From Streptomyces durmitorensis (GTDB taxonomy: Bacteria; Actinomycetota; Actinomycetes; Streptomycetales; Streptomycetaceae), in assembly GCF_023498005.1 (NCBI RefSeq), contig NZ_CP097289.1:2480001-2544000 (forward strand): 64,000 nucleotides of DNA. The letters are read 5' to 3'. Below the pieces are notes generated by a model. The model was not told the DNA's origin. It made no database searches and was given only the letters and a program-made list of their open reading frames with translations. Below, one piece after another: positions 1 to 64,000 of this stretch. Every line of letters begins with the position of its first letter. Position 1 is the stretch's first letter. Position numbers and translations under genes: made by a program.

Positions 1-26
1 TCCCCCTATCGAAAGGGAGCCCAGGC

Positions 27-1241
27 ATGGCCACCATCGTCGCCGCCGAGGTCTTCGTCACCTGCCCCGGCCGCAACTACGTCACCCTGAAACTCACCAC
101 GTCCGACGGTGTGACCGGCATCGGCGACGCCACCCTCAACGGCCGTGAACTGTCCGTGGCCTCCTACCTGAGCGACCACGTGTGCCCCGTCCTCATAGGG
201 CAGGACGCGGACCGCATCGAGCACATCTGGCAGTACCTGTACAAGGGCGCCTACTGGCGGCGCGGTCCGGTCACGATGACCGCGATCGCCGCCGTCGACG
301 TCGCGCTGTGGGACATCAAGGGCAAGGTGGCCGGGCTCCCCGTCTACCAGCTTCTGGGCGGCGCGGCACGCGACGGCGTCACCGTCTACGGCCACGCGAG
401 CGGCGACACCGTCCCCCAACTCCTGGACGACGTACAGCGGTTCCTCGACCGCGGCTTCCGCGCGGTGCGCGCGCAGGCCGCTGTGCCGGGCCTGGAGCGG
501 GTCTACGGCATGCGCAAGGGCGACGGCGTCACCTACGAGCCCGCCGACGGCGCGCTGCCCTCCGAGGAGGACTGGGACACCGGCGCCTACCTGGACTTCG
601 TCCCCACCTACATGGCGGCGGTACGCGAGCGGTTCGGGTACGGCTTCCAGCTCCTGCACGACGCGCACCACCGTCTTTCCCCGATCGAGGCGGGCCGGCT
701 CGGCAAGTCCCTCGAGCCGTACCGCATGTTCTGGATCGAGGACCCCACCCCGGCGGAGGACCAGGAGACCTTCCGCCTGATCCGGCAGCACACCACGACG
801 CCCCTGGCCGTCGGCGAGATCTTCAACTCCATCTGGGACTGCCAGTATCTGATCACCAACCGGCTCATCGACTACATCCGTACGTCGGTCTCGCACGCGG
901 GCGGCATCAGCCATCTGCGCAAGATCTTCTCGCTGGCCGAGCTGTACGGGGTGCGCACGGGCTCGCACGGCGCGGGCGACCTCTCCCCCGCGTCCTTCGC
1001 CGCCGCGCTCCACGTCGACCTGTCCGTGCCCAACTTCGGCATGCAGGAGTACATGGAGCACCTGCCGGGGTACGAGGAGGTCTTCACGACGTCCTGGCGC
1101 TTCGAGGACGGCTTGATGCACCCCGGTGAACAGCCGGGAATCGGCGTCGAGTTCGACGAGAAGGCGGCGGCACGCTTCCCGTACGAACGCAGGTACCTGC
1201 CGGTGAACCGGCTGCGGGACGGGTCCGTGCACGACTGGTGA
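27..1241 (+). CDS. manD: Enolase-superfamily D-mannonate dehydratase (ManD/RspA type)
   Basis: A 404-aa protein of the enolase superfamily, probably dehydrating D-mannonate to 2-keto-3-deoxy-D-gluconate in hexuronate breakdown. The N-terminal capping domain spans about residues 1-110 and the TIM barrel the rest. Metal ligands fit the ManD pattern: D212 within HDAHHR, E238 within WIEDP and E264 within VGEIF. H314 lies in GSHGAGD, E341 follows, and a Trp sits at the very C-terminus, as in authenticated ManD enzymes. Length is normal for the family. The ATG follows an AAGGGAGC ribosome site. Some ManD-like proteins have very low activity or act on gluconate, so the substrate is inferred. The preceding gene lies outside the window. 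Confidence 0.85.
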
Positions 1242-1261
1242 GCGGGAGGCCGAGCGACGCC

Positions 1262-1351
1262 GCAGGCACTTGGGTCGCAGGCGCTTGGGGTGCAGGAGCT
1301 TGGGGTGCAGGAGCTTGGGGTGCAGGAGCTTGGGGCGAAGGCGCTTGGGGC
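1262..1351. repeat. 15-bp minisatellite, six units
   Basis: Six tandem 15-bp units follow manD directly, with consensus GCAGGAGCTTGGGGT. The two central units are identical and the outer ones are diverged. The unit length is a multiple of three, so one frame reads as a repeated Gly-Ala-Trp peptide, but no start with a ribosome site was seen for it. It lies between the manD stop and the small gene on the opposite strand. Confidence 0.9.
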
Positions 1352-1377
1352 GATACAGTCCGCGTCCGCCGCCCCGC

Positions 1378-1536
1378 TCAGCGGCTCGTCCACCAAGTGA
1401 TCCCGGCGGCAACAGCACTGGTCGCGAGTGAGATCAGCCATGCGGGTATGCGCTTGACCGTCAAGTGCACACCACCCAGGCGTAGTTCGATCTGGGGTGG
1501 TGGCGTGCTGGGTTGATCTTCGCTGCGGTCGGACAC
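1378..1536 (-). CDS. 52-aa small single-pass membrane protein
   Basis: A micro-gene of 52 codons. The GTG start lies behind a perfect AGGAGG site (spacing ACCG), and the gene ends at TGA. The product has a polar, proline-rich N-terminus (about residues 1-15), a short amphipathic stretch IELRLGGVHLTVKRIP (16-31) and one predicted membrane helix (about 33-47) ending WWTSR. Similar tiny proteins with an H-L-T-V core before a C-terminal helix occur, as I recall, in actinomycete integrative elements and phage-like regions. That is family memory, not proof. No integrase or att site is visible nearby, so this could be a leftover of a mobile element. Function unknown. Confidence 0.6.
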   Translation of the reverse strand: MSDRSEDQPSTPPPQIELRLGGVHLTVKRIPAWLISLATSAVAAGITWWTSR

Positions 1537-1735
1537 CGGTCCTCCTGAACGCTGGTGTCCCCATACCAACCATCCCGATCCAGTGGCACACCATTTGGCG
1601 GGCCCTGGCGAACCCTGGCGAATAGTCGCGCGGCTACGGCGGAACGGCCGGAGGTCTTGACGCCGGTCGCGAGGTCCGGTGCCGCCTGCCGCGCAGGCGT
1701 CGTCCGTGGCCGGGGCGTTGTCAGTGGTGGGTGTC

Positions 1736-2200
1736 ATGGTGAACGCCATGAACCCGCTTGCCCAGGCCTCCGAGAAGCCCTTGACCCTGCCCGGCCTCCA
1801 CGCGGCACTGCGCGCCGCGTGGTCCGCCGACACCTGCTCCCCCGACGACGTCGCCCGCGCCCCGTGGACCGCCGACAACCCCGCCTGGGGGCACTGCGAC
1901 ATCACCGCGCTCGTCGTGCACGACCTGTTCGGCGGCCAGTTGGTCGTCGGTGAGGTCTGGTCGGCCGATGGCGAGCAGCAGGGGCATCACTGGTGGAACC
2001 GCCTCCCGAGCGGGGTCGAACTGGACCTGACCCGGGAGCAGTTCCTGCTGGGCCAGCAGGTCACGGCCCCGCGCGCCGTGGAACGACCGCCGGGGCGGCT
2101 GCCGCGCCGCCATGCGGAGTACGAACTGCTGCGGCAGCGGTTCGCCGATGCGGCGTCGCTCGCACTGCCGGGGGCCGGGGCGATGGTCGGCGCGGGGTGA
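1736..2200 (+). CDS. Conserved hypothetical protein (YunG-like)
   Basis: A 154-aa soluble protein without signal peptide or membrane segment. The pattern WSADTC...WTADNPAWGHCDITALVV, followed by GGQLVVGEVW, HHWWNRLPSGVELDLTREQF and a C-terminal helix RRHAEYELLRQRF, is typical of small YunG-like proteins of unknown function. The conserved Cys, His and Asp (GHCD, HHWW) resemble a transglutaminase/papain-like arrangement, but no activity is established. The ATG at 1736 is chosen. Another ATG lies four codons downstream at 1748, and neither has a strong ribosome site. It runs convergently towards the LacI gene, with 15 nt between the two stops. Confidence 0.6.
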   Translation: MVNAMNPLAQASEKPLTLPGLHAALRAAWSADTCSPDDVARAPWTADNPAWGHCDITALVVHDLFGGQLVVGEVWSADGEQQGHHWWNRLPSGVELDLTREQFLLGQQVTAPRAVERPPGRLPRRHAEYELLRQRFADAASLALPGAGAMVGAG

Positions 2201-2215
2201 CCCTGCGGGCGGACC

Positions 2216-3355
2216 TCATCCCGCAGGGCGGCGGCTGGACTCCCTAACCTCGATGTGTGCCGTCGAGCGCCGGTGCACCGCGGGCGGTGTCTCCGGCTCG
2301 CGGATGAGGCGGTCGACCAGAGCGGCCACCTCGGCGGGCGGGGGGAGTTCGATGCGTACGCTGGTCAGCGTCGGCCGCAGCAGCCTGCCGAGCAGCAGGT
2401 CGTCGGCGCCGACCACGGCGACATCTCCGGGGACGTCGACCCCGGCGTCCTGGAGGGCCCGCATCAGGAGCATCGCGTACTCGTCGTTGTAGGCGAACAC
2501 CGCGTCCAGGCCCAAGTCGCGCCACCGGTCGGCAAGTTCGGCCGCCGACTCCTCGGTATAGGCCAGCTCGACCGGCACCACCCGCGCGCCGGGGCACGTG
2601 GCCGCCACGGCCCGGACACCCTTGAGGCGCGGCTGGCTGAACAGGCCGAGGCCGTGCTCGACCGGGACGACGACGCCGATGTCGCGCCGCCCGCCCGCGA
2701 GGAGATGCGCGGCGGCCACGGCGCCGACCTCCTCCTGATCCATGGCGATGCCGTGCGCGCCGGGCGCCGGGGGCGGCCCGTAGGAGACGACGGCGAAGGT
2801 GCCCGAGCGCTTCAGGATCTCCACGGAGGCCTCGTCGAGCGGTGCGCCGATCATGGCGATGACGGCGGCGGGCCTCAGCTCCGCCCAGGCGCGGACAGCG
2901 GCCTGCGGCGTGTCCCCGGCGCTCGCGCCGTGCAGGACTCCGGTGTGTCCGTACGCCTGCAACTCCGCCTGGAACGCGGCGATGAAGCCCGTGAACAGGG
3001 GCCCGAAGGCGGGCACCACATCGGCGGGCACGGCGATCAGGACGAGCCCGCTGCTGCCGGACCGCAGGGACCGCGCGGCGGCGTGCGGAACGTATCCGAG
3101 CTCCTCGGCGGCCTCGCGGACCTTCTCCTGCGTGGCGGGGCTGACGCGGCCCGCGGCCAGGCCGTTCAGGACGTAGCTGACGGTCGCACGCGAGACTCCG
3201 GCGTACCGGGCGACGGACGTGCTGGTCGGGGGCACGAGTCCGGCGCCTCCGCGTTCTGGTCCGGCGCCTCCGCGTTCTGGTCCGGCGCCTCCGCGTTCTG
3301 GTCCGGCGCCTCCGCGTTCTGGTCCGGCGCCCTCGCGCCCTGAGCTGTCGTTCAT
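2216..3355 (-). CDS. LacI-family transcriptional regulator with repetitive N-terminus
   Basis: A 379-aa DNA-binding repressor. The LacI helix-turn-helix is at about residues 46-66 (SVARYAGVSRATVSYVLNG), the hinge follows (LGYVPHAAARSLRSG), then a periplasmic-binding-like sensor domain to the C-terminus. An extra segment of four 7-residue GAGPERG repeats (about 9-36) precedes the HTH. It is encoded by a 21-bp minisatellite and is not a family feature. ATG 3355 is preferred because GGAAAGGA lies 11 nt upstream; ATG 3367 is an alternative. The gene is divergent from an MFS transporter, with two identical palindromic half-operators between them, so it probably represses the transporter and itself in response to a sugar or related ligand. 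Confidence 0.85.
   Translation of the reverse strand: MNDSSGREGAGPERGGAGPERGGAGPERGGAGPERGGAGLVPPTSTSVARYAGVSRATVSYVLNGLAAGRVSPATQEKVREAAEELGYVPHAAARSLRSGSSGLVLIAVPADVVPAFGPLFTGFIAAFQAELQAYGHTGVLHGASAGDTPQAAVRAWAELRPAAVIAMIGAPLDEASVEILKRSGTFAVVSYGPPPAPGAHGIAMDQEEVGAVAAAHLLAGGRRDIGVVVPVEHGLGLFSQPRLKGVRAVAATCPGARVVPVELAYTEESAAELADRWRDLGLDAVFAYNDEYAMLLMRALQDAGVDVPGDVAVVGADDLLLGRLLRPTLTSVRIELPPPAEVAALVDRLIREPETPPAVHRRSTAHIEVRESSRRPAG
3242..3325. repeat. 21-bp in-frame minisatellite inside the LacI gene
   Basis: Four identical 21-bp units (plus strand GGCGCCTCCGCGTTCTGGTC plus C) with partial copies at both ends. They encode repeats of seven residues (Gly-Ala-Gly-Pro-Glu-Arg-Gly) just ahead of the DNA-binding domain. 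The identity of the copies suggests recent expansion, and copy number may vary between strains without breaking the frame. Confidence 0.95.
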
Positions 3356-3420
3356 CCTGCTGCGCATCCTTTCCCGCCGCGGCTCTGGTGCGGGCATGAG
3401 GCGAGTGCTAGAAAGTGCAC

Positions 3421-3446
3421 TTACACGTGTCAAGTTACACGTGTCA
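3421..3446. promoter_or_regulatory. Duplicated palindromic operator for the LacI regulator
   Basis: Two exact copies of TTACACGTGTCA start 14 bp apart (3421-3432 and 3435-3446). Each has a perfect central palindrome ACACGTGT with the CG centre typical of LacI-family operators. They sit in the intergenic region between the LacI gene and the MFS transporter, just upstream of the transporter ribosome site, so bound repressor would cover the promoter area of both genes. Binding is inferred. Confidence 0.7.
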
Positions 3447-3492
3447 CGAACCGTTCGGTCATCGCGACCGACCTTCTGAGGAGGAGGGCAAC

Positions 3493-4809
3493 GTGGCCCT
3501 TTCCGCTCACCAGGACCACACGCCCCCGGAGGACCGGACTCCGCCGGATGCCGCCACCCGGGCCCCGCGCGGCCTCATGCCCCTCCTGGCCTTGGCCAAC
3601 ACCGCGATGTACACGCTCTACGTCGGCGTGGGCAGCGTGCTGCTGCCGCTCCAGATCGAGCACATCGACAAGGCGGACAAGGTCGCCATGCTCGGCCTCG
3701 TCAGCGGCGTCAGCGCGGTCTTCGCCACCGTCTTCAACCCCATAGCGGGCGCTCTCTCCGACCGCAGCGGCCGCCGCAATCCCTGGATACTCGGCGGCGG
3801 CGTCGCGGCCGTCGGCGCGATGGCGCTGCTCGGTGGGGTCCGGACGGTGCTGCTCGTGACGATCGCCTGGTGTCTGGGCCAGGCCGTGATGAACGTCTTC
3901 CAGGCCGCGCTCACCTCGGTCGTCCCCGACCGCGTACCGCTCGCCGCCCGCGGCAAGGCGTCCGCCGCCGTCGGCATCGGACTGCCGATCGGGGCGACCC
4001 TGGGCGCGCTGATCGGCTCGGCGTTCGCCGACCACCTCAGGACCGGATATCTGGTGCTCGGCCTGTTCGTCGCGCTCTCGGCGGTCCTGTTCACCGCCTT
4101 CGCGCGCGAGAAGCCGAAGCCGGCGGCGCACACGCGCGGGCCGGTCCCGGTTCCAGCCCCGGCCCCGGCCCCGGCCCCGGCCCCCGTCAAGGGGCAGCTC
4201 GCCGCGTTCCTCGGCGCCCTGCGCCACCACGACTTCCGCTGGGCGTTCATCGGGCGCGCGCTGCTGGTGCTGGGCTACTTCTGCGTCTTCGGCTACCAGC
4301 TCTACATCCTCCAGGACCACATAGACCTGCCGTCCGGCATCGAGCCCGAGGACGCCGTCGCCATCATCGCCCCCGTGAACGCGGTCGCGATGGCCGTGTC
4401 CACCGTCGTCGGCGGCGTACTCTCCGACCGGATGGACCGGCGCAAGCTGTTCGTCGCCGCATCCGCCGCGATCTCCGCGGTCGCCCTCGTCATCCCGGCG
4501 GTCTCGCCGACCTGGACCGCGATGATCGTCTTCGCCGCCCTCAACGGCCTGGGCTTCGGCTGCTTCATGGCCGTCGACAACGCGCTGGTCTCCATGATCC
4601 TGCCGAGCGCCGACGACGCCGCCCGCGATCTGGGCGTCCTGAACATGGCGCAGGCGGGCCCGCAGATCCTGGCCCCGTTCGTCGCGTCCGTCATCGTCTC
4701 GCTCTGCGGGGGCAGTGACGGCGGCGGCTACACGGCCCTGTTCGTCACGGGCGCCGCCCTGTCCGTCCTCGGCGCGCTCGCGGTCCGCCCGATCCGCGGA
4801 GTGCGCTGA
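3493..4809 (+). CDS. MFS transporter
   Basis: A 438-aa major facilitator protein with about twelve membrane helices in two bundles. The central cytoplasmic loop contains an Ala-Pro repeat (about residues 218-232). A conserved loop motif GALSDRSGRR follows helix 2, and an equivalent GGVLSDRMDRRK lies in the second half, as in MFS sugar or drug transporters. The GTG start at 3493 is chosen because GAGGAGGG lies 6 nt upstream and the leader upstream is not protein-like. It is divergent from the LacI repressor and very likely its target, so a carbohydrate or glycoside substrate is more likely than a drug. The exact substrate is unknown. Confidence 0.85.
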   Translation: MALSAHQDHTPPEDRTPPDAATRAPRGLMPLLALANTAMYTLYVGVGSVLLPLQIEHIDKADKVAMLGLVSGVSAVFATVFNPIAGALSDRSGRRNPWILGGGVAAVGAMALLGGVRTVLLVTIAWCLGQAVMNVFQAALTSVVPDRVPLAARGKASAAVGIGLPIGATLGALIGSAFADHLRTGYLVLGLFVALSAVLFTAFAREKPKPAAHTRGPVPVPAPAPAPAPAPVKGQLAAFLGALRHHDFRWAFIGRALLVLGYFCVFGYQLYILQDHIDLPSGIEPEDAVAIIAPVNAVAMAVSTVVGGVLSDRMDRRKLFVAASAAISAVALVIPAVSPTWTAMIVFAALNGLGFGCFMAVDNALVSMILPSADDAARDLGVLNMAQAGPQILAPFVASVIVSLCGGSDGGGYTALFVTGAALSVLGALAVRPIRGVR

Positions 4810-4836
4810 GGAATCGGCGGCAGGGGCGAGGTGGTT

Positions 4837-4892
4837 CACGTACAGCAGTCCACGTACAGCAGTCGACGTACAGCAGTCGACGTACAGCAGTC
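4837..4892. repeat. 14-bp minisatellite, four units
   Basis: Four tandem 14-bp units (consensus CACGTACAGCAGTC, with C or G at position 1) lie between the MFS gene and the hydrolase gene. Each unit contains CACGTAC or GACGTAC, close to the CACGT core of the LacI operators upstream. The unit length is not a multiple of three, so this is non-coding. It lies in the leader region of the next gene. Confidence 0.9.
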
Positions 4893-4998
4893 CATGCACA
4901 ACCGACCGCGCACGGCGTGCACACACACCAGTCCACGCACAACTGCGCGCGGGCACACACAAGTTCACGTACGAGAAACAAGAAAGCAGGCCACCACG

Positions 4999-5691
4999 AT
5001 GAAGCTGCACACCCGCGAATGGGGCAGCGGCGACCGCGTCGCCCTCCTGGTCCACGGCATCATGTCGGACCACCGCACCTGGCGCCGCGTGGGTCCGGCC
5101 CTCGCCGACAAGGGCTACCGGGTGATCGGCGTCGACCTGCGAGGGCACGGCGCGAGCGGGCGCGGCGCGTACAGCCCTGAGCTCTTCGCGGACGACCTGG
5201 TCGAGACGCTGCCGAGCGGGGCCGAGCTCGCGGTCGGGCACTCGCTGGGCGGCCTGACGCTCGCCCTCGCGGCGGAGCGGCTGGCCCCGGCACGCGCCGT
5301 CTACTCCGACCCGGCGTGGGCGCTCGGCGCGGCCGGGCCGGTGGACCCTGCGGTGTTCGTCGAGTTCCGGAACGCGACCCGGGCGACGATCGCGACCTTG
5401 AACCCGCGCTGGGAGGAGGCCGACATCGACATCGAGGTCGCCACACTGGCCGCCTGGGACCCGGACACCGCACTCGGCCTCTCCGGCCCGAACGCCCTCG
5501 ACCGCACACCCGCAACGCCGACGGTCCCGTCCCTGGTGCAGGTCGCGGACCCCAGTTTCCTCATCTCCGATGAGCTGAAGGGGGAGTTGGAGCGCCGCGG
5601 ATTCGAGGTACGGACGGTCAAGGGCGCCGGACACACGATTCACCGCGACGACTTCGATGCGTTCATGGGGTCGCTGGACGGTTGGGTCTAG
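4999..5691 (+). CDS. Alpha/beta hydrolase
   Basis: A 230-aa cytoplasmic alpha/beta-hydrolase-fold protein. The oxyanion-loop motif LLVHGI is at about residues 16-21, the nucleophile elbow GHSLGG at 80-85 (Ser82), and a C-terminal GAGHTIHRDD gives the catalytic His. An acidic member is likely in QVADPSFLISD. The length is on the short side because the cap domain is small. ATG 4999 is used. The in-frame sequence upstream to 4831 consists of minisatellite and is unlikely to be translated. It follows the MFS gene in the same direction and could be co-regulated with it. Esterase or lactonase activity is possible; the substrate is not identifiable. Confidence 0.8.
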   Translation: MKLHTREWGSGDRVALLVHGIMSDHRTWRRVGPALADKGYRVIGVDLRGHGASGRGAYSPELFADDLVETLPSGAELAVGHSLGGLTLALAAERLAPARAVYSDPAWALGAAGPVDPAVFVEFRNATRATIATLNPRWEEADIDIEVATLAAWDPDTALGLSGPNALDRTPATPTVPSLVQVADPSFLISDELKGELERRGFEVRTVKGAGHTIHRDDFDAFMGSLDGWV

Positions 5692-5704
5692 GGAGCCCCG
5701 TGCG

Positions 5705-6292
5705 CTACTTCGGCGGCGACACCAAGGACCACTCGCCGACGTCATCGGAGAACCCGCTGTTCATGGAGAACTGCAGTTGCACGGGGCGGGCGGACGTCGG
5801 CAGCTCGAAGGTGATGAATCCGAGCGCGGTGTCACCGGGCGAGATGGAGAGAGCGCCGGGGAACGACGGACCGGCCGTGGTCTCAGCGATCAGCGCAGCG
5901 TCGAAATGCTGGCCGTCCGCGTCGACCAGCGCGGCGCCGTTGGACGGGCTGTCCTTGTACGGATCATCGCCCGTGTTCTTCAGACGGAACTGCACGGCGA
6001 CGTACCGGTTGCCCGCATCAGGGACCAGGAACTCGTTCGCGGTGCGCGCCGGGTCCACCACCTTCACCACGGTGACGTCGAGCCGCTCGCCACTGCCGAT
6101 CCCCGTCAGGGACAGCGTTGTTCCGACCCCGGGCTCCCGAGGGGACGGCCCGTCGACCGACTGACGGCCCGTGCTCGATGCGGCAACCGTCGCACCTGCC
6201 GAAGTGGCCATCGTCTGGGGTCCCGCAGCCCCGACCACCAGTACGGCGCACGCGCTCAGCAACACCGCGGACACGCGACGCATCTGACGCAT
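5705..6292 (-). CDS. Secreted DUF4352-type protein
   Basis: A 195-aa exported protein. ATG 6292 follows a strong GAGGAGG site, and the start is MRQMRRVSAVLLSAC with a hydrophobic stretch to about residue 28. LSAC could be a lipobox, but the hydrophobic core before it is short, so ordinary Sec cleavage near residue 30 is also possible. The domain from about residue 55 (VGTTLSLTGIGSGERLDVTV...YVAVQFRLKN) has the immunoglobulin-like pattern of DUF4352, which is common in Gram-positive extracytoplasmic proteins. No catalytic residues are apparent. It is convergent with the hydrolase gene. Role unknown. Confidence 0.7.
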   Translation of the reverse strand: MRQMRRVSAVLLSACAVLVVGAAGPQTMATSAGATVAASSTGRQSVDGPSPREPGVGTTLSLTGIGSGERLDVTVVKVVDPARTANEFLVPDAGNRYVAVQFRLKNTGDDPYKDSPSNGAALVDADGQHFDAALIAETTAGPSFPGALSISPGDTALGFITFELPTSARPVQLQFSMNSGFSDDVGEWSLVSPPK

Positions 6293-6567
6293 CTGTCCTC
6301 CTCGGGTCAAAAGCGCCTCCCGAGTCACACCTCTCCCGGCAACGATCCTCCGTTCCTGCGCGATCGCCAACCGCGGCGTCCGGAAGGGGGTTCCGCCGTG
6401 CGCCGACGGCGACCGAGCGCTCGCCGTGCCCGCCGGGGGCAGGCCGGTTGTCGTGGACTTCTTCAGTGTCGTGTGACCAGGCGTGTCGGTCCTCATGCCG
6501 TCCCGGCGTGGACGGAGCAGCAGTCACGAGTTGACCGGATGCTGCCTCCGTTTTACTCTCGATCTGT

Positions 6568-6584
6568 ACGGAGTCAGCCTCCGT
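6568..6584. promoter_or_regulatory. Inverted repeat, probable TetR operator
   Basis: ACGGAG-N5-CTCCGT lies about 40 bp upstream of the following TetR gene. A further direct copy of CTCCGTTTT lies at 6546-6554, giving alternating half-sites. The position just upstream of the ribosome site suits autorepression by the TetR protein. Confidence 0.5.
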
Positions 6585-6623
6585 TTTGTTGTGAGCGCGG
6601 GAACGCACGAGGTCGGAGGGCAC

Positions 6624-7214
6624 ATGGGCGTCAAGGAACAGCGAGAGCGCAAGCCCCGTGCGGACGTCCAGCGCAACCGTGCGGCCCTCCTGGAAGCGGC
6701 GCAGCGTCACTTCCTGAAGGACGGCGTCGGTGCCTCCCTGGAGGGGGTCGCCAAGGAGGCGGGTGTCGGGCCCGCCACGCTGTACAGGCACTTCCCGACC
6801 CGGGAGGCGCTGCTGGCGGCCGTGCTCCAGATGCGCTCCGAGGAGCTGGTGGCCCGCCGGGCGGAGATCGCGCGGCTCGGTGACGCCTCCGAGAGGCTGC
6901 GGCAGTGGCTGCGCGCGATGGAGGAGTACTTCAGCGCCTTCAGCGGGCTGCCGGAACCGCTCATGACCGCGGCCAGGGAGCGGGAGCCGGACAACCCGCT
7001 CACCCTCCCCTGTGACGACCTCATCGCCACCACCGACGAGTATCTGCGCGCCGCGCAGGCCGCAGGGCGCGCGCGGCCCTCGGTGAAGGGGTACGACCTG
7101 TACCTCGCGGCCGTCTCCACCGCCTGGATCAGCGGCACGGGCGCCACCGATGAAGAATCGCTCGGCCGCCTGCGCACGCTCATCGAGAGCGGATACCGCG
7201 AACAGAACGACTAG
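6624..7214 (+). CDS. TetR/AcrR-family transcriptional regulator
   Basis: A 196-aa regulator. The N-terminal HTH (about residues 15-60) contains the typical ATLYRHFPTREALLAAV turn and recognition helix, followed by a ligand-binding domain of helices. ATG 6624 is selected because GGTCGGAGGG lies just upstream, whereas the longer reading frame runs through the operator region. It precedes an NADP-dependent oxidoreductase and a nitroreductase on the same strand, so it may control these redox enzymes as well as itself. The inducer is unknown. Confidence 0.85.
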   Translation: MGVKEQRERKPRADVQRNRAALLEAAQRHFLKDGVGASLEGVAKEAGVGPATLYRHFPTREALLAAVLQMRSEELVARRAEIARLGDASERLRQWLRAMEEYFSAFSGLPEPLMTAAREREPDNPLTLPCDDLIATTDEYLRAAQAAGRARPSVKGYDLYLAAVSTAWISGTGATDEESLGRLRTLIESGYREQND

Positions 7215-7222
7215 GGGTAGGC

Positions 7223-7256
7223 CACCGGCCGCTTTCCTCGCTGTCGGCCGCCGGTG
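7223..7256. terminator. Possible hairpin after the TetR gene
   Basis: CACCGGCCG pairs with CGGCCGCCGGTG around a 13-nt loop, with a two-nucleotide bulge, just after the TetR stop codon. There is no T tract, as usual in Streptomyces. It may terminate the TetR transcript before the oxidoreductase gene. Confidence 0.4.
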
Positions 7257-7352
7257 CCGTCGGGAGTCCCGGCGGCGTTCTCCCCGCGCGGTCATCCATC
7301 ACACCCTGCCGTCCCCTCTCTGGGGGTGGTGCGACATCGAGAGGAACAAATC

Positions 7353-8087
7353 ATGAGAATTGGCGTTATCGGCACAGGCGCGATCGGGGCCACGCTGACG
7401 CGCAAGTTCAGCGCGGCCGGACACGAGGTCCAGGTGGCGAACTCCCGGGGCCCCGAGACGATCGACGCCTCCGCGCTGGAATACGGCGCGGAGGCGGTGA
7501 GCGCGGCCGACGCAGTTCGGGACAAGGACGTGGTCATCCTCTCCGTCCCCTTCGGGCGGATCCCGTCCCTGACGGATCTCTTCGCCGCCGTACCCGGCGA
7601 GACCGTCGTCATCGACACCTCGAACTACTTCCCCCACCTGAGCGGCCCCATCGACGCGGTGGAGCAGGGCCAGGTGGAGAGCCTGTGGGTCGCCGAGCAA
7701 CTGGGACGGCCCGTCGTCAAGGCGTGGAACGCCGCCCTGGCCGGCACCTTGCAGACCAAGGGCGTACCGGCCGGAACCCCCGGCCGCATCGCGCTCCCCG
7801 TAGCCGCCGACTCCGAGGAGGCGCGGCGCGTGGCCATGCGCCTGGTGGACGACAGCGGCTTCGACCCGTACGACGCCGGCGTGCTGGCCGACTCCTGGCG
7901 CCAGCAGCCGATGACGCCCGCCTACTGCACCGAACTGGGCCTGACGGACCTGGAGTTGGCCTTGGAACGGGCTGACAAGGCCGAGGCCCCGCGCAACCGG
8001 GACCGCCAGATGGAGCGCTTCGCCGCCCTCACCTCCATGCCCACGCTGGACGAGACCGTCGAGCTCAACCGCTCCCTCCACCGCTGA
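7353..8087 (+). CDS. NADP-dependent oxidoreductase, F420:NADP reductase-like
   Basis: A 244-aa protein opening with a Rossmann motif IGVIGTGAIGATLTRKF and a second strand ending in ANSRGPE, the NADP-phosphate-binding signature of the NADP oxidoreductase coenzyme F420-dependent family. The middle region (VVIDTSNYFPH, KAWNAALAGTL) matches family members that act on NADP(H) without a large catalytic domain. ATG 7353 follows GAGAGGAAC. It lies between a TetR regulator and a nitroreductase, so a role in flavin or quinone redox stress is plausible. True F420 dependence cannot be judged from sequence alone. Confidence 0.8.
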   Translation: MRIGVIGTGAIGATLTRKFSAAGHEVQVANSRGPETIDASALEYGAEAVSAADAVRDKDVVILSVPFGRIPSLTDLFAAVPGETVVIDTSNYFPHLSGPIDAVEQGQVESLWVAEQLGRPVVKAWNAALAGTLQTKGVPAGTPGRIALPVAADSEEARRVAMRLVDDSGFDPYDAGVLADSWRQQPMTPAYCTELGLTDLELALERADKAEAPRNRDRQMERFAALTSMPTLDETVELNRSLHR

Positions 8088-8172
8088 CGCGCCTGGCGCC
8101 GCCGCCAAGCCTGCGACAACCCCCTCAGACACAACCGCGGTCACCGGACCGGCCCCCACGAAAGGAATCGTT

Positions 8173-8880
8173 GTGCCCGGCACAGCTTCGCCCATTACCG
8201 ACATCGTGCGCTCCCGGTACTCCGTCCGGAAGTTCCACCCCACACCGCTGCCCCCGTCGGACATCCGCGGCGTGCTGGAAGACGCTCAAGCCGCCCCTTC
8301 GAACTGCAACACCCAGCCCTGGACGGTGCATGTCGTCTCGGGCGCGGCGCGCGACGCCCTGAGCAAGGAACTGCTCAAGGCCGATGAGGAGGAGCGGTTC
8401 TCCTCGGACTTCTCCTTCAGCTACGCCGACTTCGGCGAGGGTGCCTATCTCGACCGGGCGCACGACCACGCCGCGACCGTGTACGGGGCTCTGGGGATAC
8501 CCCGCTCGGACCGGGCAGCAAGGAACGCCCATGCCCGGGAGAACCTGGACTTCCACGGAGCCCCCCACGCCGCGTTTCTCTTCATGCCCGCGTTCGGCGA
8601 CGGCGTGCGGGTGGCCGGTGACATCGGCATGTACGCCCAGAACTTCCTGCTCTCACTGACCGCCCGGGGACTCGGCGGCATTCCGCAGACCATGCTCGGG
8701 ATGTACGCCGACACCGTCCGCGAGTTCCTGGGCGTTCCCGAGGATCTCAAGCTGCTGTTCGGCATCTCCTTCGGTACCGCCGACCTGGCCGCACCGGCGA
8801 ACAGCTTCCACATGGGACGCATCCCGCTCGAACAGAGTGTCGTCCTGCACGACACCCCTGGAATCCTCGACGCGCAGTAG
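8173..8880 (+). CDS. Nitroreductase-family FMN protein
   Basis: A 235-aa protein of the FMN-dependent nitroreductase fold. The N-terminal RSRYSVRKFHPTPL gives the FMN-phosphate-contacting arginines, APSNCNTQPWTVHVVSG is the family signature (about residues 37-53), and GGIPQTMLGMY plus FGISFGT lie near the C-terminus. It probably uses NAD(P)H to reduce nitroaromatics, quinones or flavins. The GTG start lies behind AAAGGAA. It follows the NADP oxidoreductase with an 85-nt gap and is probably in the same TetR-controlled unit. Confidence 0.88.
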   Translation: MPGTASPITDIVRSRYSVRKFHPTPLPPSDIRGVLEDAQAAPSNCNTQPWTVHVVSGAARDALSKELLKADEEERFSSDFSFSYADFGEGAYLDRAHDHAATVYGALGIPRSDRAARNAHARENLDFHGAPHAAFLFMPAFGDGVRVAGDIGMYAQNFLLSLTARGLGGIPQTMLGMYADTVREFLGVPEDLKLLFGISFGTADLAAPANSFHMGRIPLEQSVVLHDTPGILDAQ

Positions 8881-9272
8881 TGCGTGCTCGTCGAAGCCCG
8901 GTGGCCAGCCGCCGCTTCGGTCACGCCATTCATCGCTCGCGCCGAAACGATGGCCGCCGTCCGGCGGGACTTCCACGTCTTCCCGGACCGGCGCCGGTCG
9001 TCCTTCTTGCAGGCTGACGCAGGCTGGCGCCTGGACGGCGAGCTCTTCTGCTTGCGTTGGCACGGACGATCCGCCCTGTCCACCGTGAGCGCGCGGCAGG
9101 GCCGGCGCAGAGTGGCGGCCGGGGAGCGCGCAGACCGTCCCGTGGAGTGAGCGCATCGACGACCCTGCGGAGCACATCGCGGCGAGCACCGTGGTTCTGA
9201 TGGTTCGGCCGTCCGAGGCGGCGCAGCCCGCTCTTCATCCTTTCGTCCTTTATGTGACGTTATGTTCGCCGG
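8881..9272. other. Gene-poor intergenic stretch
   Basis: About 390 bases between the nitroreductase and the deacetylase. An open frame on the plus strand (8884-9150) has no ribosome site, no recognisable family and mixed composition. The part just before the next gene is comparatively AT-rich (TTTATGTGACGTTATG) and is the likely deacetylase promoter. Nothing else was recognised. Confidence 0.6.
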
Positions 9273-10199
9273 ATGATCACCCCCACGCGAAGACTCACCA
9301 CCGCCTCCGCCCTGACCGCCCTCACCCTCACCGCGCTCGCCTCCCTCTCCGCCTGCGGCACAGGCCCCGCACCGGGCAGCCGCGACCAGGCCGCACGCCA
9401 CTCGGCAAGTGCTCCGCCCCGCCCGGCGACCCTCGCCCCGGGCCCCGCCGGCCTCACCCCCGTCTTCAAGAACGCCCCCCGCACCCCGGCGTCCGCCGCC
9501 CCCACCGTCGCCCTCACCTTCGACGCCGACATGACCGCCGACCAGGGGCCCCGCGCCGCGGCCGGTGAGCGGTTCGACAATCCGGCGCTGGTGGCGACGC
9601 TGCGCAGGCTGAAGGTTCCGGCGACGTTCTTCATGACCGGGCGGTGGGCCGAGGAGTACCCGGCGCAGGCCAAGGACATCGGGCGGGACCCGCTCTTCGA
9701 GGTCGCCAACCACTCGTACAGCCATTACGCCTTCACCGGCCGCTGCTACGGCCTGCCGACCGTCCCCGCCTCCCGCATGCGCGCCGACATGGAGCGCGCC
9801 TTCGCCGCCTTCCGCAAGGCGGGCGTCGAGCGTCAGGTTCCGTACTTCCGCTTCCCCGGCGGCTGTTACGACAAGCGGGCGCTGCGCGCGCTGGCTCCGG
9901 GCGGTGTCACGGCCGTGCAGTGGGACGTGGTCAGCGGCGACGCCTTCGCGACGGACGCCGACGCGGTGGCCCGGCAGGTGCTCGACGGGGTGCGGCCCGG
10001 CTCCGTCGTCGTCATGCACTGCACGCGCAGCGCGGCTCCCAGGACGGAGCATGCCCTGCGGACGATCGTCCCGAAGCTGCGCGAGCGCGGCTTCCGGTTC
10101 GTCCGGGTGTCGGAGCAGATCCGGGCGGCCGGGGAGGGTAGGGCAGCCGAAGCAGGTAGGGCGACCGAGGCAGGAAAGGCGGCCGGTACGCGCGGATAG
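9273..10199 (+). CDS. Polysaccharide deacetylase (CE4/NodB) lipoprotein
   Basis: A 308-aa exported enzyme that probably removes acetyl groups from N-acetylated cell-wall or extracellular glycan. The signal sequence ends in the lipobox LSAC (Cys28), predicting membrane anchoring outside the cell. NodB motifs are present: TFDAD (D84, D86) for the catalytic base and metal, HSYSH (H147, H151) for metal binding, and RFPGG near residue 188. It is shorter than multidomain deacetylases. The Ala-Glu-Gly-rich C-terminal tail (about 290-308) comes from a small internal repeat. It stands alone, followed 10 nt later by a very small gene. Confidence 0.85.
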   Translation: MITPTRRLTTASALTALTLTALASLSACGTGPAPGSRDQAARHSASAPPRPATLAPGPAGLTPVFKNAPRTPASAAPTVALTFDADMTADQGPRAAAGERFDNPALVATLRRLKVPATFFMTGRWAEEYPAQAKDIGRDPLFEVANHSYSHYAFTGRCYGLPTVPASRMRADMERAFAAFRKAGVERQVPYFRFPGGCYDKRALRALAPGGVTAVQWDVVSGDAFATDADAVARQVLDGVRPGSVVVMHCTRSAAPRTEHALRTIVPKLRERGFRFVRVSEQIRAAGEGRAAEAGRATEAGKAAGTRG

Positions 10200-10209
10200 T
10201 CTGGGCCGC

Positions 10210-10350
10210 ATGGACGACACCGCCGAGGGCCCGTTCGCCGAGTGCGTGCTGTGCCGCGAGCCCACCGAGTACCCGGAGACGCACAAGGGCGTGACGCTGT
10301 GCCCCGTGTGCGAGTGGCACGAGGCGCAGCGCACGGCCTGCTCGGGCTGA
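10210..10350 (+). CDS. 46-aa zinc-ribbon-like protein
   Basis: A tiny acidic protein with two Cys-X2-Cys knuckles, CVLC (about residues 13-16) and CPVC (31-34), and a His a few residues after the second. This spacing suits a single structural zinc. The N-terminal ATG has no clear ribosome site, but GATAGTCT lies just upstream, consistent with a leaderless transcript. It is placed between the deacetylase and a convergent ABC permease. Function is unknown; members of this type are conserved and uncharacterised in streptomycetes. Confidence 0.6.
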   Translation: MDDTAEGPFAECVLCREPTEYPETHKGVTLCPVCEWHEAQRTACSG

Positions 10351-10373
10351 GCCGAACCCGCCCCGTCAGGCGC

Positions 10374-11042
10374 TCACCCCCTGCGCGAAGCCATCCCGCA
10401 GGCCACCCCCACCGCCGCCAGCGCGAGCACCGCCGCCCCCGCGACCGGCAGCAGCGGCACCGGCACCACCCCGTCACGCGACCCCGTGACGAGTGCGGTC
10501 ATGATCGACTTCGCGGGGGAACCCGTGGTCACCAGGGCGAGCAGCGAGGCGAGCAGCATCACCGGGATCGCCCGCCCCGGCGAGCGCATCAGCGGCCGGC
10601 TGGTGACGGCGCCCACGGCGGTGCCCGTCAGCGCGCTCACCAGCATCGCGAGCAGCCCCGCACCGCTCGCCGCGAGCCGGTTCACGGCCGTCCGGTGATC
10701 GGTGCTCGCCGGGTCGCTGATCACGGCCACGACGACGGTGGCGACAGCGCCGAGCAGGGCGGTCGCGAGGAACGCGGAGAGCAGACAGGCCAGTTGCGCC
10801 CGCCAGGGACCGGCAGCAGCGGCCGCACAACTGCGGGCCGCGGGCGGCTCGTTGGTGGCGCAGATCCGCACGAGCCAGGCGGCGACGGGCAGCAGCGCGG
10901 CGGCCGCGTAAGCGAGGGAGTCGAGGATCGGCTGTCCGCTCTGTACGCCGACGGCGAGGAACGCGGCGTACAGGATGACGGGGGCCAGCCAGCGCTGGGA
11001 GCGCAGGAGGAGAGCGGACTGGTAGTGGAGCAGGGCGTTCAC
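10374..11042 (-). CDS. ABC transporter membrane subunit
   Basis: A 222-aa integral membrane protein with about six hydrophobic segments. It has no conserved EAA loop of importers, which suggests an ABC-2-like exporter partner. Its GTG start overlaps the stop codon of the upstream ATPase gene by four bases (GTGA), so the two are translationally coupled and almost certainly form one transporter. The substrate is unknown. Small Streptomyces systems of this kind are usually exporters or resistance pumps. Confidence 0.7.
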   Translation of the reverse strand: MNALLHYQSALLLRSQRWLAPVILYAAFLAVGVQSGQPILDSLAYAAAALLPVAAWLVRICATNEPPAARSCAAAAAGPWRAQLACLLSAFLATALLGAVATVVVAVISDPASTDHRTAVNRLAASGAGLLAMLVSALTGTAVGAVTSRPLMRSPGRAIPVMLLASLLALVTTGSPAKSIMTALVTGSRDGVVPVPLLPVAGAAVLALAAVGVACGMASRRG

Positions 11043-12244
11043 CGGTCGCGCACCTCGCTCGTGCTCGTGCTCGTGCTCGTGCTCGCGCTCGCGCTCGTAC
11101 TCGTGCTCGTCGTCGGCGCGGGCCCTGCAGGCGCGGGCCCCGCGGGCTGGGGCCCCGCCGAGGCGGCGGATCCCGCAGCGGGCCCCGCGGGCACGGCGTT
11201 TGCCGCGGGCGGGGCGGGAACGGCGAGCGGGGCGGGTGCTGCGGGCCCGGCGGAGGCAGGGCCCGGGACACCCTCCGGGCCTGACCCCGAGTCGGCTCCC
11301 ACTACGGCCTCCGGGACGGCCCTTGAGGCGGCCCCCGACACCGAACCCGGCTCAAGACCCAGACCCAGACCCGGACCCGGACCCGTCACCGACACCGACA
11401 CCACGTGCCACGGCGGACGCGCCGTCAGCAGCGCCCGCAGCGCGACATCCGAATGCGTCGCCGCCACCGTCAGCCGCAGCGCCCCCTCAGGCGAGTGCCC
11501 CGTGACGGCACCCGGCACGGAGGGCGGCTCGGCGCCCGGAGGCCCCTGCGTCACGATCACGACCGTAGGAGCATCCGAAGCGCCGCCCTCCGGTGAAGTG
11601 CCTTCCGGCGTACGGCGGTTCACCGCCGAGCCGACCACCGCGTACGCCGCGTCGACCGTCCCCGCGAGCCGCCGCGGGTCGTGGTCCACGAAGACCACGG
11701 CGCCGCCGTCCGCGACCCGTTCGGCCACGGCCCGGTCGAGTTCGTCGCGGGCCGCGGTGTCCAGGCCCGTCCACGCCTCGTCGAGGACGAGAAGCTCGGG
11801 TCCTGCGAGGAGCGCCTGGGCCACCGCGACCTTCTGGCTGCTGCCCTTGGACAGTTCCGACAGGGGCGTACGCGCGTAACTCCCGGCCCCGAAGCGCTCC
11901 AGCCACTCCTCCGCCGCCCGCGCGGCCACCCCCTTCGCCAGGCCGTGGATGCGGCCCAGGTGCGTGAGGTACCCGGCGGCCGTGAACGGCAGCGCCGCCG
12001 GGAAGCGTTCGGGAACGTACGCCGTGCGCGGCCGTCCGACGACACGGCCCTCGGTCGGGGCGTCGATCCCGGCGAGCAGCCTCAGCAGGGTCGACTTGCC
12101 GGTGCCGTTCGCGCCCTCGATCCGCACCAGCGTGCCCGCGCGTACGCCGAAGCCGACACCCCGCAGGATCCACGGCCCGCCCATGGCATAGCGCCGCCCC
12201 ACCCCGTCGAGCCGCAGCGCGGCCCCCGCAAGATCGCTGTCCAT
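11039..12244 (-). CDS. ABC transporter ATP-binding protein with low-complexity tail
   Basis: A 401-aa protein whose first 210 residues form an ABC ATPase: Walker A GANGTGKST (about 43-51), a degenerate signature LSKGSSQK where LSGGQ is expected, Walker B LLVLDEAWTGLD, and the H-loop VFVDHD. The remaining half is unusual. It is a Pro/Ala/Gly-rich region ending in a Ser-Thr-Ala repeat coded by a GCTCGT hexanucleotide repeat, and no domain was recognised. ATG 12244 starts the homologous part. The upstream in-frame extension overlaps the divergent gene and is rejected. It pairs with the coupled membrane subunit downstream. Confidence 0.8.
   Translation of the reverse strand: MDSDLAGAALRLDGVGRRYAMGGPWILRGVGFGVRAGTLVRIEGANGTGKSTLLRLLAGIDAPTEGRVVGRPRTAYVPERFPAALPFTAAGYLTHLGRIHGLAKGVAARAAEEWLERFGAGSYARTPLSELSKGSSQKVAVAQALLAGPELLVLDEAWTGLDTAARDELDRAVAERVADGGAVVFVDHDPRRLAGTVDAAYAVVGSAVNRRTPEGTSPEGGASDAPTVVIVTQGPPGAEPPSVPGAVTGHSPEGALRLTVAATHSDVALRALLTARPPWHVVSVSVTGPGPGLGLGLEPGSVSGAASRAVPEAVVGADSGSGPEGVPGPASAGPAAPAPLAVPAPPAANAVPAGPAAGSAASAGPQPAGPAPAGPAPTTSTSTSASASTSTSTSTSEVRDR
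11055..11112. repeat. Hexanucleotide repeat in the ABC ATPase 3' end
   Basis: A run of about nine imperfect GCTCGT/GCTCGC hexamers encodes alternating Ser-Thr/Ser-Ala at the C-terminus of the ATPase, immediately before the coupled start of the membrane subunit. Slippage here would change tail length without a frameshift. Confidence 0.9.
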
Positions 12245-12330
12245 GCGGCCATCCTCGCGCAGGGGTCCGGTGGCGGGGCAAGAGGCAAAGCCCCTGACGG
12301 GCCCGATCTTCCGCCTGGCAGACTGGACGC

Positions 12331-13077
12331 GTGAGCAGCGACCAGTCCGCCGGGAACCCCCAGCCGCAGGACATCCAAGACCCCCAGGACAGCCCGTTCC
12401 GCGTGGCGCAGACGACACGCGACGAGGCACCGCAGTTCGTGCTGCCGCTGGTGGCGCGCATCGAGCGCGCCGAGCCTCCGCACCGTACGGACGCCCTGGA
12501 GACCGCGGCCCGCGCGGTGCTCGTCATGCTCGACGACGAGCGGTCCCTGGGCGAGGGAGAGTGGGCGCAGGCCATGCGGGACTGGCAGGACGCCCGGATC
12601 CGCAAGGTGGTGCGGCGGGCCCGCGGCGCCGAGTGGCGGCGGGCCGAGGCGCTCCCCGGCATCACCGTCACAGGCAAGTCGGCGGAGGTCCGCGTCTTCC
12701 CGCCGGTGCCGCTGGACGGCTGGCCCAAGGACCTGGCGCGGCTCCAGGTGTCCGGCACGGACCTGGACGACCCGGAGCCGGTACCGCCGGCGGACGCGAC
12801 CGCGCCGGTCCTGTGGATGAACCCCGATGTCGACATGTCGGCCGGCAAGGCGATGGCGCAGGCGGGGCACGGCGCCCAACTGGCCTGGTGGGAGCTGTCG
12901 GACGAGGAGCGCGCGGCCTGGCGCGACGCCGGATTCGCGCTCTCGGTCCGCACCCCGGACGCCGCGCTCTGGCGCGAACTCGTGGCGAGCGGCCTGCCGG
13001 TGGTGCGGGACGCGGGCTTCACGGAGATCGCGCCGGGTTCCTGCACGGTGGTCGCCGACCACCCGGCCTTGCGCTGA
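12331..13077 (+). CDS. Peptidyl-tRNA hydrolase family 2-like protein
   Basis: A 248-aa protein. The C-terminal half (about residues 135-248) matches the PTH2 fold: WMNPDVDMSAGKAMAQAGHGAQLAWW holds the conserved Lys, Gln and His region, and the closing strand is APGSCTVVADHPALR. PTH2 enzymes release peptides from peptidyl-tRNA. Bacterial members are often of uncertain activity. The N-terminal 130 residues form an extra helical domain of unknown role. The GTG start has no obvious ribosome site and may be leaderless. It is divergent from the ABC ATPase, 86 nt apart. Confidence 0.7.
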   Translation: MSSDQSAGNPQPQDIQDPQDSPFRVAQTTRDEAPQFVLPLVARIERAEPPHRTDALETAARAVLVMLDDERSLGEGEWAQAMRDWQDARIRKVVRRARGAEWRRAEALPGITVTGKSAEVRVFPPVPLDGWPKDLARLQVSGTDLDDPEPVPPADATAPVLWMNPDVDMSAGKAMAQAGHGAQLAWWELSDEERAAWRDAGFALSVRTPDAALWRELVASGLPVVRDAGFTEIAPGSCTVVADHPALR

Positions 13078-13102
13078 GCCGACACCCCGCCGCACCCCAC
13101 GC

Positions 13103-13468
13103 TCAGGTACTGATCGTAGCCACCGGTTCGAGGCCGTACGTACGGGCGTAGCCGTTCTCGGCGCCGACGAGGAGGTCGACGACCTCGAAGTAGCGGTCCC
13201 AGAACGGGGTTTCGCGCAGGGCGTCGATGAGGAGCTGGTAGGCCTCGTGGTCGTCGGCCTCCCAGACCCAGACGTCGGTGACGCGGGTGGAGTAGAACTC
13301 CGTGTCGTAGAAGCGTGACCGGACTCCGGTGGTCTTGGCCTTGATCGCGGGGATCACCTGGGTGGTGAAGGCGTTCACCCGTTCCTGCGGGGTCATGGCG
13401 AGCCACTCGGGCTGGGTCTTGATGAGCATGAACGCGGTGACCGGCGGTGCGGTTGTCTCAGTGGTCAT
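13103..13468 (-). CDS. Darcynin-family small protein
   Basis: A 121-aa protein with the compact ferredoxin-like pattern of the darcynin family: [22 protein letters not shown] at the N-terminus, [22 protein letters not shown] in the middle and [18 protein letters not shown] near the end. Function of the family is unknown; the fold resembles small dimeric monooxygenase-like proteins. It lies downstream of an NmrA-type oxidoreductase on the same strand with a 50-nt gap, so it is probably in the same LysR-controlled unit. Confidence 0.75.
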
Positions 13469-13518
13469 GACGGGTGCCTCCGTAGTGTGTTCAGTTCCGG
13501 GTGTTCGGTTCCGCGCGT

Positions 13519-14412
13519 TCAGGAGATGACGGCGGGCCTGAGGGTCTTGGCGCACCACTCCTCGAACGTGGTCAGGGAGGTGGCGCCCGGAGTGCGAGCG
13601 ACGCCCGCGTCGAGGCCCTCGTTCTTGGCCCGCTTCATGTCGACGATGCCCTGGACGAACGCCTCGTTGAGGCCGTAGCCGAGGAGAGTGGCGCGCAGCT
13701 CGTCGAGCGGCTGGCATGCGTAGCGGACGGGTCGGCCGAGCTGCTCGGTCATGATGCGGGCCAGGTCGTCGGGGGACAGGTCCTGCGGGCCGAGCACCGG
13801 GACGCTGTCGCTGCCGGTCCACGAGCGGTCGAGGAGCAGGCCCGCGGCGACGGCCGCGATGTCGGCGACGGAGACGAGGGGAGCCCTGCGGTCGGCGTCG
13901 ACGGCGTCGGTGAAGACGCCCTTCTCGCGGATCGAATCGGCCTCCTCCAGGAGGTTCTCGAAGAAGGACGGGTTGGCCAGGGCGCGGTACGCGACGCCGG
14001 TGCCCGCGATGAGGTCGTCCAGGGCGAGCGAAGCGGTGACCAGTCCCGCGCTGCCTGCGACCGGGGTGCCGCGGCCGAGCGCCGAGACGCCGACGACGTG
14101 GCCGACGCCATGAGCGACGAGGGCCTTCGCGGCGGGGCCCGTGAAGCCGGAGTAGGCGTCCTCGGGGGTCAGGGAGGCGTCCGGCGGGACGAGCCAGAAC
14201 ACGGCGTCCGCGCCCTCGAAGGCCCGGTCGACGACCTCGGCGTCGCCGTGCGAGCCGGTGATCACCTCGGTGCGTTCGCGCACCGCGTCGGGAAGCCGTG
14301 CGGGGTCGCGCACGATCACGCGCAGTTCCTCGCCGCGGGCGGGGGCGGACTCCAGGAGCAGGGGCAGCAGGTGGCGGCCGATGTTCCCGGTGGGAGCAGT
14401 GATGACGATCAT
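13519..14412 (-). CDS. NmrA-like NAD(P)-binding protein
   Basis: A 297-aa atypical short-chain dehydrogenase. It starts [20 protein letters not shown], a glycine-rich Rossmann turn of the NmrA/NADPH-quinone reductase-like group, followed by [22 protein letters not shown] and [10 protein letters not shown] as in family members. It lacks a Tyr-X3-Lys active site, so it is probably either a sensor of NADP(H) or a quinone-type reductase. It is divergent from a LysR regulator with a 114-bp shared promoter region carrying an inverted repeat. The darcynin gene follows. Confidence 0.8.
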
Positions 14413-14488
14413 GAAAAACCTCGTGGGCCGTGCCGGATCGGTACGTCCCTCATCCTGCGGAGGCCGGGGATATTGCCACAATGGGAAC

Positions 14489-14512
14489 TTCAGCACGCAA
14501 TCATTGCCTGAA
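14489..14512. promoter_or_regulatory. Inverted repeat, probable LysR binding site
   Basis: TTCAG and CTGAA flank an inner palindrome GCAATCATTGC (14497-14507), giving a 24-bp dyad 14 bp before the LysR start and about 77 bp before the divergent NmrA-like gene. The position and dyad are those expected for a LysR recognition site controlling both genes. Confidence 0.55.
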
Positions 14513-14526
14513 ATGGAATTACTCCC

Positions 14527-15474
14527 ATGACCTGCGGTCCAGAGCCTGTTGTCGACGCCAATCTCGCCGTCGCGCTGGACGCCCTGCTCACCGAGCAGAG
14601 CGTCACCCGCGCCGCCGCACGCCTGCGCACGTCCCCCGCCGCCATGAGCCGCACGCTCGCCCGCCTCCGCCGCGTCCTCCAGGACCCGCTGCTTGTCCGG
14701 GCCGGCCAGACCATGGTCCCCACCCCGCGCGCCGAGGCCCTGCGCGAGGAGGTCGCCGCGGTGGTGCACCGCCTCGGGGCGCTGCTCGCTCCCGGCGCCG
14801 GCGTCGACCCCGCCGACCTGCGACGGACCTTCACCCTTCAGGCGGCCGACCTGGTCGGCGCGGCACTGGCTCCCGGGCTGCTCGAGCTGGCCGGGCAGGA
14901 GGCGCCGGGGGTCTCCCTGCGGGTCCGGGCCGAGGAGCTGGAAGCCGGTCCCGCCCTGCGCGACGGCCGGATCGACCTGGAGGTCGGATCCATCGACCAC
15001 ATCGACCCCGAGACCCGGGTCGAGGAGCTGGTCACCCTCCGCATGGCGGCGGCCGTCCGGCCCGGCCACCCCCTCACCGACGGGCCCCTGACCCCGGACC
15101 GACTCGCGGCAGCCGAGCACGTCGTGGTGAGCCGCCGCGGCCGGTTCACCGGCCCCCTGGACGCCGCACTGGCCGAGCGGAACCTTCGGCGGCGGGTCGC
15201 CGTCGTCCTGCCCAGCCACCTGGCCGCGATGACCCTCGCGGCCCGCAGCGATGTCGTCTGCCTCGTCCCCACCGCGCTCCCCGGCGCCACCCCCTCTCCC
15301 CTGACCGACCCCGCCACCACCCTCGGCCTGCGCGTCCTCGACATCCCCGTGCCCCTGCCGCTCCTGACCATCGGCATGGCATGGCACCCACGCCACGCGG
15401 CCGACGCGGGACACCACTGGCTCCGCGACGCCGTCCGCCGGACACTTCGCGCACCCGGAGGCCCGGCCTCCTGA
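14527..15474 (+). CDS. LysR-family transcriptional regulator
   Basis: A 315-aa regulator. The winged HTH at about residues 12-65 reads LAVALDALLTEQSVTRAAARL...MSRTLARLRRVLQDPLLVR. The C-terminal substrate-binding domain (about 95-300) includes RDGRIDLEVGS and the charged AVRPGHPL segment. It is divergent from the NmrA-like oxidoreductase, which is the usual target arrangement. A dyad in the shared intergenic region is the likely site. The inducer is unknown. Confidence 0.87.
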   Translation: MTCGPEPVVDANLAVALDALLTEQSVTRAAARLRTSPAAMSRTLARLRRVLQDPLLVRAGQTMVPTPRAEALREEVAAVVHRLGALLAPGAGVDPADLRRTFTLQAADLVGAALAPGLLELAGQEAPGVSLRVRAEELEAGPALRDGRIDLEVGSIDHIDPETRVEELVTLRMAAAVRPGHPLTDGPLTPDRLAAAEHVVVSRRGRFTGPLDAALAERNLRRRVAVVLPSHLAAMTLAARSDVVCLVPTALPGATPSPLTDPATTLGLRVLDIPVPLPLLTIGMAWHPRHAADAGHHWLRDAVRRTLRAPGGPAS

Positions 15475-15562
15475 CCACCCCTGCCGCCAGACCACCCCTG
15501 CCGCCCGACCACCTCTGCTCGACTCCCCCGAGCACCGCATATTCTGTGGTCGCATGGAGTCG

Positions 15563-15610
15563 CGCCCGGTTCCCGCACCGTGGTCGCCGACCACCCCGCC
15601 CCCGCGCCGA
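15563..15610 (+). pseudogene. Possible relic of a PTH2-type gene 3' end
   Basis: Read in one plus-strand frame, this short stretch gives APGS-R-TVVADHPA, which matches the C-terminus of the PTH2-like protein encoded about 2.5 kb upstream (APGS-C-TVVADHPA). The DNA match runs about 35 bp with few differences. There is no open frame upstream. It may be the decayed end of a duplicated gene, or a chance fragment. It lies immediately before the ribosome site of the TetR gene. Confidence 0.3.
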
Positions 15611-15620
15611 GGAGACCGAG

Positions 15621-16286
15621 ATGGGCACCAGAGCCGACGGCACGGTCGACACCAAACTCGACGGCCGCGTCGAGCGCGGCAACCAGACCCGGCGCCTGGT
15701 CCTGCGCCGCACGGTCGACATCGCCTCGGTCGAGGGCCTGGACGCGCTGTCGGTCGGCCGGATCGCCACCGAGCTGAAGCTCAGCAAGAGCGGGGTCTTC
15801 GCGCTCTTCGGCTCCAAGGAGGAGCTGCAGCTCGCGACCGTCCGCGCGGCGGGACGCATCTTCCTGGGCAACGTGGTGGAACCGGCCCACCAGTCACCGC
15901 CCGGCCTCGGCCGCGTGTGGCAGCTGTGCGCGCGCTGGCTCGACTACTCGGAGCAGCGGATCTTCCCCGGCGGCTGCTTCTTCTACGGGGTGATCGCCGA
16001 GTTCGACGCCCGCGAGGGGGCGGTGCACGACGCGCTGGTCCGCGCCAACCACGACTGGACCGGCCAGGTGGAGCGCTGCCTCACCGAGGCGCGCGACACC
16101 GGCGAACTGCGCCCGGACGCCGATGTCCCCCAGCTCGCCTTCGAGTTCATCGCCCTCATGGAGACGGCGAACGCGCACTCGGTCCTGCACGACGAACCGG
16201 ACGCCTACCGCAGGGCGGCCATCGCCATCACGGCCCGGCTGCGCGCTGCGGCGACGGACCCGTCGCTGGTGCCTCGACTCCCCTGA
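15621..16286 (+). CDS. TetR-family transcriptional regulator
   Basis: A 221-aa regulator with an N-terminal HTH (about residues 25-70: LVLRRTVDIASVEGLDALSVGRIATELKLSKSGVFALFGSKEEL). The C-terminal part with FPGGCFFYGVIAEFDAREGAVHDAL is typical of the YcdC/TetR_C subgroup. ATG 15621 follows GAGGAGACCGAG. A 27-bp dyad between this gene and the next suggests control of the downstream pair. Confidence 0.85.
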   Translation: MGTRADGTVDTKLDGRVERGNQTRRLVLRRTVDIASVEGLDALSVGRIATELKLSKSGVFALFGSKEELQLATVRAAGRIFLGNVVEPAHQSPPGLGRVWQLCARWLDYSEQRIFPGGCFFYGVIAEFDAREGAVHDALVRANHDWTGQVERCLTEARDTGELRPDADVPQLAFEFIALMETANAHSVLHDEPDAYRRAAIAITARLRAAATDPSLVPRLP

Positions 16287-16321
16287 CCGTCCGGCCGGTT
16301 CGGCGGTGGAACCGGCTTCGG

Positions 16322-16348
16322 TAAACAAGTAGCACGACCGTTCGTTTA
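16322..16348. promoter_or_regulatory. Inverted repeat, probable TetR operator
   Basis: TAAAC and GTTTA flank a core containing ACGACCGTTCGT, giving a 27-bp imperfect dyad. The core matches the AACG-type palindromes commonly bound by TetR regulators. It lies 16 bp before the start of the next gene, so it probably controls that gene and the DinB-like gene after it. Confidence 0.5.
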
Positions 16349-16364
16349 GATTTACGCTCATCGC

Positions 16365-16802
16365 ATGCTTCCATCGATTCTGCGTGCGCCATGGCAAGCG
16401 GGCCCCGAGGCGTCCACGCCGGGCCCGGTCCTGGTGAGCGTCACGGAGTTCACCGCCGACCGTCACGGCCGGACCCTCCCGATCGCCCTGTCGGGGCTGC
16501 GGCTGCGCCGGAGCTGGCCGACGACGCCCGGCGCGGTCGGCATGTGGCTCTGGCTCGACCCGTGGCACAAACGCTCGGGTTCCGTCTCGGTCTGGGCCGA
16601 CGAGCGATCGCTGTACGGGTTCGTCGGGCGCCCCGACCACCTGCGGATCGTCCGCGCGTACCGGCACCGGGGCACGGCACGCGCCACCACCTGGACGGCG
16701 GACCAGCTCGACCCCAATGCCTCCTGGGCCGCCGCGCACGCCCTGATCTGCGACCCGACCCCCTGGCCGGACAAGGCCGTTCACACCTCGGAAGGACCGT
16801 GA
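16365..16802 (+). CDS. Conserved hypothetical protein
   Basis: A 145-aa protein of unknown family with no signal peptide or membrane helix. It has strands typical of a dimeric alpha/beta-barrel (LVSVTEFTADR, GAVGMWLWLDPWHKRSGSVSVWAD, LRIVRAYRHRG), which recalls small monooxygenase-like or DUF3291-like proteins, but I cannot assign it. It starts 16 bp after a TetR-type operator and is followed 7 nt later by a DinB-like gene, so the two are probably co-transcribed under the upstream TetR regulator. Confidence 0.6.
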   Translation: MLPSILRAPWQAGPEASTPGPVLVSVTEFTADRHGRTLPIALSGLRLRRSWPTTPGAVGMWLWLDPWHKRSGSVSVWADERSLYGFVGRPDHLRIVRAYRHRGTARATTWTADQLDPNASWAAAHALICDPTPWPDKAVHTSEGP

Positions 16803-16809
16803 GGACCCC

Positions 16810-17400
16810 ATGACCGACCTCATCGCACTCGACCGCACCGCCGTCCAGGAATCGCTCCGCGTCCTGCGCGCCGCTCGCGACGACGCCTGGGAACGGCCCT
16901 CGCCCTGCGCCGGCTGGACGCTGCGTGACCTGGTGGCGCACATGACCGCGCAGCACCACGGATTCGCGGCGGCGGCACGCGGCTCGGGCGCCGACCGTAC
17001 GTACTGGATCGAGCAGGATCTCGGCCGCGACCCGTTCAAGATCTACGACGAGTCGGTGCGCCACGTCCTTGCCGCGTTCGCCGAAGAGGGCGTACTGGAG
17101 CGGGGGTTCACCCTTCCCGAGATCGGCGGGACGTTCACGGGGCGGATCGCCATCGGCTTCCATTTCCTGGACTACGTGGTGCACTCCTGGGACGTGGCGA
17201 CGACCCTGGACGTCACCATCGACCTCCCCCTGCCGGTCGTCGAGGCCGCACTCGACATCGCCCGCCGGGTGCCGAAGGACCCCGAACGCCGGGGCCCCGG
17301 CGCCGCGTTCGCACCGGTCCTGCCCACGCCGGAGGACGCGTCCCCGCTGGAGGAGATGCTGGCTCTCCTGGGACGGGAGCCCGCGTCCTCGCACCGGTGA
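16810..17400 (+). CDS. TIGR03086-type DinB-like metal-binding protein
   Basis: A 196-aa protein of the DinB/mycothiol-dependent maleylpyruvate isomerase fold. The N-terminal ERPSPCAGWTLRDLVAHMTAQHHGF carries the conserved first His, and FLDYVVHSWDVATTLD carries the second His-containing motif, so the three-helix metal site is complete. Such proteins are candidate mycothiol-dependent transferases; this one's substrate is unknown. ATG 16810 follows a GTGAGGACC site just after the upstream gene and implies operon membership. Confidence 0.8.
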   Translation: MTDLIALDRTAVQESLRVLRAARDDAWERPSPCAGWTLRDLVAHMTAQHHGFAAAARGSGADRTYWIEQDLGRDPFKIYDESVRHVLAAFAEEGVLERGFTLPEIGGTFTGRIAIGFHFLDYVVHSWDVATTLDVTIDLPLPVVEAALDIARRVPKDPERRGPGAAFAPVLPTPEDASPLEEMLALLGREPASSHR

Positions 17401-17499
17401 GGCGAAGCGTTGAACATCACGCACGCCTCTTCCGTATCTCCCGGTACCAGGAAGTAGCTTGCCTCCACGGCAGGTTCACGGGCAGGGAGGCACGGCACA

Positions 17500-18267
17500 T
17501 TGCGGCGCATCAACGGCACGGCTCTGATCATCGCGGCACTCGTGGTCACACTGGGCGCACTCGCGTTCCCCATGTGGTCCTACGCCGACCGCTCGGGCAC
17601 GGGGCCCGCCAACCTGGCCGCCGGATCCGTGGCCACACAGTGGGGTCCGCTCTCGGCGGCCGACCGCGATCTGCTGGTGAAGGTGCGGCTCGCGGGACTG
17701 TGGGAGCTGCCCGCGGGCCAGCAGGCCGTCGAACGCGCGCCGACCGAGGCGATCAAGGAGGCGGGTGACCACCTGATCGTCGGCCACACGGACCTCGACA
17801 AGCGGGCCCGTGCGGTCGCGGCGCAGCTTGGCGTGGAGCTGCCGAACCAGCCCACCGCCCAACAGCAGGGCTGGCTCCAGGAGTTGACCGAGGCCGAAGG
17901 CATGGAGTACCAGCGGAAGTTCGCGAATCTGCTGCGGGTCGCACACGGCAAGGTGTTCGCGGTGATCGCGCAGGTGCGGGACAGCACCCGCAACACGCTG
18001 ATACGGCAGCTCGCCAGCGACTCCAACCAGACCGTCCTCGACCACATCACGATGCTGGAGGCCACCGGACTCGTCGACTTCGACGACATCGCGAACGGTG
18101 GCGCCGCCACCGCCACGACCAGCCCCACCGGTCCTCCGCCACCCTCCGGCGTCGCTCCCCCGGAGCCGCCTCCCGCCGGGCCGACGGGCGATGTGTCCAC
18201 GACGTCACGGCCTTCGCCGGCCCCGCCCGGAGAGGTCAACACGGACCGGCCGGAACCTCAAATGTAG
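17500..18267 (+). CDS. DUF4142 exported protein, copy A
   Basis: A 255-aa protein with an N-terminal membrane helix (about residues 8-24) and an extracytoplasmic DUF4142 four-helix domain (about 45-195; LSAADRDLLVKVRLAGLWELPAGQ...HGKVFAVIAQVRDSTRNTLIRQLA). A Pro/Thr-rich tail follows. DUF4142 domains resemble ferritin-like bundles, but no metal role is proven. The TTG start lies 10 nt after GGAGG and is supported by the aligned start of its paralogue at 20862. The two copies bracket the MNIO enzyme and its cysteine-rich candidate substrate, so a part in that system is likely, though only from position. Confidence 0.75.
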   Translation: MRRINGTALIIAALVVTLGALAFPMWSYADRSGTGPANLAAGSVATQWGPLSAADRDLLVKVRLAGLWELPAGQQAVERAPTEAIKEAGDHLIVGHTDLDKRARAVAAQLGVELPNQPTAQQQGWLQELTEAEGMEYQRKFANLLRVAHGKVFAVIAQVRDSTRNTLIRQLASDSNQTVLDHITMLEATGLVDFDDIANGGAATATTSPTGPPPPSGVAPPEPPPAGPTGDVSTTSRPSPAPPGEVNTDRPEPQM

Positions 18268-18298
18268 CTCTGAACGTCCCTCCTCAGGGGTTCGGCGG

Positions 18299-18328
18299 CG
18301 TGTGCGGGGGCCATGACCCCTGCACACG
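18299..18328. terminator. Hairpin between DUF4142-A and the MNIO gene
   Basis: CGTGTGC pairs perfectly with GCACACG, and GGGG with CCCC, around a small loop with one unpaired position. It may end the DUF4142-A transcript or attenuate reading into the MNIO gene, whose start lies 48 nt further on. Confidence 0.5.
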
Positions 18329-18376
18329 TTCACAAGACACGGGCACGACGCGGGGTCTTGGCGGAGGAGGGGGAAC

Positions 18377-19678
18377 ATGAAACATCTGGGGACCGGAATC
18401 GGGTGGCGTCCGGAGATCGCGGACGCCGTGGAGAAGATGCCCGGCATCGACTGGGTCGAGGCCGTCGCGGAGAACCTGTGCCCGGGACACCTCCCCGACT
18501 CCCTCCTGCGGCTGCGCGAGCGCGGCGTCACGGTGGTGCCGCACGGCGTCTCGCTCGGTCTCGGCGGCGCCGACCGCCCCGACGAGACCCGCCTGGCGGC
18601 GCTCGCCGAGCGCGCTCAGGTCCTCGGCTCCCCGCTCGTCACGGAGCACATCGCGTTCGTACGCGCCGGGGGCACGCTGACCGCTTCGCAGCCGCTGGAG
18701 GCGGGCCACCTGCTCCCGGTGCCGCGCACCCGCGACGCCCTCGACGTGCTCTGCGAGAACGTACGCATCGCGCAGGACGCCCTGCCGGTGCCGCTCGCGG
18801 TGGAGAACATCGCGGCGCTGATCTCCTGGCCCGGCGAGGAGATGACGGAGGGGCAGTTCCTGTACGAGCTCGTCGAACGCACGGGCGTACGTCTCCTCAT
18901 CGATGTCGCCAACCTCCACACGAACCACGTCAACCGCGGCGAGGACCCTGCCAAGGCCCTGGACGAGCTGCCCGTCGAGGCCATCGCGTACGTCCATGTC
19001 GCGGGCGGCTTCGAGCGGGACGGCGTCTGGCACGACAGCCACGCCCACCCGGTCCCCGAGCCGGTCCTCGCGATCCTGGCGGACCTGGCGTCACGGGTGA
19101 CCCCGCCGGGCGTCCTCCTGGAGCGGGACGAGAACTTCCCCGCGCCGCAGGAGCTCGAACGGGAGCTGGACGCGATACGGGCGACCGTGCGGACCCGGGC
19201 ACCGGCCTCAGGTGAGTGCGCGACCGGCACGGCACCGGCCGCGCGTCCCGCCGACGTCCCGGCCCCCACCCGCCAGCGTCTCGCCCTCGCCCAGACCGCG
19301 CTTCTCTCCGCGCTCGTCGCGGGGACGCCCGCGCCCGAAGGGTTCGACCGGGCCCGGCTTGCCGTGCAGAGCCGGGCGCTGACCGGCAAGCGGGCGGATG
19401 TCGTGGCGAAGGTGGCGCCCGAGCTGCCGGAGATTCTCGGCAAGGCCTATCGCGCCGAGTTCTCCGCCTACGCCCAGGCACGGCCGATGTCCGGCGGATA
19501 CCGCCGTGACGCGCTGGACTTCGCCGAGCGGCTGCTGCTCGCCGGGCAGCCCGAGGACGCGAAGACGCGCGGCGAGCTGACCCAGTGGTGGCTGGAGCGG
19601 TCCGGGCCCGCGCCGCTGGACGCGCGGCCGGTCACGCGGTGGCTGCGGGCGGCGCGCTTCGCGCTGCGACGGGGATAG
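18377..19678 (+). CDS. MNIO (DUF692) multinuclear iron oxidative enzyme, fused to a C-terminal partner-like domain
   Basis: A 433-aa protein. Residues 1 to about 275 form the DUF692/MNIO TIM barrel with candidate metal ligands H56, H91, E143 (VEN), D176/N179/H181 (DVANLH), H207, D220, H222 (DSHAH) and E249/E252. Characterised relatives (MbnB, TglH, BufB) use two or three irons and oxygen to modify cysteines in peptide substrates. Residues about 290-433 form a second helical domain ([22 protein letters not shown]...FAYAQ-like helices) in the place of the separate partner proteins (MbnC/BufC, DUF2063-like) of those systems, a fusion inferred here. ATG follows GGAGGAGGGGG. The cysteine-rich membrane protein starts 30 nt downstream. 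Confidence 0.82.
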
Positions 19679-19708
19679 ACAGCTGTATACGGGGGATAGG
19701 GAAATACC

Positions 19709-20728
19709 GTGGAAGTTCTGACGATCTGTTACTTCGTGCTGGTCATGGCCTCGTCGACGGTGCTCGCCGTCGGCCTGTCCACGGCGCTGCACGCCGATGT
19801 CCGGCAGCCCGATGCCCAGCACCAAGCCGTGTTCGACCCCCTGGAGGCCGCGTTCCTCGCGGGCGGGCCCGGCAGGGTCACCGATGCCGTGATCACGGCC
19901 ATGCACGAGGACGGCCGACTGGCCGTCGCCGGACCCGGCATCGTCGGCATCCAGCGGTCCGAGGCCCGCAACCCGGTGGAGGGCGCCCTGCTCCAGGTGC
20001 ACGCCGCCGCGCCGAGCGGCGCCCTGCACTGGCTGCGGATCGGCGTGATGCGCAGCCCCGCCGTGCAGGCACTGGGCGACGCGCTGGCCTGGCGCGGCCT
20101 GATGGTACGACCCGAGGCCCTGGCCCGCTGGCGGGTCAAGTCGAGGCTGCACAACGTCGTGACCTTCGCGGGGTTCTTCGTCGTCTGCGTCCTCGGCTTC
20201 GCGGGCGCCGGCGACGGGCCGTCGGGCGGCTCCGTGACCGGCCCGATGGTCCTGCTGTTCGTCGGGGTCTTCATCGGGGGCCTCACGGGCTCGCTCTGCG
20301 CCAAGTCCGCCGACAGCCGGGTCAGCACCGCGGGACGGACCGCGCTCGACCAGTACCGCGCCGCCAACGCCCATGCGTACGACGCGATGAACCGAGTGGC
20401 CATCGGCGGCCTGAACGGCGTGCTCGACCCCGAGCTGCGGGCACAGCTGACCGCCGCGTACGGGATCCGGCCCAGGCGTCCGGCGGCCCCCCATCTGCTG
20501 TCGCATTCGAGCGGCTCGGGGTACGTGTGCTCGTCGAGCAGCCCCTCGTGGTGCGGCGGGGGTGGCGGCTCGGCCTGCGGGGGCGGCGGCTGCGGAAATT
20601 CCGGCGGCGGAGGCGGGTCATCCTGCGGAAGTTCCGGCGGCGGAGGCGGGTCATCCTGCGGAAGTTCCAGCGGCGGAGGCGGGGGCGGCTGCGGGGGTGG
20701 CGGCGGAGGCGGAGGCGGCGGTTCCTGA
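19709..20728 (+). CDS. TIGR04222-type membrane protein with repetitive Cys/Gly/Ser tail, candidate MNIO substrate
   Basis: A 339-aa protein. An N-terminal membrane helix (about 3-25) is followed by a conserved region (FDPLEAAFLAGGPGRVTDAVI, 43-63) and two more helices (about 150-166, 180-198). From residue 264 the chain is almost only Gly, Ser and Cys, with cysteines at 274, 282, 290, 295, 306, 317 and 328. The last three spacings are exactly 11 residues. As I recall, TIGR04222 was defined as a domain preceding such low-complexity tails and occurring beside DUF692 genes. The GTG start lies behind a GGGATAGGGA site and 30 nt from the MNIO stop. The tail is the likely modified part. Confidence 0.75.
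   Translation: MEVLTICYFVLVMASSTVLAVGLSTALHADVRQPDAQHQAVFDPLEAAFLAGGPGRVTDAVITAMHEDGRLAVAGPGIVGIQRSEARNPVEGALLQVHAAAPSGALHWLRIGVMRSPAVQALGDALAWRGLMVRPEALARWRVKSRLHNVVTFAGFFVVCVLGFAGAGDGPSGGSVTGPMVLLFVGVFIGGLTGSLCAKSADSRVSTAGRTALDQYRAANAHAYDAMNRVAIGGLNGVLDPELRAQLTAAYGIRPRRPAAPHLLSHSSGSGYVCSSSSPSWCGGGGGSACGGGGCGNSGGGGGSSCGSSGGGGGSSCGSSSGGGGGGCGGGGGGGGGGS
20591..20689 (+). repeat. 33-bp tandem repeat coding the cysteine-rich tail
   Basis: Three 33-bp units starting at 20591, 20624 and 20657 each begin with TGC GGA and encode an 11-residue block Cys-Gly-(Asn/Ser)-Ser-(Gly/Ser) followed by glycines and serines. Copies 1 and 2 differ at one base. The array sets the cysteine spacing, so copy-number change would add or remove one cysteine at a time without a frameshift. 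Confidence 0.9.
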
Positions 20729-20861
20729 CCGCTCTGCCATGGGCACGGGCCCACCCGCACGCAATACCCCTCACCCGTACGGAAGTTGACGTACTCCGGG
20801 CGGTAATCCGCGAGCGCCTCCCCGCCGCGCACTAACGTGCGGCGGTGCAACAGGAGGCGTC

Positions 20862-21740
20862 ATGCGATCCATCAACGGCACCGGCCTGATCGTCGCGGGG
20901 CTCGTCGCGACGCTGGCCGCGCTGCTCTTCCCGCTCTGGTCGTACGAGGACAGGTCGGGCACCGCCCTGGACAGACTCGACGCGGAGACCGTGTCGACGG
21001 AGTTCGGCCCGCTCTCCGCGCTCGACCGCGACTTCATCACCAAGGTGCGGCTCGCGGGCCTCTGGGAGCTCCCCGCCGGACAGCAGGCCGAGGTGCGCGG
21101 CACCACCAAGGCCGTCCAGACCGCGGGCGAGCATCTCGTCGAGGGCCATACGTTCCTGGACGCGCGGGTGCGCGAGGTGGCGACGCAGCTCAATCTTGAG
21201 CTGCCCAATCAGCCGACCTCGCAGCAGCGGGGCTGGCTCGACGAGATGAGCGACGCGCACGGCGACGCGTACGACGAGAAGTTCGCCAACATCCTGCGCG
21301 CCGCCCACGGCAAGGTCTTCTCGGTGGTCGCGGAGGTCCGCGCGACCACCCGCAACTCGCTGGTGCGCACGCTCGCCGACGACGCCAACACGACGGTCCT
21401 CGACCACATCACGGTCCTGGAGGGCACGGGCCTCGTCGACTTCGACGACCTGGCGCGCGACGCGGCGTCGGGGGCCCCCGCCCCGGTGACCCGCTCCCCC
21501 GCACCGCCGGGCCCGGCCGCGTCCCCGGATCCGGCGACCCCGGTCTCCCCCTCCCCCACGTTCCCGCTGCCCCCGCCTGCGTCCCGCCCCAAGCCCACGG
21601 AGTCGGCGGAGTCCGAGGCAGACAAGGAGGACAAGAGGAAGGAAAAGGAGAAGGACAAGGAGGAGGGCAAGGAGAAGGGCGAGCCCCGCAGCAAAGCGGA
21701 ACGTTACGTACCCGCGATCCCCCGTCCGCATGCTGAATAA
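20862..21740 (+). CDS. DUF4142 exported protein, copy B
   Basis: A 292-aa paralogue of the protein at 17500. The start MRSINGTGLIVAGLVATLAALLFPLWSYEDRSGT is nearly superimposable on copy A, as are LRLAGLWELPAGQQ-type and HGKVFSVVAEVRATTRNSLVR motifs. It has one N-terminal membrane helix, an extracytoplasmic DUF4142 bundle, a Pro-rich linker, and then a highly charged Lys/Glu tail (about 245-275) absent from copy A. ATG 20862 follows CAGGAGGCGTC. It lies between the two TIGR04222-type genes, and the next gene starts within or just after its end. Confidence 0.78.
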   Translation: MRSINGTGLIVAGLVATLAALLFPLWSYEDRSGTALDRLDAETVSTEFGPLSALDRDFITKVRLAGLWELPAGQQAEVRGTTKAVQTAGEHLVEGHTFLDARVREVATQLNLELPNQPTSQQRGWLDEMSDAHGDAYDEKFANILRAAHGKVFSVVAEVRATTRNSLVRTLADDANTTVLDHITVLEGTGLVDFDDLARDAASGAPAPVTRSPAPPGPAASPDPATPVSPSPTFPLPPPASRPKPTESAESEADKEDKRKEKEKDKEEGKEKGEPRSKAERYVPAIPRPHAE

Positions 21741-21780
21741 CCCATGGCGCGGCCCCCGCCCCCTCGCATACAACACCGGC

Positions 21781-22542
21781 ATGTTCTGGCTTCCGCTCCT
21801 TCTCGTGGCCTGGGTCGCGACGGGCCTTTCCTGCGCGCGGCTGTGCCTCACGGCGTACCGCACCGCCCCGCACGGCGCGGCCCCGGGGCACCGCCGTGAA
21901 CTGACGCTCTACGAAGCCGCGTTCCTCTCCGGCGGCCCCGGGCGCGTCACCGACCTCACCCTGGTGTCGATGGCCCGCACCCGGCGGCTGCTGCTCGCGC
22001 ACACCGGCTGGGCGACCGTCGTCGACCCGGTGGGCGGCGACGACATGGAGCGCTCCGTGCTCGGCGCGATAGGCCCTGCCGGACAGTCGCCGATAGCGCC
22101 GGTGCGCCGGGCCGCGGCGGGCACCGACGCGATGCGCGCCCTCGCGGACCGCCTGGTCGCCGCGGGCCTGGCCCAGCCGGACGGCGTCTGGTCGGGGGTC
22201 GCGGGAGCGGTCCGGCAGGTGCGGGCGGCCACCGTGGCGGTGGTCGCGCTGGGGGCCGTCGCCCTGCTGATGCCCGTCCAGGAGCCGCCGGGAGAGGTGC
22301 CCGTGGCGCTCTGGTTCGCACTGCCCCTGGTCCTGAACGCGAGCTGCCTCGCCGTCGCCCGCTTCGAGATCCACCCCTACCCCCGCTGGGCGTCGCCCGC
22401 GGGCCAGCTCCTCCTGAGCGCGCTCCCGGCGCGCGGCGGCTCCGACCTCACCGCCGTGGCCGTACGCGGCACGCGCGCGCTCGCCGACCCGGAGCTGCGT
22501 GCGGCGTTCGCACACCGGGACGCGGCGCATCGGGGTCATTGA
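21781..22542 (+). CDS. TIGR04222-type membrane protein without the Cys-rich tail
   Basis: A 253-aa paralogue of the protein at 19709. It has an N-terminal membrane helix, the shared core ELTLYEAAFLSGGPGRVTDLTLVSMARTRRLLL, a middle helical region, two more membrane helices (about 150-168, 176-194) and a C-terminal ADPELRAAFAHRD matching DPELRAQLTAAYG of the longer protein. It ends where the other enters its Gly/Ser/Cys tail, so it lacks the presumed substrate part and may be a partner or decoy subunit. ATG 21781 is chosen at the membrane helix. ATG 21730 would overlap the upstream stop by 11 bases; neither has a clear ribosome site. Confidence 0.7.
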   Translation: MFWLPLLLVAWVATGLSCARLCLTAYRTAPHGAAPGHRRELTLYEAAFLSGGPGRVTDLTLVSMARTRRLLLAHTGWATVVDPVGGDDMERSVLGAIGPAGQSPIAPVRRAAAGTDAMRALADRLVAAGLAQPDGVWSGVAGAVRQVRAATVAVVALGAVALLMPVQEPPGEVPVALWFALPLVLNASCLAVARFEIHPYPRWASPAGQLLLSALPARGGSDLTAVAVRGTRALADPELRAAFAHRDAAHRGH

Positions 22543-22647
22543 GCCCGACACGCCCGACACCGGCAGGGCGGTGCTTTACTTCGCCATTTACCGAACGAAT
22601 CATCCCTTTATTCGAGCAATGCACGGCCGAATGAAGGATGAACAGCG

Positions 22648-24267
22648 ATGAGAGCAGCAGCCGCCCTCTACGGAACCGCCGGATCCCTGGTCCTGACCGC
22701 ACTCGTCGCCGCCCCCACGGGAAGCGCGTCCGCGGCCGACACCTCCCCCTACCCGGAGGCGCACGGCACCCTCGTCGCCGCCCAGCGCGCCACGGCGGCC
22801 GGTGTCCGCTTCGGTGCCTGCCCCGCCGCGGAGAACCTTCCCCCCTCGATCAGGTGCGGCACCGTCACGGTGCCGCTCGACTACGCCCGCCCGGACGGCA
22901 AGCAGATCAAGCTGACCGTCAGCCGCACCAAGGCCACGAAGAGGGCCGAACCGCGGCGGGGCAAGGCCGTCAAGCGCCAAGGCGCCCTCGTGTTCAACCC
23001 GGGAGGTCCCGGCGGGTCCGGCATGTACTTCCCGATGGTCGGCATGCTCCCCGAGTGGAAGCGCATCGCGGCGGCGTACGACCTCGTGGGCTATGCCCCG
23101 CGCGGTGTCGGCCGCTCGGCCCCGATCTCCTGCCAGGACCCGAAGAAGTTCGCCAAGGCGCCCACGCAGTCGCCGACCCACCCCGACGCCGCGTACAAGC
23201 TGAAGCGCATCAAGCAGGCGAAGGCGTACGCGGAGGGCTGCGTCGAGCGCTCCGGGAAGGCCGTGCAGCACTACTCGACCTTGAACAACGCCCGTGACCT
23301 GGATGTGCTGCGGGCGGCGCTCGGCGAGAAGAAGCTGACCTTCATGGGCGCCTCGTACGGCACCTACTTCGGCGCCGTGTACGCCTCGCTCTTCCCCTCC
23401 CACGTGCGCCGCATGGTGTTCGACTCGGCGGTCAACCCCGACCCCGCGCAGATCTGGTACCGCAACAACCTCGACCAGTCCGCGGCCTTCGAGCACCGCT
23501 GGGGCGACTTCCGCACGTGGGTGGCCAAGCACGACAAGACGTACCGCCTGGGCAAGACGCCCGAAGCGGTCCTGCGCAGCTACGAGAAGGTGCGCGACAA
23601 GCTGGCGGCCAAGCCCGCGGGCGGCAAGGTCGGCCCCGGCCAGCTCCAGTCGGCGTACCTCCAGGCCGGGTACTACGACGACTACTGGCCGACGCGTGCC
23701 TCGGCGCTCTCGGCGTATCTGAAGGGCAACCCGAAGCCGCTCATCGAGCAGGCCGCGCCCGAGCCGAAGGCGGCCAAGGAGCAGGAGAACGGCAACGCGG
23801 TCTACACCGCGGTGGAGTGCAACGACGCGCCCTGGCCGACGGACTTCGCGACCTGGAACCGCGACAACTCGCGCCTGGCCCGCAGCGCTCCCTTCGAGAC
23901 CTGGGACAACGCCTGGATGAACCTGCCGTGCGCCTACTGGCCCGCGCCCCGGCAGCGTCCCGTCGACGTCGGCACCGACAAGGGCGAGCTGCCCCCGACG
24001 CTGATCCTGGCCGCCGAGCGTGACGCGGCGACCCCGTACACGGGCGCCAAGGAGCTGCACCGGAGGCTGGGCGACTCGGTCCTGGTGACCGAGCGGGACG
24101 CGGGCACGCACGGCATCGGCGGCGGCCCCAACAAGTGCGTCAACGGCCACATGGAGGCGTACCTCCTGGAGGGCAGGCTCCCCGTGCGGCGCGCGGCGTG
24201 CGCACCGCACAAGGAGCCCGAGCCGCTGTCCGGCGAGCGGGCGGCGGCTCTGCCCAAGGAGCACTAG
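22648..24267 (+). CDS. Secreted tripeptidyl aminopeptidase-like alpha/beta hydrolase
   Basis: A 539-aa exported serine hydrolase of the Streptomyces Tap/SlpD/SlpE type (peptidase family S33). The signal peptide ends near ASA-AD (about residue 30). The oxyanion region NPGGPGGSG is at about 118-126, the nucleophile elbow GASYGT near 235, a later LILAAERDAATPY gives the Asp region, and GTHGIGGG the His region. It probably removes N-terminal peptides from extracellular proteins. ATG follows GAAGGATGAACAG. It stands as a single gene and converges with the RNHCP gene, the stops being only 3 nt apart. Confidence 0.85.
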   Translation: MRAAAALYGTAGSLVLTALVAAPTGSASAADTSPYPEAHGTLVAAQRATAAGVRFGACPAAENLPPSIRCGTVTVPLDYARPDGKQIKLTVSRTKATKRAEPRRGKAVKRQGALVFNPGGPGGSGMYFPMVGMLPEWKRIAAAYDLVGYAPRGVGRSAPISCQDPKKFAKAPTQSPTHPDAAYKLKRIKQAKAYAEGCVERSGKAVQHYSTLNNARDLDVLRAALGEKKLTFMGASYGTYFGAVYASLFPSHVRRMVFDSAVNPDPAQIWYRNNLDQSAAFEHRWGDFRTWVAKHDKTYRLGKTPEAVLRSYEKVRDKLAAKPAGGKVGPGQLQSAYLQAGYYDDYWPTRASALSAYLKGNPKPLIEQAAPEPKAAKEQENGNAVYTAVECNDAPWPTDFATWNRDNSRLARSAPFETWDNAWMNLPCAYWPAPRQRPVDVGTDKGELPPTLILAAERDAATPYTGAKELHRRLGDSVLVTERDAGTHGIGGGPNKCVNGHMEAYLLEGRLPVRRAACAPHKEPEPLSGERAAALPKEH

Positions 24268-24270
24268 CCG

Positions 24271-24645
24271 TTACAGGGCGCTGAGCCGCTCCAGCGGGAA
24301 CGGCGGCTGGGCCAGCGGTCGCACCGCGAGCCTGGTCAGCGGCAGGGCGTTGTCGTCGCCCGCCGTGCGGTTGGCGTGCAGGACGCCGCAGTGGGTGCAG
24401 CGGTGGACGAGGACCCACTCGCCGTCTCCTCGTACGGAGATGGCGAGGGGTTCCATCCTGGCGCCGCAGTCCGCGTCCCGGTCGCCCGGGGTGTCGTCGA
24501 GGTGACGGCTCCACAGGCAGTTGGGACAGTGATTGCGGTGGTCGGTGCCGGGGGCGGTCATCGAGACGTCGAGACCGCACTGGAGGCAGCGGAAGGACTG
24601 GGCGCGCGCTTCAGTGCGGGCCCGCCGAGAGGTGTTGCGGGACAT
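24271..24645 (-). CDS. RNHCP-domain zinc-ribbon protein
   Basis: A 124-aa protein with the RNHCP domain, named after the motif (D)HRNHCPNC seen here. Paired knuckles FRCLQCG, HCPNC, DCGARM and HRCTHCG provide eight ligands for probably two zincs. Such proteins are small, cytoplasmic and uncharacterised, perhaps binding nucleic acid. ATG 24645 is preceded by GGAGTCATCCTCACC. A 143-nt gap separates it from hemQ upstream on the same strand. Confidence 0.82.
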   Translation of the reverse strand: MSRNTSRRARTEARAQSFRCLQCGLDVSMTAPGTDHRNHCPNCLWSRHLDDTPGDRDADCGARMEPLAISVRGDGEWVLVHRCTHCGVLHANRTAGDDNALPLTRLAVRPLAQPPFPLERLSAL

Positions 24646-24788
24646 GGTGAGGATGACTCCTGAGCGTTGCGGAAGGGGATGACTCCGAGCTGTTCCGCAG
24701 GGCCCTGGGCATACATTCACCGTCTCTCTGTCCTTGGCTTCGACCTCTCGATGAAACCCGCACCGGACGGACGCGGCAACCGAATTAA

Positions 24789-25508
24789 CTAGGCGAGGCC
24801 CGCCACGAGGTCGGCCACCGACTTGCGGCGGCCGGTGTAGAACGGCACCTCTTCGCGGACGTGCATGCGGGCCTCGGAGGCGCGCAGGTGCCGCATGAGG
24901 TCGACGATGCGGTAGAGCTCGTCGGCCTCGAAGGCGAGCAGCCACTCGTAGTCGCCGAGCGAGAACGAGGCGACCGTGTTGGCGCGCACGTCGGGGTAGC
25001 CGCGGGCCATCATGCCGTGGTCCTTGAGCATGCGGCGACGGTCCTCGTCGGGCAGCAGGTACCAGTCGTAGGAGCGCACGAAGGGGTAGACGCTGATGTA
25101 GTTGCGCGGCGTCTCGTCGGCCAGGAAGGCCGGGATGTGCGACTTGTTGAACTCGGCGGGGCGGTGCAGCGCCATGTTCGACCAGACCGGCTCCAGGGCG
25201 CGGCCGAGCTTGGTGCGGCGGAAGAGGTTGTAGGCCTCCTGCAGCTCGTCGGAGGTCTCGGCGTGCCACCAGATCATGACGTCGGCGTCGGCGCGCAGGC
25301 CCGACACGTCGTACGTGCCGCGGACGGTGATGTCCTTGGCGGCGAGCTGGTCGAACAGCTCCTGGACCTCGTCGGCATAGCCGGCGCGGTCCTCAGGGAG
25401 CAGGTCCTTCAGCTTGAAGACGGACCACAGCGTGTAGCGGATGACCTCGTTGAGGTCCTTGGCCTTCTTGCCCGCGTTCGGGCTCTTGGCGGGGGCGTCG
25501 TCACTCAT
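24789..25508 (-). CDS. hemQ: Coproheme decarboxylase
   Basis: A 239-aa chlorite-dismutase-fold enzyme that converts coproheme to heme b by two oxidative decarboxylations, the last step of the actinobacterial coproporphyrin pathway. The family pattern is clear: [31 protein letters not shown] (reactive tyrosine region) and [32 protein letters not shown] (proximal heme region). Length is typical. It lies 4 nt downstream of the gene for the preceding pathway enzyme, so the two are coupled. It acts in the cytoplasm or at the membrane face. Confidence 0.92.
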
Positions 25509-25512
25509 GGCC

Positions 25513-26964
25513 CTATTCTCCTCCGCCGCCGTGCAGGCTCTGCACCGGGTTGGCGGTGAGCTCCTGCACACTGGCCAGGTCGCCGCCCAGCTGGTCGACG
25601 GCGGCATAGGCGCTCGCGATGCACGCGGGGATGCCCACGCCGTCGTACGCGGCTCCGCACACGGCGAGGCCGGGCAGCTTGCTCACGTGCTCGCGGACGC
25701 GGGCCACGCGCGCGTAGTGGCCGACGGGGTACTGCGGCAGGCCGTCGTGCCAGCGGGTGACGCGGGTGGCGACGGGCTCGGCGTCGAGGCCGGTGGCCGC
25801 GCGCAGGTCGCGCCGGGAGAGGGCGACGAGGTCGGCGTCGTCGCGCTCCAGAATCGCTGTTTCGCCGTACCGCCCCACCGAAGTGCGCAGAACCAGCAGG
25901 TCAGGGTTCTCCTCGGCGATCCAGCCCCACTTGCGCGAGGCGAAGGTGGACGCCTTGATGGTGTGCCCGTCGATCGGCGGCACGAGAAAACCGCTGCCTT
26001 CGGGGAGGTCGATCTCGCTGCGGCGGTAGGCGAGGGTCATCAGGGCCATGGAGGCGTACTCCACGGTGGCGAGCTCGGCCGCGGCGGCGGGCGCCTCGAC
26101 GCCGAGCAGCGCGGCAGCGGCGTACGCGGGCACGGCGACGACCACGGCATCGGCGTCGATGGTCTGCTCGGCGGTGCTCACCTGCCAGCCCTCCGGGGTG
26201 CGCCGCAGCTCGGTGACGGGCACCCCGGTGCGGATCTCACCGCCACGCGCGCGTACCGAATCGGCGACGGCGAGCGGCAGTTGGCCGACGCCGCCCTCGA
26301 TGCCCATGAAGACGGGGCCGGTCTGCTGGTTCTGCGCGGCACGCGCCTGGATGTCACGCACGCCCTCCGTGAGCGAGGCGTGCGTACGGGCGGCCTCGAA
26401 GAGCTGCGGGACGGCCGAGCGCATGGAGATGCGGTAGGCGTCCCCCGCGTACACCCCGCCCAGCAGTGGCTCCACGAGCCGGTCGACGACCTCGCGGCCC
26501 AGGCGCGCGGCGACGTACTCACCGACCGCGACGTCGTCCCCGACCTTGGTGGGCGGCAGTTCACGGTCCTGCTCGATGCGGTGGAGCCCTTCGTCGGAGA
26601 GCACTCCGGAGAGGGCCGACGCGTCGCCGGGTACGCCCATGACGTGGCCCTTGGGCATCGGCCGCAGGGCCCCGCGGGTCCAGATCGCGGCGGTCGCGGT
26701 GGCGGGCGCCTGCATCCGGTCGGCGAGGCCCACCTCGCGGGCGAGGGCGACGGCCTCCGGGCGGCGGGCCAGCATCGACTCGGCGCCGAGGTCGACGCGG
26801 ACGCCCTCGATCTCGCCGGGGAGCAGCTTGCCGCCGAGCCGGTCGGAGGCTTCCAGGACGGTCACGCGGGACCCGGTGTCGAGCAATCGGTGTGCGGCGG
26901 CCAGTCCGGCGATCCCGCCACCGATGACAACGACATGACCCGTACGTGTGTCCGTTTCGCGCAT
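25513..26964 (-). CDS. hemY: Coproporphyrinogen III oxidase (protoporphyrinogen oxidase family)
   Basis: A 483-aa FAD enzyme that oxidises coproporphyrinogen III to coproporphyrin III (also named CgoX). The N-terminal FAD-binding turn [17 protein letters not shown] is at about residues 10-26, [17 protein letters not shown] follows, and the C-terminal flavin motif is [28 protein letters not shown]. It is directly upstream of hemQ on the same strand with a 4-nt gap, and hemE lies 2.7 kb away. The coproporphyrin-specific role follows from the presence of hemQ. Confidence 0.9.
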
Positions 26965-27117
26965 GCCTCCACTCTACGAGGCGGCTACTTCGAGCCGGGC
27001 GAGTCCCGACCGTGACCCCATCGGGACCGGTCGGCAACCACCGTTTCGCCTCTCCCCGGCGTCAAAGGAGCAGACAACGGAGCACCAGTCACCACGATCC
27101 TCGGGGGGTACGTCGAG

Positions 27118-28092
27118 ATGCTCGCGTCCAGTACGTCAAGGCACCGCACCGTCCAGGCACTCTCGGCCGTCCTGCTCGCGGTCGCCCTCGCGCTCACCGG
27201 GTGCAGCGCGGGCGGCGACAGCGGCGGTGACAGCGACAAGGCCGCGGCCGGCAGCAAGGACGACAAGGGGATGGGCGGCGGCCGGGCGGATCAGTCCGGC
27301 GGCAAGAAGAAGCCACCCGAGCTCACCGGCACGCACATCATCCGCACCGCCACCCTGACTGTCCGCGTCAAGGACGTGCCGAAGGCCCTGGACGAGGCGC
27401 GCGCGGCGGCCACCGACGCGGGCGGCGTCGTCGGCGACGAGACCACGGACCGCGACGGACGGGGCCACGAGCGCTCCCGCATCGTGCTGCGCGTCCCGCA
27501 GGACCAGTACGACGAGGTCCTCACGTCCCTGGAGGGCACGGGCAAACTGATCGAGCGCAAGGCCAAGGCACAGGACGTCACCGACCAGGTCGTCGACGTC
27601 GAGAGCCGCGTCAAGTCGCAGCGGGCGAGCGTGGCGCGCGTGCGGGAGCTGATGGACAAGGCGACGAAACTGAGCGATGTCGTCACCCTGGAAGGGGAGT
27701 TGAGCAGCCGTCAGTCCGAACTGGAGGCGCTGCTCGCGCAGCAGTCCTCGCTCAAGGACCGTACGAGCATGTCGACGATCACGCTCTCGCTCAGCGAGAC
27801 GGCCGTGAAGAAGGCGGCCGCGGACGACGACGACCCGACGTTCGTGGACGCTCTGTCCGGCGGCTGGAACGCCTTCGTGACGATGCTGCGGTGGCTTGCG
27901 GTCGCCCTCGGCGCGATCCTGCCGTTCGCGGCGGTGGCGGTGCTGCTGTTCCTGCTGTGGCGGCGTCTGGTGCGGACCCGGCTGCCGCGCAGGCCCTCGG
28001 TGGCGACGGCCCCCGCGGTGCCTGCGGCTCCGACGGTTCCGCAGGCACCGGCGGTTCCGCAGGCACCGGCGCGCGAGGGCGACGACGACTAG
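27118..28092 (+). CDS. DUF4349 lipoprotein
   Basis: A 324-aa lipoprotein. The signal sequence ends in the lipobox LTGC (Cys30 or close), followed by a Gly/Ser/Lys-rich linker. The DUF4349 domain (about residues 75-220; RTATLTVRVKDVPKALDEAR...VVDVESRVKSQRASVARVRELMDKA) contains a long coiled-coil hairpin. One C-terminal membrane helix (about 262-285) and a Pro/Ala repeat tail end the protein. Both ends are therefore membrane-attached. Function unknown; the fold suggests an envelope scaffold. It diverges from hemY. Confidence 0.82.
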   Translation: MLASSTSRHRTVQALSAVLLAVALALTGCSAGGDSGGDSDKAAAGSKDDKGMGGGRADQSGGKKKPPELTGTHIIRTATLTVRVKDVPKALDEARAAATDAGGVVGDETTDRDGRGHERSRIVLRVPQDQYDEVLTSLEGTGKLIERKAKAQDVTDQVVDVESRVKSQRASVARVRELMDKATKLSDVVTLEGELSSRQSELEALLAQQSSLKDRTSMSTITLSLSETAVKKAAADDDDPTFVDALSGGWNAFVTMLRWLAVALGAILPFAAVAVLLFLLWRRLVRTRLPRRPSVATAPAVPAAPTVPQAPAVPQAPAREGDDD

Positions 28093-28129
28093 CGGCCCGT
28101 CAACTGCCGCCGAGTCGTAGCGTGTCCGT

Positions 28130-29512
28130 ATGAGGAGCGCGAAAGAACGACTGGTGATCATCGGGGGCGACGCGGCGGGGATGTCCGCCGCGTCGCAGGC
28201 ACGCAGGCTCAAGGGCCCCGACGAGCTGGAGATCGTCGCGTTCGAGCGCGGCCACTTCACCTCGTACTCGGCCTGCGGCATCCCCTACTGGGTCGGCGGC
28301 GACGTCCCTTCGCGGGACGAGCTGATCGCGCGTACGCCCGAGGAGCACCGGGAGCGCGACATCGACCTGCGGATGCGTACGGAGGTCGAGGAGATCGACG
28401 TCGAGGGCGGCCGGGTCCGCACCCGGGACCTGGAGTCGGGGTCCGAGGCCTGGACGTCGTACGACAAGCTCGTGATCGGTACGGGCGCCCGCCCCATCCG
28501 CCCCGCCCTGCCCGGCATCGACGCCCCCGGCGTGCACGGCGTACAGACCCTGGACGACGGCCAGGCGCTCCTGGACACGCTGGCCCGCACGCCGGGCCGC
28601 AGGGCGGTCGTCATCGGCGCGGGCTACATCGGCGTCGAGATGGCCGAGGCGCTGATCCAGCGCCGCTACGAGGTCACGGTGGTCAACCGCGGCACGGAGC
28701 CGATGTCGACGCTCGACCCGGACATGGGCCGCCTCGTCCATGACGCGATGTCCGGCATGGGCATCGAGATGGTCAACGGCGCGGAGGTCACCAAGATCCT
28801 CACCGGTGACGACGGCCGGGTCAGGGCAGTGGCCACCGAGGACGCGGAGTATCCGGCGGACGTGGTGGTGCTCGGCATCGGCGTGCGCCCCGAGACGGAG
28901 CTCGCCGGCGCGGCGGGGCTGCCGCTCGGCAAGCACGGCGGGCTGCTCACGGATCTCGCGATGCGGGTGCGCGGGCACGAGAACATCTGGGCGGGCGGTG
29001 ACTGCGTCGAGGTCCTCGACCTGGTCTCGGGCCGCGAGCGCCACATCGCGCTCGGCACCCACGCCAACAAGCACGGCCAGGTCATCGGCTCGAACGTGGG
29101 CGGGAGTTACGCGACGTTTCCCGGTGTCGTCGGCACGGCCGTCAGCAAGGTCTGCGACCTGGAGATCGCCCGTACGGGCCTGCGCGAGAAGGAGGCACGG
29201 GCGGCGGGCCTTCAGTACGCGACGGTGACCATCGAGTCGACGAGCCGCGCCGGCTATTACCCCGGCGCGGCCGTGATGACCGTGAAGATGCTCGCCGAGC
29301 GCCTCACGGGGCGGCTGCTCGGCGTGCAGATCGTCGGCCGCGAGGGAGCGGCCAAGCGCGTCGACATCGCGGCCGTGGCCCTGACGGCCCGGATGACGGT
29401 GGACCAGATGACCGCGCTCGACCTCGGCTACGCACCGCCGTTCTCACCGGTGTGGGACCCGGTTCTGGTGGCGGCGCGCAAGGCGGTCGCGGCGGTGCGG
29501 AGCACTCGGTAG
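28130..29512 (+). CDS. FAD-dependent pyridine-nucleotide disulfide oxidoreductase
   Basis: A 460-aa flavoprotein of the CoA-disulfide reductase/NADH oxidase group. FAD turn LVIIGGDAAGMSAASQARR lies at the N-terminus, and a single redox cysteine in SYSACGIPYW (about residue 49) marks this group. NADH-binding motif VVIGAGYIGVEMAEAL (about 163-178) and NIWAGGDCVEV follow, with a C-terminal dimerisation domain containing YAPPFSPVWDP. It probably reduces CoA disulfides, polysulfides or oxygen; substrate not settled. It starts 37 nt after the DUF4349 gene. Confidence 0.82.
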   Translation: MRSAKERLVIIGGDAAGMSAASQARRLKGPDELEIVAFERGHFTSYSACGIPYWVGGDVPSRDELIARTPEEHRERDIDLRMRTEVEEIDVEGGRVRTRDLESGSEAWTSYDKLVIGTGARPIRPALPGIDAPGVHGVQTLDDGQALLDTLARTPGRRAVVIGAGYIGVEMAEALIQRRYEVTVVNRGTEPMSTLDPDMGRLVHDAMSGMGIEMVNGAEVTKILTGDDGRVRAVATEDAEYPADVVVLGIGVRPETELAGAAGLPLGKHGGLLTDLAMRVRGHENIWAGGDCVEVLDLVSGRERHIALGTHANKHGQVIGSNVGGSYATFPGVVGTAVSKVCDLEIARTGLREKEARAAGLQYATVTIESTSRAGYYPGAAVMTVKMLAERLTGRLLGVQIVGREGAAKRVDIAAVALTARMTVDQMTALDLGYAPPFSPVWDPVLVAARKAVAAVRSTR

Positions 29513-29565
29513 GCATCGCGGTGATGGATCTGCGGGCCGGTGGGGGCCGGTCGCGCAGCTCCCCG

Positions 29566-29581
29566 CGCCCCTTACGGGGCG
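29566..29581. terminator. CGCCCC-TTAC-GGGGCG hairpin in a Streptomyces-type intergenic repeat
   Basis: A perfect six-base-pair stem with a four-base loop lies in the context GGTCGCGCAGCTCCCCG, a short sequence I recall as frequently repeated in Streptomyces intergenic DNA. It is placed between the convergent oxidoreductase and hemE genes and probably terminates transcripts from one or both sides. A small direct repeat of AACCGGTTGCG follows at about 29654-29676. Confidence 0.6.
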
Positions 29582-29686
29582 GGACCCTCGCGAGACCGGC
29601 TCCTCTCCCCCGCCTCACCCGTCACATTCAGGCGAGATTTTCAGCCAACTACGAACCGGTTGCGAACCGGTTGCGAACCGCTTCCG

Positions 29687-30751
29687 TCAGCGCGCGGTCC
29701 GCGTGTGGACGTGCTCCACGAGACGCGTCAGCGCCTCGGGGTCCGTGGAGGGCAGGACACCGTGGCCGAGGTTGAAGATGTGCCCTTCGAGCCCGGCCGC
29801 GGCGTCCAGGACCTCGTCCGTCTTGGCCTCGATCGCCTCCCGCGTGGAGAAGAGGACCGCCGGGTCGAGATTGCCCTGGAGCGCCTTGCCGGGACCGACA
29901 CGGCGGACTGCCTCGTCCATCGGGACGCGCCAGTCGACGCCCATCACGTCGGCGCCCGCCTCGCCCATCAGACCGAGCAGTTCGCCCGTGCCGACTCCGA
30001 AGTGGATGCGCGGCACGCCGTACGAGGCCACGGCGTCGAAGACCTTCTGCGACGCGGGCATCACGGAGCGCCGGTAGTCGGCGGGGGCCAGCGCGCCCAC
30101 CCACGAGTCGAAGAGCTGCACGGCGCTTGCGCCCGCCTCGATCTGCACCTTCAGGAAGGCGCCGGTGATCTCCGCGAGCCGGTCGAGCAGATCCGCCCAC
30201 AGCTGCGGGTCGCCGTACATGAGCGCCTTGGTGTGCTCGTGATTACGGCTCGGACCGCCCTCGACCAGGTAACTCGCGAGAGTGAAAGGCGCACCGGCGA
30301 ATCCGATGAGCGGGGTCGACCCCAGCTCGGCCGTCAGCATGCCGATCGCCTGCGTCACGTAGCTCACGTCGTCCGGCGTCAGGTCCCGCAGCTGGGCGAG
30401 GTCGGCGCGCGAGCGGATGGGGTTGGCGACGACCGGGCCGATACCCGGCTTGATGTCGAGGTCGATGCCGATGGCCTTGAGGGGCACGACGATGTCGCTG
30501 AAGTAGATCGCGGCGTCGACCTTGTGGCGGCGCACGGGCTGCAGCGTGATCTCCGTGACCAGCTCAGGCATCATGCAGGACTCCAGCATGGCCGTGCCCT
30601 CGCGCACCTTGCGGTACTCGGGCAGTGAGCGCCCCGCCTGCCGCATGAACCAGACCGGCGTGTGCGGCACGGGCTCGCGCCTGCAGGCCTTCATGAAAGC
30701 GGAGTCGTACGTCGCTGGGTTCTGGCCCGCAGGGCTGTTGTTGGCACTCAC
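29687..30751 (-). CDS. hemE: Uroporphyrinogen decarboxylase
   Basis: A 354-aa TIM-barrel enzyme that decarboxylates uroporphyrinogen III to coproporphyrinogen III, feeding hemY and hemQ nearby. The N-terminal signature PVWFMRQAGRSLPEYR (about 31-46) carries the substrate-binding arginines, followed by the essential Asp region IYFSDIVVPL and GFAGAPFTLASYLVEGG. The C-terminal NLGHGVLPSTDPE is conserved. Length is normal. The start is GTG. It is divergent from the DUF3000 gene. Confidence 0.95.
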   Translation of the reverse strand: MSANNSPAGQNPATYDSAFMKACRREPVPHTPVWFMRQAGRSLPEYRKVREGTAMLESCMMPELVTEITLQPVRRHKVDAAIYFSDIVVPLKAIGIDLDIKPGIGPVVANPIRSRADLAQLRDLTPDDVSYVTQAIGMLTAELGSTPLIGFAGAPFTLASYLVEGGPSRNHEHTKALMYGDPQLWADLLDRLAEITGAFLKVQIEAGASAVQLFDSWVGALAPADYRRSVMPASQKVFDAVASYGVPRIHFGVGTGELLGLMGEAGADVMGVDWRVPMDEAVRRVGPGKALQGNLDPAVLFSTREAIEAKTDEVLDAAAGLEGHIFNLGHGVLPSTDPEALTRLVEHVHTRTAR

Positions 30752-30872
30752 GCGGAAAGTCTCGCACGGGCCGGTGCGCCCCCTGTCCTGAGGGACACCC
30801 TGCCTTGACCGGGGCCCCTCTCACGGGTGTCTCTCCCTGCGCGAAGCCGCCGTTCCCCTTAATCTTCCCCGC

Positions 30873-31562
30873 ATGGCTGCGGCTCAAGGACAACGGTCGG
30901 ACGGCGCTGGCGAGATGGAAAGTACGGAGGGGAAGGTGGCGGAATCGACTCCGTTGCCCTTTCGCGCGGCGGTCGACGCGCTGCGCGGGGCACGGCTTCG
31001 GCCCGAGATCGAGATCGACCCGACGCGGGCTCCGCAGCGTCTTGCCCCTTATGCGTACGCGCTGGAAGCGGCGGTGGTCGAGGGCGACGAGGACCTCGCG
31101 GACGGGCGCCTGGTCCTGCTGCACGATCCGGACGGGCACGACGCGTGGCAGGGCACCTTCCGCCTCGTCACGCTCGTCCGCGCGGAACTGGAGCCGGAGA
31201 TGGCTGCGGACCCGCTGCTTCCGGAGGTCTGCTGGTCCTGGCTGACGGGCGCCCTTCAGGCGCGCGGCCTGGCCTGCGGGGAGCCGAGCGGCACCGTCAC
31301 GCGCGCGGGTTCGCACTACTTCGGCGGGCTCTCCGAGCGGCCGCCCGCGTCGCAGATCGAGATCCGGGCGTCGTGGACGCCGCGCGAGGGGCGCGGCGGG
31401 GTGCCGGACACGGCGGCGCATCTCGCGGCGTGGTGCGATCTGCTCTGCCAGGTGGCGGGGTTGCCGCCGGTGAACCAGGGGCACGGCGACGGGCCAGGGG
31501 CCGGGTCCGGGTCCGGGTCCGTGGTGTCGCTGCCACAGCGACGGGGGCCGCAGACGCCGTGA
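30873..31562 (+). CDS. DUF3000 family protein
   Basis: A 229-aa actinobacterial protein of unknown function. The core (about residues 28-205) contains PEIEIDPTRAPQRLAPYAYAL, EVCWSWLTGALQARGLACGEPSGTVTR and PDTAAHLAAWCDLLCQVAGLPPV, which are conserved in DUF3000. A Gly/Ser tail ends it. There are no membrane segments. It lies between hemE and whiI, an arrangement I recall as conserved in streptomycetes. Confidence 0.82.
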   Translation: MAAAQGQRSDGAGEMESTEGKVAESTPLPFRAAVDALRGARLRPEIEIDPTRAPQRLAPYAYALEAAVVEGDEDLADGRLVLLHDPDGHDAWQGTFRLVTLVRAELEPEMAADPLLPEVCWSWLTGALQARGLACGEPSGTVTRAGSHYFGGLSERPPASQIEIRASWTPREGRGGVPDTAAHLAAWCDLLCQVAGLPPVNQGHGDGPGAGSGSGSVVSLPQRRGPQTP

Positions 31563-31570
31563 CCGACGGC

Positions 31571-31620
31571 GGGACCGGACGGGACCGGACGGGAGCGGAT
31601 GGGACCGGACGAGACCGGAC
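31571..31620. repeat. 10-bp minisatellite, five units
   Basis: Five consecutive 10-bp units of consensus GGGACCGGAC follow the DUF3000 stop. Units 1, 2 and 4 are identical. Related GGGACCGAAC and a doubled GCGCTGACGG follow. The array is non-coding and lies about 140 bp upstream of the whiI promoter. Confidence 0.9.
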
Positions 31621-31762
31621 GGGGCGCTGACGGAGCGCTGACGGGACCGAACGGTCATGCGGATGAGCGATTCTGAACGACTCCGATTCGGGTCGATCTT
31701 CGGATGATCGATCACATGTCCGAATGGTCCGAATTGTTACTCACCAAATCGTGATCATTCTC

Positions 31763-31790
31763 TAAAGGCGGGCGGGTTTGGTGCCGAAGA
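31763..31790 (+). promoter_or_regulatory. Sigma-WhiG-type promoter of whiI
   Basis: TAAA (31763-31766), 16 bases, then GCCGAAGA (31783-31790) matches the motility/sporulation sigma consensus TAAA-N15/16-GCCGATAA recognised by WhiG. It lies about 80 bp before the whiI start. WhiG dependence of whiI is established in S. coelicolor, and the site here agrees. The AT-richer DNA just upstream (31690-31760) could hold regulator sites. Confidence 0.8.
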
Positions 31791-31867
31791 GGTTGGTGAC
31801 CTTGAAAGCACGGTTCGTCCCGGCTTCATCCCCGAGCCGGTTCAGTCCCGCACCCCAGGAGGCCTAG

Positions 31868-32530
31868 GTGTCCGTTCTCCTCGAGCAGCCCGCAAGCCTG
31901 GTCGCCTACCGCCCGAACAAGCCGACCGCCATGGTCGTCGTGGCCGACCCTCGCGTACGCTCCACCGTCACCCGCCACCTGTGGGCCCTCGGTGTACGCG
32001 ACGTGATCGAGGCCTCGTCGATCGCGGAGGCTCGTCCCCGCATCGGCAACCCCCGTGACATCTGCGTCGCAGACGTCCACCTCCCCGACGGCTCCGGCCT
32101 GACGCTCCTCTCAGAAACCCGCGCGGCGGGCTGGCCGAACGGCCTCGCCCTCTCCGCCGCCGATGACATCGGTGCCGTACGCAACGCCCTCGCGGGCGGC
32201 GTCAAGGGCTACGTCGTCACCGGCACCCGCAACAATGTCGGTCTCCCCACCCGTCCCGGCGCCGCGCCCATCGGCTCGGCCGCCGCCCGAATGCACCGCC
32301 GCCCGCCCGGCGCCCCGAGCCACCCCGGTGGCTACCGCGAGCTGTCCGGCCGTGAGGTGGAGGTTCTCCGCCTGGTCGCGGAAGGCCAGTCGAACAAGGC
32401 CATCGGCGTCTCGATGGGGCTCTCGGCACTGACCGTGAAGAGCCACCTCGCCCGGATCGCACGCAAGCTCGGCACGGGTGACCGAGCCGGGATGGTAGCG
32501 GTGGCCCTGCGCACCGGAATCATCCACTGA
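31868..32530 (+). CDS. whiI: Atypical response regulator WhiI, sporulation
   Basis: A 220-aa LuxR-type orphan response regulator needed for sporulation septation and spore maturation. The receiver domain (residues 20-120) is degenerate: the usual acidic pair is reduced to one residue (VVVADP, D27), while D69 and K113 remain. The C-terminal HTH (about 155-217; LSGREVEVLRLVAEGQSNKAIG...TVKSHLARIARKLG) is intact. In S. coelicolor WhiI works as a heterodimer with BldM and does not need conventional phosphorylation. The GTG start follows AGGAGG. The WhiG-type promoter upstream and the hemE/DUF3000 neighbours support the identification. Confidence 0.85.
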   Translation: MSVLLEQPASLVAYRPNKPTAMVVVADPRVRSTVTRHLWALGVRDVIEASSIAEARPRIGNPRDICVADVHLPDGSGLTLLSETRAAGWPNGLALSAADDIGAVRNALAGGVKGYVVTGTRNNVGLPTRPGAAPIGSAAARMHRRPPGAPSHPGGYRELSGREVEVLRLVAEGQSNKAIGVSMGLSALTVKSHLARIARKLGTGDRAGMVAVALRTGIIH

Positions 32531-32548
32531 CTCATTTACACCCCTCGT

Positions 32549-32582
32549 GCGCCCGTCGACGGAACGTTCCGTCGACGGGCGC
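32549..32582. terminator. Perfect 34-bp palindrome after whiI
   Basis: GCGCCCGTCGACGGAAC followed directly by its reverse complement gives a perfect 17-bp inverted repeat, 18 bp after the whiI stop. It is a probable terminator separating whiI from the nuclease gene. The absence of a loop also makes a protein-binding site possible. Confidence 0.7.
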
Positions 32583-32608
32583 TGTGCATACACAGATACC
32601 CTTGACAG

Positions 32609-33886
32609 GTGACCGACGCCCAAGAGACCGCAGCAGACAGCTCACTGCGAACCACCGGAGGCGGCCCTCCGGACGACGTCGAAACGGCGCCGATCCCTTT
32701 GGACGAGCCGCGTGATGGCATTCCTCCGGTGGTCGCCGACGAGACCGCCCTCGCAGAGGTGATCGCCGCTTTCGCGGCTGGCAGTGGCCCCGTGGCCGTG
32801 GACGCCGAACGTGCGTCCGGCTATCGGTACGGCCAGCGTGCCTATCTCGTGCAGTTGCGCCGTGAAGGCGCGGGCAGCACCTTGATCGACCCCGTGGCCT
32901 GCCCCGACCTGTCGGGGCTCGGCGAGGCGATCGCCGGTGCGGAGTGGGTGCTGCACGCCGCCACGCAGGACCTGCCCTGCCTCCGCGAAATAGGCATGAT
33001 CCCCACCAGCATCTTCGACACCGAACTCGCCGGGCGCCTCGCCGGTTTCCCCCGGGTCGGCCTCGGCGCGATGGTCGAGGGCGTGCTCGGCTTCGTCCTG
33101 GAGAAGGGCCACTCGGCGGTCGACTGGTCGACGCGCCCACTGCCCGACCCCTGGCTTCGCTACGCGGCGCTCGACGTCGAGCTGCTCGTGGACCTGCGGG
33201 ACGCCCTGGAGAAGGAGCTCGACCGGCAGGGCAAGCTGGAGTGGGCCCGCGAGGAGTTCGACGCGATCTCCTCCGCTCCGCCGCCTCCGCCTCGCGTGGA
33301 CCCCTGGCGGCGTACGTCCGGCATGCACAAGGTGCGGCGCCGTCGTCAGATGGCGGTCGTACGTGAGCTGTGGACCGCCCGCGACAAGGTGGCCCAGCGG
33401 CGTGACGTGTCGCCGGGCAAGGTCCTCAGTGACGGCGCGATCGTGGAGGCGGCGCTGGGGCTGCCCCCCAACGTGCACGCGCTCGCCGGGCTCACCGGCT
33501 TCGGGCATCGCATGGGCCGCCGTCAGCTGGAGCAGTGGCAGGCCGCGGTGGACCGGGCCAAGGCCCTGCCCGACTCCGAGCTTCCGCAGCCGGGGGCGGC
33601 CGTGTCGGGGCCCCCGCCGCCCCGCTCCTGGGCGGACCGCGACCCGGCCGCCGCGGCGCGCCTCTCCGCGGCGCGGGCGGCTGTCTCGGCGCTGGCCGAG
33701 GAACTGAACATGCCTCAGGAGAACCTGATCACTCCGGACACGGTACGAAGGGTGTGCTGGGAGCCGCCGACGGAGGTTTCCGCCGAGTCCGTCTCCACCG
33801 CGCTGGCCGCTCACGGTGCGCGCCGCTGGCAGATCACCCAGGTCACCCCGGCCTTGGTGACCGCGCTGAGCCGCCCGGCGCCGTAG
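32609..33886 (+). CDS. Ribonuclease D-like 3'-5' exonuclease with HRDC domain
   Basis: A 425-aa DEDDy nuclease. The exonuclease domain (about residues 40-205) shows D65 and E67 in VAVDAERASGYRYGQ, D121 in TQDLPCL, and Y185/D189 in YAALDVELL, so all catalytic acidic positions are present. An HRDC domain follows (about 230-315; VRELWTARDKVAQRRDVSPGKVLSD...LAGLTGFGHRM). It probably trims RNA 3' ends. A linker and C-terminal extension are usual in actinobacteria. The start is GTG. The large inverted-repeat element begins 6 bases after its stop. Confidence 0.87.
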   Translation: MTDAQETAADSSLRTTGGGPPDDVETAPIPLDEPRDGIPPVVADETALAEVIAAFAAGSGPVAVDAERASGYRYGQRAYLVQLRREGAGSTLIDPVACPDLSGLGEAIAGAEWVLHAATQDLPCLREIGMIPTSIFDTELAGRLAGFPRVGLGAMVEGVLGFVLEKGHSAVDWSTRPLPDPWLRYAALDVELLVDLRDALEKELDRQGKLEWAREEFDAISSAPPPPPRVDPWRRTSGMHKVRRRRQMAVVRELWTARDKVAQRRDVSPGKVLSDGAIVEAALGLPPNVHALAGLTGFGHRMGRRQLEQWQAAVDRAKALPDSELPQPGAAVSGPPPPRSWADRDPAAAARLSAARAAVSALAEELNMPQENLITPDTVRRVCWEPPTEVSAESVSTALAAHGARRWQITQVTPALVTALSRPAP

Positions 33887-33891
33887 GGGCG

Positions 33892-34260
33892 GGGGGCATT
33901 GCTGGGCCGGTGGCTTTGACTTGTTGCCGGGGCCGCCCGGTTGTCCCGAGGTTGGCGGTTCCGGGCCGGGTGTAAAGGGCGCTCCTGCGTCGCGTCGGCT
34001 GCGCCGATTCCGCTGCGCTCCACCCTTGACACCCGTCCCTCCACCGCGCGAAGCGATATGACCGGGCGGCCACGGGGTGGGACTCTCGACCACTCCCGTC
34101 AAATCAGGGGGTCTCGCTGCCGGGTGCGGCCCGACTCATTGCGGGTGGCCCCTAGGGGGAGAAGGGCGGGCGCCCGGTCCGCCGTCGCTTCAGGGAAGGG
34201 TGCCGGTCTCGTCAAGCGGCTGCCGACCGGATCTTCCGGCGTGACCGTCACGGGGAGAAA
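33892..34260. repeat. Left arm of a large imperfect palindrome
   Basis: The first 200 bases match the reverse complement of the right arm with only a handful of differences (for example CATTGC for CGTTGC, TCCCGAG for TCCTGAG). Similarity continues, less tightly, into the repeat array. The arm begins just beyond the RNase D-like stop. It includes the stretch from GTGTAAAGGGCGCTCC to TTGACACCCGTCCC, and no gene was recognised in it. The arms must have been duplicated in inverted orientation or are kept alike by conversion. Confidence 0.9.
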
Positions 34261-34560
34261 GGGGCGGGCGCCTGGTCCGCGTCCGCTTCGGGGAGGGGCC
34301 CGGTCTCGTCAAGCGGCTGCGGCCTGGTTCTTCCGGCGTGGCCGCCAGGGGGACGGGCGGGCGCCTGGTCCGTAGCCGCTCCGGGGGTGGGTGCCGGTCT
34401 CGTCAAGCGACTGCCGACCGGATCTTCCGGAGTGGCCGTCAGGGGGCGGGGCGGGCGAGGGCCTGCTGGTGGGTGCGGGTTTCGTCGCGCGCGTGCCGAC
34501 CGGTGGCGGTGGGGGTGTGCAGGTCGCGGCTGACGTGGGTCGGTCGGCTCCGAGGGGGTG
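34154..34560. repeat. Left array of 94-97-bp repeats
   Basis: Three good units and about one degenerate unit, with corresponding positions near 34154, 34251, 34348 and 34442, run in the opposite orientation to the right array. The shared core is TCGTCAAGCGGCTGCC, then CCGGATCTTCCGG, then GTGACCGTCAC. The last two are small palindromes, so each unit could offer two binding sites. The apparent reading frames across it only translate the repeat. Confidence 0.85.
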
Positions 34561-34569
34561 GGGGTCCGG

Positions 34570-34648
34570 CACCTAATTTCGAGAAGGCGCGTTACGCAAC
34601 GCGCGCGCCCCCCTTCTGCCAGAACACAACTTTGCGAAAGTAGGTGCG
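34570..34648. other. Three nested inverted repeats in the palindrome centre
   Basis: CACCTAATTTCG pairs with CGAAAGTAGGTG (one mismatch). Inside it AGAAGG pairs with CCTTCT, and inside that CGCGTT-ACGC-AACGCG closes a tight hairpin. Together they make a structured segment of about 79 bases, able to form a cruciform or a folded RNA. Confidence 0.7.
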
Positions 34649-34774
34649 CCACACCATCCGGATCGCCTTGATGAACCTCTGCACCGAGGTATCGGTGGCG
34701 AGCGGTGAGGGCATCACGCATGGTTTCGCGGGGAGCCGACCCCGAAGGGGGGCAGGGCACGCCCCGAGCGAGCG

Positions 34775-34839
34775 GATTGCAGAAAATTCCCACCCATGTG
34801 CCTCCAACACACGGGCTGGCGTGGCACTTTCCTGCAATC
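34775..34839. other. Second nested hairpin in the palindrome centre
   Basis: GATTGCAG pairs perfectly with CTGCAATC. Flanking AAA/TTT extend the stem, and an inner CCCATGTG pairs with CACACGGG with one mismatch. The sequence between (34649-34900) is less GC-rich than the surroundings. An 81-codon minus-strand frame (34592-34837) crosses both hairpins but is not supported as a gene. Confidence 0.65.
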
Positions 34840-34934
34840 GGCTCTGCGCCCCGCCTATGCAACCCCCTCGCAGTGCCCGGCAGCCCGCTCGGCAAGAACG
34901 GCCCCACCCCCCGACCGCCCGCGCGCCTCACCCC

Positions 34935-35430
34935 GTGACGGCCACGGGCGGAAGACCCGGTCGGCTGTCGCCTGACGAGACCGGCCCCCCTCCCCGGAAG
35001 CGGCTGCGGCCCAGGCACCCACCCGTACCGCTGACGGCCGCCCCAGGAGATCCGACCGATGGCCGCCTGACGAGACCGGCACCCCTCCCTGGAGCGATCG
35101 CCGACCGGGGGCCCGCCCCTTCTCCGCGTGACGGTCACGCCGGAAGAACCAGGCCGCAGTCGCTTGACGAGACAGCAACTCTCCCCGGAGCGGCTGCGGA
35201 CCGGGCGCCCGCCGATTCTCCGCGTGACGGTCACGCCGGAAGATCCGGCCGACGGCCGCTTGACCAAACCGGCACCCCGCCCCGGAGCGGCTGCGGACCG
35301 GGCGTCCGCCCCTTCTCCGCGTGACGGTCACGCCGGAAGATCCGGTCGGCAGCCGCTTGACGAGATCGGCACCCCCCACCGGAGCGATCGCGGACCGGGC
35401 GCCCGCCCTTCTTCCCGTGGGGGTCACCCG
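34935..35430. repeat. Right array of 96-97-bp repeats
   Basis: Six units begin at 34935, 35031, 35128, 35224, 35321 and 35417, a strikingly even period of 96-97 bp. Each has GTGACGGTCAC or a variant, then CGGAAGATCCGG-like sequence, then GCCGCTTGACGAGACCGGC. The inner units are the most diverged and the outer ones (35224, 35321) the most alike. Orientation is opposite to the left array, so the arrays face each other across the centre. Confidence 0.9.
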
Positions 35431-35681
35431 CAATGGGCCGGGCCGCACCCGGCAGCGAAAGGGTGATGGCCCGGCGGGAGTGGTCGAGAGTCCTCCCCCG
35501 TGGCCGCCCGGTCATATCGCTTCGCGCGGTGGAGGGACGGGTGTCAAGGGTGGAGCGCAGCGGAATCGGCGCAGCCGACGCGACGCAGGAGCGCCCTTTA
35601 CACCCGGCCCGGAACCGCCAACCTCAGGACAACCGGGCGGCCCCGGCAACAAGTCAAAGCCACCGGCCCAGCAACGCCCCC
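35318..35681. repeat. Right arm of the large imperfect palindrome
   Basis: Reverse complement of the left arm, almost identical over the outer 200 bases (about 35475-35681) and similar through the adjoining repeat unit. It ends 150 bp before the thiolase start. The sequence between (35682-35830) is C-rich, then becomes the thiolase promoter and leader. Confidence 0.9.
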
Positions 35682-35830
35682 GCCCCAGCCGCCCCCGCCC
35701 CCACCCGCAAGTGTGACCTTCGCCTCCCCGAGCCGGGGCTGGGCAGCCCTTGGCCGCATAGTTACCGGCAAGTAGCATGGAACCCGGAAGCGCGCCGGCA
35801 GGCGCACCCGCACCCTGGAGGAGAGCCATC

Positions 35831-37057
35831 GTGCCTCGTACCGTCAGGGACGTCGTCTTCGTTGATGGCGTCCGCACCCCGTTCGGCAAGGCGGGCCCGA
35901 AGGGCATCTACCACGAGACCCGTGCGGATGACCTCATCGTGAAGGCCATCCGGGAGCTGCTCCGCCGCAACCCGGCCCTCGACCCCGCCAAGATCGACGA
36001 GGTCGCCATCGCCGCGACCACGCAGATCGGCGACCAGGGTCTGACGCTGGGCCGCACCGCCGGCATCCTGGCGGGCCTGCCCCAGTCCGTGCCCGGGTAC
36101 TCCATCGACCGCATGTGTGCGGGCGCCCTGACCGCCGTGACGGCGACCGCGGGCTCCATCGCGTTCGGCGCGTACGACGCCGTCATCGCCGGTGGCGTCG
36201 AGCACATGGGCCGCCACCCCATGGGCGAGGGCGTCGACCCGAACCCGCGGTTCGTGAGCGAGAAGCTCGTCGACGAGTCCGCCCTCTTCATGGGCATGAC
36301 CGCCGAGAACCTGCACGACCGGTATCCCACGATCACCAAGCAGCGTGCCGACGCGTACGCCGTGCGCTCGCAGGAGAAGGCCGCCAAGGCCTACGCCAAC
36401 GGCAAGATCCAGCAGGACCTCGTGCCCGTCTCCGTACGACGGACGAACGAGGAGGCCGGTGAGACCGGCTGGGGCCTCGCCACCGCCGACGAGCCGATGC
36501 GTCCGGGGACCACCCTGGAGAGCCTCGCCGGGCTGAAGACGCCGTTCCGTACGCACGGCCGCGTCACCGCGGGCAACGCCGCGGGTCTCAACGACGGCGC
36601 CACGGCGTCGATCATCGCCTCCGAGGACTTCGCCCGCGAGCACAACCTGCCGGTCAAGATGCGGCTCGTCTCGTACTCGTTCGCTGGTGTCGAGCCCGAG
36701 GTCATGGGCTACGGCCCGATCCCGGCCACCGAGAAGGCGCTCGCCCAGGCGGGGCTCTCCATCTCCGACATCGGTCTCTTCGAGATCAATGAGGCCTTCG
36801 CCGTGCAGGTGCTCGCCTTCCTGGAGCACTACGGCATCGCGGACGACGACACCCGCGTGAACCAGTACGGCGGCGCCATCGCCTACGGCCACCCCCTCGC
36901 CTCCTCCGGCGTGCGTCTGATGACGCAGCTGGCGCGGCAGTTCGAGGAGCAGCCGGACGTCCGCTACGGCCTGACGACGATGTGCGTCGGCTTCGGCATG
37001 GGCGCCACCGTCATCTGGGAGAACCCGAACCACAAGGACGCCGGAGGCGACAAGTGA
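35831..37057 (+). CDS. fadA: Acetyl-CoA acyltransferase (thiolase)
   Basis: A 408-aa thiolase that cleaves 3-ketoacyl-CoA with CoA in beta-oxidation. The acyl-accepting cysteine is Cys96 in DRMCAGAL. The other catalytic residues are in NEAFAV, GHPLASSG and TMCVGFGMG near the C-terminus. Length is normal. The GTG start follows GGAGGAGAGCC. The next gene overlaps its stop by four bases, so the pair forms the usual FadAB complex in fatty acid degradation. Confidence 0.93.
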   Translation: MPRTVRDVVFVDGVRTPFGKAGPKGIYHETRADDLIVKAIRELLRRNPALDPAKIDEVAIAATTQIGDQGLTLGRTAGILAGLPQSVPGYSIDRMCAGALTAVTATAGSIAFGAYDAVIAGGVEHMGRHPMGEGVDPNPRFVSEKLVDESALFMGMTAENLHDRYPTITKQRADAYAVRSQEKAAKAYANGKIQQDLVPVSVRRTNEEAGETGWGLATADEPMRPGTTLESLAGLKTPFRTHGRVTAGNAAGLNDGATASIIASEDFAREHNLPVKMRLVSYSFAGVEPEVMGYGPIPATEKALAQAGLSISDIGLFEINEAFAVQVLAFLEHYGIADDDTRVNQYGGAIAYGHPLASSGVRLMTQLARQFEEQPDVRYGLTTMCVGFGMGATVIWENPNHKDAGGDK

Positions 37058-39195
37058 GCAGCTCCACCAGCTCCACCACCGAGCTTCTGAAGGGTGCAGC
37101 CGAGCTGTTTCCCGACGAGGTCGTCACGCAGGCGCACGTACGCCACCTCGACCTGCCCGCGGGCGCCGGGCGCTTCGCGCTCATCACGCTCGACAACGGC
37201 TTCGACCACACCAAGCCGACCACCTTCGGCCCTGGTTCGCTCGCGAACCTGAACGCCGCGATCGACCAGGTCGAGAAGGAGGCGGCCGAGGGCACGATCG
37301 TCGGTGTCGGTGTCACCGGCAAGCCGTTCATCTTCGCCGTCGGCGCCGACCTCAAGGGCGTCGAGATCCTGAAGCGCCACGAGGATGCCCTCGCCATCGG
37401 CAAGGGCGGGCACGAGGTCTTCAAGCGGCTCTCCACCCTCGCCGTTCCCTCCTTCGCGTACTACAACGGTGCCGCGATGGGTGGCGGTGTCGAGGTCGGT
37501 CTGCACTGCTCGTACCGCACCGTCTCCAAGGCGCTCCCGGCCTTCTCGCTGCCCGAGGTCTTCCTCGGTCTCGTACCGGGCTGGGGCGGCTGCGCGCTGC
37601 TTCCGAACCTGATCGGCGCCGACAAGGCCGTCTCGGTCATCATCGAGAACTCGCTCAACCAGAACCGCCAGCTCAAGGGCAAGCAGGTCTTCGAGCTCGG
37701 CATCGCCGACGCGCTCTTCGAAGGTGCCGACTTCCTGGAGCAGTCGCTGATCTGGACGGCCTCCGTCCTGAACGGCTCGCTCACGGTGGAGCGCCCCGAG
37801 ATCGACCGCGGCGAGGCCTGGGACGCCGCTGTGGCGCGTGGCCGCGGCATCGCGGACTCCAAGGTGCACGGCGCCGCCCCGGCCGCCTACCGCGCCCTGG
37901 AGATCATCGAGGCCGCCAAGGACGGCGACCTGCAGAAGGGCTTCGACGCCGAGGACACGGCGCTCGCCGACCTCATCATGGGCGGCGAACTGCGCAGCGG
38001 CATCTACGCGTTCAACCTCGTCCAGAAGCGCGCCAAGCGCCCGGCGGGTGCCCCGGACAAGAACCTGGCGCGCCCGGTCACCAAGGTCGGCGTCGTCGGC
38101 GCCGGTCTGATGGCCTCGCAGCTCGCGCTCCTGTTCCTGCGCCGCCTTGAGGTGCCGGTCGTGCTGACCGACATCGACCAGGCTCGTGTCGACAAGGGCG
38201 TCGGTTACGTCCACGAGGAGATCGACAAGCTCCTCCTCAAGGGCCGCGTCAACCAGGACAAGGCGAACCGTCTGAAGGGGCTCGTCTCCGGCGTGCTCGA
38301 CAAGGCCGAGGGCTTCTCCGACGCCGACTTCGTCATCGAGGCCGTCTTCGAGGAGATCGGCGTCAAGCAGCAGGTGTTCGCCGAGGTGGAGGCCGTCGCT
38401 CCGGCGCACGCGATCTTCGCCACCAACACCTCCTCGCTCTCGGTCTCCGAGATGGCGTCGAAGCTGAAGCACCCCGAGCGGGTCGTCGGCTTCCACTTCT
38501 TCAACCCCGTCGCGATCCTGCCGCTCCTTGAGATCGTGCGCGGCGAGCAGACGGACGACGCCTCGCTGGCCACGGCCTTCGGTGTCGCCAAGAAGCTGAA
38601 GAAGACCGCGGTTCTGGTGAAGGACGCCCCGGCGTTCGTCGTGAACCGCATCCTCACCCGCTTCATGGGCGAGATCCAGAACGTCATCGACGAGGGCACC
38701 CCGGTCGCCGTCGCCGAGAAGGCCGTCGAGCCGCTCGGTCTGCCGATGTCGCCGCTGGTCCTCCTTGAGCTGGTCGGTCCGGCCATCGGTCTGCACGTCT
38801 CGGAGACCCTGAACCGCGCCTTCCCGGAGCGCTTCACGGTGTCGCCGAACCTCGCCGCCGTCGTCAAGGCCGGCAAGCGCGGCTTCTACGTCTACGACTC
38901 CGGCAAGCCGGAGCTGGACCCCGAGGTCGCCGCTCTCCTCAAGCAGGGCGACGTCGTCCTGACCGAGGAGCAGACCCGCGACCGCGTCCTGGACGCGGTG
39001 GCGCAGGAGATCGGCCTGATGCTCGACGAGGGCGTCGTCGCCGAGGCGCAGGACATCGACCTGTGCCTGATCACGGGCGCCGGCTGGCCCTTCCACCTGG
39101 GCGGCGTCACGCCGTACCTGGACCGTGCCGGTGTCAGCGAGCGCGTCAACGGCAAGCGGTTCCTGGCGCCGGGCGTGGCCAGCGTTCCCGCGTAG
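37054..39195 (+). CDS. fadB: Fatty oxidation multifunctional protein (enoyl-CoA hydratase/3-hydroxyacyl-CoA dehydrogenase)
   Basis: A 713-aa bifunctional beta-oxidation enzyme. Residues about 20-215 form the enoyl-CoA hydratase/isomerase half (FIFAVGADLKGVE, NGAAMGGGVEVGLHCSYR, PEVFLGLVPGWGG). The dehydrogenase half begins near 340 with the NAD turn VGVVGAGLMASQLA and continues through FATNTSSLSVSEMA and VGFHFFNPVAILPLLEIV, whose His is catalytic. The GTG start overlaps the thiolase stop (GTGA), giving translational coupling. It is followed by a strong hairpin. Confidence 0.94.
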   Translation: MSSSTSSTTELLKGAAELFPDEVVTQAHVRHLDLPAGAGRFALITLDNGFDHTKPTTFGPGSLANLNAAIDQVEKEAAEGTIVGVGVTGKPFIFAVGADLKGVEILKRHEDALAIGKGGHEVFKRLSTLAVPSFAYYNGAAMGGGVEVGLHCSYRTVSKALPAFSLPEVFLGLVPGWGGCALLPNLIGADKAVSVIIENSLNQNRQLKGKQVFELGIADALFEGADFLEQSLIWTASVLNGSLTVERPEIDRGEAWDAAVARGRGIADSKVHGAAPAAYRALEIIEAAKDGDLQKGFDAEDTALADLIMGGELRSGIYAFNLVQKRAKRPAGAPDKNLARPVTKVGVVGAGLMASQLALLFLRRLEVPVVLTDIDQARVDKGVGYVHEEIDKLLLKGRVNQDKANRLKGLVSGVLDKAEGFSDADFVIEAVFEEIGVKQQVFAEVEAVAPAHAIFATNTSSLSVSEMASKLKHPERVVGFHFFNPVAILPLLEIVRGEQTDDASLATAFGVAKKLKKTAVLVKDAPAFVVNRILTRFMGEIQNVIDEGTPVAVAEKAVEPLGLPMSPLVLLELVGPAIGLHVSETLNRAFPERFTVSPNLAAVVKAGKRGFYVYDSGKPELDPEVAALLKQGDVVLTEEQTRDRVLDAVAQEIGLMLDEGVVAEAQDIDLCLITGAGWPFHLGGVTPYLDRAGVSERVNGKRFLAPGVASVPA

Positions 39196-39208
39196 CACCT
39201 CCGCGTAC

Positions 39209-39250
39209 GGGCGATGCCCGGCCGGCCTCAGGGCCTGCCGGGCATCGCCC
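39209..39250. terminator. Strong hairpin after fadAB
   Basis: GGGCGATGCCCGGC pairs perfectly over 14 bases with GCCGGGCATCGCCC around a 14-nt loop, followed by GTTTCGC. It is placed between fadB and a convergent gene and probably serves the fadAB transcript. Confidence 0.85.
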
Positions 39251-39277
39251 GTTTCGCACGCTTGCCGTCCAGGCCTG

Positions 39278-40351
39278 CTACACCCGCGTCCACGCGTCGA
39301 GGGCGAGCCCCGACTCCGCCTTCTGGCGCGCGACCCGCAGCGTGCCGTCGAGGCCGATGGCCGCCATGACCACGCGGTCGTGCGCGTCGAGGGCCAACGC
39401 CGGGGAGCCCAGGCAGGGTTCACCCGTCCCTGCCCACCAGACGCCCGCCTTCTCGTCCTGCGTCGGGTACGCCGCTATCACCGGGCGCCCGTCCTGGCCC
39501 CGGTGGGCGAGGACCGTGCAGTCGTGGCCCTCTATCGTCGCGCGCAGGGCCGCCATGGGGCCCGTGCCGGGGGTTCCGCCGAGGGGCCGCAGGTCCTCGT
39601 CGTCGCCGCGGTGGGCGACGACTCCCTTGCCGCGGGCGTCGGCGGCGTAGTACGTGAGGCGGTCGGGGGCGGTCTCCAGGGCCGTGCCCGAGCCGGTGGC
39701 CGGGGGCAGCGGGATGTCGTCGGTGCGCTGGAACTCGGCGCCCTGCTTGTCCTGGGTCCAGTGCAGCGTCTTGTTCTCCGCCGGGCCGAAGACCTCGATG
39801 CGGCCCGTGGAGGTGGCGACCGCCGTGATGCCGTCCAGGACCTCGCGGACCTTGAGGTCCTTCCACCCCTCCCACTTGCCGCCCTTGCCCTCGCGCCGCA
39901 GCCGCACGCTGTTCACGGCGTCCCGCACGAAGACGTGGACCGTGCCCGCCGCGTCCACCGCTGCGGTCGGGTCGCCCAGGTGCGGTGCGCGCTCGACGAG
40001 CTTGGTGTGCGGGTTGCCGAGCGAGCGCCAGTCCATGAGGGGCCGGCCCGACTGGTACTGGATCGAGTGCACGATGTCGACGGCGGTCTTCCCCTCGCCG
40101 TCGCGCACCTCCCTGCGGCCCAGGAAGTGCACGTACCCGTCGGCGCCCTGCGCCAGGGTGAGGCAGGTCAGATCGGGCGCCTCGAAGAACTCCGGTCCCG
40201 ACCAGCTGGGGCCGCCGGGCGCGCTCTCCGTCCAGCGCAGCAGTCCGCCTTCGGTCCGGGTGTACGCGGTGAGCCGGCCGTCTTGGCCGCGCAGCAGCCA
40301 GCGGGCGCTCTGAAGGGCACCGGTGCTCACGGTTCTCGACCTCGACGACAT
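39278..40351 (-). CDS. Predicted beta-propeller protein of unknown function
   Basis: A 357-aa protein made of repeated four-strand blocks with recurring Trp and Gly-Asp turns (ARWLLRGQDGRLTAYTRTEGGLLRWTE, VHFLGRR, DAAGTVHVFVRDAVNSVRL, LDAHDRVVMAAIGLDGTLRVAR), characteristic of tectonin/PLL-type or sialidase-like propellers. It has no signal peptide. It may bind carbohydrate, but no enzyme residues are visible. ATG 40351 is chosen; GTG 40378 and 40372 upstream are possible. It is divergent from the NYN gene. Confidence 0.6.
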   Translation of the reverse strand: MSSRSRTVSTGALQSARWLLRGQDGRLTAYTRTEGGLLRWTESAPGGPSWSGPEFFEAPDLTCLTLAQGADGYVHFLGRREVRDGEGKTAVDIVHSIQYQSGRPLMDWRSLGNPHTKLVERAPHLGDPTAAVDAAGTVHVFVRDAVNSVRLRREGKGGKWEGWKDLKVREVLDGITAVATSTGRIEVFGPAENKTLHWTQDKQGAEFQRTDDIPLPPATGSGTALETAPDRLTYYAADARGKGVVAHRGDDEDLRPLGGTPGTGPMAALRATIEGHDCTVLAHRGQDGRPVIAAYPTQDEKAGVWWAGTGEPCLGSPALALDAHDRVVMAAIGLDGTLRVARQKAESGLALDAWTRV

Positions 40352-40416
40352 GACTCGGTGGCACCCTTCCACGTCCACATACGCACAACGTTCGCCGATT
40401 AGTTTACGTTTGCCGG

Positions 40417-40785
40417 ATGAGAACTCTCGTCGTCGTGGACGCCGCGAACGTCGTCGGCTCCGTCCCCGACGGCTGGTGGCGCGATCGCCGCGGGGCCGCG
40501 GAGCGCCTGCGGGACTCTCTCGTCGCGTACGCGGAAGACGGCCTGCCGGAGCACCCGGGGCCGCTGGAGATCGTCCTCGTCGTCGAGGGCGCGGCGCGCG
40601 GCGTGGAATCGGTGCCCGGCGTACGCGTCGAGAGCGCGCCCGGCAGCGGCGACGACCTCATCGCGGAGCTGGCCGCGCAGGCCGCGGGCCGCCCCTGCCT
40701 GGTCGTCACGGCCGACCGTGAACTGCGGCACAGGGTGGGCGAGTCGGGGGCCCGGTGCGCGGGCCCCCGTACGGTTCGCCCCTAG
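40417..40785 (+). CDS. NYN/PIN-like domain protein
   Basis: A 122-aa protein of the NYN (PIN-like) RNase fold. It starts with TLVVVDAANVVGSVPDGWWRDRRGA, giving the first Asp and the conserved Asn, and ends with PCLVVTADRELRHRVGESGA with the second Asp pair; GSGDDLIAEL holds another acidic cluster. Probably a small magnesium-dependent nuclease. The ATG has no ribosome site and AT-rich DNA precedes it, so translation could be leaderless. It converges with the NlpC/P60 gene. Confidence 0.75.
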   Translation: MRTLVVVDAANVVGSVPDGWWRDRRGAAERLRDSLVAYAEDGLPEHPGPLEIVLVVEGAARGVESVPGVRVESAPGSGDDLIAELAAQAAGRPCLVVTADRELRHRVGESGARCAGPRTVRP

Positions 40786-40817
40786 GACGGCCAGGTCTGC
40801 CTCTGGGGCCGTCCTAG
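40782..40817. terminator. Bidirectional hairpin between convergent genes
   Basis: CTAGGACGGCC pairs perfectly with GGCCGTCCTAG over 11 bases around a 14-nt loop. It overlaps the last bases of both the NYN gene and the NlpC/P60 gene, so it probably ends both transcripts. Confidence 0.8.
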
Positions 40818-41890
40818 AGCCGCTTCGCGCTGCGCAGGGTGGAGGCGTAGTAGCCGTTGCCGTCGAGGCGCGACGTGCCGCCCTTGTCGCCGATCGTCGG
40901 ACCGTTGACCTCTTCTCGGCTCGAGATGAAGAGCTTGTGTCCGTCGGCGTCGTGGCCGAGGAAGATCCCCACGTGGTCCATGCGCTGCTTGGTGCGGGCG
41001 TCCAGCTTGAAGAAGACCAGGTCGCCGGGTTGGACGACGTCGATGGACTTGGGGCGGTCCGCCGAGCCGACGCCCTTGAGCTTGATGACGTCCGTGCCGG
41101 CCTTGCCGCGCGCCATGCCGTTGGCGGTGCGGGGCAGGCCGTCGCCCGACTGGTCGTTGGCCATCAGGGGGTAGCGGGCGCGGTAGCCGAAGACCGTGCG
41201 GATGAATCCGGAGCAGTCCATGGAGCGGGCCCGCTTCGTCTCCGGCTGGATGGTGGTGCCGTTGCGGAACGTGTACGGGATGCCGAGGTAGTCGAAGAAG
41301 TCCGACTGTTCGAGGCGCAGGTCGTTGCCCGCGCTGCCGTCGGGGTTGATCGGGCCGAAGTCGGCGTCGCCCGCGTAGGAGATGCCCTCGTCGTCCTTCT
41401 TGACCGGCGCCCCCTCCACGTACTGGAACGCCATCGCGAAGATGTCGTCCTCTTCGCTGCCGGAGAACTCCTTGTACCAGTCCTTGAACCACTTCTCCTT
41501 CTCGGCGCCCTCGCGCCACGTCTCGGGCATGAGCCGTACCCAGTCGTTCGTCACGACGCGGGACTTGGTGTTCGCGGGCTCGGTGAACGTACGGCTCGGT
41601 CCTGTCAGCGTCGCGCTGCGGGCGCCGTCCGTGAAGGTCGCGACGACCTTGCCGCTCTCGGTGCGCAGGACGGAGCGGTCGGGGTTCTTCAGGCGCTCCC
41701 ACTTCTGCTTCCCGCTCCCCGGCTGACCGTTGCTGTTCTGCAGGCCCCCGGGGGTGTCGGTGACGGCCTGCACCTTGGGGGCCTTGGCCTCTTCGTCCTT
41801 GCGCAGTTCCACGGTCAGGTACGCGCTGCCCGCGAGGAGGGCGAGAACGGTCGCCGCGTGCAGGACGGGACGCTTCTTCTTGGGCGGCAT
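40814..41890 (-). CDS. NlpC/P60 cell-wall or polyglutamate hydrolase
   Basis: A 358-aa exported protein with an N-terminal signal anchor (about residues 9-25) after a KKKR cluster. The C-terminal half is an NlpC/P60 cysteine peptidase with Cys226 in MDCSGF and His306 in MDHVGIFLG. The middle region (about 65-205) is specific to this group. The gene lies directly behind CapB and CapC genes. In Bacillus an NlpC/P60 enzyme (PgdS) next to pgsBCA cuts poly-gamma-glutamate, so release or trimming of that polymer is the likely role, with peptidoglycan as the alternative. Confidence 0.82.
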   Translation of the reverse strand: MPPKKKRPVLHAATVLALLAGSAYLTVELRKDEEAKAPKVQAVTDTPGGLQNSNGQPGSGKQKWERLKNPDRSVLRTESGKVVATFTDGARSATLTGPSRTFTEPANTKSRVVTNDWVRLMPETWREGAEKEKWFKDWYKEFSGSEEDDIFAMAFQYVEGAPVKKDDEGISYAGDADFGPINPDGSAGNDLRLEQSDFFDYLGIPYTFRNGTTIQPETKRARSMDCSGFIRTVFGYRARYPLMANDQSGDGLPRTANGMARGKAGTDVIKLKGVGSADRPKSIDVVQPGDLVFFKLDARTKQRMDHVGIFLGHDADGHKLFISSREEVNGPTIGDKGGTSRLDGNGYYASTLRSAKRL

Positions 41891-41906
41891 GAATGACTCC
41901 TGGGAA

Positions 41907-42389
41907 TCAGGCGGACGGCATGAAGCCGAGGAGAATCCCGGCAGTGAGGACGACGTAGGCCATGAGCGTCACCGAGCCGGTGGCGAGCAGGGTGGGGCCC
42001 TTGGGCTGGCGCACCAGCTGGTAGGCGATCAGGCCGGGGACGATGAAGCCGAGGGTCTGGTTCGCGTACATGAGCGGGAACTCGATGGACAGCACGATCA
42101 TCACGGTCGCCTGGAGGGTGACGCCGAGCAGCACGACCGCGGCGAAGAGGCGCTTGCCGTACAGGATCACGAACTTCTGCATCAGCAGGGTGCCGACGTA
42201 GGTCAGCACGGTCACGCCGAGCACCATGGCCGCGCGCTGCAGATCCTCGACGAGGGTCAGGGCGAGCCAGCCCGGGGTGATCATGCCGCCGGGCGAGAGG
42301 TTGGTCGTCAGATAGCAGACCAGGGAGAACAGCAACCCGAGCGCGATACCGACCGCGGCGATCTCGGGGGTGAGGACGGAGGGAATCAA
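41907..42389 (-). CDS. capC: Poly-gamma-glutamate biosynthesis membrane protein CapC/PgsC
   Basis: A 160-aa integral membrane protein with about five helices. It starts MIPSVLTPEIAAVGIALGLLFSLVCYLTTNLSPGGMITPGWLAL, where NLSPGG-IxPG-L is the CapC/PgsC signature. It works with CapB in polymerising and exporting poly-gamma-glutamate. The TTG start is supported by AGGAGAG five bases upstream and by a TTGA overlap with the capB stop, implying translational coupling. Length is close to the 150 residues of known PgsC. Confidence 0.88.
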   Translation of the reverse strand: MIPSVLTPEIAAVGIALGLLFSLVCYLTTNLSPGGMITPGWLALTLVEDLQRAAMVLGVTVLTYVGTLLMQKFVILYGKRLFAAVVLLGVTLQATVMIVLSIEFPLMYANQTLGFIVPGLIAYQLVRQPKGPTLLATGSVTLMAYVVLTAGILLGFMPSA

Positions 42390-43939
42390 CGGGGCTCTCC
42401 TGGGCTGTACCACTGCTGGTCGTCGTCTTGGGCGGGCGGTACGGGCGCGATCCTCGGCTCGAACATGCCGCGGGGCGCGGGTGGCTGGGGGTGTGGTTCC
42501 TGGGGCGGGTGGGCCTGGTGGGGCGCGAACTGCTCGTGCGGTGCGTACTGCTCGTGCGGCGCGAACTGCTCGTGCGGCGCGTAGGTCTCGTACTGCTGGT
42601 CCGGTGTGCGCTGTACGGGGACGTGCACCTGCGGAATCTGGACCTGCTGGAGCTGGGCCGTGGAGTACCGCGACTCGTACGCCTCCGGGTAGTGCTGGTA
42701 GGGGTCGACGTGCGGCTCGTAGAACGGGGCGGGCTCCTCGGGGGCCTGCTCCTCGCTCTCGTCCGGCGGCAGTTCCGCGAGGTGTTCGAGGAGCAGCTCG
42801 CCCTGGCCGTGGATGTTGCCGATCGCCACCAGCGAGGAGTCGGGGCCGAGCTGCCCGAGGATCTGGTGCATGAACTCCTCGGGGTCGCGCCGGTCGCCGC
42901 CGAGGTCCACGGCGCGCCCGCGCCACTCGGCGGGGATCGCGTCGATCGCCGACTTGGCGGGGTGGCCGATGACGAAGACCTTCTCCGGCCGGAGGTCGGG
43001 GATGATCTCGCCCATCTGGCCGTTGCGCTCGACGCGGTCGGGACGGCAGTTGATGACGACGTGCAGCGGGCGGTGGACGGCGCCGAGGTCGAGCAGCTGG
43101 TTGATGTTCATCAGCGTCGACTCGGGGTCGTTGGCCGCGAAGACGTTGGCGAAGCGCACCTTCTTGCCGTCCTCGGTCGCGTACCGCTCGACCGAGAGGA
43201 CACCGGGGTCCGGCGGGGCGTCGTACATGCCCTGGAGGGCGACCTCGCGGCCGACGCCGAGCAGTTCGGCGACCTTCAGCGCGATCGCCACGTTCTCCTT
43301 GAAGGTGAACCAGCTGAAGCCGCGCAGCTCCTCGTCGCTCACCGTCTCGGGGTCGGCGTAGATCAGCTCGCAGTTCCGCGCGTCCGCCTCTTCCTTGAGG
43401 ATGTCGAAGCGGTCCTGCTCGGCGGTGACGCAGATCCCGCCCTCCGGCATGGAACGCGAGAGGGAGCGCGCCACGTCGTCGAGGGTCGGGCCCATCTCGG
43501 CGAGGTGGTCCTCACGGACGTTGCAGAGCACGCCGATCGTGGAGCGGATCAGCTTGGACTGGTTGATCTCCTGGAGCGCCGGCATGACCGCCATGCACTC
43601 GATGACCAGGGCGTCCGGGTTGTACGCGGCGGCCCGCCGCACGATGCCGATCTGCTCGACGACGTTGGCGATGCCGAACTTGCGGTAGACGGGCTCCTCG
43701 GTGGCGTCCGGGTGGATGAACCGGGCCGCGGTACCGGTGGTCTTGGCGACCGTGGTGAGCCCGCCGCCCCGCAGGGCGCCCGCGCACAGGCGGGTGATGG
43801 AGGACTTGCCGCGGATGCCGTTGACCAGGACCCGCGAGGGGATGTGCTCCAGGTTGGTGAAGTGCCGCCGCTGTTCGACGACTCCGGCCACCAACAGGAT
43901 GGCGCCGCACACCACGAGCACGGTGTAGAGGAAGAGCAC
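42386..43939 (-). CDS. capB: Poly-gamma-glutamate synthase CapB/PgsB with repetitive C-terminal extension
   Basis: A 517-aa Mur-ligase-like amide ligase. It has an N-terminal membrane helix (about 2-20), ATP-binding loop VNGIRGKSSITR (39-50), TTGTAARFI, a conserved ECMAV region, and NCRPDR. The catalytic part ends near residue 390, as in Bacillus PgsB. A further 125 residues rich in Pro, His and Gln contain about four six-residue repeats of APHEQ-Phe/Tyr (18-bp DNA units near 42520-42590). The GTG start lies behind GGAAGGA. It overlaps capC and follows the HAMP-protein gene by 6 nt. It makes the gamma-linked glutamate chain at the membrane. Confidence 0.88.
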   Translation of the reverse strand: MLFLYTVLVVCGAILLVAGVVEQRRHFTNLEHIPSRVLVNGIRGKSSITRLCAGALRGGGLTTVAKTTGTAARFIHPDATEEPVYRKFGIANVVEQIGIVRRAAAYNPDALVIECMAVMPALQEINQSKLIRSTIGVLCNVREDHLAEMGPTLDDVARSLSRSMPEGGICVTAEQDRFDILKEEADARNCELIYADPETVSDEELRGFSWFTFKENVAIALKVAELLGVGREVALQGMYDAPPDPGVLSVERYATEDGKKVRFANVFAANDPESTLMNINQLLDLGAVHRPLHVVINCRPDRVERNGQMGEIIPDLRPEKVFVIGHPAKSAIDAIPAEWRGRAVDLGGDRRDPEEFMHQILGQLGPDSSLVAIGNIHGQGELLLEHLAELPPDESEEQAPEEPAPFYEPHVDPYQHYPEAYESRYSTAQLQQVQIPQVHVPVQRTPDQQYETYAPHEQFAPHEQYAPHEQFAPHQAHPPQEPHPQPPAPRGMFEPRIAPVPPAQDDDQQWYSPGEPR

Positions 43940-43945
43940 GGGGGT

Positions 43946-46237
43946 TCAGTTCCTTCCGGCGAGGCCGGCCGTGACGCCGTCCCGCTTGCGCTGTGTGCCC
44001 GTCGGCAGCTGCTGCCGCAGGAGTTCCAGGCTGCGGGTGACGGCGCCGACCTCGTCGTGGTGGCGCGGGTAGAGGACCGTGCGACGGTCACCGTCGGCGA
44101 GTGCCTCGGCCTGGTCGGCGAGGTGCCGCAGCGGCCGTACGACGACGATGTGCAGCCAGCCGAGACAGGCGGCCGCGGCGGTGATGCCGAGCAGACCGGC
44201 GAGGACGGTGCGGTTCTGCAGGCTGTACTCGGGGATGGCGAGGTTCGACGCGGGCTGCCAGCTGAGCACGGTCCAGCGCAGCGACCCCGCGGCGCCGCCG
44301 CCGACGAAGGGTGCGGCGGCCGCGATCTCGATCCCGTCGCCGCCACCGCGGTAGAGGACGCCGCTGGGGCGCGGGCTGAGGCCCACCTTCTGGCCGGTGC
44401 CTTCCGCGAGCGCCTTGAGCCGCCCGTTCGGCAGGCCCTCGAACTCGCGGTAGCCGGTGTTGGCACCGATCACCCGGCGCTTCTCGTCGACCACGCGGAC
44501 CGCACCGAGGCCGGGGCGCTTGAGCAGCGAGTTGAGGAACTCGATACGGAACTCGCCGACCACGGCGGCCCCTTCACGGCCCGGCACCTCGGCCGTACCG
44601 AAGATGACGGGTTCCTTGCCGCCCTCGTCGACGACCCGGATGGCCTCGTCGGACGGTCCCTTGCCGGACGGGCTGCGCGGGTCGCCGCCCGCCTCGGCCA
44701 GGACCTTGCCCTGCGCGTCGAGCACGTAGAGCGACTGGTAGCGGGCGTGCTGGTTCAGGGTGCTCTCGAGGACCGTGGTCATGTCCGACGCCTCGGTGCG
44801 GTCGCCCATGAGGGAGGCGACCGACGTGAGGTCGGCGTGGCCTTCGTTGAGGGCGCGGCGGACCCGGTCGGTGAGGGTGTCGGTGCGTTCGCGCTGGTCG
44901 TTGACCAGCTGCTGGGGTACGACGACGGTGTCGCCCGCGCGGTTGAGCAGCAGCATGAGCGGCGCGGACCACGCGAGCAGGAGCACCGCGCAGACCGCGA
45001 GCAGCGTGCGGCTGCCGAACCTGCGGCGGCGGCCGGGCTCCCGCTGCGTATCGGCGGGCGCGCCGAGCAGTTGGCGGCGCAGCCGTTCGAGGGCGGCGCC
45101 GATGCGGGCCGCCTCGCCGCGGCGCGGCACGGAGACCGGCCGTTCGAGGTCGCCGCGGGTCAGCCTGCGGCCCTCCAGGAACAGCTGGATCAGCGGGCGC
45201 TGCACGGTCCGAAGGAGCAGGAAGACGGTGACGCCGCCGATGAGCAGCAGGGCGGCCGCGGCGAGGATGCCGAAGGCCGAGCTGCTGGTGGCCGTCGGGT
45301 CCTCGGCGACCGGGACCATCGCGACGACGGCGAGACCGAGCCGGGTGGCGACGGTGGCCTTGCCCGCCTCGGGTCCGGCGAGGCTCGCGTAACCGGCGAC
45401 GGCGCGCTCACCGAGGTAGCGCTCGCCGGTGAGGTGGCCGCTGACGCCGAGGAAGCCGCCCGAACCGGGCTCCTTGGACTTGAGCGGGTGCGCGCGGGCC
45501 TTCTTGGCGGCGGTCGTGGCGAAGGACCTGAGCTGCTTGTTGGACTGCTTGACCTCGTCGCGCTGCAGATCGGTGAGGACCTGCTCGGGCTCGGGGATGC
45601 CGTCGGTGCTCAGCACCTTGCCGTCCTGGCCGACGACGGCGATGGAGCGGAACTTGCCGAGGCTGATGCCGGGGAAGCGCAGGCTGCCGGAGGCGACGAG
45701 GAGTTGCTGCGGCTGTCCCTTCCAGGTGAGCAGGGCGAAGGAGAGCAGGCGCGTCTCGCCGTTCTCCAGGCGCACCATGCGCGGGGCGAGGCCGTCCTCG
45801 TCCGCGAGCGCGCCGCGGTCGATGGCGGTCAGCGGCAGGTTCTCGCCGCGGGCGGCGAGGAGCTTGCCCGAGGAGATCTCGACGACCGCGGTGCCCATCC
45901 ACTTCTGGTAGACGCTGCCGATCTTGTCGAGGACGGCGTCGGCGGGGACCGGCTCACCGGCGCTGAACAGCCCGGCGGTCCGGGTCAGGTCGGTGACGGA
46001 CTCGTCGATGGAGGCGCGCAGTGCGATGGCGCCGTCCTCGGCGAAGTGCTGCTGGGACGACTTGATCGCTTGGGGTACGGCTTCCTGACCGGCGCGGCCG
46101 AGGGTCAGGGCGGTGATGCCCGCGAGGGCGAGGAGCAGAACCGAAAGCACGGCGATGGGGGGACGTATGCCACCCAGCAGGGACATGTCGGTTCTTCGGC
46201 GGACCTTGTGCCGCCGCTTCGAACGCGAAGCGGCCAA
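43946..46237 (-). CDS. Double Cache-like/HAMP membrane protein without output domain
   Basis: A 763-aa protein built as a tandem duplication. Helix 1 (about residues 25-45) is followed by an extracytoplasmic sensor region, helix 2, and HAMP 1 (RTVQRPLIQLFLEGRRLTRGDLERPVSV). Then come helix 3 (TLLAVCAVLLLAWSAPLMLLL), a second sensor region, helix 4 and HAMP 2 (VVRPLRHLADQAEALADGDRRTVLYPRHHDEVGAV). It ends about 30 residues later with no kinase, cyclase or methyl-accepting domain. The TTG start is chosen for AGGAGAGGAG just upstream; ATG 46186 is an alternative. The 6-nt gap to capB puts it in the capsule operon, perhaps as a scaffold or signal-responsive regulator of the synthase. Confidence 0.75.
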   Translation of the reverse strand: MAASRSKRRHKVRRRTDMSLLGGIRPPIAVLSVLLLALAGITALTLGRAGQEAVPQAIKSSQQHFAEDGAIALRASIDESVTDLTRTAGLFSAGEPVPADAVLDKIGSVYQKWMGTAVVEISSGKLLAARGENLPLTAIDRGALADEDGLAPRMVRLENGETRLLSFALLTWKGQPQQLLVASGSLRFPGISLGKFRSIAVVGQDGKVLSTDGIPEPEQVLTDLQRDEVKQSNKQLRSFATTAAKKARAHPLKSKEPGSGGFLGVSGHLTGERYLGERAVAGYASLAGPEAGKATVATRLGLAVVAMVPVAEDPTATSSSAFGILAAAALLLIGGVTVFLLLRTVQRPLIQLFLEGRRLTRGDLERPVSVPRRGEAARIGAALERLRRQLLGAPADTQREPGRRRRFGSRTLLAVCAVLLLAWSAPLMLLLNRAGDTVVVPQQLVNDQRERTDTLTDRVRRALNEGHADLTSVASLMGDRTEASDMTTVLESTLNQHARYQSLYVLDAQGKVLAEAGGDPRSPSGKGPSDEAIRVVDEGGKEPVIFGTAEVPGREGAAVVGEFRIEFLNSLLKRPGLGAVRVVDEKRRVIGANTGYREFEGLPNGRLKALAEGTGQKVGLSPRPSGVLYRGGGDGIEIAAAAPFVGGGAAGSLRWTVLSWQPASNLAIPEYSLQNRTVLAGLLGITAAAACLGWLHIVVVRPLRHLADQAEALADGDRRTVLYPRHHDEVGAVTRSLELLRQQLPTGTQRKRDGVTAGLAGRN

Positions 46238-46489
46238 GGGGTGCTCCTCTCCTGGAGTGACGCGGGGACGTGGGGCGACAGCGGGGACGCACGAGCGCAG
46301 GGTGATGCGTTCCGGAGAGCTTGGACCTCCGAGGCACCCAAGAGGATGTACGAGATATGGGAAATGTGAGCTAGCTCGCGCTGATCGCCCGACGCCCGGT
46401 ACGTCAGGAGACGCACGACTCATCCGCCGGCCGACGCAGGCGGATCCCGGGCGGTGTACGACGGGTGCACACAGGGGAAACGGCAGGCG
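46238..46489. promoter_or_regulatory. Likely promoter region of the capsule operon
   Basis: About 250 bases between capA and the HAMP-protein gene, both on the minus strand. They include AT-richer sequence around 46340-46380 and the palindrome GAGCTAGCTC. No consensus -10/-35 could be fixed. It is the only sizeable gap in the capsule gene set and therefore the probable promoter of the four-gene unit. Confidence 0.4.
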
Positions 46490-47698
46490 TCAGGAGCCGG
46501 GCAGCGCTTCCAGCGGCGAGAGGCCGTCCTTGCTCGCGCCCCGGTTCAGGAGCGTGCCCTGGGTGCGCTCGAAGGCGAGGCGGTAGCGGGAGCGCTGCTC
46601 CTCGCTGAGGCCGTCGCCGTCGCGCAGCGTGGCGGCCACGTCCAGCAGTCGGTGGTCATGGACGGCGTCCTTGGGCAGGGCTCCCGTCTCGTCCGGGTCG
46701 GGCGGGATGTCCACGAACGTCGGCACGTACTTGGCGTCGACGTCCCACTTCCCGCCGCGCTGGACGAACTCGAACCAGCCGATGGCGCCCTCCTCGGTCA
46801 GCCCGCTCGGCACGTCGTGCCGGGCGATCTGGTTGCCGAGTCCGTACGCGATCCAGGTGCCGTCGACCTTCTCCATCGGCTGGACGACGTGCGCGTGGTG
46901 GCCGATGACGAGGTTGATCCCGGTCTCGCGCGCGATCCTGCGGGCGAGCCTGAGCTGCGAGGAGCTGGCGTTGGGCTGGTTCTCACGCCCCCAGTGGATG
47001 CTGAGGATCACGACGTCGGCGCCCGCGGCGCGCGCCTTCTTCTCGGCGGCGGCGATCGCGTCGAACTTGTTCTGGTTCACGATCCACGGCTTGTCCTTGG
47101 GGACCTCGCGGCCGTTGAAGCCGAAGGCGAAGGCTATCTGCGCGACCTTGACGCCCTTCACCTCGGTGATGAGCGGTTTGTTCCCTTCCGCCGCGCTGCG
47201 CGCCGAACCGGTGTGCTCCAGGCCCGCCTTGTCGAGCGTGTCCAGGGTGCGGGTGACTCCGGCGGGGCCGTGGTCGAGGGTGTGGTTGGACGCGGTCGAG
47301 CACTGGTCGTAGCCGACGTCCTTGACCGCCGTGGCGATCTGCGGCGGCACGAGGAAGTCGGGGTAGCTCTGGAAGGGGCCGCCCGGCCTGCCCACCACCG
47401 GCTCGAAGTGGCAGATGCCGAGGTCGGCCTTGCTGATGACGGGTTTGATCCCGGCCATCATCGGCCGGAAGTCGATGCCCTTCTCGCCCTTGCCCGAGGC
47501 CTTGGCGTCCTTGCGGGCCTGATCGGTCAGTTGCGGGTGGATCAGGATGTCGCCCGCCGCGGCGACGGTGAACGAGGGACCGCCGTCGGCGGCGGGCTTG
47601 TCATCGCTGCCGAAGGGGCCGCAGGCCGTGGCGGTGCCGGCGAGCAGGGACGCGGAGGCCACACAGGTCACGAAATGCCTGCGCAAGGGACGTGTCAT
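46490..47698 (-). CDS. capA: CapA-family poly-gamma-glutamate biosynthesis lipoprotein
   Basis: A 402-aa exported protein of the CapA/PgsA metallophosphatase-like family. The signal sequence with RPLRRHF ends near TATACG (probable lipid-modified Cys). Motifs are AAGDILIHPQ, FEPVVGRPGGPFQSYPDF, STASNHTLDHG, IHWGRENQP and GHHAHVVQPME, matching the metal-binding pattern of the family, whose role is in polymer export or anchoring. ATG 47698 is selected, and in-frame ATG 47719 upstream overlaps the divergent gene's leader. It sits upstream of the HAMP-capB-capC-NlpC/P60 unit on the same strand. Confidence 0.85.
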   Translation of the reverse strand: MTRPLRRHFVTCVASASLLAGTATACGPFGSDDKPAADGGPSFTVAAAGDILIHPQLTDQARKDAKASGKGEKGIDFRPMMAGIKPVISKADLGICHFEPVVGRPGGPFQSYPDFLVPPQIATAVKDVGYDQCSTASNHTLDHGPAGVTRTLDTLDKAGLEHTGSARSAAEGNKPLITEVKGVKVAQIAFAFGFNGREVPKDKPWIVNQNKFDAIAAAEKKARAAGADVVILSIHWGRENQPNASSSQLRLARRIARETGINLVIGHHAHVVQPMEKVDGTWIAYGLGNQIARHDVPSGLTEEGAIGWFEFVQRGGKWDVDAKYVPTFVDIPPDPDETGALPKDAVHDHRLLDVAATLRDGDGLSEEQRSRYRLAFERTQGTLLNRGASKDGLSPLEALPGS

Positions 47699-47721
47699 CA
47701 CAGGGATATCTTTATACAACC

Positions 47722-48717
47722 ATGAAGCACTCCCGTACCCGACTGGTCACGATCGCGAAGAGGCTCGGGATCTTCGCCGCCGTGACGGCCGTCGCCCTCA
47801 GCCTCGTACAGTGCGACGCGACCCCCTCGGACAAGGACCACAAGCCCTCAAGGGCGGACCGGAGCCCTTCCGGCCCGAGCCCGGACGGCAGCCCCGGCGG
47901 CGGCCCGGAACGGCTGATCACCGACTACACCTCCGGCTTCGACAAGGACAGCGGATACCGCCACCCCACCCGCGAGGACCGGCGCACGATGGCCGCGGGC
48001 ATCGCGCTGCTCCTGGACCACCGGCGCACGGAGGCCGAACGCCGCCTGACCGACGTGGACTTCGCGGTGCGCACGGTCACCGACCCGGTCGGCGGCCGCC
48101 GGTTCGCCGAGGTCGCCGACCGCTCCGAAGGCGGCGCGGCACCGCGCGGCTGGGGCCGCGTCTACATCGACCTCGACTCCCCCGTCCGCTGGTCGGTCCA
48201 GGTTCCCCACCCCGTCGCCGACCGGTACACGGAACGGCTCGGCGCACAGCTCCTGAGCCACGCCGAGGGCGGCGTCCTTGTCGTCGCGGGAGCACATCGC
48301 AAAGCCGGGCGCGGTGACGAGGCGGATGTGGCGCACCGCAGGGACAGCGTCTTTCACGCGATCTGCGCCGAACTCGTACGCCGCGGGCTCCCCGGCGTGC
48401 AGCTGCACGGGATGGACGACGCCTCCGCGCCGAAGCACGATGTCGTCGCCTCCACGGGCCGGGGCAGGGACGCCATCGCCGAGGGCCGCGACCTCGCGGA
48501 CGCGTTGCGGGAGCGGGGATACGACGTCTGCCGGGCCTGGGCCCGGTCCTGTCCGCTCGCGGGCCGCTCCAATGTGCAGGGGCGGACGGCGGCGGCGCGC
48601 GATGTGCCGTTCCTGCACGTCGAGTTCGACGCCCGCATCCGCGAGGACCGCGACCGCTCGCGGGAAGTGGTCGAGGCGCTCGCGGACGTCACGCGCACCT
48701 GGCGGCGCCCCGACTAG
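47722..48717 (+). CDS. Exported protein of unknown function next to the capsule genes
   Basis: A 331-aa protein with an N-terminal hydrophobic signal (about residues 12-30) ending LSLVQC, an unconventional lipobox. A Pro/Ser/Asp-rich linker leads to a domain (about 65-325) with conserved-looking His and acidic residues (VPHPVAD, VVAGAHRK, VAHRRDSVFHAIC, LHGMDDASAPKHDV, PFLHVEFD), suggestive of a metal hydrolase fold, but I cannot name the family. Only 23 bp separate it from the divergent capA start, so the two must share or overlap promoters. A polyglutamate-processing role is possible, on position only. Confidence 0.6.
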   Translation: MKHSRTRLVTIAKRLGIFAAVTAVALSLVQCDATPSDKDHKPSRADRSPSGPSPDGSPGGGPERLITDYTSGFDKDSGYRHPTREDRRTMAAGIALLLDHRRTEAERRLTDVDFAVRTVTDPVGGRRFAEVADRSEGGAAPRGWGRVYIDLDSPVRWSVQVPHPVADRYTERLGAQLLSHAEGGVLVVAGAHRKAGRGDEADVAHRRDSVFHAICAELVRRGLPGVQLHGMDDASAPKHDVVASTGRGRDAIAEGRDLADALRERGYDVCRAWARSCPLAGRSNVQGRTAAARDVPFLHVEFDARIREDRDRSREVVEALADVTRTWRRPD

Positions 48718-48753
48718 CCCGCCGTCGCCCCTCACCGCCCCCCATCGCCCCCC

Positions 48754-50247
48754 TCACCGCGCCCGGCCCACCTGCTCGTACACCACCGCTCCCTCGACCC
48801 GCAGCACCGGCCGGTAGCTCACCGCGAGAATCCGCCGCAGCGACGGCACCCGGTCGGGGCCGTACGGCTTGCCCCGTGAGTCGTCCACGATCAGCGCGGG
48901 CGGACCGGCCGCGAGCTCGCCGCGGAAGACCGGCCAGGCTCCGTCCACCGCGTACTTCTCCCCCACCTGAGGCCCGTCGCGGCCCCCGCTGTAGTTGGTC
49001 AGGAGCCCCGCCGTGAGGTAGCGGCTCGCGGGAGCACGGTCGGCGAGCCAGTACGTCTCGGGGTGCATGCCCCACACCAGCACGCGGTCCCCGGGTGACG
49101 TGCGTGCCCGGACCTCCCCCGCGATCCGCTCCGCGTGCGCGAGCTCGGGGCGCGGCGCGAGCATCCCCCAGGCCAGGAACAGCGCGCACGCCCCGGCCGA
49201 GACCGACACCGCCGTCAGGGTGCGCTCCCGGGGCAGGATCTGGAGCGCTGCGGCGCCCAACAGCGCGAGGGGCGGCGTCAGTTGGAGGTAGTAGTGCCCG
49301 AAGAAGTGGAAGCCGACGAGGACCGCGCCCGCCGACGAGGCGAGCCAGAGCCACAGCTCCGTCGCACCGGTGCGGGCGATGCGCAGGACCCGTACGACCG
49401 GCGGGATGATCCCCGCGCAGGCCGCCGCGAGGATCGCCGCGTTGGTCAACCACCGCGACAGCACGTGGAGTTCGGACCCGGTGAAGGAGGCGTACGCGCC
49501 CGATCCCGTCACCGTCCAGAACAGGAACCCCGCCGGATTCGTGACCGCGGCCACCGCGAGGACCGGCCCGCACAGGCCAACTCCCAGGCGCAGTACGTCC
49601 CTTCGGGCGCCACCCGCCTGCCACAGCAGCCACGCCACCGGCACCAGGACCGCTCCCCCGGTCTGCTTGGCCAGGAAGGCGCAGGCCACCGCGGCGCCCG
49701 CCGCCCTCCAGCGGCGGCGGTCCGCGCACCATATGGCGGCCGCCGTGCAGGGCAGCATGAAGACCTCGAAGGTGGCCGCCTGGGCGTCCTCGGGGTTCAG
49801 GCCGACCGAGACGAGGAGGTAGAGCACGCCCGCCGTGCGGCCCGCGCCGTCGCCCCAGCGGCGCCGGGCCACGCACACGAGGAGGACGGCGGTCAGGAAC
49901 TGGGCCGCCACCGCGAGCACCTTCAGCGGGAGCAGCGTCGCATCGCCGAAGAGCGCGAACGCCCCCTCGTACAGCCAGGGGACGAGCGGGGGCTTGCGGT
50001 CGACGACCGTTTCGTAGAGCTCTCCCCCGTCCGCCAGCATCCGTGCCTGGACGGCGAGATAGCCCTCGTCCGGGCTCCACAGCGGCCACCGGAAGGAGGG
50101 AATCCGGGTGACGCAGGCCAGGGCCGCGAGGAGGGGGAGCAGGCGCGGCCAGTACCGCGCGGAAGGCGCCGGGGCCTGTTCCGTACGCGGGCGTGGCGGC
50201 CCGAGCGTGCGTACGGAGCGTAGTGATGCGGAGGGCTCGGCGAGCAT
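48754..50247 (-). CDS. Glycosyltransferase family 39-like membrane protein
   Basis: A 497-aa polytopic membrane protein of the ArnT/PMT fold. The first extracytoplasmic loop WSPDEGYLAVQARMLADGGELYETVVDRKPPLVPWLYEG holds the conserved Asp-Glu and the later Lys-Pro-Pro typical of lipid-linked sugar transferases. About eleven helices follow and a soluble C-terminal part (SPGDRVLVWGMHPETYWLADR) ends it. It probably transfers a sugar from a polyprenyl phosphate to an external acceptor. ATG 50247 is chosen; GTG 50256 lies three codons upstream. Confidence 0.75.
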   Translation of the reverse strand: MLAEPSASLRSVRTLGPPRPRTEQAPAPSARYWPRLLPLLAALACVTRIPSFRWPLWSPDEGYLAVQARMLADGGELYETVVDRKPPLVPWLYEGAFALFGDATLLPLKVLAVAAQFLTAVLLVCVARRRWGDGAGRTAGVLYLLVSVGLNPEDAQAATFEVFMLPCTAAAIWCADRRRWRAAGAAVACAFLAKQTGGAVLVPVAWLLWQAGGARRDVLRLGVGLCGPVLAVAAVTNPAGFLFWTVTGSGAYASFTGSELHVLSRWLTNAAILAAACAGIIPPVVRVLRIARTGATELWLWLASSAGAVLVGFHFFGHYYLQLTPPLALLGAAALQILPRERTLTAVSVSAGACALFLAWGMLAPRPELAHAERIAGEVRARTSPGDRVLVWGMHPETYWLADRAPASRYLTAGLLTNYSGGRDGPQVGEKYAVDGAWPVFRGELAAGPPALIVDDSRGKPYGPDRVPSLRRILAVSYRPVLRVEGAVVYEQVGRAR

Positions 50248-50330
50248 GTGGAGCACGCTATCCGGCCCCGCAGTCCCCCATCGATCGGGACATACGGGGC
50301 CGGATGATTGGCCGGAAGTGACCGAGTTGA

Positions 50331-51836
50331 CTACTGGGCGTCACCGGCCTGGGTCTCCTGCTTCCCTCGCCGGCCCAGCAGGCTGTGCGAACGCCCGTAG
50401 ACGAAGTAGACGACGAAGCCGAGCGCCATCCAGACGCCGAACCGCAACCACGTCTCGGCCGGCAGGTTCAGCATCAGCCACACCGAGGCCGCCACCGACA
50501 GGATCGGCACCAGCGGCACCAGCGGGGTGCGGAAGGCGCGGGGCAGGTCCGGGCGGGTGCGGCGCAGGATGATGACGCTCAGGGCGACCACGACGAAGGC
50601 GAAGAGCGTGCCGATGTTCACCAGCTCGGCGAGTTCGTCGAGGCTGGTGAAGCCCGCCAGGATCGCGATGAGGACACCGAGCAGGATGGTCGGCCGGTGC
50701 GGCGTCCGGTACTTCGGGTGGACGTGGGAGAAGAACCGGGGCAGCAGTCCGTCGCGGCTCATCGCGAAGAAGACGCGGGTCTGGCCGAGCAGCAGGATCA
50801 TGCAGACGGTGGTGAGACCGACGGCGGCGCCGAAGCTGATCACGCCCCCGTAGAAGGGATGCCCGGTGGCCTTGAAGGCGTCGGCCAGCGGGGCGTCCAC
50901 GGACAGCTCGCTGTAGTGCTGCATGCCCGTGACCACGATCGACACGGCGACGTACAGGACCGTGCAGATGAGGAGCGAGCCGAGGATGCCGCGCGGCATG
51001 TCCCGCTGCGGCATCTTGGTCTCCTCGGCGGCGGTGGCCACGATGTCGAAGCCGATGAAGGCGAAGAAGACGATGGAGGCGGCGGTGAAGATGCCGAGGA
51101 CGCCGAAGTTGGTGGGCGCGTACCCGAACATCAGCTGGATGAGCGGGGAATCGATGCTGTTGCCCGCCGTCACCTCCTCTGCCTTCGGGATGAACGGCTT
51201 GTAGTTGTCGGTGTCGATGAAGAAGGAGCCCGCGATGATGACGATGAGGACGACGGCCACCTTGATGGCGACGATCACCGTGGTGACACGCGCGGACAGC
51301 TTCATGCCGAGGACGAGGACGACCGTGAGGAGCAGCACCAGGCCCGTGGCGAGGATGTCGAAGCTGAAGCCCTCGGCGGCATCGGGCCCGGAGAGCGATT
51401 CGGGCAGATGCCAGCCCGCGTTGTCCATCAGCGAGCGGACGTAGCCGGACCAGCCGACGGCGACCACCGCCGTGCCGAGGGCGAATTCCAGGACCAGGTC
51501 CCAGCCGATGGTCCAGGCGGGCAGCTCGCCGAGCGAGGCGTACGAGAAGGTGTACGCCGATCCGGCCACCGGCACGGTGGAGGCGAACTCCGCGTAGCAG
51601 AGCGCCGCGAGGGCGCAGACGACGCCGGCGACGGCGAAGGCGATCGCGGTGGCGGGCCCCGCGGTCTCCTTGGCCACCGCTCCGGTCAGCACGAAGATGC
51701 CGGTGCCGATGACGACGCCGACGCCGAAGACCGTGAGATCGAGGGCGGACAGCGACTTCTTGAGCGCGTGCTCGGGCTCCTCGGTGTCCTGGATGGACTG
51801 CTCGATGCTCTTCGTTCTGAAAAGACTGCTTGCCAC
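50331..51836 (-). CDS. APC-family amino acid permease (cationic amino acid type)
   Basis: A 501-aa transporter with about twelve helices and the APC signature near the N-terminus (LSALDLTVFGVGVVIGTGIFVLTGAVAKETAGPATAIAF). FAFIGFDIVATAAEETKMPQRDMPRGI in helix 6 onwards places it in the cationic amino acid transporter subgroup. The GTG start follows GGAGG. A terminator of the upstream dxs gene lies 84 bp before it, so it is a separate unit. Amino acid import is likely; specificity unknown. Confidence 0.85.
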   Translation of the reverse strand: MASSLFRTKSIEQSIQDTEEPEHALKKSLSALDLTVFGVGVVIGTGIFVLTGAVAKETAGPATAIAFAVAGVVCALAALCYAEFASTVPVAGSAYTFSYASLGELPAWTIGWDLVLEFALGTAVVAVGWSGYVRSLMDNAGWHLPESLSGPDAAEGFSFDILATGLVLLLTVVLVLGMKLSARVTTVIVAIKVAVVLIVIIAGSFFIDTDNYKPFIPKAEEVTAGNSIDSPLIQLMFGYAPTNFGVLGIFTAASIVFFAFIGFDIVATAAEETKMPQRDMPRGILGSLLICTVLYVAVSIVVTGMQHYSELSVDAPLADAFKATGHPFYGGVISFGAAVGLTTVCMILLLGQTRVFFAMSRDGLLPRFFSHVHPKYRTPHRPTILLGVLIAILAGFTSLDELAELVNIGTLFAFVVVALSVIILRRTRPDLPRAFRTPLVPLVPILSVAASVWLMLNLPAETWLRFGVWMALGFVVYFVYGRSHSLLGRRGKQETQAGDAQ

Positions 51837-51919
51837 GGACCTACCTCCACGCTTGTCGTCCCCGACATGATCGAGAGGGCGAGTACCCCGTAGGCCCCGG
51901 CGCGAGCCTATTCACGCGA

Positions 51920-51964
51920 ATGGGCCGGTTCCACCACCCGTACAGGGTGCTGAAACCGGCCCAT
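51920..51964. terminator. Terminator hairpin of dxs
   Basis: ATGGGCCGGTT pairs with AACCGGCCCAT, and the stem continues through CACCC/GGGTG with two mismatches around a small loop. It lies 17 bp beyond the dxs stop on the minus strand and just ahead of the permease start region. Confidence 0.8.
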
Positions 51965-51981
51965 CGGCGGTGCATGTTGAC

Positions 51982-53916
51982 TCAGTCGCGCGCGGGCTCC
52001 CCCGCCTCGACGGAGTCCACGGCCGCCGTGCGCTCGAACCGGCCGTCCAGCTTGGCGACCAGGCCGGTGACCTGGCGGGCGATGTCCGGGGCGGTCAGGC
52101 CGATCTCGGCCATGATCTCCTTGCGCGACGCGTGGTCGAGGAAGCGCGGCGGGATGCCGAAGTCGCGCAGCGGTACGTCGACGCCCGCGTCGCGCAGGGC
52201 CTGGGCGACGGCGGAACCGACGCCGCCCGCGCGGGAGTTGTCCTCGACGGTGACGACCACGCGGTGCTGCTCGGCGAGCGGGGCGAGTGCCTCGTCGACG
52301 GGCTTGACCCAGCGGGGGTCGACGACCGTGGTCGTGATGCCCTGCTTGTTCAGGAGGTCCGCGATCTCCAGGCACATGGGCGCGAGGGCGCCCACGGAGA
52401 CCAGGAGCACGTCGGGGCGGTTCGTGCCCGCCTTGCGCAGGACGTCCATGCCGCCGACCTTGCCGACGGCCTTGACCGCCGGGCCGACCGCGCCCTTCGA
52501 GTAGCGAACGACGGTCGGGGCGTCGTCGACCTCGACGGCCTCGCGCAGCTGGAGGCGGACCTGGTCGGCGTCGCGCGGGGCGGCGATCCGCAGGGTCGGC
52601 ACGCACTGCAGGATCGACATGTCCCACATGCCGTTGTGCGAGGCGCCGTCCGTGCCGGTGACGCCCGCGCGGTCCAGGACGAAGGTGACGCCGCACTTGT
52701 GCAGGGCCACGTCCATCAGGAGCTGGTCGAAGGCGCGGTTGAGGAACGTCGCGTACACCGCGAAGACGGGGTGCAGGCCGCCGGTGGCCAGGCCCGCCGC
52801 CGACACGGCCGCGTGCTGCTCGGCGATGCCCACGTCGTAGACCCGGTCGGGGAACTCCTCGGCGAACTTCTTCAGGCCCACCGGCTGGAGCATGGCGGCG
52901 GTGATCGCGACGATGTCCTCGCGCTCCCTGCCGAGCTTGACCATCTCCTCGCCGAAGACGGACGTCCAGTCCATGCCGGAGGCGGCGATGGGCAGGCCCG
53001 TGTCGGGGTGGATCGGGCCGATGCCGTGGAAGTGGTCCGCCTCGTCCTGCTCGGCCGGCTTGTAGCCGCGGCCCTTCTCGGTGATGCAGTGCACGATGAC
53101 CGGGCCGCCGAAGCGCTTGGCGCGCACCAGGGCGGACTCCAGGGCCTCGATGTCGTGGCCGTCGATCGGGCCGACGTACTTCAGGCCGAGGTCCTCGAAC
53201 ATGCCCTGCGGGGCGATGAAGTCCTTCAGGCCCTTCTTCGCGCCGTGCAGCGTCTCGTAGAGGGGCTTGCCGACGACCGGGGTGCGCTCCAGGAGGTCCT
53301 TGCCGCGGGCCAGGAAGCGCTCGTAGCCGTCCGTGGTGCGCAGGGTCGCCAGGTGGTTCGCGAGGCCGCCGATGGTCGGGGCGTACGAACGCTCGTTGTC
53401 GTTGACGACGATCACCAGGGGGCGGTCCTTGGCGGCGGCGATGTTGTTCAGCGCCTCCCAGGCCATGCCGCCGGTGAGCGCGCCGTCGCCGATGACGGCG
53501 ACGACGTGGTCGTCCTTGCCCTGCACCTCGTTGGCCTTGGCGAGGCCGTCGGCCCAGCCGAGGACCGTGGAGGCGTGCGAGTTCTCGATCACGTCGTGCT
53601 CGGACTCGGCGCGCGCGGGGTAGCCGGAGAGGCCGCCCTTGGTGCGCAGCTTGCCGAAGTCCTGGCGGCCGGTGAGCAGCTTGTGCACGTAGCTCTGGTG
53701 GCCGGTGTCGAAGAGCACCTTGTCCTGCGGGGACTCGAAGACGCGGTGCATGGCGATCGTGAGCTCGACCACGCCGAGGTTGGGGCCGAGGTGGCCGCCT
53801 GTCTTGGACACTGCGTCGACGAGGAAGGCGCGGATCTCGCCGGCCAGCTGGTTCAGCTCCTCCGGGCTGAGCCGGTCCAGATCGCGCGGTCCCCTGATGC
53901 GGGTCAGCAGCGGCAC
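51982..53916 (-). CDS. dxs: 1-deoxy-D-xylulose-5-phosphate synthase
   Basis: A 644-aa thiamine-diphosphate enzyme that joins pyruvate and glyceraldehyde 3-phosphate, the first step of the MEP isoprenoid pathway. The ThDP/Mg motif [34 protein letters not shown] is at about residues 150-183. [20 protein letters not shown] gives the catalytic Glu in the second domain, and [21 protein letters not shown] follows. The C-terminal transketolase domain is complete and length is normal. The GTG start follows GGAGG. Confidence 0.96.
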
Positions 53917-54057
53917 CCGTGCCTCCTTGCAGTAGAGCTGTTCAAGCGTTGACCGGATTGTTGCCGGGCCTGTTGAGTCTAATGTTCCGTAGCTGAGGAC
54001 GGCGTCCGGGCCGGATGTTCCGTGTCACGCGAACGGGCGTACATCGGCGGCGGACAG

Positions 54058-54099
54058 AGAGCTGCCCGGCACCGCTCCATTGCGGTGCCGGGCAGCTCT
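54058..54099. terminator. Perfect 18-bp hairpin at the end of the xylFGH-type operon
   Basis: AGAGCTGCCCGGCACCGC, loop TCCATT, then its exact reverse complement. It lies 19 bp beyond the permease stop on the minus strand and is followed by mostly unstructured sequence before dxs. A strong factor-independent terminator of Streptomyces type, without T tract. Confidence 0.9.
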
Positions 54100-54117
54100 G
54101 CTCTGGGTTCTTCCAGG

Positions 54118-55404
54118 TCAGGCGCGTCCTGCCGCCTTCTGGCTCCTGCGGGAGACGGAGTCGAGCACGACAGCGGCAAGGAGTACGGCACCCGTGATCA
54201 TCGACTGCACCGCCTTGCTGGAGCTGCCCGACATGTACAGGCCCGTCATGATCGACTGGATGACCAGGATGCCGAGCAGGGCCGACCAGGGGGTGCCCCG
54301 GCCGCCGAAGAGGCTGGTGCCGCCGATGACCGCCGCGGCGATCGCCAGCATCAGGGTGTCACCGCCGCCGAGGTTCGAGTCGGCGACGCCGGACTGGGAG
54401 GCGATGAAGAGGCCGCCCAGGCCGCCGAGGAAGCCGGAGATCGTGAACACGGAGATCCGGATCCATACGACGTTGATGCCGGCCCTGCGGGCCGCCTCGA
54501 CGCCACCGCCGACCGCGAAGACCTGGCGCCCGTAGTTGGTGCGGCGCAGCACGAAGCTGGCGAGGACCACCACGGCGACGAAGACGGTCAGGCCGAGGGG
54601 CAGGCCGTCCTCCTGGTTCAGGACGAAGGCCACGACGTAGGCGAGGACCGCGACGACCCCGGTGCGCAGGGCCAGCTCGCTGACCGGGCGGTGCGGCAGG
54701 TCGGCGGCCTTGCGGCGCAGACGCTGGCTCCACTGGGAGTAGCCGTACGCGAGGACCGCGACGGTCGCGAGGCCGTAGGCGGCGGCGACATCGCTGAAGT
54801 AGTAGTTGTTCAGGTTGTAGATGATGCCGTCGGAGAGGTTGTTCAGGCTCAGGGTGTTGCCGAGGACGTACAGCTGAAGGCCGCTCCACCCCAGGAAGCC
54901 CGCCAGTGTCACGACGAAGGCCGGGACCCCGATCTTGGCGAAGAAGAAGCCGTGCAGGGCGCCGATCGCGGCGGCGGCCGCCAGGCCGACGATGACGGCG
55001 AGGCCTTCGTTCACGTCCTGCTTGATCGCGAGGACCGAGCTGACCGCGGCGGTGAGACCGGCGACCGAGCCGACCGACAGGTCGATCTCGCCGAGCAGCA
55101 GGACGAAGACGATGCCGGTCGCGATGAGACCGGGGCCGACGATGTACTGCGCGATGTTGCTGAGGTTGGACGGGTCGAGGAATCGACCGGTCGTTATCTC
55201 GAAGATCGCCCAGATCACGATCAGGCCGGTGACGACCGGTATGGAGCCGAGCTCGCCGCCCTTGATCTTGCGCTTGAACTCGGTGAGGTAGCCGGCGAAG
55301 CCCTGCTCACGGACGAGCAGGCGCGGGTCGACGACCGGGATGGCGGCGGCGGCCGGGGCCTGAGCGTCCACCTTCTGCGGTGGGGTGTTCACGGTCTCAC
55401 TCAC
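54118..55404 (-). CDS. xylH: Sugar ABC transporter permease (XylH type)
   Basis: A 428-aa membrane protein of the ribose/xylose-type ABC permease family (BPD_transp_2) with about ten to twelve helices. LLLGEIDLSVGSVAGLTAAVS is the family's hallmark region and RRTNYGRQVFAVGGGVEAARRAGINV the cytoplasmic loop that contacts the ATPase. Its GTG start overlaps the ATPase stop by four bases (GTGA). With the genes upstream it forms a complete importer; xylose is the inferred substrate from the match to the S. coelicolor xylFGH locus beside a ROK regulator. Confidence 0.85.
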   Translation of the reverse strand: MSETVNTPPQKVDAQAPAAAAIPVVDPRLLVREQGFAGYLTEFKRKIKGGELGSIPVVTGLIVIWAIFEITTGRFLDPSNLSNIAQYIVGPGLIATGIVFVLLLGEIDLSVGSVAGLTAAVSSVLAIKQDVNEGLAVIVGLAAAAAIGALHGFFFAKIGVPAFVVTLAGFLGWSGLQLYVLGNTLSLNNLSDGIIYNLNNYYFSDVAAAYGLATVAVLAYGYSQWSQRLRRKAADLPHRPVSELALRTGVVAVLAYVVAFVLNQEDGLPLGLTVFVAVVVLASFVLRRTNYGRQVFAVGGGVEAARRAGINVVWIRISVFTISGFLGGLGGLFIASQSGVADSNLGGGDTLMLAIAAAVIGGTSLFGGRGTPWSALLGILVIQSIMTGLYMSGSSSKAVQSMITGAVLLAAVVLDSVSRRSQKAAGRA

Positions 55405-56180
55405 TTCGCGGCCTCCGCGTTGCGCGCCTTGCGCCGGGTCACGGCGTTCTCCGTGGCTCCGGTGATCGCGGCGATGATCTCTTCGTTGCTGGTGTCCTTG
55501 ACGTCGAAGACACCGTTGTTGCGACCGAGGCGCAGGACGGCCACGTCGTCGGCGACGGCCTTGACGTCGGCCATGTTGTGGCTGATGAGGAGCACCGCGA
55601 GGCCGCGCTCGCGCAGCCGCTCGACCAGGTCGAGGACCTGTGCGGTCTGCTCGACGCCGAGCGCCGCGGTGGGCTCGTCGAGGATCACCAGCTTGGGGTT
55701 GCCGACCAGGGCGCGCGCGATCGCGACGACCTGGCGCTGACCGCCGGAGAGCGAGGCGATCGGGATGCGCACGCTCGGGATGCGGATGGAGAGGGTGTCA
55801 AGGAGCTCCTTGGCACGCTTCTCCATCGCCACCTCGTCGAGGACCTTGGCGCGGCCGAGCTCACGACCGAGGAACAGGTTGGCCACGACGTCCAGGTTGT
55901 CGCAGAGTGCGAGGTCCTGGTAGACGGTCGCGACACCGAGTCCCTGGGCGTCGTGCGGGCGCGAGATGGAGACGGGCTTGCCGTCCCACTCGATGGTGCC
56001 CTCGTCGATCGGGTGGACCCCGGCGATCGTCTTGACCAGGGTCGACTTACCGGCTCCGTTGTCGCCGACCAGGGCGACCACTTGACCTGCGTGTACTTCC
56101 AGTTCGACATCGGTGAGCGCCTGAACGGCACCGAAGCGCTTGGAGACTCCGCGCAACGCCAGCACGGGCGGAGCGGACAT
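55401..56180 (-). CDS. xylG: Sugar ABC transporter ATP-binding protein (XylG type, single domain)
   Basis: A 259-aa ABC ATPase: Walker A VGDNGAGKSTLVK (about 36-48), signature LSGGQRQ (about 143-149), Walker B LVILDEPTAAL, and H-loop LLISHNM. Many ribose/xylose ATPases carry two ABC domains; this one has only one, so two copies presumably act per transporter. ATG 56180 is used; ATG 56189 is just upstream. A 192-nt gap follows the binding-protein gene, and it overlaps the permease. Confidence 0.88.
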   Translation of the reverse strand: MSAPPVLALRGVSKRFGAVQALTDVELEVHAGQVVALVGDNGAGKSTLVKTIAGVHPIDEGTIEWDGKPVSISRPHDAQGLGVATVYQDLALCDNLDVVANLFLGRELGRAKVLDEVAMEKRAKELLDTLSIRIPSVRIPIASLSGGQRQVVAIARALVGNPKLVILDEPTAALGVEQTAQVLDLVERLRERGLAVLLISHNMADVKAVADDVAVLRLGRNNGVFDVKDTSNEEIIAAITGATENAVTRRKARNAEAAK

Positions 56181-56372
56181 GCAAACCATCTCCTTCGTCC
56201 GCCGAGGGGTGCGGCGGAGGCCGTACGGACATGGCGTACGGCGGGATGTTGATGTGTGGGCTAAGGGGGGTGAGGCAGGAAGGCGAGCAGACGTACGGCG
56301 TCCTGGCCCCCGACAGCGGGGCAAGCGTGAAGGGGACCGAGACGCCGTACGAGTCCGTTGCCTGCAACGCGG

Positions 56373-57458
56373 CTACTTGATGCCGGCGTCCGCGCAGGCC
56401 TTGGCGAAGTCCGGGGTGCAGATCTCGCTCGTCTTGTAGAACTTGTCCTTGACCACGGTGTCCTTGATGTCGTCCTTGGTGACGACGAAGGCCTGGACGA
56501 GGGCCGACGGGATCGCCTTGTCGCTGGGGCTGTCGAGCTTGGCCGTCACCAGCGAGTCGATCTTCTCGCCCTTGAGGAGCTTGACCGCGACCTCGGCGGT
56601 CTTCTCGGCCTCGGGCTTGTAGGGCTTGTAGATCGTGAAGGCCTGCGTGCCCTTCAGGATCCGCTGGATGCCCGCGAGTTCGGCGTCCTGGCCGCCGACC
56701 GGGATCCCCTTGACCTTGGCCGACTGGAGCGCCGCGACGATGCCGCCCGCCATGCCGTCGTTGGCGGAGTAGACGGCGTCGAAGCCGTCCTTGCCCAGGG
56801 AGGTGATGGCGGTGCCCATCTTCTCGCCCGCGATCTTCGGGTCCCACTCACCGGTCTGCTCGTAGACGACCTTCTTGACCTTGCCGTCGAGGACCGAGTG
56901 CGCGCCCTTCTTGAAGAGGGCGGCGTTCGGGTCGGACTCCTTGCCGTTGATCATGACGACATTGGAGTCCTTGGCCTTGTCCCCCAGGGCGTTGATGATG
57001 CCCTGGCCCTGGAGCTTGCCGATCTTCTCGTTGTCGAAGGAGACGTACGCGGAGACCGGACCCTCGGCGAGGCGGTCGTACGCCACGACCTTGATGTCCT
57101 TCTTCTTCGCCTCCTGCACCCACGCCTTGGTGGCACCGGAGTCGACCGCGTCCAGAATGATGACCTTGACGCCGGAGTCGACGAGGTCGTCGAACTGCTG
57201 CTTCTGGGTCGAGACGTTCTCGGAGGCGTTCTTGTAATTGATCTTGCAGTCGGAGCAGAGCTCCTGGACCTTCGCCTTGATCAGCGGGTAGTCGAAGGAC
57301 TCGTAACGCGTGGTCTTGCTCTCGGGCAGCAACAGACCGATGGTCTTGTTGTCCCCGTCTCCCTTGTCACCGCCACCAGCCTCGCCACAAGCGGCAAGGG
57401 AAACGGCCATCGCGGTAGCGGTCATGGCTATCGCGGCACGACGCAGATGGGTGTTCAC
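56373..57458 (-). CDS. xylF: Sugar-binding lipoprotein (XylF type)
   Basis: A 361-aa extracytoplasmic binding protein. The lipoprotein signal ends LAAC (about Cys24), followed by a Gly/Asp linker. The two-lobed periplasmic-binding-protein-1 fold begins with TIGLLLPESKTTRYESFDYP and includes VIILDAVDSGATKAWVQEA, DRLAEGPVSAYVSFDNEKIG, VYSANDGMAGGIVAAL and PVGGQDAELAGIQRILKGTQAFTIYKP, all typical of xylose-binding proteins. The start is GTG. It is the first gene of the operon, with a palindromic candidate operator upstream between it and the ROK gene. Confidence 0.88.
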   Translation of the reverse strand: MNTHLRRAAIAMTATAMAVSLAACGEAGGGDKGDGDNKTIGLLLPESKTTRYESFDYPLIKAKVQELCSDCKINYKNASENVSTQKQQFDDLVDSGVKVIILDAVDSGATKAWVQEAKKKDIKVVAYDRLAEGPVSAYVSFDNEKIGKLQGQGIINALGDKAKDSNVVMINGKESDPNAALFKKGAHSVLDGKVKKVVYEQTGEWDPKIAGEKMGTAITSLGKDGFDAVYSANDGMAGGIVAALQSAKVKGIPVGGQDAELAGIQRILKGTQAFTIYKPYKPEAEKTAEVAVKLLKGEKIDSLVTAKLDSPSDKAIPSALVQAFVVTKDDIKDTVVKDKFYKTSEICTPDFAKACADAGIK

Positions 57459-57531
57459 TGTCCAACCTCCCTGACGTGGCCGCGTCGTTGCGGCCGAGGT
57501 GGCTCGAAGTCAACTCGGCCGCCACACCAGC

Positions 57532-57552
57532 GTCAAGGAGTAAATCCTTAAC
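57532..57552. promoter_or_regulatory. Palindrome GTCAAGGA-N5-TCCTTAAC upstream of xylF
   Basis: A 21-bp dyad with one asymmetric pair, in AT-richer DNA about 75 bp before the xylF start and just after the ROK gene's end. It shares GTCAAG/CTTGAC half-sites with a second palindrome upstream of the ROK gene, so it is a good candidate operator for the ROK protein. Confidence 0.6.
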
Positions 57553-57578
57553 GAGATGACAACGGTGCCATGCGTTAT

Positions 57579-58778
57579 CTAAGTGAAGGCAGGTGCGGTC
57601 GCGGGCAGCGAGCCGTCCAAAAGGGTTGAATCGCCCATTTCGCTGAGTGCGAGAGCCAGGGCGCCGAGGACTTCGGCGCGGCCCCCCAGGGCCCCTGGAA
57701 GGACGGAGAGCTGGCGCGCCGCGCTGGGGATGGCATAGCGCCCCACGGACTCCCTGATGGGCCCCAGGACCAGCTCACCGGCCTCCGCCAGGTCGCCGCC
57801 GAGGACGACACGGCTGGGGTTCAGGAGGTTGCAGAGGTTCGCCACGCCGCTGCCGATGTGCCGGCCGACGTCCGCGATCACCCGGCGGCAGCCCGGGTCG
57901 CCCTCACGCGCGAGGGCGACCACGCGCTCCATGGTCAGCTCGGTGCCGTGGCTGGACTGGAGCAGGGGCAGCACGTAGCGGGCCGCGGTGAAGGTCTCCA
58001 GGCAGCCGCGGTTGCCGCAGCGGCAGACCGGGCCCGACTCGTCCAGGGTGATGTGCCCGATCTCCCCCGCGGTGCCGCCGGGGCCGCGGTAGATCCGCCC
58101 GCTGATCACCAGACCGGCGCCGACACCGCTCGCGACCTTGATGTACGCGAGGTCCTTGACCCCGCGACCGCTCCCCCAGACCAGCTCGCCGAGCGCACCG
58201 AGGTTGGCGTCGTTGTCGACGTGCACGGGGACGCCGAGGCGGTCCTTGAGCTCCTCGGCGGGCTTGGTGCCGGTCCAGCCCGGCAGGATCGAGGTCGAGC
58301 CGAGCGTGCCCGACTCCACGTCGATGGGGCCCGGCACGCCGAGGCCGATGCCCGCGATCTTCGTGCGGTCCACGCCGGTCACCGCGATCAGCCTGCTGAC
58401 CAGCTGCTCGGCGCGGTCGAAGCCCTGCGCGGCCGACGCGTCCACGTCCAGCGGCTCGGCCTCCTCGGCGAGCACCTGGTGGGCGAGGTTCCCCACGGCC
58501 ACGCGCAGGTGCGTGTGGCCGAAGTCGACGCCGATGACGATGCCCGCGTCGCCGCTGAGCGAGACGCTGCGGGCCCTGCGGCCGCCTGCCGAGGTGGGCG
58601 TGACCTCGACCGTTCCGCCGTCCTTGAGCTCCCGGACGATGTTGGAGACCGTGGCCGCGGACAGGCCCGTCGTCCTGGCGATCTCCGCCTGAGTGAGCGA
58701 CCCGGCGAGCCGTACGGCACGTACGACCCGCTCGAGATTGGCCCGGTGCAGCGACGACTGCGACCCCGGAGTCTCCAT
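57579..58778 (-). CDS. rok7B7: ROK-family transcriptional regulator
   Basis: A 399-aa repressor. The N-terminal winged HTH (about 10-65; RANLERVVRAVRLAGSLTQAEIARTTGLSAATVSNIVREL) is followed by the ROK sugar-kinase-like domain with VIGVDFGHTHLRVAVGN (phosphate 1), GIGLGVPGPID and the zinc-binding GHITLDESGPVCRCGNRGCLE. The name rests on position: in S. coelicolor Rok7B7 lies between xylFGH and ngcEFG and influences xylose use, carbon repression and antibiotic production. ATG 58778 is preferred over GTG 58790 for the GGGTGG site upstream. Confidence 0.82.
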   Translation of the reverse strand: METPGSQSSLHRANLERVVRAVRLAGSLTQAEIARTTGLSAATVSNIVRELKDGGTVEVTPTSAGGRRARSVSLSGDAGIVIGVDFGHTHLRVAVGNLAHQVLAEEAEPLDVDASAAQGFDRAEQLVSRLIAVTGVDRTKIAGIGLGVPGPIDVESGTLGSTSILPGWTGTKPAEELKDRLGVPVHVDNDANLGALGELVWGSGRGVKDLAYIKVASGVGAGLVISGRIYRGPGGTAGEIGHITLDESGPVCRCGNRGCLETFTAARYVLPLLQSSHGTELTMERVVALAREGDPGCRRVIADVGRHIGSGVANLCNLLNPSRVVLGGDLAEAGELVLGPIRESVGRYAIPSAARQLSVLPGALGGRAEVLGALALALSEMGDSTLLDGSLPATAPAFT

Positions 58779-58879
58779 TGACTCAGCCACCCTTATTCCG
58801 TATGACGTTAATGAAGTGGCAGCTACGTCGCCGCCCGTACAAGTTGTGAACTCCAAGCTCTGCTGAACGGGTTGGCGCA

Positions 58880-58893
58880 GTCAAGTCCTTGAC
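58880..58893. promoter_or_regulatory. Palindrome GTCAAG-TC-CTTGAC upstream of the ROK gene
   Basis: A perfect six-base dyad with a two-base centre about 100 bp before the ROK start. It includes TTGACG, which could serve as a -35 element. Its half-sites match the palindrome before xylF, suggesting autoregulation by the ROK protein. Confidence 0.55.
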
Positions 58894-58919
58894 GTAAATC
58901 GGCGCTCCTGAACAGCGGA

Positions 58920-58972
58920 CAGGCCGGGTCCAAGCGGCGAGGATGCACCCCAAACCACCCAGACCCGGCCTG
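58920..58972. terminator. Possible terminator of the ngcEFG-type operon
   Basis: CAGGCCGGGTC pairs perfectly with GACCCGGCCTG over 11 bases, but with a 31-nt loop. It lies 15 bp beyond the last permease stop on the minus strand, the position expected for the operon terminator. Confidence 0.55.
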
Positions 58973-58986
58973 CGAGGGCCGATCCG

Positions 58987-59877
58987 TTACTTGACCGATC
59001 CCGCGGTGAGACCCGAGACCACGTGCCGCTCGATGAAGGCGAACAGCACGATGACCGGCACGATCGCCACCACGGAGGCCGCGAAGAGGTAGTTCCACTC
59101 CACGGTGTAGGCGCCGATGAAGTTGTTGATGCCGACGGTCAGCGGCTGCTTGTCGGGCTCGGTGGTGAGCGTGAGGCCCATCACGAACTCGTTCCACGAG
59201 GTGATGAAAGTGAAGATCACCGCGGTGACCACGCCCGGCAGCGCGAGCGGCAGGGTCACCTTCACCATCGCGCCGAAGCGGCTCGTGCCGTCCACCATGG
59301 CCGCCTCCTCCAGCTCCGGTGGGATGGAGCTGATGTAGGCCGTCAGGATCCACACCGCGAACGCGAGGTTGAACGCCGCGTTGGTGATGATCAGCGTCCA
59401 GACCGAGTTGAGCATGTCCAGCTGGTGGAACTCGCGGTAGAGACCGACCAGGAGGGCGGTGGGCTGGAACATCTGGGTGATCAGGACGAGGAGCAGGAAG
59501 GCCTTGCGTCCGCGGTAGCGCATGCGCGCCGTGTAGTACGCGGCGGGCAGCGAGACCAGGAGGACGAGGAGCGTCGCCCCGCCCGCGACAAGGAGGGTCA
59601 CCTGGAGGTTCTGGCCGAGCTCCGACTCCTTCCAGACCTCGATGAAGTTCGACCACTCCAGGTCCTGCGGCAGGTAGGTCCGGTCGCGCAGCTCGCTCTT
59701 GGGGCGGAGCGCGGTGATCACCATCTCCAGGTACGGAGCGAGGAAGATCGCCGCGAGCGCCCAGGCGACCACCGTGATGACCAGGGTGCGCGGCCGGAAC
59801 GTGCGCTTGGGCCTGGGCTTGTGCTGGGGCGCGGGGCCCTTCGGGGACCCCGCCCGGGGAGCCGTCGCGGTGGCCAT
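58987..59877 (-). CDS. ngcG: Carbohydrate ABC transporter permease (NgcG type)
   Basis: A 296-aa MalG/LacG-type permease with six helices. The EAA loop EEAAMVDGTSRFGAMVKVTLPLALPG (about 186-211) contacts an ATPase. The N-terminus is a Pro/Lys/Arg-rich cytoplasmic stretch. ATG 59877 overlaps the preceding permease stop by one base (TGATG), behind GAGGAGG. No ATPase gene is in the operon, so a shared one such as MsiK is expected, as in other streptomycete sugar importers. NgcG assignment is by order next to the ROK gene. Confidence 0.8.
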   Translation of the reverse strand: MATATAPRAGSPKGPAPQHKPRPKRTFRPRTLVITVVAWALAAIFLAPYLEMVITALRPKSELRDRTYLPQDLEWSNFIEVWKESELGQNLQVTLLVAGGATLLVLLVSLPAAYYTARMRYRGRKAFLLLVLITQMFQPTALLVGLYREFHQLDMLNSVWTLIITNAAFNLAFAVWILTAYISSIPPELEEAAMVDGTSRFGAMVKVTLPLALPGVVTAVIFTFITSWNEFVMGLTLTTEPDKQPLTVGINNFIGAYTVEWNYLFAASVVAIVPVIVLFAFIERHVVSGLTAGSVK

Positions 59878-60824
59878 CAGTCCTCCTCGTTCCACCGGCT
59901 GACCTTCAGGAAGATCAGCACGAGCACGACGACCATCGCGAAGTTGACCACGGACATGGCGGCGGATTCGCCGATGTCGGTCTCCTTCAGCTTGTACATG
60001 AACACCATGGTCGTGGAGGTGTCATAGCCGGGACCGCCCTGCGTCATGGCCCAGATGATCGGGAAGGAGTTGAAGACGTTGATGAGGTTGATGACCACGC
60101 CGACGAGGAACGCGGGCCGCAGCATCGGCAGCGTGATGTGCCGGTACGTCTGCCAGCCGCCCGCCCCGTCGATCCGCGACGCCTCGTAGACCTCACCAGG
60201 GATGGTCTGGAGCCCGGCGAGCAGCGTGTACGTGGTGAAGGGCAGCGACACGAAGATCGCGACGGCCATCATCCACGGCCAGGCCGTCTCCGGCTTGCCG
60301 AGCCAGTCCTTGGAGTTGTCGATCAGGCCGAGGTCCAGCATCAGCGTGTTGAGCACGCCCGCGGTCTGGTTGAGCATCCACTTGAAGCCGATGGCGGTCA
60401 TCAGGACGGATGCCGCCCAGGGCGCGATGAGCGCCCAGCGGGTGACGGTGCGGCCGGGGAACTTCTGGTTGAACAGCTGGGCGAGGGCCAGCGAGAGCAG
60501 CATCGTCACGGTCACGACGACGACGGTCCACACGACCGTCCAGAGCAGGACCGCCCCGAAGTCGGTCTCGTCGAAGAGCTTCTTGTACTTGTCGGTCCCC
60601 GCGCTGCCGCGCACGATCCCGGCGATGGAGATGTTGAGGAACGAGGTGCGGATCAGCTCGACGACCGGCCAGATGACCACGGCGAGGATCAGCAGGATGA
60701 CGGGCGCTATCCAGGGCAGCGGGCCGAGTCGGGCGATGCCGCTGCGACGGCTCACCGGCCTGGGTGCGCGCCCGCTCCGTCCCCGGCCGGTGTCGGCCGG
60801 GGGCGGAGGGGCCTTCAGTGACAC
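59877..60824 (-). CDS. ngcF: Carbohydrate ABC transporter permease (NgcF type)
   Basis: A 315-aa MalF-type permease with a Pro/Arg-rich N-terminus and six membrane helices. The EAA loop EVYEASRIDGAGGWQTYRHITLPMLRP (about 209-235) is intact. It pairs with the downstream permease to form the channel. The GTG start lies 60 nt after the binding-protein gene. Substrate is inferred from the operon's match to ngcEFG (N-acetylglucosamine/chitobiose uptake). Confidence 0.82.
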   Translation of the reverse strand: MSLKAPPPPADTGRGRSGRAPRPVSRRSGIARLGPLPWIAPVILLILAVVIWPVVELIRTSFLNISIAGIVRGSAGTDKYKKLFDETDFGAVLLWTVVWTVVVVTVTMLLSLALAQLFNQKFPGRTVTRWALIAPWAASVLMTAIGFKWMLNQTAGVLNTLMLDLGLIDNSKDWLGKPETAWPWMMAVAIFVSLPFTTYTLLAGLQTIPGEVYEASRIDGAGGWQTYRHITLPMLRPAFLVGVVINLINVFNSFPIIWAMTQGGPGYDTSTTMVFMYKLKETDIGESAAMSVVNFAMVVVLVLIFLKVSRWNEED

Positions 60825-60884
60825 AAGGTCTCCTAGCGAACGGGACGTACGAGATGTACGGGACGAAGAGGCGCTGCCTGCGGG

Positions 60885-62147
60885 CTACTTGGCCGCGGCC
60901 GCGGCGTCTTCCGCCTTCTTCTGGAGGTCACCGAGGACCGACTTCGGGTCGTCGCTCGCGGCCTTGCCACCGGTCTTCTTCATCTCCGCGGAGATGACGT
61001 CCCACGAGGTGTCGCCCAGCGGGTAGAACTTGGCGTTCGGCAGGACCTCGAAGAACGGCTCCAGGTCCTTGTGCTTGCCGTTGGTCTGCATCTCCTTGAG
61101 CGTGTCCTGGGTGACGGGCATCAGGTTGTACATCTCGTCGAACTCCAGCATCTTCTTGGAGTACGTGAAGTCCAGGAACTTCTTGACGCCTTCCTTCTCC
61201 GCGCCGCCGTCCTTGAACGCCATCATCCAGTCGGCGACACCGAGGGTGGACTCCAGCGGGCCCGTCTTGCCGGGGATCGGCGCGACGCCGTAGTCGACCT
61301 TGCCGTCCTTGGCCATCTGGATCAGGCTCGGGTGGCCATTCAGCATGCCGACCTTGCCGGCCGCGAAGTCCGCGAAGGCCGTCTTGCGGTCGGTGGAGGC
61401 CGGGTTGGAGTACGTGAGGCCGGGCTTGACCAGGTTCTTCTGGAGCCAGTCGAAGGTCTCGACGTTCTTGGCGCTGTCGAGCGTGTACTTGCCGCTCGCG
61501 TCGGTGTAGCCACCGCCGTTGCCGAGCTCCCACATCATCGTCTCGCCCTGGGTCTCCTCGGGGCCGAGCGGCAGGGCGTACGGGGTGTCGGCGGCCTTGG
61601 AGGACTTGATCTTCTTTGCGGCGGCGGCGAGTTCGTCCCAGGTCTTGGGCGGCGTCTTCACGCCCGCCTTCTTCAGGACGGCCTTGTTGTAGAACATCAC
61701 GCGGCTCGAGGACACCCATGGGATGCCGTACTGGGTGCCGTCGACCTCGCCGGCCTTGGCGAAGGTGGGGATGAGGTTCTCCCGCGTCTTGGGCGAAAGG
61801 ACCTCGTCCGCCTTGTAGAGCAGGTCGTCGGCGACCTTGTCGGCGTAGCCGCCGGTCTGGAGCAGGTCGGGCTGGTTGCCCGCCTGGATCATGTTCTTGA
61901 CGGACTTGTCGATCTCGTTCCAGTTGATGACCTGGACGTCGACCTTGTAGCCCTTGTTCTCCGCCTCGAAGTCCTTCTTCACGCCGTCCCAGTACTTCTT
62001 GGAGGCGTTGGAGGCCTTGTCGCCGTAGTCGGCGGCGACGAGCTTGATGGTCTTGCCGTCGCCGCTGTCGCTGTCACCGCCGCACGCGGTAAGTCCCAGT
62101 GCCATCGCGAGCGTTGCCGCACCGGTGGCGATTACTCGATTCCTCAT
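60885..62147 (-). CDS. ngcE: Carbohydrate-binding lipoprotein (NgcE type)
   Basis: A 420-aa family-1 extracellular solute-binding protein. The lipobox is LTAC (about Cys22), followed by a Gly/Ser/Asp linker. The fold is shown by AGNQPDLLQTGGYAD, GTQYGIPWVSSSRVMFYNKAVLKKAGVKTPPKTWDELAAAAKKI and AFADFAAGKVGMLNGHPSLI, typical of binding proteins for oligosaccharides. ATG 62147 follows GAAGGG. A DasR-like site lies about 100 bp upstream, which fits an amino-sugar ligand such as N-acetylglucosamine or chitobiose. Confidence 0.82.
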   Translation of the reverse strand: MRNRVIATGAATLAMALGLTACGGDSDSGDGKTIKLVAADYGDKASNASKKYWDGVKKDFEAENKGYKVDVQVINWNEIDKSVKNMIQAGNQPDLLQTGGYADKVADDLLYKADEVLSPKTRENLIPTFAKAGEVDGTQYGIPWVSSSRVMFYNKAVLKKAGVKTPPKTWDELAAAAKKIKSSKAADTPYALPLGPEETQGETMMWELGNGGGYTDASGKYTLDSAKNVETFDWLQKNLVKPGLTYSNPASTDRKTAFADFAAGKVGMLNGHPSLIQMAKDGKVDYGVAPIPGKTGPLESTLGVADWMMAFKDGGAEKEGVKKFLDFTYSKKMLEFDEMYNLMPVTQDTLKEMQTNGKHKDLEPFFEVLPNAKFYPLGDTSWDVISAEMKKTGGKAASDDPKSVLGDLQKKAEDAAAAAK

Positions 62148-62247
62148 GCTGTTCAACCCTTCGACATCGGTGTCGACTTGAACGCGGGCAAAAGGTTCCC
62201 CCCGCGGCGCCGTGGGGCCGACATTACTCACGGCCGGAATTGACGCG

Positions 62248-62263
62248 ACAGGCCTAGACCACT
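62248..62263. promoter_or_regulatory. DasR-type (dre) operator candidate upstream of ngcE
   Basis: On the minus strand AGTGGTCTAGGCCTGT matches 13 of 16 positions of the dre consensus AGTGGTCTAGACCACT bound by the GntR regulator DasR, the master control of amino-sugar and chitin use. It lies between the upstream permease gene and ngcE, about 100 bp before the ngcE start. Confidence 0.6.
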
Positions 62264-62297
62264 TTCGTGGCCAAGCTGAAATCACCGGCGGTCAGGG

Positions 62298-63191
62298 TCA
62301 CTTGAGAGCCCCCGCGGTGAGCCCGGCCTGCACCTGACGCTGGAACACGGCATAGACGACGAGCACCGGAAGCATCGCGATCGTCAGGCCCGCGAAGAGC
62401 GCTCCCCAGTCGCCCCGGTACCCCTGCGAGACCGCCAGCGTGGCCAGTCCCTGCGGCAGCACGTACCTGCTCTCCTCCTCGTTGTTGAGCAGCAGCGGGA
62501 GCAGGTACTGGTTCCACTGGCCGAGGAAGTTGAAGATGCCGATGCTGACCAGGCCCGGCTTGGCCATCGGCAGCATGATCTGGAAGAACGTCCGCGTGTG
62601 CGAGGCCCCGTCGACCATCGCCGCCTCCTGGACGCCGGTCGGCAGCGTACGGAAGAAGGACGTCAGGAAGAAGACGGTGAAGGGCAGCGAGTACGCGATG
62701 TACGCGATCATCAGGCCCGGCCTGGTGTCCAGGAGGCCGAAGTTCTCCATGACCGCGAAGAGCGGGACGAGGGCGAGGATGACGGGGAACATCATGCCGC
62801 CCGCGAAGAGCATGAAGATGAACCGGTTGCCCGGGAAGGTGAAGCGGGCGATCACATAGGCCGCCATCGAGCCGAGCAGCATGGTGCCGGTCAGCGAACC
62901 CGCCAGGATGATCACCGAGTTGATGGCGTACTGGCCGATGCTCGCCTCGGTCCACGCGTTGGTGAAGTTCTCCCAGTGGAAGGAGGTCGGCCAGCCCATC
63001 GGATCGCTGAGGATCTCGACCGAGGGGCGCAGCGCGGTGAGGGCGACCCAGATCAGGGGGCCCGCCGCGAGGACCACCCACAGGACGAGGAAGGCGTGCG
63101 AGAAGACGTTCAGGGTCGCGCCGCTCGCCGAATCGCCCTCTCGGCGGGATGTGTCGGCGGACTCGGCGCGGGGCGCGGTGGTCGTGGTCAT
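62298..63191 (-). CDS. Carbohydrate ABC transporter permease (MalG type)
   Basis: A 297-aa permease with six helices and an intact EAA loop (VQEAAMVDGASHTRTFFQIMLPMAKPG, about 187-213). It follows the incomplete MalF-type permease by 21 nt on the same strand, so the two form a second importer pair. Its binding protein is not in the window and probably lies beyond the right edge. The intergenic region to ngcE with its own operator suggests that ngcE starts a separate unit. Substrate unknown. Confidence 0.85.
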   Translation of the reverse strand: MTTTTAPRAESADTSRREGDSASGATLNVFSHAFLVLWVVLAAGPLIWVALTALRPSVEILSDPMGWPTSFHWENFTNAWTEASIGQYAINSVIILAGSLTGTMLLGSMAAYVIARFTFPGNRFIFMLFAGGMMFPVILALVPLFAVMENFGLLDTRPGLMIAYIAYSLPFTVFFLTSFFRTLPTGVQEAAMVDGASHTRTFFQIMLPMAKPGLVSIGIFNFLGQWNQYLLPLLLNNEEESRYVLPQGLATLAVSQGYRGDWGALFAGLTIAMLPVLVVYAVFQRQVQAGLTAGALK

Positions 63192-63212
63192 GATGCAGTG
63201 CTCCCGCGGTCT

Positions 63213-64000
63213 TTAGTATTCGATCCGGTCGCGGTTCCCGATCCTCATGACGATCAGCGAGAACGCCATGCTGAGGACGAGGAGGACGACGCCGATGGAC
63301 GTGGCATAGCCGTACTGACCGTCACGGAACCGTTCGTAGAGGAAGACCGGGGTGACCTTCAGGACGTGTTCGGGAACCATGACCAGGACGATCGCGAACG
63401 AGTCGAGCGCCTGGATGCCCATGTAGATCCAGCCGGTCCGCACGGTGTCCCAGATCAGCGGGAGCGTCACGCTGAAGAAGGTCCGTCCCCGGCCCGCGCC
63501 GTCGAGCAGCGCCGCCTCGTAGATGTCCCTGGGGATCGCGCCCATCGCGGCGGAGAACAGCACCACATAGAAGCCGACGAAGCTCCAGGAGAGCACGATC
63601 ATCACCGCGATGAGCGCGAGTGAGCGGTCGCCGCCCAGCCAGGCGGGGCCGTCGAACCCCACCTTGTCGAGCCCGCCGTTGATCAGGCCGCTGTTGGTGT
63701 TGAAGACGCGGCCCCAGACCACGGCGATGATCGCGACGGACAGGACCTGGGGGAAGAAGTAGACGACCTTGTAGAACGACGAGCCCGCGACACCGGCGAT
63801 GGCCTGGCCCTTACGGTGCCGGCCGCCCGACGTGATCATGTACGCGAAGAACATGCCGAGCACAAGCGTGATCAGCGGGGCGACGACCGCCAGGATGACG
63901 CTCACTTCCAGGGAGTCCCAGAAGCGCTCGTCGTTCCACATCTTCGTGAAGTTGTCGAAGCCGATGAAGTTCGCCACCGGCCCACCGGACCAGTCCGTGA
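63213..64000 (-). CDS. Carbohydrate ABC transporter permease (MalF type), truncated by the window edge
   Basis: The 3' 262 codons of a MalF-type permease. The reading frame stays open to the window end (TDWSGGPVANFIGFDNF), so the true start lies outside and the internal GTG at 63977 is not a start. About five helices are visible with the EAA loop DIYEAALLDGAGRGRTFFSVTLPL. It is the upstream partner of the permease ending at 62298. Confidence 0.85.
   Translation of the reverse strand, partial: TDWSGGPVANFIGFDNFTKMWNDERFWDSLEVSVILAVVAPLITLVLGMFFAYMITSGGRHRKGQAIAGVAGSSFYKVVYFFPQVLSVAIIAVVWGRVFNTNSGLINGGLDKVGFDGPAWLGGDRSLALIAVMIVLSWSFVGFYVVLFSAAMGAIPRDIYEAALLDGAGRGRTFFSVTLPLIWDTVRTGWIYMGIQALDSFAIVLVMVPEHVLKVTPVFLYERFRDGQYGYATSIGVVLLVLSMAFSLIVMRIGNRDRIEY

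Follow-up and report, generated by a model that had tools for sequence, protein, structure and literature searches.

A Streptomyces MNIO enzyme with a fused partner-like domain and the cysteine tail of a neighboring TIGR04222 membrane protein as its candidate substrate

INTRODUCTION

MNIO (DUF692) enzymes make copper-binding and other modified peptides. In the TglH-TglI and MbnB-MbnC systems, the partner of the enzyme (TglI for TglH and MbnC for MbnB) is a separate protein and the substrate is a small free peptide. Closer to the locus described here are the clusters of Antoine et al. (2025; PMC12452194). In the available sections of that paper, TIGR04222 proteins account for 40% of more than 1,000 cysteine-containing proteins that lack a signal peptide and are encoded before MNIO genes; subsets of them are considered likely MNIO substrates, and they occur mostly in Actinomycetota. 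For two TIGR04222 proteins, from Micromonospora and Pirellula, the tail was predicted to be periplasmic. Furthermore, PME-type 2 partners were found in at least 10% of TIGR04222 clusters, many clusters appear to have no partner gene, and no product is reported for the class in those sections. The same source describes bufferins, which are exported after modification; among these Buf1, a cysteine-rich MNIO product with a DUF2063-type partner, was shown to chelate copper.

We analyzed a 64-kb stretch of the Streptomyces durmitorensis chromosome (the window) that contains an MNIO gene beside a cysteine-tailed TIGR04222 gene. An earlier note on this DNA took the association to be undescribed, which is incorrect, as MNIO-TIGR04222 clusters with the cysteine tail as proposed substrate were printed in 2025 (PMC12452194). 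The pairing itself is thus already known. What appear to be new are the fused helper domain, the predicted intracellular tail, and a branch that keeps the enzyme without the tail, none of which was found in the accessible portions of the published literature. In particular, the main text of PMC12452194, as far as available, contains neither DUF4142 nor an MNIO-partner fusion.

RESULTS

All five genes at positions 17500 to 22542 are on the plus strand, in the order DUF4142, MNIO, cysteine-tailed TIGR04222, DUF4142, and tailless TIGR04222; the open reading frames (ORFs) and the Pfam and TIGR matches bear out the earlier note's account of one MNIO, two TIGR04222, and two DUF4142 genes in one direction. 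DUF4142 protein A (17500 to 18267; PF13628, E = 3.9e-18) has a TTG start, is predicted to be extracellular, and carries a signal anchor with the conserved motif NGTxLI...FPxWSYADRSG and no cysteine. The MNIO gene (18377 to 19678; PF05114, E = 5.3e-78, 262 bits) encodes 433 amino acids, with a catalytic domain (18377 to 19186; PF05114 match at residues 6 to 270) and a C-terminal partner-like domain (19247 to 19675; PF26136, "SCO6045-like C-terminal domain"). TIGR04222 membrane protein A (TIGR-A; 19709 to 20728; TIGR04222, E = 1.4e-33) follows after 30 nucleotides, and the cysteine-rich tail that had been noted on this membrane protein is indeed present: a Cys/Gly/Ser tail (20549 to 20725) that opens with a WC motif and is the predicted MNIO substrate. 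DUF4142 protein B (20862 to 21740; PF13628, E = 6.4e-19) has the same signal-anchor motif as protein A, a Pro/Ser-rich stretch followed by a charged tail, and no cysteine. TIGR04222 membrane protein B (TIGR-B; 21781 to 22542; TIGR04222, E = 9e-38) has no cysteine tail; its ORF opens at 21730, and comparison with relatives makes 21781 the likelier start. Beyond the cluster come an alpha/beta hydrolase gene and then, on the minus strand, the genes for HemQ (24789 to 25607) and protoporphyrinogen oxidase (25513 to 26964). This pair (24789 to 26964) is convergent to the cluster, and the two families are present in 54/60 and 53/60 Streptomyces regions, respectively.

Linkage was surveyed in 101 Streptomyces genomes, which contained MNIO in 96, TIGR04222 in 90, and DUF4142 in 97 cases, and more widely in 197 genomes of the class. 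At least 84 of the 96 MNIO-bearing Streptomyces genomes have a TIGR04222 gene within 8 kb of the MNIO gene, and among the matches listed, 116 of 150 Streptomyces TIGR04222 places are within 8 kb of an MNIO. MNIO was present in 39 of the 197 genomes of the class; 24 of the 39 are outside Streptomyces, and in 18 of these 24, TIGR04222 adjoins MNIO by coordinates. The co-occurrence check proposed in the earlier note therefore finds DUF692 and TIGR04222 linked far beyond chance across Streptomyces and other genomes of the class. For comparison of whole regions, we used 59 chosen out of 110 Streptomyces MNIO places, one MNIO-less Streptomyces control, and 25 non-Streptomyces regions with MNIO. All 19 linked TIGR04222 genes from outside Streptomyces lie upstream of MNIO; all 40 cysteine-tailed ones in Streptomyces lie downstream. 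One further cysteine-tailed TIGR04222 protein (P0172) is from Streptomyces venezuelae. A cysteine tail is present in 17 of the 19 linked non-Streptomyces proteins. At one non-Streptomyces locus (L105), the TIGR04222 gene beside MNIO was missed by our own profile and found by the curated model, so that L105 was wrongly counted as tailless; the Streptomyces tail counts are independent of this miscount. Separately, three Streptomyces genomes (G031, G090, and G099) have second, bufferin-type MNIO places (L012, L013, and L014) that adjoin an ordinary DUF2063 gene.

The catalytic domain aligns to TglH (8hci_D), 3bww, and MbnB (7dz9). With its PF05114 match and metal-ligand-type residues, the window gene encodes an MNIO, and its near-invariant residues include H53, H88, E140, D173, N176, H204, D217, H219, and E246; we take this set of H, D, E, and N residues to be the iron ligands. 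Beyond residue 270, the Pfam copy that we scanned gave no match, and precomputed Pfam labels give PF26136. This partner-like domain, the last ~140 residues of the enzyme, is part of the MNIO ORF at 58 of 84 loci and is encoded by a separate ORF directly after MNIO at another 24, making 82 in all. The best matches of its predicted fold (a 143-residue model) are TglI and MbnC, with modest Z scores. The model is all helical and has no strands and therefore lacks the full RRE-type second domain of PME-type 1 partners; short PME-type 2 proteins are likewise described as all helical and without strands in the available sections of PMC12452194. The window's own domain gave no match to DUF2063 (PF09836). 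When nine stand-alone relatives were scanned, three matched it slightly below the curated cutoff (E = 5.6e-6 to 1.8e-5), and a split copy encoded after MNIO also matched (E = 7e-5). As modeled, the C-terminal part of the enzyme looks like an MNIO partner domain. The earlier note was right about the identity of the enzyme and had overlooked this fused domain.

The cysteine tail is not a chance feature, because a six-frame scan on composition alone marked exactly one Cys/Gly segment in the 64-kb window (20498 to 20662) and 34 segments, one per locus, in 828 kb of 60 related regions. The homologous tails have a WC motif in 55 of 56 cases and a median of 7 cysteines, and 93% of their residues are G, S, or C. 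The TIGR-A model has a pLDDT of 78.9, with values below 50 over most of the tail. As in the published MNIO-TIGR04222 clusters, the window has an adjacent TIGR04222 protein with a cysteine-containing Ser/Gly-rich tail, and this tail holds its place as the best local candidate for the MNIO substrate, as predicted earlier. TIGR-A gave no family match to the Buf1 domain (DUF2282), and its first helix is modeled as a long N-terminal transmembrane (TM) segment and not as a bufferin-type Sec signal peptide. A PDB sequence search with the TIGR-A profile returned only low-complexity-tail matches and similar noise. Of the TIGR04222 proteins that are not linked to MNIO (L129 to L143), 7/15 have at least three cysteines after the domain; cysteine tails are therefore not strictly tied to a neighboring MNIO.

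TIGR-A is predicted to have a short N terminus outside, TM1, a possibly GPP34-like domain split by a TM2-TM3 hairpin, and then the tail. By the positive-inside rule, its charge bias predicts a cytoplasmic tail on the same side of the membrane as the enzyme. The same bias was found in 55 of 55 scorable homologues and in 11 of 12 scorable non-Streptomyces proteins, a set separate from the Micromonospora and Pirellula proteins modeled in PMC12452194. The charge prediction for a cytosolic tail is thus opposite to the published periplasmic placement, which is model based and not a strict part of how such clusters are defined.

There is a weak resemblance between the TIGR04222 domain and GPP34/GOLPH3, a family that is cytosolic in eukaryotes. 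Structural matches of the domain model (residues 37 to 254) include GOLPH3 and one chain of the Sac1/Vps74 complex, and HHalign of a mixed TIGR04222 set against actinobacterial GPP34 gave a probability of 59%. The top structural rows for the TIGR-A model (ClyA, ExbB, F-BAR, and similar proteins) are long-helix matches and were not used. Six cysteine-tailed non-Streptomyces proteins (L104, L107, L112, L118, L124, and L126) carry an N-terminal (D/E)TWGI(S/P)GP motif before TM1, predicted to be outside. TIGR-B has a CxxxC motif at the predicted cytosolic end of TM1 (21832 to 21846) and a further cysteine in TM3, and all three are kept in 15/18 proteins from tailless loci, 19/24 from tailed loci, and 49/61 from named genomes. 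Judged from sequence, these cysteines are a possible metal or redox site. In one MNIO-less Streptomyces genome (G047, L098), the TIGR-B, hydrolase, HemQ, and HemG families are found together, and the second conserved cysteine of TIGR-B is lost (one case).

Defining a tailed locus as one with a nearby TIGR04222 protein that has at least three cysteines after the domain, we counted 39 tailed and 20 tailless loci among the 59 Streptomyces MNIO loci. Thus, the tail does not always accompany the enzyme. The composition scan agreed with this profile-based call, marking 34 of the 39 tailed and none of the 20 tailless loci. In the MNIO tree, all 20 tailless loci and the window form one group (21 rows, support 93/92), within which a starred fork (99/92) unites 19 tailless loci and the window. 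The window is the sole cysteine-tailed member of this group, which implies that the tail was either lost several times or lost and later regained. Across the 20 tailless loci, the 16 near-invariant H, D, E, and N positions are unchanged apart from N125, which 19 of the loci retain. For the catalytic domain, pN/pS has a median of 0.153 in tailless loci and 0.276 in the others, with synonymous sites near saturation and groups that differ in divergence. In the tailless clade, purifying selection acts on a fused enzyme that is still intact, so something other than a neighboring cysteine tail probably keeps it, and the tail is probably not the sole substrate. Genome wide, the 20 tailless genomes have one TIGR04222 match in 9, none in G013, and two to four in 10; an extra copy in one of them (L129 in G009) has three cysteines after the domain. 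Outside the 59 loci, L243 (G045) encodes an MNIO-partner fusion with neither TIGR04222 nor DUF4142 in 12.8 kb by our own profiles.

We looked for a hidden cysteine-rich peptide near MNIO in the tailless clade. Scanning the same-strand ORFs of these 20 loci yielded apparent out-of-frame noise and F10, a small, conserved, cysteine-rich zinc-ribbon-like protein (window positions 10219 to 10347; L101:10022-10210). Gene-family clustering found no small cysteine-rich family besides F10, and the composition scan of the tailless loci found none. A WCGGG pattern search in nine genomes gave no excess over a reversed-pattern control and is uninformative. F10 is present in 71 of 101 Streptomyces genomes and in none of the 5 MNIO-less ones; it is not favored as an alternative substrate because it is absent from 25 of the 96 MNIO genomes.

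The earlier note had also suggested that the five genes are one functional unit, and here the association is not fixed. By a profile grown from window copy B over the fetched loci, which distant copies may escape, DUF4142 occurs within 6.5 kb downstream of MNIO at 16/59 and within 3 kb upstream at 17/59 Streptomyces loci, and at none of the 25 non-Streptomyces regions. The exact set (DUF4142 on both sides with a cysteine-tailed and a tailless TIGR04222) is found by our own profiles at 2 of 59 loci, the window and L047. A downstream DUF4142 is present at 13/20 tailless and 3/39 tailed loci, the window being one of the 3; the Fisher P value (7e-6) is not independent evidence, since the tailless loci are one clade with shared ancestry. 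In that clade, DUF4142 often occupies the place of the cysteine-tailed gene, and the window has both. The signal-anchor motif is common to the MNIO-linked DUF4142 proteins compared; among the unlinked Streptomyces ones compared, only L240, from an MNIO-less, fragmented genome, has it. DUF4142 is not favored as a substrate because the window copies have no cysteine, are predicted to be exported, and because, in the proteins compared, the tails are not conserved as a core peptide would be.

In the accessible part of a published Streptomyces coelicolor study (PMC4991794), H2O2 up-regulated 28 genes in the wild type, among them SCO6045 (3.01-fold) and genes for sulfonate uptake and cysteine synthesis, and in the hsr mutant no gene passed the up-regulation cut. 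SCO6045 is equated with this MNIO through the domain name that the sources use. As one data point, its response fits a cysteine-linked role.

DISCUSSION

Modification of the TIGR-A tail, the candidate substrate, is the best single explanation of this locus. We assign a probability of about 0.5 to the reading that a cytosolic fused MNIO modifies the tail to give a membrane-anchored, cytosol-facing product, perhaps a metal or redox buffer. The enzyme would then be a one-protein modification system, in which the MNIO is fused to a substrate-handling partner domain and acts in the cytoplasm. TIGR-A would be anchored by its three TM helices and would present the tail from its possibly GPP34-like domain on the cytosolic face. 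By analogy to the thiooxazole or thioamide of other MNIO products, some tail cysteines may be oxidatively converted, and the product may be an intracellular polymer, tethered to the membrane, that binds metal or buffers redox state. TIGR-B would be an unmodified partner whose three-cysteine site is on that side of the membrane too, and the DUF4142 proteins would be extracellular and accessory. This MNIO probably has a further substrate as well, encoded outside the cluster.

It is unlikely, though not markedly so, that the enzyme acts mainly on another protein or on a substrate encoded elsewhere, with the tail being modified occasionally at most or being an unmodified neighbor that binds metal. 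Twenty of the 21 loci of one Streptomyces clade keep the MNIO and partner with no cysteine tail nearby, under purifying selection at least as strong as in the others; the fusion at L243 stands apart from TIGR04222 and DUF4142 in the 12.8 kb covered; and the number of TIGR04222 matches is one in nine of the 20 tailless genomes, zero in G013, and two to four in the other ten, where one extra copy (L129) has three cysteines after the domain. However, the linked non-Streptomyces proteins are nearly all cysteine tailed, the pairing survives the flip in gene order, and no cysteine-rich alternative except the zinc-ribbon-like protein was recognized near MNIO in the tailless loci. Considerably less probable is a tail outside the membrane, modified before export and acting as a membrane-anchored bufferin in the envelope. 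The periplasmic prediction for the Micromonospora and Pirellula proteins and the export of bufferins after modification, both from the available sections of PMC12452194, agree with it, but the charge bias points the other way in all scorable homologues and in all but one scorable non-Streptomyces protein, and the TIGR04222 domain weakly resembles GPP34.

There is nearly an even chance that both DUF4142 proteins are outside the modification system and are exported envelope proteins that share the neighborhood. Their predicted extracellular location, the lack of cysteine in the window copies, and their patchy occurrence at Streptomyces loci and absence by our profile from the non-Streptomyces regions all suit bystanders. 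The signal-anchor motif, nearly specific to the linked copies compared, and the tendency of the downstream copy to replace the missing cysteine-tailed gene, within one clade, argue instead for a connection.

Modification of the tail in the cytosol, the reading that we prefer, would matter in several ways. Among proposed MNIO substrates, TIGR04222 proteins form a large class, and for Streptomyces the fused partner-like domain offers a reason why clusters seem to lack a partner gene. If the tail is cytosolic, the metal or redox buffer would be inside the cell and not in the envelope, and the question of how a soluble enzyme could act on an exported tail would not arise. The tailless clade amounts to a natural experiment in which a second substrate may be sought. 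Extended to actinomycetes at large, the proposal would be that a GPP34-like scaffold carries an intracellular, membrane-tethered, oxidized Cys/Gly polymer, which in Streptomyces is the product of a fused MNIO, and that a second substrate sustains the enzyme in the tailless clade; in this full form it is tentative and rather unlikely.

Compared with the clusters of Antoine et al. (PMC12452194, as far as available), the window shares the MNIO beside a TIGR04222 protein with a Ser/Gly-rich cysteine tail as proposed substrate and differs in the fused partner-like domain, the DUF4142 genes, and a charge bias that points the tail to the cytosol. Unlike the bufferins Buf1 and Buf2, with their Sec signal peptides and full-length DUF2063-RRE partners, the window has a TM-anchored protein and a DUF2063-like half only. 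The TIGR04222 domain differs from GPP34/GOLPH3 by the inserted TM hairpin, the N-terminal TM helix, and, here, the cysteine tail. With TglH-TglI and MbnB-MbnC, the locus has in common an MNIO with a helical partner, TglI and MbnC being the best matches of the predicted fold of the window's domain, whereas here the partner is fused and the candidate substrate is the tail of a membrane protein.
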